The translations under genes and the position numbers were made by a program. Below are positions 1-8,650 of a stretch of 8,650 nt of DNA, piece by piece. Positions within the stretch are counted from its first letter, which is position 1; each line of letters begins with the position of its first letter. The notes under the pieces were generated by a model. It was not told the DNA's origin and searched no databases. It was given only the letters and a program-made list of their open reading frames with translations. The stretch is from B21-G16 sp003644825 [NCBI: Candidatus Zhuqueibacterota bacterium]. GTDB taxonomy: Bacteria; SM23-31; B21-G16. Where the stretch lies: positions 1 through 8,650 of the forward strand of contig QNDJ01000046.1 in assembly GCA_003644825.1 (NCBI GenBank), in the 5' to 3' direction.

Positions 1-7
1 AAATTAT

Positions 8-36
8 TTGATATTGTTTTTTAAATTTAATATTAT
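8..36 (+). promoter_or_regulatory. Putative sigma-70-type promoter of the S9 peptidase gene
   Basis: TTGATA at 8-13 and TATTAT at 31-36 each match the -35 and -10 consensus at five of six bases, with an ideal 17-bp spacer. Transcription would start near 43 and leave a leader of about 68 bases before the ATG at 111. The region is very AT-rich, so chance matches are common; this is inference from sequence only. Confidence 0.4.
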
Positions 37-110
37 AAATAAACTAATTCAAGTAAAAATTAGGATATACACCAGATAAAAAACAATTAAACTTAAGGAG
101 GTGAATTTCT

Positions 111-2129
111 ATGTTCACAAAAAAATATATAATTCCTCTCATATTTATACTGAGTGTTTTTACAATTTCATTTGCCCAGGAGAAAAGTGGTTTACCTGTT
201 AAAGCATATTTAGAGTGGAGAAATGTCGGAGACCCACAAATAAGCCCCTGTGGAAAATTGATTATTTACACCTATAGCTGGTATGATAAAATAGAGGATA
301 AATCATATCAGAACTTATGGATTGCGTCAACAGAAAGTGGTGAAATAAGGCCTCTCACCCAGGGTAAATATCGGGATTCCTCACCAAGATGGTCACCGGA
401 TGGAAAAAGAATTGCCTTCATTTCGAACAGAACAGGTAAGTCCCAAATCCACGTTAAATGGTTAGATACAGGGCAGGAAGCCGTAATTACCGATGTTCTT
501 CGTGGTCCCGGAAATATTCAGTGGTCTCCTGATGGAAAATACATAGCATTTACAATGAGTGTGCCGGGAAAACCTGAACCTGGAATCAGGATACCATTCA
601 AACCAAAAGGTGCAAAATGGGCAAAACCACCAATTGTCGTTAAAAAATTAAGGTGGCGAAGAGATGGTAGTGGATATGTGAGAAATCAAACCACCCATAT
701 TTTTATTGTTCCATCAACTGGTGGCGCAGCCAGGCAGGTAACAAAAGATGATTACGACAGTAGTGCACCAATGTGGATGCCAGACGGAAAGAAAATCCTG
801 ACCTCCGGTGACCACAGACCAGATGCAGAATACCAGCTTGATGGCGGAGAAATATTCAGTGTAGATGTTGAAACGGGAGAATTTACTCAACTAACAAGCA
901 GAAGTGGTCCCGACTACAGTCCTGTTCCTTCACCCAGCGGAAAATACATAGCATATACTGGATATGATTACAAACACTGGAGTTATACCGTTAGAAAACT
1001 CTATATTATGAACAGTAATGGTGGCAATTCTAAAGTTTTAACCACTCACCTTGATAGGGATGTTAGAAATGTTGTATGGGCACCTGACGAAAGCGGTTTA
1101 TATTTCACTGTTCAGGACAGAGGCTTAACAAATATATATTTTTCGGACCTCAGTGGAAATTGTAAAAAAATAACAGATGGTTACTTTCAAATTTCGAGGT
1201 TTACAATCTCAAATACAGGCCAGATTGCGGCAACTATATCATCACCAGAAGATCCAACTGATATATACACTTTTTCAATCAATAACCCTTCAAAAATAAA
1301 AAGAATAACAAACGTAAATGAAAATTTACTGGTTAACTATAAACTTGGAGAATTAGAAGAAATCTGGTATAAATCCTTTGATGGGAAAAAAATCCAGGGA
1401 TGGATAATAAAACCACCATATTTTGATCCTTCTAAAAAATATCCTTTAATTCTTTACATTCATGGTGGTCCACATGCGATGTATGGTGTTCGCTTCAATT
1501 CGGAATTTCAGATGCTTGCCGCCAGAGGATACGTGGTATTATATACAAACCCAAGAGGAAGCACAGGATATGGTCAGGAATTCGGAAACATAATCCAGTA
1601 TCACTACCCGGGTGATGATTTCAAAGATTTAATGGCAGGTGTCGATGAAGTCATAAAAAGAGGATATATCGACGATAAAAAACTATGTGTTACCGGTGGC
1701 AGTGGCGGAGGTTTATTAACAGCATGGGTTATTGGCCACACCAATAGATTCTGTGCTGCTGTTTCTCAATACCCAGTAACAAACTGGATTACCGAAATAG
1801 GAACAGCTGATGCAGGTTATTACTTCGGCTCTGTATGGATGGATGGTATGCCCTGGGAAAATCCAGATTTCTACATAAAGAGGTCTCCCTTATTTTATGC
1901 AAAAAATTTCAAAACGCCAACAATGATTATCACAGGAGAAGAAGATTATAGAACCCCTATTGCCGAATCCGAAGAACTCTATCACGCTCTTAAAGCACAA
2001 AAAATTGATGCCGTATTAATCAGGGTCCCCGGAGAACCACACGGCGCAGCAAGAAGATATATCAGCCATAGAATCGCTAAAGTTTTATATATAATTGACT
2101 GGTTTGATAAGTACACTAAAAAGAAATAA
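111..2129 (+). CDS. Exported S9-family (prolyl oligopeptidase-like) serine peptidase with TolB-type beta-propeller
   Basis: This 672-residue protein should hydrolyse short peptides outside the cytoplasm. Residues 1-22 form a Sec signal peptide (KK, a hydrophobic core, then S-F-A before Q23). Residues about 35-400 carry TolB/WD40-like blades, seen as repeated W-(S/M/A)-P-D-G-K motifs near 94-99, 138-143 and 222-227 and degenerate copies near 45, 274 and 323. The C-terminal alpha/beta-hydrolase domain (about 415-670) has the oxyanion motif HGGPH at 451-455, NPRGSTGYG at 480-488, the nucleophile elbow GGSGGG with Ser531, Asp612 in GEEDYRTP and His644 in GEPHG. The catalytic triad is therefore complete and the length is normal for S9C-type acylaminoacyl/dipeptidyl peptidases. 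The elbow lacks the frequent GxSYGG tyrosine, a variant I believe is known in this family. A strong AAGGAGGTG at 95-103 supports the start. It appears monocistronic. Exact cleavage specificity cannot be read from the sequence. Confidence 0.93.
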   Translation: MFTKKYIIPLIFILSVFTISFAQEKSGLPVKAYLEWRNVGDPQISPCGKLIIYTYSWYDKIEDKSYQNLWIASTESGEIRPLTQGKYRDSSPRWSPDGKRIAFISNRTGKSQIHVKWLDTGQEAVITDVLRGPGNIQWSPDGKYIAFTMSVPGKPEPGIRIPFKPKGAKWAKPPIVVKKLRWRRDGSGYVRNQTTHIFIVPSTGGAARQVTKDDYDSSAPMWMPDGKKILTSGDHRPDAEYQLDGGEIFSVDVETGEFTQLTSRSGPDYSPVPSPSGKYIAYTGYDYKHWSYTVRKLYIMNSNGGNSKVLTTHLDRDVRNVVWAPDESGLYFTVQDRGLTNIYFSDLSGNCKKITDGYFQISRFTISNTGQIAATISSPEDPTDIYTFSINNPSKIKRITNVNENLLVNYKLGELEEIWYKSFDGKKIQGWIIKPPYFDPSKKYPLILYIHGGPHAMYGVRFNSEFQMLAARGYVVLYTNPRGSTGYGQEFGNIIQYHYPGDDFKDLMAGVDEVIKRGYIDDKKLCVTGGSGGGLLTAWVIGHTNRFCAAVSQYPVTNWITEIGTADAGYYFGSVWMDGMPWENPDFYIKRSPLFYAKNFKTPTMIITGEEDYRTPIAESEELYHALKAQKIDAVLIRVPGEPHGAARRYISHRIAKVLYIIDWFDKYTKKK

Positions 2130-2165
2130 CAAAAAAAGAATATCACTTCAGTGCTCTGTTTCGTT

Positions 2166-2189
2166 AAAAAGGGGGTACTTTTTCTTAAA
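2166..2189 (+). terminator. Weak terminator-like hairpin after the S9 peptidase gene
   Basis: AAAAAG at 2166-2171 can pair with CTTTTT at 2178-2183 around a GGGGTA loop, about 37 bases past the stop codon; the T-rich right arm would double as the U tract. The stem is almost all A-T, so this is a weak candidate. Confidence 0.25.
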
Positions 2190-2400
2190 ATAATTATTTC
2201 ATTACCATTATGAGACCTGAAGACCTCATTCTGTCTGAAAACTTTGTATTAACTGGCACGGATGCTTGTCCTGTAAATGTAATTGAATAACAAACTACTG
2301 GCAGGTATCCTTGCACAAACTATAAGTAAAGCATCCCAGTATAAAATGCAGGTCAGGTATCCCTGTCTGTTATTTATTAAATAACGCTATAATATTGAAA

Positions 2401-2574
2401 AGATTGCTTCGACCCGTATGGGTCTCGCAATGACAGTATGGTGAGGATTGTTTCAACACTGTATAGGGGACTCTTAATGACAGGCTGGAGAGATTGCTTT
2501 GACCTTAAATTGATTTTGTCAATAACACACTGGTAGAAACCGATTTGACTCTGAATGGCATCTCTCAATGACAG
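2401..2574 (+). repeat. Tandem cluster of REP-like palindromic repeats (about 45-bp period, partly decayed)
   Basis: The best unit is 2401-2436: ATTGC (2403-2407), GACCC (2411-2415), loop GTAT, GGGTC (2420-2424), GCAAT (2427-2431), then GACAG. This makes a two-part stem with an asymmetric internal loop (TTC against TC). A decayed unit follows at 2444-2483, a truncated left half at 2491-2504 (13 of 14 bases identical to the first) and another decayed unit at 2541-2574. The 3' tag AATGACAG recurs at 2429, 2476 and 2567, spaced 47 and 91 bases, which fits a period of about 45. I recognise the general GATTGC...GCAATGACA pattern as a dispersed repeat common in many bacterial genomes, but cannot assign a named family. 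Confidence 0.7.
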
Positions 2575-2634
2575 ACATCAGTTAGATTTATTAATATAAT
2601 AATTTAATGTTTAAAATGATACCTACTATTTTTC

Positions 2635-2663
2635 ATTGCGAGCCCCGTATGGGGCATGGCAAT
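2635..2663 (-). repeat. Intact REP-like palindrome, inverted relative to the cluster at 2401-2574
   Basis: ATTGC (2635-2639), GCCCC (2642-2646), loop GTAT (2647-2650), GGGGC (2651-2655) and GCAAT (2659-2663) form a perfect two-part stem. On the minus strand it has the same 3-versus-2 internal loop as the unit at 2401-2436. The inner stem differs by a compensated base pair (GCCCC/GGGGC against GACCC/GGGTC), which suggests selection for the folded form, or duplication of an already folded element. Confidence 0.7.
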
Positions 2664-2811
2664 CCTTTGATTTTATAAATAAATATTACAGCACTATAAT
2701 TCTATTCTGGTGGTGATATTCTGGGGATTAGTATATACAACGTTATGCTAATTTCACGAATTTATGATTAAAAAATATCTGTGTTATAATTGTTGTTAAA
2801 TTAATTTTTTT

Positions 2812-2878
2812 GCCGCTACTAATGGAGCTCTTTTTTATCTTTTTCTATTTTGCTACAAATATTTAACCTATTGAGGTT
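2812..2878 (+). repeat. Paired mini-hairpin element, probably a second dispersed repeat family
   Basis: Two small hairpins flank a T-rich linker. The first is GCTAC (2815-2819), loop TAAT, GGAGC (2824-2828), with one A-G mismatch. The second is AACCT (2865-2869), loop ATTG, AGGTT (2874-2878), preceded by CTACAAATATTT. From memory, intergenic sequences of the form GCCGCTCC-TAAC-GGAGC ... CTACAAATATTTAACC ... GGTT recur in Bacteroidetes and related uncultured genomes. Only one copy is in this window, so repeat status rests on that recollection. Confidence 0.4.
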
Positions 2879-3204
2879 CTTTTGAAGGAACAATGAATTA
2901 CACAAATTTATGTATAAAAATTATTCTTTAGTTATTTTCTGGTGTGTTGTTATGGTTTAATGTATGAATATATAAAGTTTGCATTTTTACAGGCTGTGTG
3001 AAAATTCATTATGGAAGGGCAGAGATGCACGTCCTATGAGAATGATTGGTCACCTTCAGGATAGAATACTCTATCTCAACGATCAGTGACTCCCGTTCTA
3101 CGGATGTAATTAAGAATGAGATATGTAAAAAGTTGCAGTTAAGTCACCTTAACAAAAGCAATAAAGTATGTATAAGAACACAAAATGTAGTCAAGTTAAC
3201 TGAC

Positions 3205-3238
3205 AAAAAAGCCAGGAGGTAAGGCATCCATACCTGCC
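3205..3238 (-). terminator. Terminator-like hairpin downstream of the lipoprotein gene
   Basis: On the minus strand AGGTA (3235-3231) pairs with TACCT (3221-3217), with possible GG/CC extension around a bulge, and a run of six T follows at 3210-3205. It lies about 215 bases past the stop at 3452, far for a dedicated terminator. The stem is short. Confidence 0.25.
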
Positions 3239-3247
3239 CAAAGACCT

Positions 3248-3273
3248 AAAAATACTCTAAAACCAGAGTTTTT
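3248..3273. terminator. Possible bidirectional terminator hairpin
   Basis: ACTCT (3254-3258) and AGAGT (3265-3269) pair around AAAACC, flanked by five A on the left and four or five T on the right, so either strand would end in a U run. With a five-pair stem it is weak; its position between convergent genes is suitable. Confidence 0.25.
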
Positions 3274-3311
3274 ACATAATCTCCTTCCAGGTTGCAACAA
3301 TCTGAGAAGCA

Positions 3312-3363
3312 GGATTAAGCAGAGCATTCTTCTTTACAGTATTAAGATTGCTCTGCTTAATCC
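3312..3363. repeat. Long inverted repeat (15 perfect pairs, 20 pairs with one mismatch)
   Basis: GGATTAAGCAGAGCA (3312-3326) is the exact reverse complement of TGCTCTGCTTAATCC (3349-3363). After one T-T mismatch, four more pairs (TCTT/AAGA) continue the stem, leaving a 12-base loop at 3332-3343. No T run follows on either strand, so it is not a standard intrinsic terminator. It starts 88 bases past the lipoprotein stop codon. It may be a tiny non-autonomous element or a 3'-end stabilising hairpin. Confidence 0.65.
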
Positions 3364-3451
3364 CATGGATATACCTGAATTTATTATAGGATGGATTTCA
3401 CACTCTATTATTGTGATGGCATTTATACCTGCAATACGCTCACAAATTTAA

Positions 3452-3835
3452 TCAATCCTTGCTGGAATAGAATCTGAAGTCATGGGTTTTAGTGTATCCT
3501 GCCATAACCGTTCCTCTGTAGTATTGAGTCCAGGATCTTGTTATTGGATTTTCAGCCCTTACCCTGTAATTATACGATCCCCTCATTTCTTTAATTTTAA
3601 ACAGATACTGTCCATTTTCATCAGTTGCAATAGTTGAGGAAGACCATACAAGCTGGGTACCAACATCTGAACCTCTGACCCTTGCATATCCATACTCAAC
3701 CCTCACATTCGGTGTAGGCTGGTCATCGACATACACTATTCCTTTAATCGTACAGAAACCACCCGATTCACTATTTGTTCCTTTACTACAAAAGGCAAAA
3801 AGCAAAATAATAAAAACAAACTTAAGTTTCTTCAT
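3452..3835 (-). CDS. Small probable lipoprotein with a carboxypeptidase-regulatory-like domain
   Basis: This 127-residue protein starts with a short export signal (MKKLKF, then a hydrophobic stretch) ending at Cys16 in L-F-A-F-C-S. Cys16 is a likely lipidation site, though Phe at -1 is not typical of a lipobox. Residues about 27-125 resemble one beta-sandwich of the carboxypeptidase-regulatory-like/transthyretin type: G-I-V-Y-V-D-D-Q-P-x-P-N-V near 33-45, and T-D-E-N-G-Q-Y-L-F near 71-79, followed by Y-x-V-x-A. Such domains usually sit in larger surface proteins; here one stands alone, so it is probably an envelope-anchored protein of unknown role. A very G-rich site (GGGGGAGGGGG, 3843-3853) precedes the ATG. 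TATAAT on the minus strand (3893-3888) could be a -10 box, without a clear -35. The gap to the upstream aminotransferase is 85 bp, so the genes may or may not be co-transcribed. Confidence 0.75.
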   Translation of the reverse strand: MKKLKFVFIILLFAFCSKGTNSESGGFCTIKGIVYVDDQPTPNVRVEYGYARVRGSDVGTQLVWSSSTIATDENGQYLFKIKEMRGSYNYRVRAENPITRSWTQYYRGTVMAGYTKTHDFRFYSSKD

Positions 3836-3920
3836 TTATTATCCCCCTCCCCCATATAAAATTTAATTTAAATAAATATTTCATATTATTATAAGAGATT
3901 GCATATTAATGATTCTAAAC

Positions 3921-5192
3921 TTATCTGGACTTTACAAGGTCATTCAGGATTTCGAGGGCAAGGTCTATTTCTTCAAAACTATTGTAAATGTGAGTCGACA
4001 GACGAATCCAGTTATAGCCATATTCAGCAACAAGCCTGTAATAAATTTTCCCTTTTTCTTTAAGGGCTTTTCCTATTTCCTGATGTGTGAATCCATCAAT
4101 GGAGAAACTACAGGCACCTGAATTCATATCATCTCTCATCGGAGTTTTAAGCTGAAGTCCTTTAATTTTAATCAGATTTTCTCTCAGATACCTGTTTAAC
4201 TGTCTTATTCTTTTTTCTATTCTATCCTTTCCAATAGCATTTTGAAATTCAACGGCTTTCCATAAACCATAAATTAGCTGGTCATTTCTCGTTCCAACCC
4301 TGTTAAATCGTTCAGCTTTAAGGCTTAAATCATCCCAGCCACCGCTTGCAATTGTTGTCCACAACCTATCAGCCATATCTTCCTTAATAAACAGGAGTCC
4401 AGTTCCTTTTGGTGCACACAACCATTTATGAGTGCTGGTAGCATAAAAGTCACAACCAAGGTCATGGATATTAACGTTCAACATTCCCGGTGGGTGTGCC
4501 CCATCCACAACAAGAATTACACCTTTATCCCTGCACAATCTTGAAAACTCTTTAACAGGAAAAAGTAGACCCGTTGTAAAAGTAACATGACAGATACTGA
4601 TAACCTTTGTTTTCCTGGATATTGCGTCATTGAAAGGATTCAGAAGGTCTGCTGGTTCTTTCGGCGGTGCAGGAAGTGATATCCGCTTTATAATACACCC
4701 ATATCTTTTTGCTTTCAGCTCCCACATACATAACCCACCCACATGTTCATGGGTTGTAGTAAGGATTTCGTCCCCGGGTTTCAGGTCAAGACCATTGGCA
4801 ACAAAGTTCATTCCTTCAGTTGTATTTCTTGTAAAAACGAGCTCATCAGTGTTAATTCCTATAAAATCTGCCACATCCTTTTTAAGCTTTTTCCAGTCCC
4901 AGCCAAACCCTTCAAAAAACTGTTCTCTTTTAATCATTTTTTCAAAAACAGCATTCATAACATACATAGGAACACTACCAGCCGTACCTGTATTAAGATA
5001 AACACCGCCTCTAATATAAAACTGTTTTCTAACCATTTTCCAGTAATCTTCATCAAAGGGAGAAGATGGTGTTTTGAGTTCTTTCAGCATAGACTCACTA
5101 TCTCTTGAAAAAAGTTTCATTCCCTTAACTAATGGTATACCAAGCATATTTGAGGCTAAAGCGGCTTTTAAAAAGGTTCTTCTGCTGAACAT
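3921..5192 (-). CDS. Tat-exported class V aminotransferase (isopenicillin-N-epimerase/cysteine-desulfurase-like PLP enzyme)
   Basis: From the ATG at 5192 the protein has 423 residues. Residues 3-9 read SRRTFLK, a textbook twin-arginine motif, followed by a hydrophobic stretch to about 22, so the folded, cofactor-loaded enzyme is probably exported. The rest is a fold-type I PLP protein of the class V group: TRNTTEG at 121-127 (cofactor phosphate region), THEHVGG at 147-153, VVDGAHPPG at 228-236 with Asp230 for the pyridine nitrogen, STHKW with the Schiff-base Lys256, GTRN at 300-303, and IRLSTHIYN near 396-404 with the likely carboxylate-binding Arg397. Length and motif order fit isopenicillin-N epimerase-like proteins, but racemase, lyase and transaminase activities all occur in this family and the substrate cannot be told. 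A longer reading from TTG at 5210 is possible but would swallow the ribosome-binding site. A possible promoter and the origin-like region lie upstream. Confidence 0.9.
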   Translation of the reverse strand: MFSRRTFLKAALASNMLGIPLVKGMKLFSRDSESMLKELKTPSSPFDEDYWKMVRKQFYIRGGVYLNTGTAGSVPMYVMNAVFEKMIKREQFFEGFGWDWKKLKKDVADFIGINTDELVFTRNTTEGMNFVANGLDLKPGDEILTTTHEHVGGLCMWELKAKRYGCIIKRISLPAPPKEPADLLNPFNDAISRKTKVISICHVTFTTGLLFPVKEFSRLCRDKGVILVVDGAHPPGMLNVNIHDLGCDFYATSTHKWLCAPKGTGLLFIKEDMADRLWTTIASGGWDDLSLKAERFNRVGTRNDQLIYGLWKAVEFQNAIGKDRIEKRIRQLNRYLRENLIKIKGLQLKTPMRDDMNSGACSFSIDGFTHQEIGKALKEKGKIYYRLVAEYGYNWIRLSTHIYNSFEEIDLALEILNDLVKSR

Positions 5193-5196
5193 ATTT

Positions 5197-5204
5197 CCTC
5201 CTTT
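5197..5204 (-). promoter_or_regulatory. Ribosome-binding site that fixes the aminotransferase start at 5192
   Basis: AAAGGAGG on the minus strand ends four bases before the ATG at 5192-5190. The alternative TTG start at 5210 would place this site inside the coding region, and it would add six residues ahead of the Tat motif. The ocd-family gene shows the same short spacing. Confidence 0.85.
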
Positions 5205-5220
5205 ACTCAATTTTATTAGA

Positions 5221-5251
5221 ATAATAAACCTGTGTTAGCAATATTTGTCAG
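5221..5251 (-). promoter_or_regulatory. Possible promoter of the aminotransferase gene
   Basis: On the minus strand CTGACA (5251-5246) resembles a -35 box and TATTAT (5226-5221) a -10 box, but the spacer is 19 bp, longer than ideal. A start near 5214 would leave a short leader carrying the ribosome-binding site. Confidence 0.25.
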
Positions 5252-5359
5252 AAATCATTTTTAATATAAACAAATAAATTATAAAATCAAGGATATTATA
5301 TAAACCCGGTTTCAGTTTTATAAACTAAAATCCAGTATAATAATAAAGAAAAGAAGAAA

Positions 5360-5368
5360 TTATCCACA
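5360..5368 (+). promoter_or_regulatory. Perfect consensus DnaA box
   Basis: TTATCCACA matches the classical high-affinity DnaA box at all nine positions. It lies in an AT-rich stretch about 150 bp from the tandem boxes. Confidence 0.65.
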
Positions 5369-5513
5369 AAGTAAATGTATAAACAGTTTTACTTATAGAA
5401 AAGGTTTAAAGACAGCCTGAAGTATGAATTCAAGCTCAAAATAAGGCTAAATTTATAAAAAATAACAGAGAATACTATCAGAAAAGAAAATACCTTAATA
5501 CTACTGAGGGGAG

Positions 5514-5533
5514 TTATCAACAAGTTATCAACA
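5514..5533 (+). promoter_or_regulatory. Tandem pair of near-consensus DnaA boxes
   Basis: TTATCAACA occurs at 5514-5522 and again at 5525-5533, same orientation, start-to-start spacing 11 bp (about one helical turn), so both would face the same side of the DNA. Each differs from TTATNCACA at one position. A GC-rich block (GAGGGGAG, 5506-5513) abuts the first box, with TTAATACTACT at 5495-5505 beyond it. Confidence 0.6.
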
Positions 5534-5555
5534 TTGTATCAGGGCATAAAATGAA

Positions 5556-5571
5556 TGTTTCACGTGAAACA
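5556..5571. promoter_or_regulatory. parS: Perfect parS site (ParB/Spo0J binding site)
   Basis: TGTTTCACGTGAAACA is identical to the widely conserved 16-bp chromosomal parS consensus; the palindrome extends to 18 bp with A5555 and T5572. ParB loads here and spreads, and SMC is recruited for origin segregation. It lies 12 bases past the mnmG stop codon and 22 bases from the nearest DnaA box. No parA or parB gene is in the window. Confidence 0.9.
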
Positions 5572-5583
5572 TCAGCTCAACAG

Positions 5584-7464
5584 TTAAAATTTCTCTATCC
5601 TCTTAATGTGAATTAGCAGAGCTGTAATATCAGCAGGAGAAACCCCTGAAATCCTTGATGCCTGGGCAACCGAAACTGGTCTCAACTTATTCAGTTTCTC
5701 CCTTGCTTCTTTCGATATAGATTCAATTTTCATATAATTGATATTTTCTGGAATTCTCTGGTTCTCAAATTTCATCGACTTCTCAATAAGGTCTATTTGT
5801 TTTTTTATGTACCCTTCATATTTTACTTCCATTTCTATCTGAAAATCAAAAGGTTTTGCTGAGGTTATAAACTCTTTTTCTCTATCAGTAAAAATATCCA
5901 ATTCCTTAATATTATTATAAGAAATCTGGGGCCTTTTGAGGATATTATACAGGTTCTCCGTATTTGAAATGGGAGTTGTTCCTCTCCTTTCAAGAAGAAA
6001 ATTAATATCTTCTGGTTTTACCCTTTTTTTCTTCAACAATTTTATTATATCCTCTCTTAATTTTCTTTTTTTAACCATTTTAGAATAGACATTTTCATCA
6101 ATCAGACCTAACTTATACCCGTAAGGCATCAATCTTTCATCTGCATTATCCTGCCTGAGAAGCAGCCTGAACTCTGCCCTCGAAGTAAATAGCCTGTACG
6201 GTTCCTCCGTCCCTTTATTAACAAGGTCATCTATCAACACACCTATATAAGACTCAGACCTCTTAAGAATAAACGGTTCTTCATTCCTAATTTTAAGAAT
6301 AGCATTAATACCAGCCATAATCCCCTGAGCAGCAGCTTCTTCATATCCCGAAGTTCCATTTACCTGACCCGCAAAAAAAAGATTCTCTATCTTTCTTGAT
6401 TCAAGGTTCATCTTTATCTGTTCCGGAGGAAAATAGTCATATTCAATAGCGTATCCAAACCTTGTAATTTCAACATGTTCAAGTCCTCTGATTGATCTTA
6501 ATCCCTTCAGTTGAATATCTTCAGGCAGGCTCGTGGAAAAACCATTTACATAATATTCACAGGTGTCCAATCCTTCAGGTTCAAGAAAAATCTGATGCCT
6601 GTTTTTATCTGAAAATCTATATATTTTCAATTCCACAGAAGGGCAATACCTTGGTCCTGTTCCAGTTATAACCCCTGTGAATAAAGGAGACCTGTCAAAT
6701 CCTGATTCAAGAATCTTATGGGTTTCCGGGTTTGTGTAAGTTAAATAACAAGGAACCTGCTCACGTTCTATTTTTTCAGTCTGAAAAGAAAACGGCTGTG
6801 GGTTTTCATCACCGGGTTGAACCTCACACCTTTCCCAATCAACAGTTTTTCCATCTATTCTTGGTGGTGTACCTGTTTTAAATCTTTTGCTTTTTATTCC
6901 TGATTTTTCCAAAGATTCTGTCAGTCCAGTAGCTGCAAATTCACCAGCTCTACCCGCTCGAAAATTTTTTAATCCTATATGAATCAAGCCATTTAAAAAT
7001 GTCCCGCCAGAAACTATAACAGTTTTCCCTTTAAATATTGTTCCAGTAAGGGTTTTAACACCGTAAACTTTTTCTTTATTTGCAATAATTTCTCTTACCA
7101 TTCCTTCTTTTAAATCAATATTTTCGGTTTCTTCTATTGCTTTCCTCATTATCTTTGAATAAAGGAGTCTGTCCTCCTGAGCCCTTGGCGACCAGACAGC
7201 AGGTCCTTTTGATTTATTTAGCATTCTGAACTGGATACCAGCTTTATCACTTACCTTTGCCATTTCTCCACCAAGAGCATCAATTTCCCTGACAAGATGA
7301 CCTTTTGCAAGTCCACCTATTGCCGGATTACAGGACATCTGAGCTATAGTAAAAAGATTCATCGTTATTAATAGAACCTTTCCCCCCATTCTTGCAGCAG
7401 CCAGCGCCGCCTCACAACCAGCATGCCCCGCACCAATGACTATTACATCATATTCTTTATCCAT
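5584..7464 (-). CDS. mnmG: tRNA uridine-5-carboxymethylaminomethyl modification enzyme MnmG
   Basis: MnmG (GidA) is the FAD-dependent partner of MnmE; together they install the carboxymethylaminomethyl group on wobble uridine 34 of certain tRNAs in the cytoplasm. The 626-residue length is normal. Residues 7-18 hold the FAD-binding G11-x-G13-x-x-G16 fold, with the conserved SCNPAIGGLAKGH at 44-56. Both family signatures are intact: GPRYCPSVELKIYRF at 270-284 and AGQ...GYEEAAAQG...AGINA at 365-388. Cys45 and Cys274 correspond to the two cysteines implicated in catalysis in the E. coli enzyme. The C-terminal helical domain ends with the usual GVSPADITALL region (607-617), which contacts MnmE. 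The start is firm by homology, although the only Shine-Dalgarno-like bases (AAAAGG) touch the ATG. The upstream ocd-family gene ends 52 bp away on the same strand, suggesting co-transcription. The common downstream partner rsmG is absent; parS and DnaA boxes follow instead. Confidence 0.98.
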   Translation of the reverse strand: MDKEYDVIVIGAGHAGCEAALAAARMGGKVLLITMNLFTIAQMSCNPAIGGLAKGHLVREIDALGGEMAKVSDKAGIQFRMLNKSKGPAVWSPRAQEDRLLYSKIMRKAIEETENIDLKEGMVREIIANKEKVYGVKTLTGTIFKGKTVIVSGGTFLNGLIHIGLKNFRAGRAGEFAATGLTESLEKSGIKSKRFKTGTPPRIDGKTVDWERCEVQPGDENPQPFSFQTEKIEREQVPCYLTYTNPETHKILESGFDRSPLFTGVITGTGPRYCPSVELKIYRFSDKNRHQIFLEPEGLDTCEYYVNGFSTSLPEDIQLKGLRSIRGLEHVEITRFGYAIEYDYFPPEQIKMNLESRKIENLFFAGQVNGTSGYEEAAAQGIMAGINAILKIRNEEPFILKRSESYIGVLIDDLVNKGTEEPYRLFTSRAEFRLLLRQDNADERLMPYGYKLGLIDENVYSKMVKKRKLREDIIKLLKKKRVKPEDINFLLERRGTTPISNTENLYNILKRPQISYNNIKELDIFTDREKEFITSAKPFDFQIEMEVKYEGYIKKQIDLIEKSMKFENQRIPENINYMKIESISKEAREKLNKLRPVSVAQASRISGVSPADITALLIHIKRIEKF

Positions 7465-7516
7465 CCTTTTAAAAAAATAACTTTCAAATCCCTGATAAAT
7501 TTAATATATCCTTACT

Positions 7517-8485
7517 TCAAAGGGGTAGTTTCACCCCTTTATTGAGTTCAACCGCCTTTCTATAAATAAGAGAAGCTGTAGCAACATCTTCAATTGCCAG
7601 ACCAAGGTTCATCGTCATAGTCCTTTCATAAGGTTCTTCCCTTCCATTAACTTTCCCGGCTACAATATCTCCAAGGTCAATAATCTTTTCAGGAAGGTTT
7701 TTAAAATAACCAATAGATTTATAATAGTTCAATTGTTTTATATCATCTGTAACAAATTTATCAGCTAACTTCATAGCATCAGGTTTCCAGTAGGAATCAA
7801 AATCAATAGCTGAAGCAAAACAACCTTTCTCAAACCATTCTTTATCAATTGTTGGTGAAGGAGTCTTCAGGATTGGACCGGCAGTTACCACTACATCCAT
7901 TCCAATAACAGCTTTTTCCGGGGAATCCACAGGAATGATATCAAATTTATAAATACCCCTCATATCTTCAATATATTTTGATAGATTTTCCCTATTTATA
8001 TCATAAGCATAGACCTTTTTTATATTTTTTAGCACTATATTGAGTGCTTCAAGGTTTGTCCTTCCCTGAACACCACATCCTAAAATACCGACCTTTTCAG
8101 AATCCATTCTGGCAAGAAACTTTGCAGCAACGGCAGTGGCAGCTCCTGTTCTTTTTCCTGTAATCCAGGTGCAATCCATTACTGAAACAGGAAATCCCGT
8201 CTCAGTATCATTTAAAATAAAAAGTCCTGATATATAGGGAAGACCCCTTTTATTATTTTCTGGAAATCCACTCACCCATTTCAATCCTGCATATTTTATT
8301 TCAGGAAGATATGCAGGCATAGCATGAATGAATGCATCCTTACCGGGATGAACACCGGGTTTCGGTGGCATCTCAAAATTTCCTTCACTTTTGCTGATAA
8401 AGGCTTTCTCAACTGCATCAATTATCTCTTCCATTGAAAGATTTATCTCTTCCACATCTTTCTTTGAAAGATATAACAATTCCAT
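7517..8485 (-). CDS. Ornithine cyclodeaminase/mu-crystallin-family NAD(P)-dependent enzyme
   Basis: The 322-residue protein is full length for this family, which includes ornithine cyclodeaminase, alanine dehydrogenase and ketimine or imine reductases; all use NAD(P) on amino or imino acids in the cytoplasm. An N-terminal dimerisation part carries AGLKWVSGFPEN at 66-77, with Lys69, and GKRTGAATA at 110-118, with Arg112. The Rossmann segment has G136-C-G138-V-Q-G141, and AIDFDSYWKPD at 226-236 holds Asp228. From memory, Lys69, Arg112 and Asp228 match the substrate-site residues of the Pseudomonas putida ornithine cyclodeaminase. Positions equivalent to that enzyme's Arg45 and Glu56 appear to be Val and Met by simple numbering, so ornithine may not be the substrate. 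AAGGAGG (8496-8490) precedes the ATG. It is likely in an operon with mnmG downstream and the partial gene upstream. Confidence 0.88.
   Translation of the reverse strand: MELLYLSKKDVEEINLSMEEIIDAVEKAFISKSEGNFEMPPKPGVHPGKDAFIHAMPAYLPEIKYAGLKWVSGFPENNKRGLPYISGLFILNDTETGFPVSVMDCTWITGKRTGAATAVAAKFLARMDSEKVGILGCGVQGRTNLEALNIVLKNIKKVYAYDINRENLSKYIEDMRGIYKFDIIPVDSPEKAVIGMDVVVTAGPILKTPSPTIDKEWFEKGCFASAIDFDSYWKPDAMKLADKFVTDDIKQLNYYKSIGYFKNLPEKIIDLGDIVAGKVNGREEPYERTMTMNLGLAIEDVATASLIYRKAVELNKGVKLPL
7519..7540 (-). other. Hairpin over the last codons of the ocd-family gene
   Basis: AAAGGGGT and ACCCCTTT form a perfect 8-pair stem with a six-base loop (GAAACT on the minus strand) spanning the last seven sense codons and the first two bases of the stop. 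No T run follows, so it is not a standard terminator. It could reduce read-through into mnmG or protect the mRNA 3' end. Confidence 0.5.
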
Positions 8486-8542
8486 TTCCCCTCCTTTTTA
8501 CATTTATTACAATTGCATTTAATTTCATCCATCTATTCTTTT

Positions 8543-8650
8543 TTAATGTTTTACCGAATTTTCGGTCAATTTTTCCAGAAGATCTTTTACCGGATAACCA
8601 AGCTCTTCAGCTAACCTTGCATGATAAAGAGATAAATCATACCTCTTAAT
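8543..8650 (-). CDS. C-terminal fragment of an unidentified protein (runs off the window)
   Basis: An open minus-strand frame enters at the right edge and ends with TAA at 8545-8543, giving 35 residues. They include RYDLSLYHARLAEELGYP, then VKDLLEKLTENSVKH at the C terminus. The amphipathic, charged, helix-like composition looks like real coding sequence, and the stop lies 57 bp before the start of the ocd-family gene on the same strand, so the two are probably co-transcribed. I do not recognise the family from this tail. The opposite-strand ORF over the same bases is hydrophobic and F/L-rich, as expected of a shadow frame. Confidence 0.6.
   Translation of the reverse strand: MKRYDLSLYHARLAEELGYPVKDLLEKLTENSVKH

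Follow-up and report, generated by a model that had tools for sequence, protein, structure and literature searches.

This locus raises the question of whether a bacterial chromosome begins its replication in a gap beside mnmG, away from dnaA. The first-pass annotation had read the gap as a putative chromosome origin (oriC) with its segregation site, given the DnaA boxes and the parS site it found there, and had suggested that the GC-skew minimum be sought at 5.2–5.6 kb. A stronger form of such a reading, considered here, takes the gap to be an active origin that moved recently from dnaA, with DnaA opening the DNA and ParB–parS segregating the copies. The window, that is, the whole 8,650-nucleotide stretch analyzed here, is contig C46 of a 2.48 Mb assembly (2,483,551 bases in 493 contigs, 83.6% complete). 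Its genes are an S9 prolyl oligopeptidase-like gene on the plus strand (111–2129) and, on the minus strand, a small lipoprotein-like ORF (3452–3835), a class-V aminotransferase gene with a Tat-type leader (3921–5210 from a TTG, or 3921–5192 from the ATG at 5192), mnmG (gidA; 5584–7464; TIGR00136, 870.7 bits) and a gene of the ornithine cyclodeaminase/mu-crystallin family (7517–8485). Between the aminotransferase gene and mnmG lies the gene-free, AT-rich stretch that holds the boxes and parS (5193–5583; 391 bp, 73.9% A+T). The aminotransferase leader includes SRRTFLKAA, by eye, and the protein matches SufS- and PvdN-type families below the family cut-offs; the lipoprotein-like ORF has a sub-cut-off match to the radical SAM-associated lipoprotein family TIGR04134. 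A search of the window against Rfam at the gathering score matched no RNA element. Among the genomes searched, none of the same family was found, and over the last 197 residues of MnmG the closest relative is 53% identical among the best 80 of 368 matches, from which records of the same or very near genomes may be missing.

The motifs on which the earlier reading rested are indeed all present between mnmG and the aminotransferase gene. A perfect DnaA box, TTATCCACA, occupies positions 5360–5368, and a tandem pair of boxes, each TTATCAACA, follows at 5514–5522 and 5525–5533, all three on the plus strand; the pair has an 11-bp period, and its region is an exact 11-nt direct repeat. A perfect parS, the 16-bp palindrome TGTTTCACGTGAAACA, lies 22 bp from the pair, at 5556–5571. 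When the 391 bp were shuffled 20,000 times with dinucleotide composition kept, three copies of TTATCMACA never arose, and two copies arose four times. The whole assembly contains 140 such boxes, compared with 96 matches to the reversed control, and among the first 100 places listed (contigs C1–C211), C46 alone has three within 500 bp. In the 85 contigs of this genome that were read (83 whole and two partially, for a total of 838,428 out of 2,483,551 bases, with 53 TTATCMACA boxes), the triple in the window spans 165 bp from first to last start and the next tightest spans 9.4 kb. Shuffles and assembly-wide counts together rule out chance clustering of the boxes, and the claim that the signals do not coincide by chance stands; the cluster expected of an oriC is there, and this sole tight triple of strong boxes in the contigs read, the perfect parS close by and the long AT-rich gap all speak for an active origin. 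The number of one-mismatch boxes across the whole window is unremarkable (6 found against 3.25 expected, with at least 6 in 20 of 200 shuffles); it is the clustering that is striking. The gap holds the only same-direction pair of TTATCMACA boxes with up to 30 bp between them in the assembly, and class relatives also have such pairs (one in G002, four in G003, one in G005, none in G001 and G004), so that a pair alone is no proof of an origin.

No other site in this assembly comes within one mismatch of the parS consensus, the runner-up having two, and the parS of the window sits where parS sits in the class. In all five class genomes in which mnmG was matched (this one and G002–G005), parS is no more than 150 bp away from the mnmG match, as the palindrome beside mnmG does in the window and as is seen for chromosomal parS sites of ParABS systems near mnmG and rsmG; in G001, neither mnmG nor parS was matched. 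Across 60 genomes, 15 (10 of the 54 outside the class) have a parS with at most one mismatch no farther than 150 bp from the mnmG match, 2 more have it within the mnmG match, and 36 have any parS match. Given this frequency, a parS beside mnmG is ordinary. In G023 (C117:77733) and G038 (C15:226730 and 226955), the coding match of mnmG itself contains perfect parS sites.

Unlike in the relatives, where parS is found at rsmG, this gene is gone from the window locus. In three of the four relatives, parS itself forms the first codons of rsmG, which reads MFHVKH or MFHMKH directly after mnmG (with a perfect parS in G002 and one mismatch each in G004 and G005), and in G003 it lies in the mnmG–rsmG gap, just before rsmG; G003 and G005 have a second parS copy before mnmG. 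On the minus strand of the window, parS likewise reads MFHVKH, like the first rsmG codons in the relatives, and is followed by eight residues (SFYALIQC) and a stop. We considered an rsmG pseudogene in the gap and rejected it, the frame stopping after SFYALIQC and no more rsmG likeness being visible by eye. The rsmG gene of this genome is on contig C47, where its start lacks the parS codons and its neighbors are a SIS-domain gene, which we take to be murQ-like, and, by eye, a candidate mfd. The six codons left in the window, together with rsmG on C47, indicate that a rearrangement split mnmG from rsmG just behind parS, which explains the absence of rsmG that had been pointed out correctly at the outset. 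The right end of C47 (L028 8378–8527) matches a dispersed repeat, up to ~150 bp of which recurs at 40 other places in the assembly. The ParB family TIGR00180 has no match in this 84%-complete assembly and is present in all five class relatives, so that little can be read from the absence of parB at this spot. In titles and abstracts, we found no paper on parS as the start of rsmG, nor on the geometry of boxes described below.

The boxes, too, have counterparts in the class, and these lie upstream of dnaA. In all four relatives in which that stretch is assembled (G001–G004, from two families), a single box is followed by a pair with an 11-bp period, at 142–152 bp from start to start, compared with 154 bp and the same period in the window. 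The three boxes of this module point away from dnaA in G001–G004, in a listing that took boxes of one direction (G003 also has one reversed box), and the boxes of the G001 and G003 modules are weaker matches. The resemblance of the window to these clusters thus extends to the single box, the distance of about 150 bp, the 11-bp pair and the common direction. The difference is that the module in the window adjoins the aminotransferase gene in place of dnaA and lacks one further box, present in all four relatives on the side toward dnaA. That the module geometry recurs upstream of dnaA in every one of these relatives favors an active origin, and as regards the proposal of an oriC beside mnmG, the arrangement of the boxes is borne out as conserved in the class, whereas the relatives carry it upstream of dnaA and not beside mnmG.

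The geometry is specific to the class. The strict pattern TTATYMACA-N130..160-TTATYMACA-NN-TTATYMACA, searched in 193 genomes, occurs in three, namely the present one (once), G002 (twice) and G004 (once), and not in the class genomes G001, G003 and G005; the reversed control gave none. A relaxed form matches at six places in 145 class loci (1.49 Mb), which are the window, the stretches upstream of dnaA in G001–G004 and a second site on contig C121 of G002, and at none in 76 other loci (1.21 Mb), again with none for the reversed control. Both patterns were designed after the sites had been seen, so that the evidence lies in their specificity and not in the matches to the founding sites. The second G002 module (C121 16211–16380; L030 10212–10381) is dnaA-free, occupies part of the 870-bp gap that precedes a response-regulator gene and aligns with the dnaA-upstream module of the same genome (z 17.6 and 19.1).

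The letters between the boxes align within family f3 (z 12.9 to 19.1) and are unalignable between families f2 and f3 (z -1.2 to 0.2), so that it is mainly the geometry that is conserved. Alignment reveals no homology of the window inter-box letters with the f3 modules, and we rejected such homology as a link; against the five other modules they score z 0.2, 0.3, 0.7 and 0.7, and 3.0 against G001 (4 of 300 shuffles). Given that f2 and f3 do not align either, the poor alignment does not single out the window. The 150 nt before the single box score z 3.1 with G002 (1 of 300 shuffles) and 0.6 and 1.1 with two others. The dnaA gene of this genome is on contig C161, which begins at the first codons of dnaA, such that the stretch upstream of it is unassembled and the copy in the window may be the only module of the genome. 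Contig-end matching did not extend the assembly past dnaA, the ends of C46, C157 and C161 matching no other contig, and the ATG22/MFS gene that lies opposite dnaA across the module in family f3 has no match in the assembly.

Strand composition bears directly on whether replication starts in the gap. In this genome, GC skew at third codon positions (GC3 skew) distinguishes a leading class of genes (+0.27) from a lagging one (-0.08; 587 genes on 85 contigs), and 77 of the 85 contigs have a clear strand polarity (>3 nats); in leave-one-out tests, only 4 of 292 genes disagree with the polarity of their contig at above 2 nats, and for no gene does the disagreement exceed 4 nats. In the window, the leading strand is the minus strand to the left and to the right of the gap, with GC3 skews of +0.46 for mnmG and +0.31 for the ornithine cyclodeaminase-family gene on the right, and of +0.15 for the aminotransferase gene and -0.23 (lagging) for the plus-strand S9 peptidase-like gene on the left. 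An origin at 5.4 kb accordingly scores 9.7–9.8 nats below a single polarity throughout, with mnmG alone giving 6.9 nats for the leading strand, in a test that right of the gap comprises two genes over 3 kb and to which the aminotransferase gene on the left, fitting the leading class by a weak 0.9 nats, says little. The plain cumulative skew of the window drops through 5.2–5.6 kb without a turn, so that the anticipated minimum fails locally and the leading-strand switch expected at an oriC is absent. The single polarity across the window implies that forks have long come from the right, the side upstream of mnmG, and an origin in the gap would set transcription of mnmG head-on to replication. 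Strand composition contradicts such an origin, the exception being a recent arrival of the module or of mnmG at this place.

The strand on which dnaA lies is a related point. The dnaA of this genome is on the lagging strand (GC3 skew -0.30; L003 2–1342) among leading-strand neighbors that appear TonB/Exb-like by eye, which indicates that it is not at a conventional origin and is a point for an active origin at the gap. In G002, the module upstream of dnaA gives -14.0 nats for an origin there. At the dnaA-free module on C121 of the same genome, an origin-type switch is weakly favored (+0.75 nats at the module and +2.4 at the best split), which again counts toward the active-origin reading. The skew of G003 is weak (leading +0.09, lagging -0.03), with an origin at dnaA at -0.03 nats. 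Thus, dnaA and the strand switch have parted at least in G002 and in the present genome (G000). In G003, a 578-bp gap before dnaN (L032 2590–3167) with divergent leading-strand genes gains +2.5 to +2.7 nats for an origin; the gaps before dnaN are 675 bp in G001 and 783 bp in G005. The top origin-type switch among the 85 contigs of this genome, at ~4.8 kb of C55 (L187; 5.6 nats), is not convincing as an origin: it sits within a run of plus-strand genes, and C55 has no TTATCMACA.

Origins of the Bacillus subtilis type contain a basal unwinding system (BUS) of DnaA boxes, a spacer and DnaA-trios, and the window resembles them in its tandem boxes of one orientation and its AT-rich, gene-free stretch. 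The layout of the E. coli origin supports the 3′ side of the boxes as the place for the trios. The rule in PMC8287927 is that three or more DnaA-trios in succession lie on the 3′ side of a DnaA box, no farther than 16 bp from it, and that paper reports no trios in 15% of predicted origins; the layout of boxes with trios on their 3′ side is also given in PMC7561715. By this rule, a scan of the window that accepted boxes with up to two mismatches turned up no trio run 3′ of a box, which, together with the missing dnaA and skew switch, sets it apart from BUS origins and argues against an active origin. The modules of the relatives do have such a run after the pair (G001, both copies of G002, G003 and G004); the pair upstream of rpmH in G003 has none. 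On the side opposite to the layout in those two papers, nine NAN triplets run up to the perfect box, and a G-rich stretch with CAG-TAG-TAT-TAA, noted by eye, lies beside the pair. We rejected these runs as DnaA-trios, being on the wrong side for that layout; with a reversed layout, should one be possible, they would favor an origin. Over the 60 bp 3′ of the pair, the A+T content is 67% in the window, compared with 75–88% in the three f3 copies compared, and this lower value is a further point against an active origin.

Considering the motifs, their clustering, the class-wide geometry, the strand bias and the placement of rsmG on a contig of its own, we prefer, at about even chances, the reading that the gap holds a copy of the class DnaA-box module, without dnaA, in the parS/mnmG region. 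The module in the window would have descended from the one upstream of dnaA, and the rearrangement that removed rsmG would have left parS behind at mnmG; the order of these rearrangements is likewise a proposal. In this reading, the tandem pair together with the distal single box would most likely bind DnaA cooperatively, and parS would be the loading site of ParB. The boxes and parS may then serve as a landmark of the origin region and as a sink or regulator for DnaA, and would not be a long-standing start site. In E. coli, datA and DARS are sites of DnaA titration or reactivation; the window resembles them in that its boxes cluster at a distance from both dnaA and the skew switch and differs from them in the layout of the boxes. 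Several points count against the preferred reading: a DnaA-box module away from dnaA and beside parS is just what an origin is expected to look like, a recent move would keep the old strand bias, and in G002 the module upstream of dnaA is also away from the skew switch. To these are added the few genes in the strand test around the gap, the chance that this genome has no other copy of the module, the tandem pairs elsewhere in the class and the trio-like triplets on the other side of the boxes.

An active, recently moved origin in the gap is the next most likely reading, less probable than the preferred one. A variant in which the origin jumped recently, such that dnaA moved to the lagging strand, the dnaA-less module by parS and mnmG fires and composition lags behind, appears doubtful; if it were true, contig C121 of G002 would be a second case in the class.

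The boxes might instead be an operator through which DnaA regulates the aminotransferase gene, with the nearness of parS incidental. Elsewhere, DnaA regulates its own gene, and the module in the window points away from the aminotransferase gene as it does from dnaA in the relatives. Promoter-like sites are found around the single box and toward the gene (6 against 2.4 expected in 5100–5700), although these are weak matches to the consensus. In two genera, ribonucleotide reductase genes likewise have closely packed DnaA boxes upstream (G003, L033 4949–4979; G005, L034 8077–8110), in line with such regulation. However, we know of no reason for cell-cycle control of an exported aminotransferase, and with the proximity of parS left unexplained, we consider the operator unlikely. 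Least probable of all, an assembly artefact fusing an mnmG–parS piece with an unrelated piece carrying the boxes would suit a fragmented, 84%-complete assembly of 493 contigs and a rearrangement that has no independent witness in a same-family genome, but the strand polarity is consistent along the whole contig, rsmG is elsewhere with other neighbors, as a true rearrangement predicts, and the ends of the contigs concerned match no others.

The locus bears on how origins are placed in this class. Origins in uncultured phyla are usually located by DnaA boxes and neighboring genes alone; the locus in the window passes this test and fails that of strand bias, and the G002 module upstream of dnaA lacks a skew switch, so that box clusters, the position of dnaA and parS can separate in the class. 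Automatic origin calls would therefore be unsafe in this class. The spacing of the boxes, kept where the letters between them have been lost, points to a requirement of DnaA for a particular DNA architecture.
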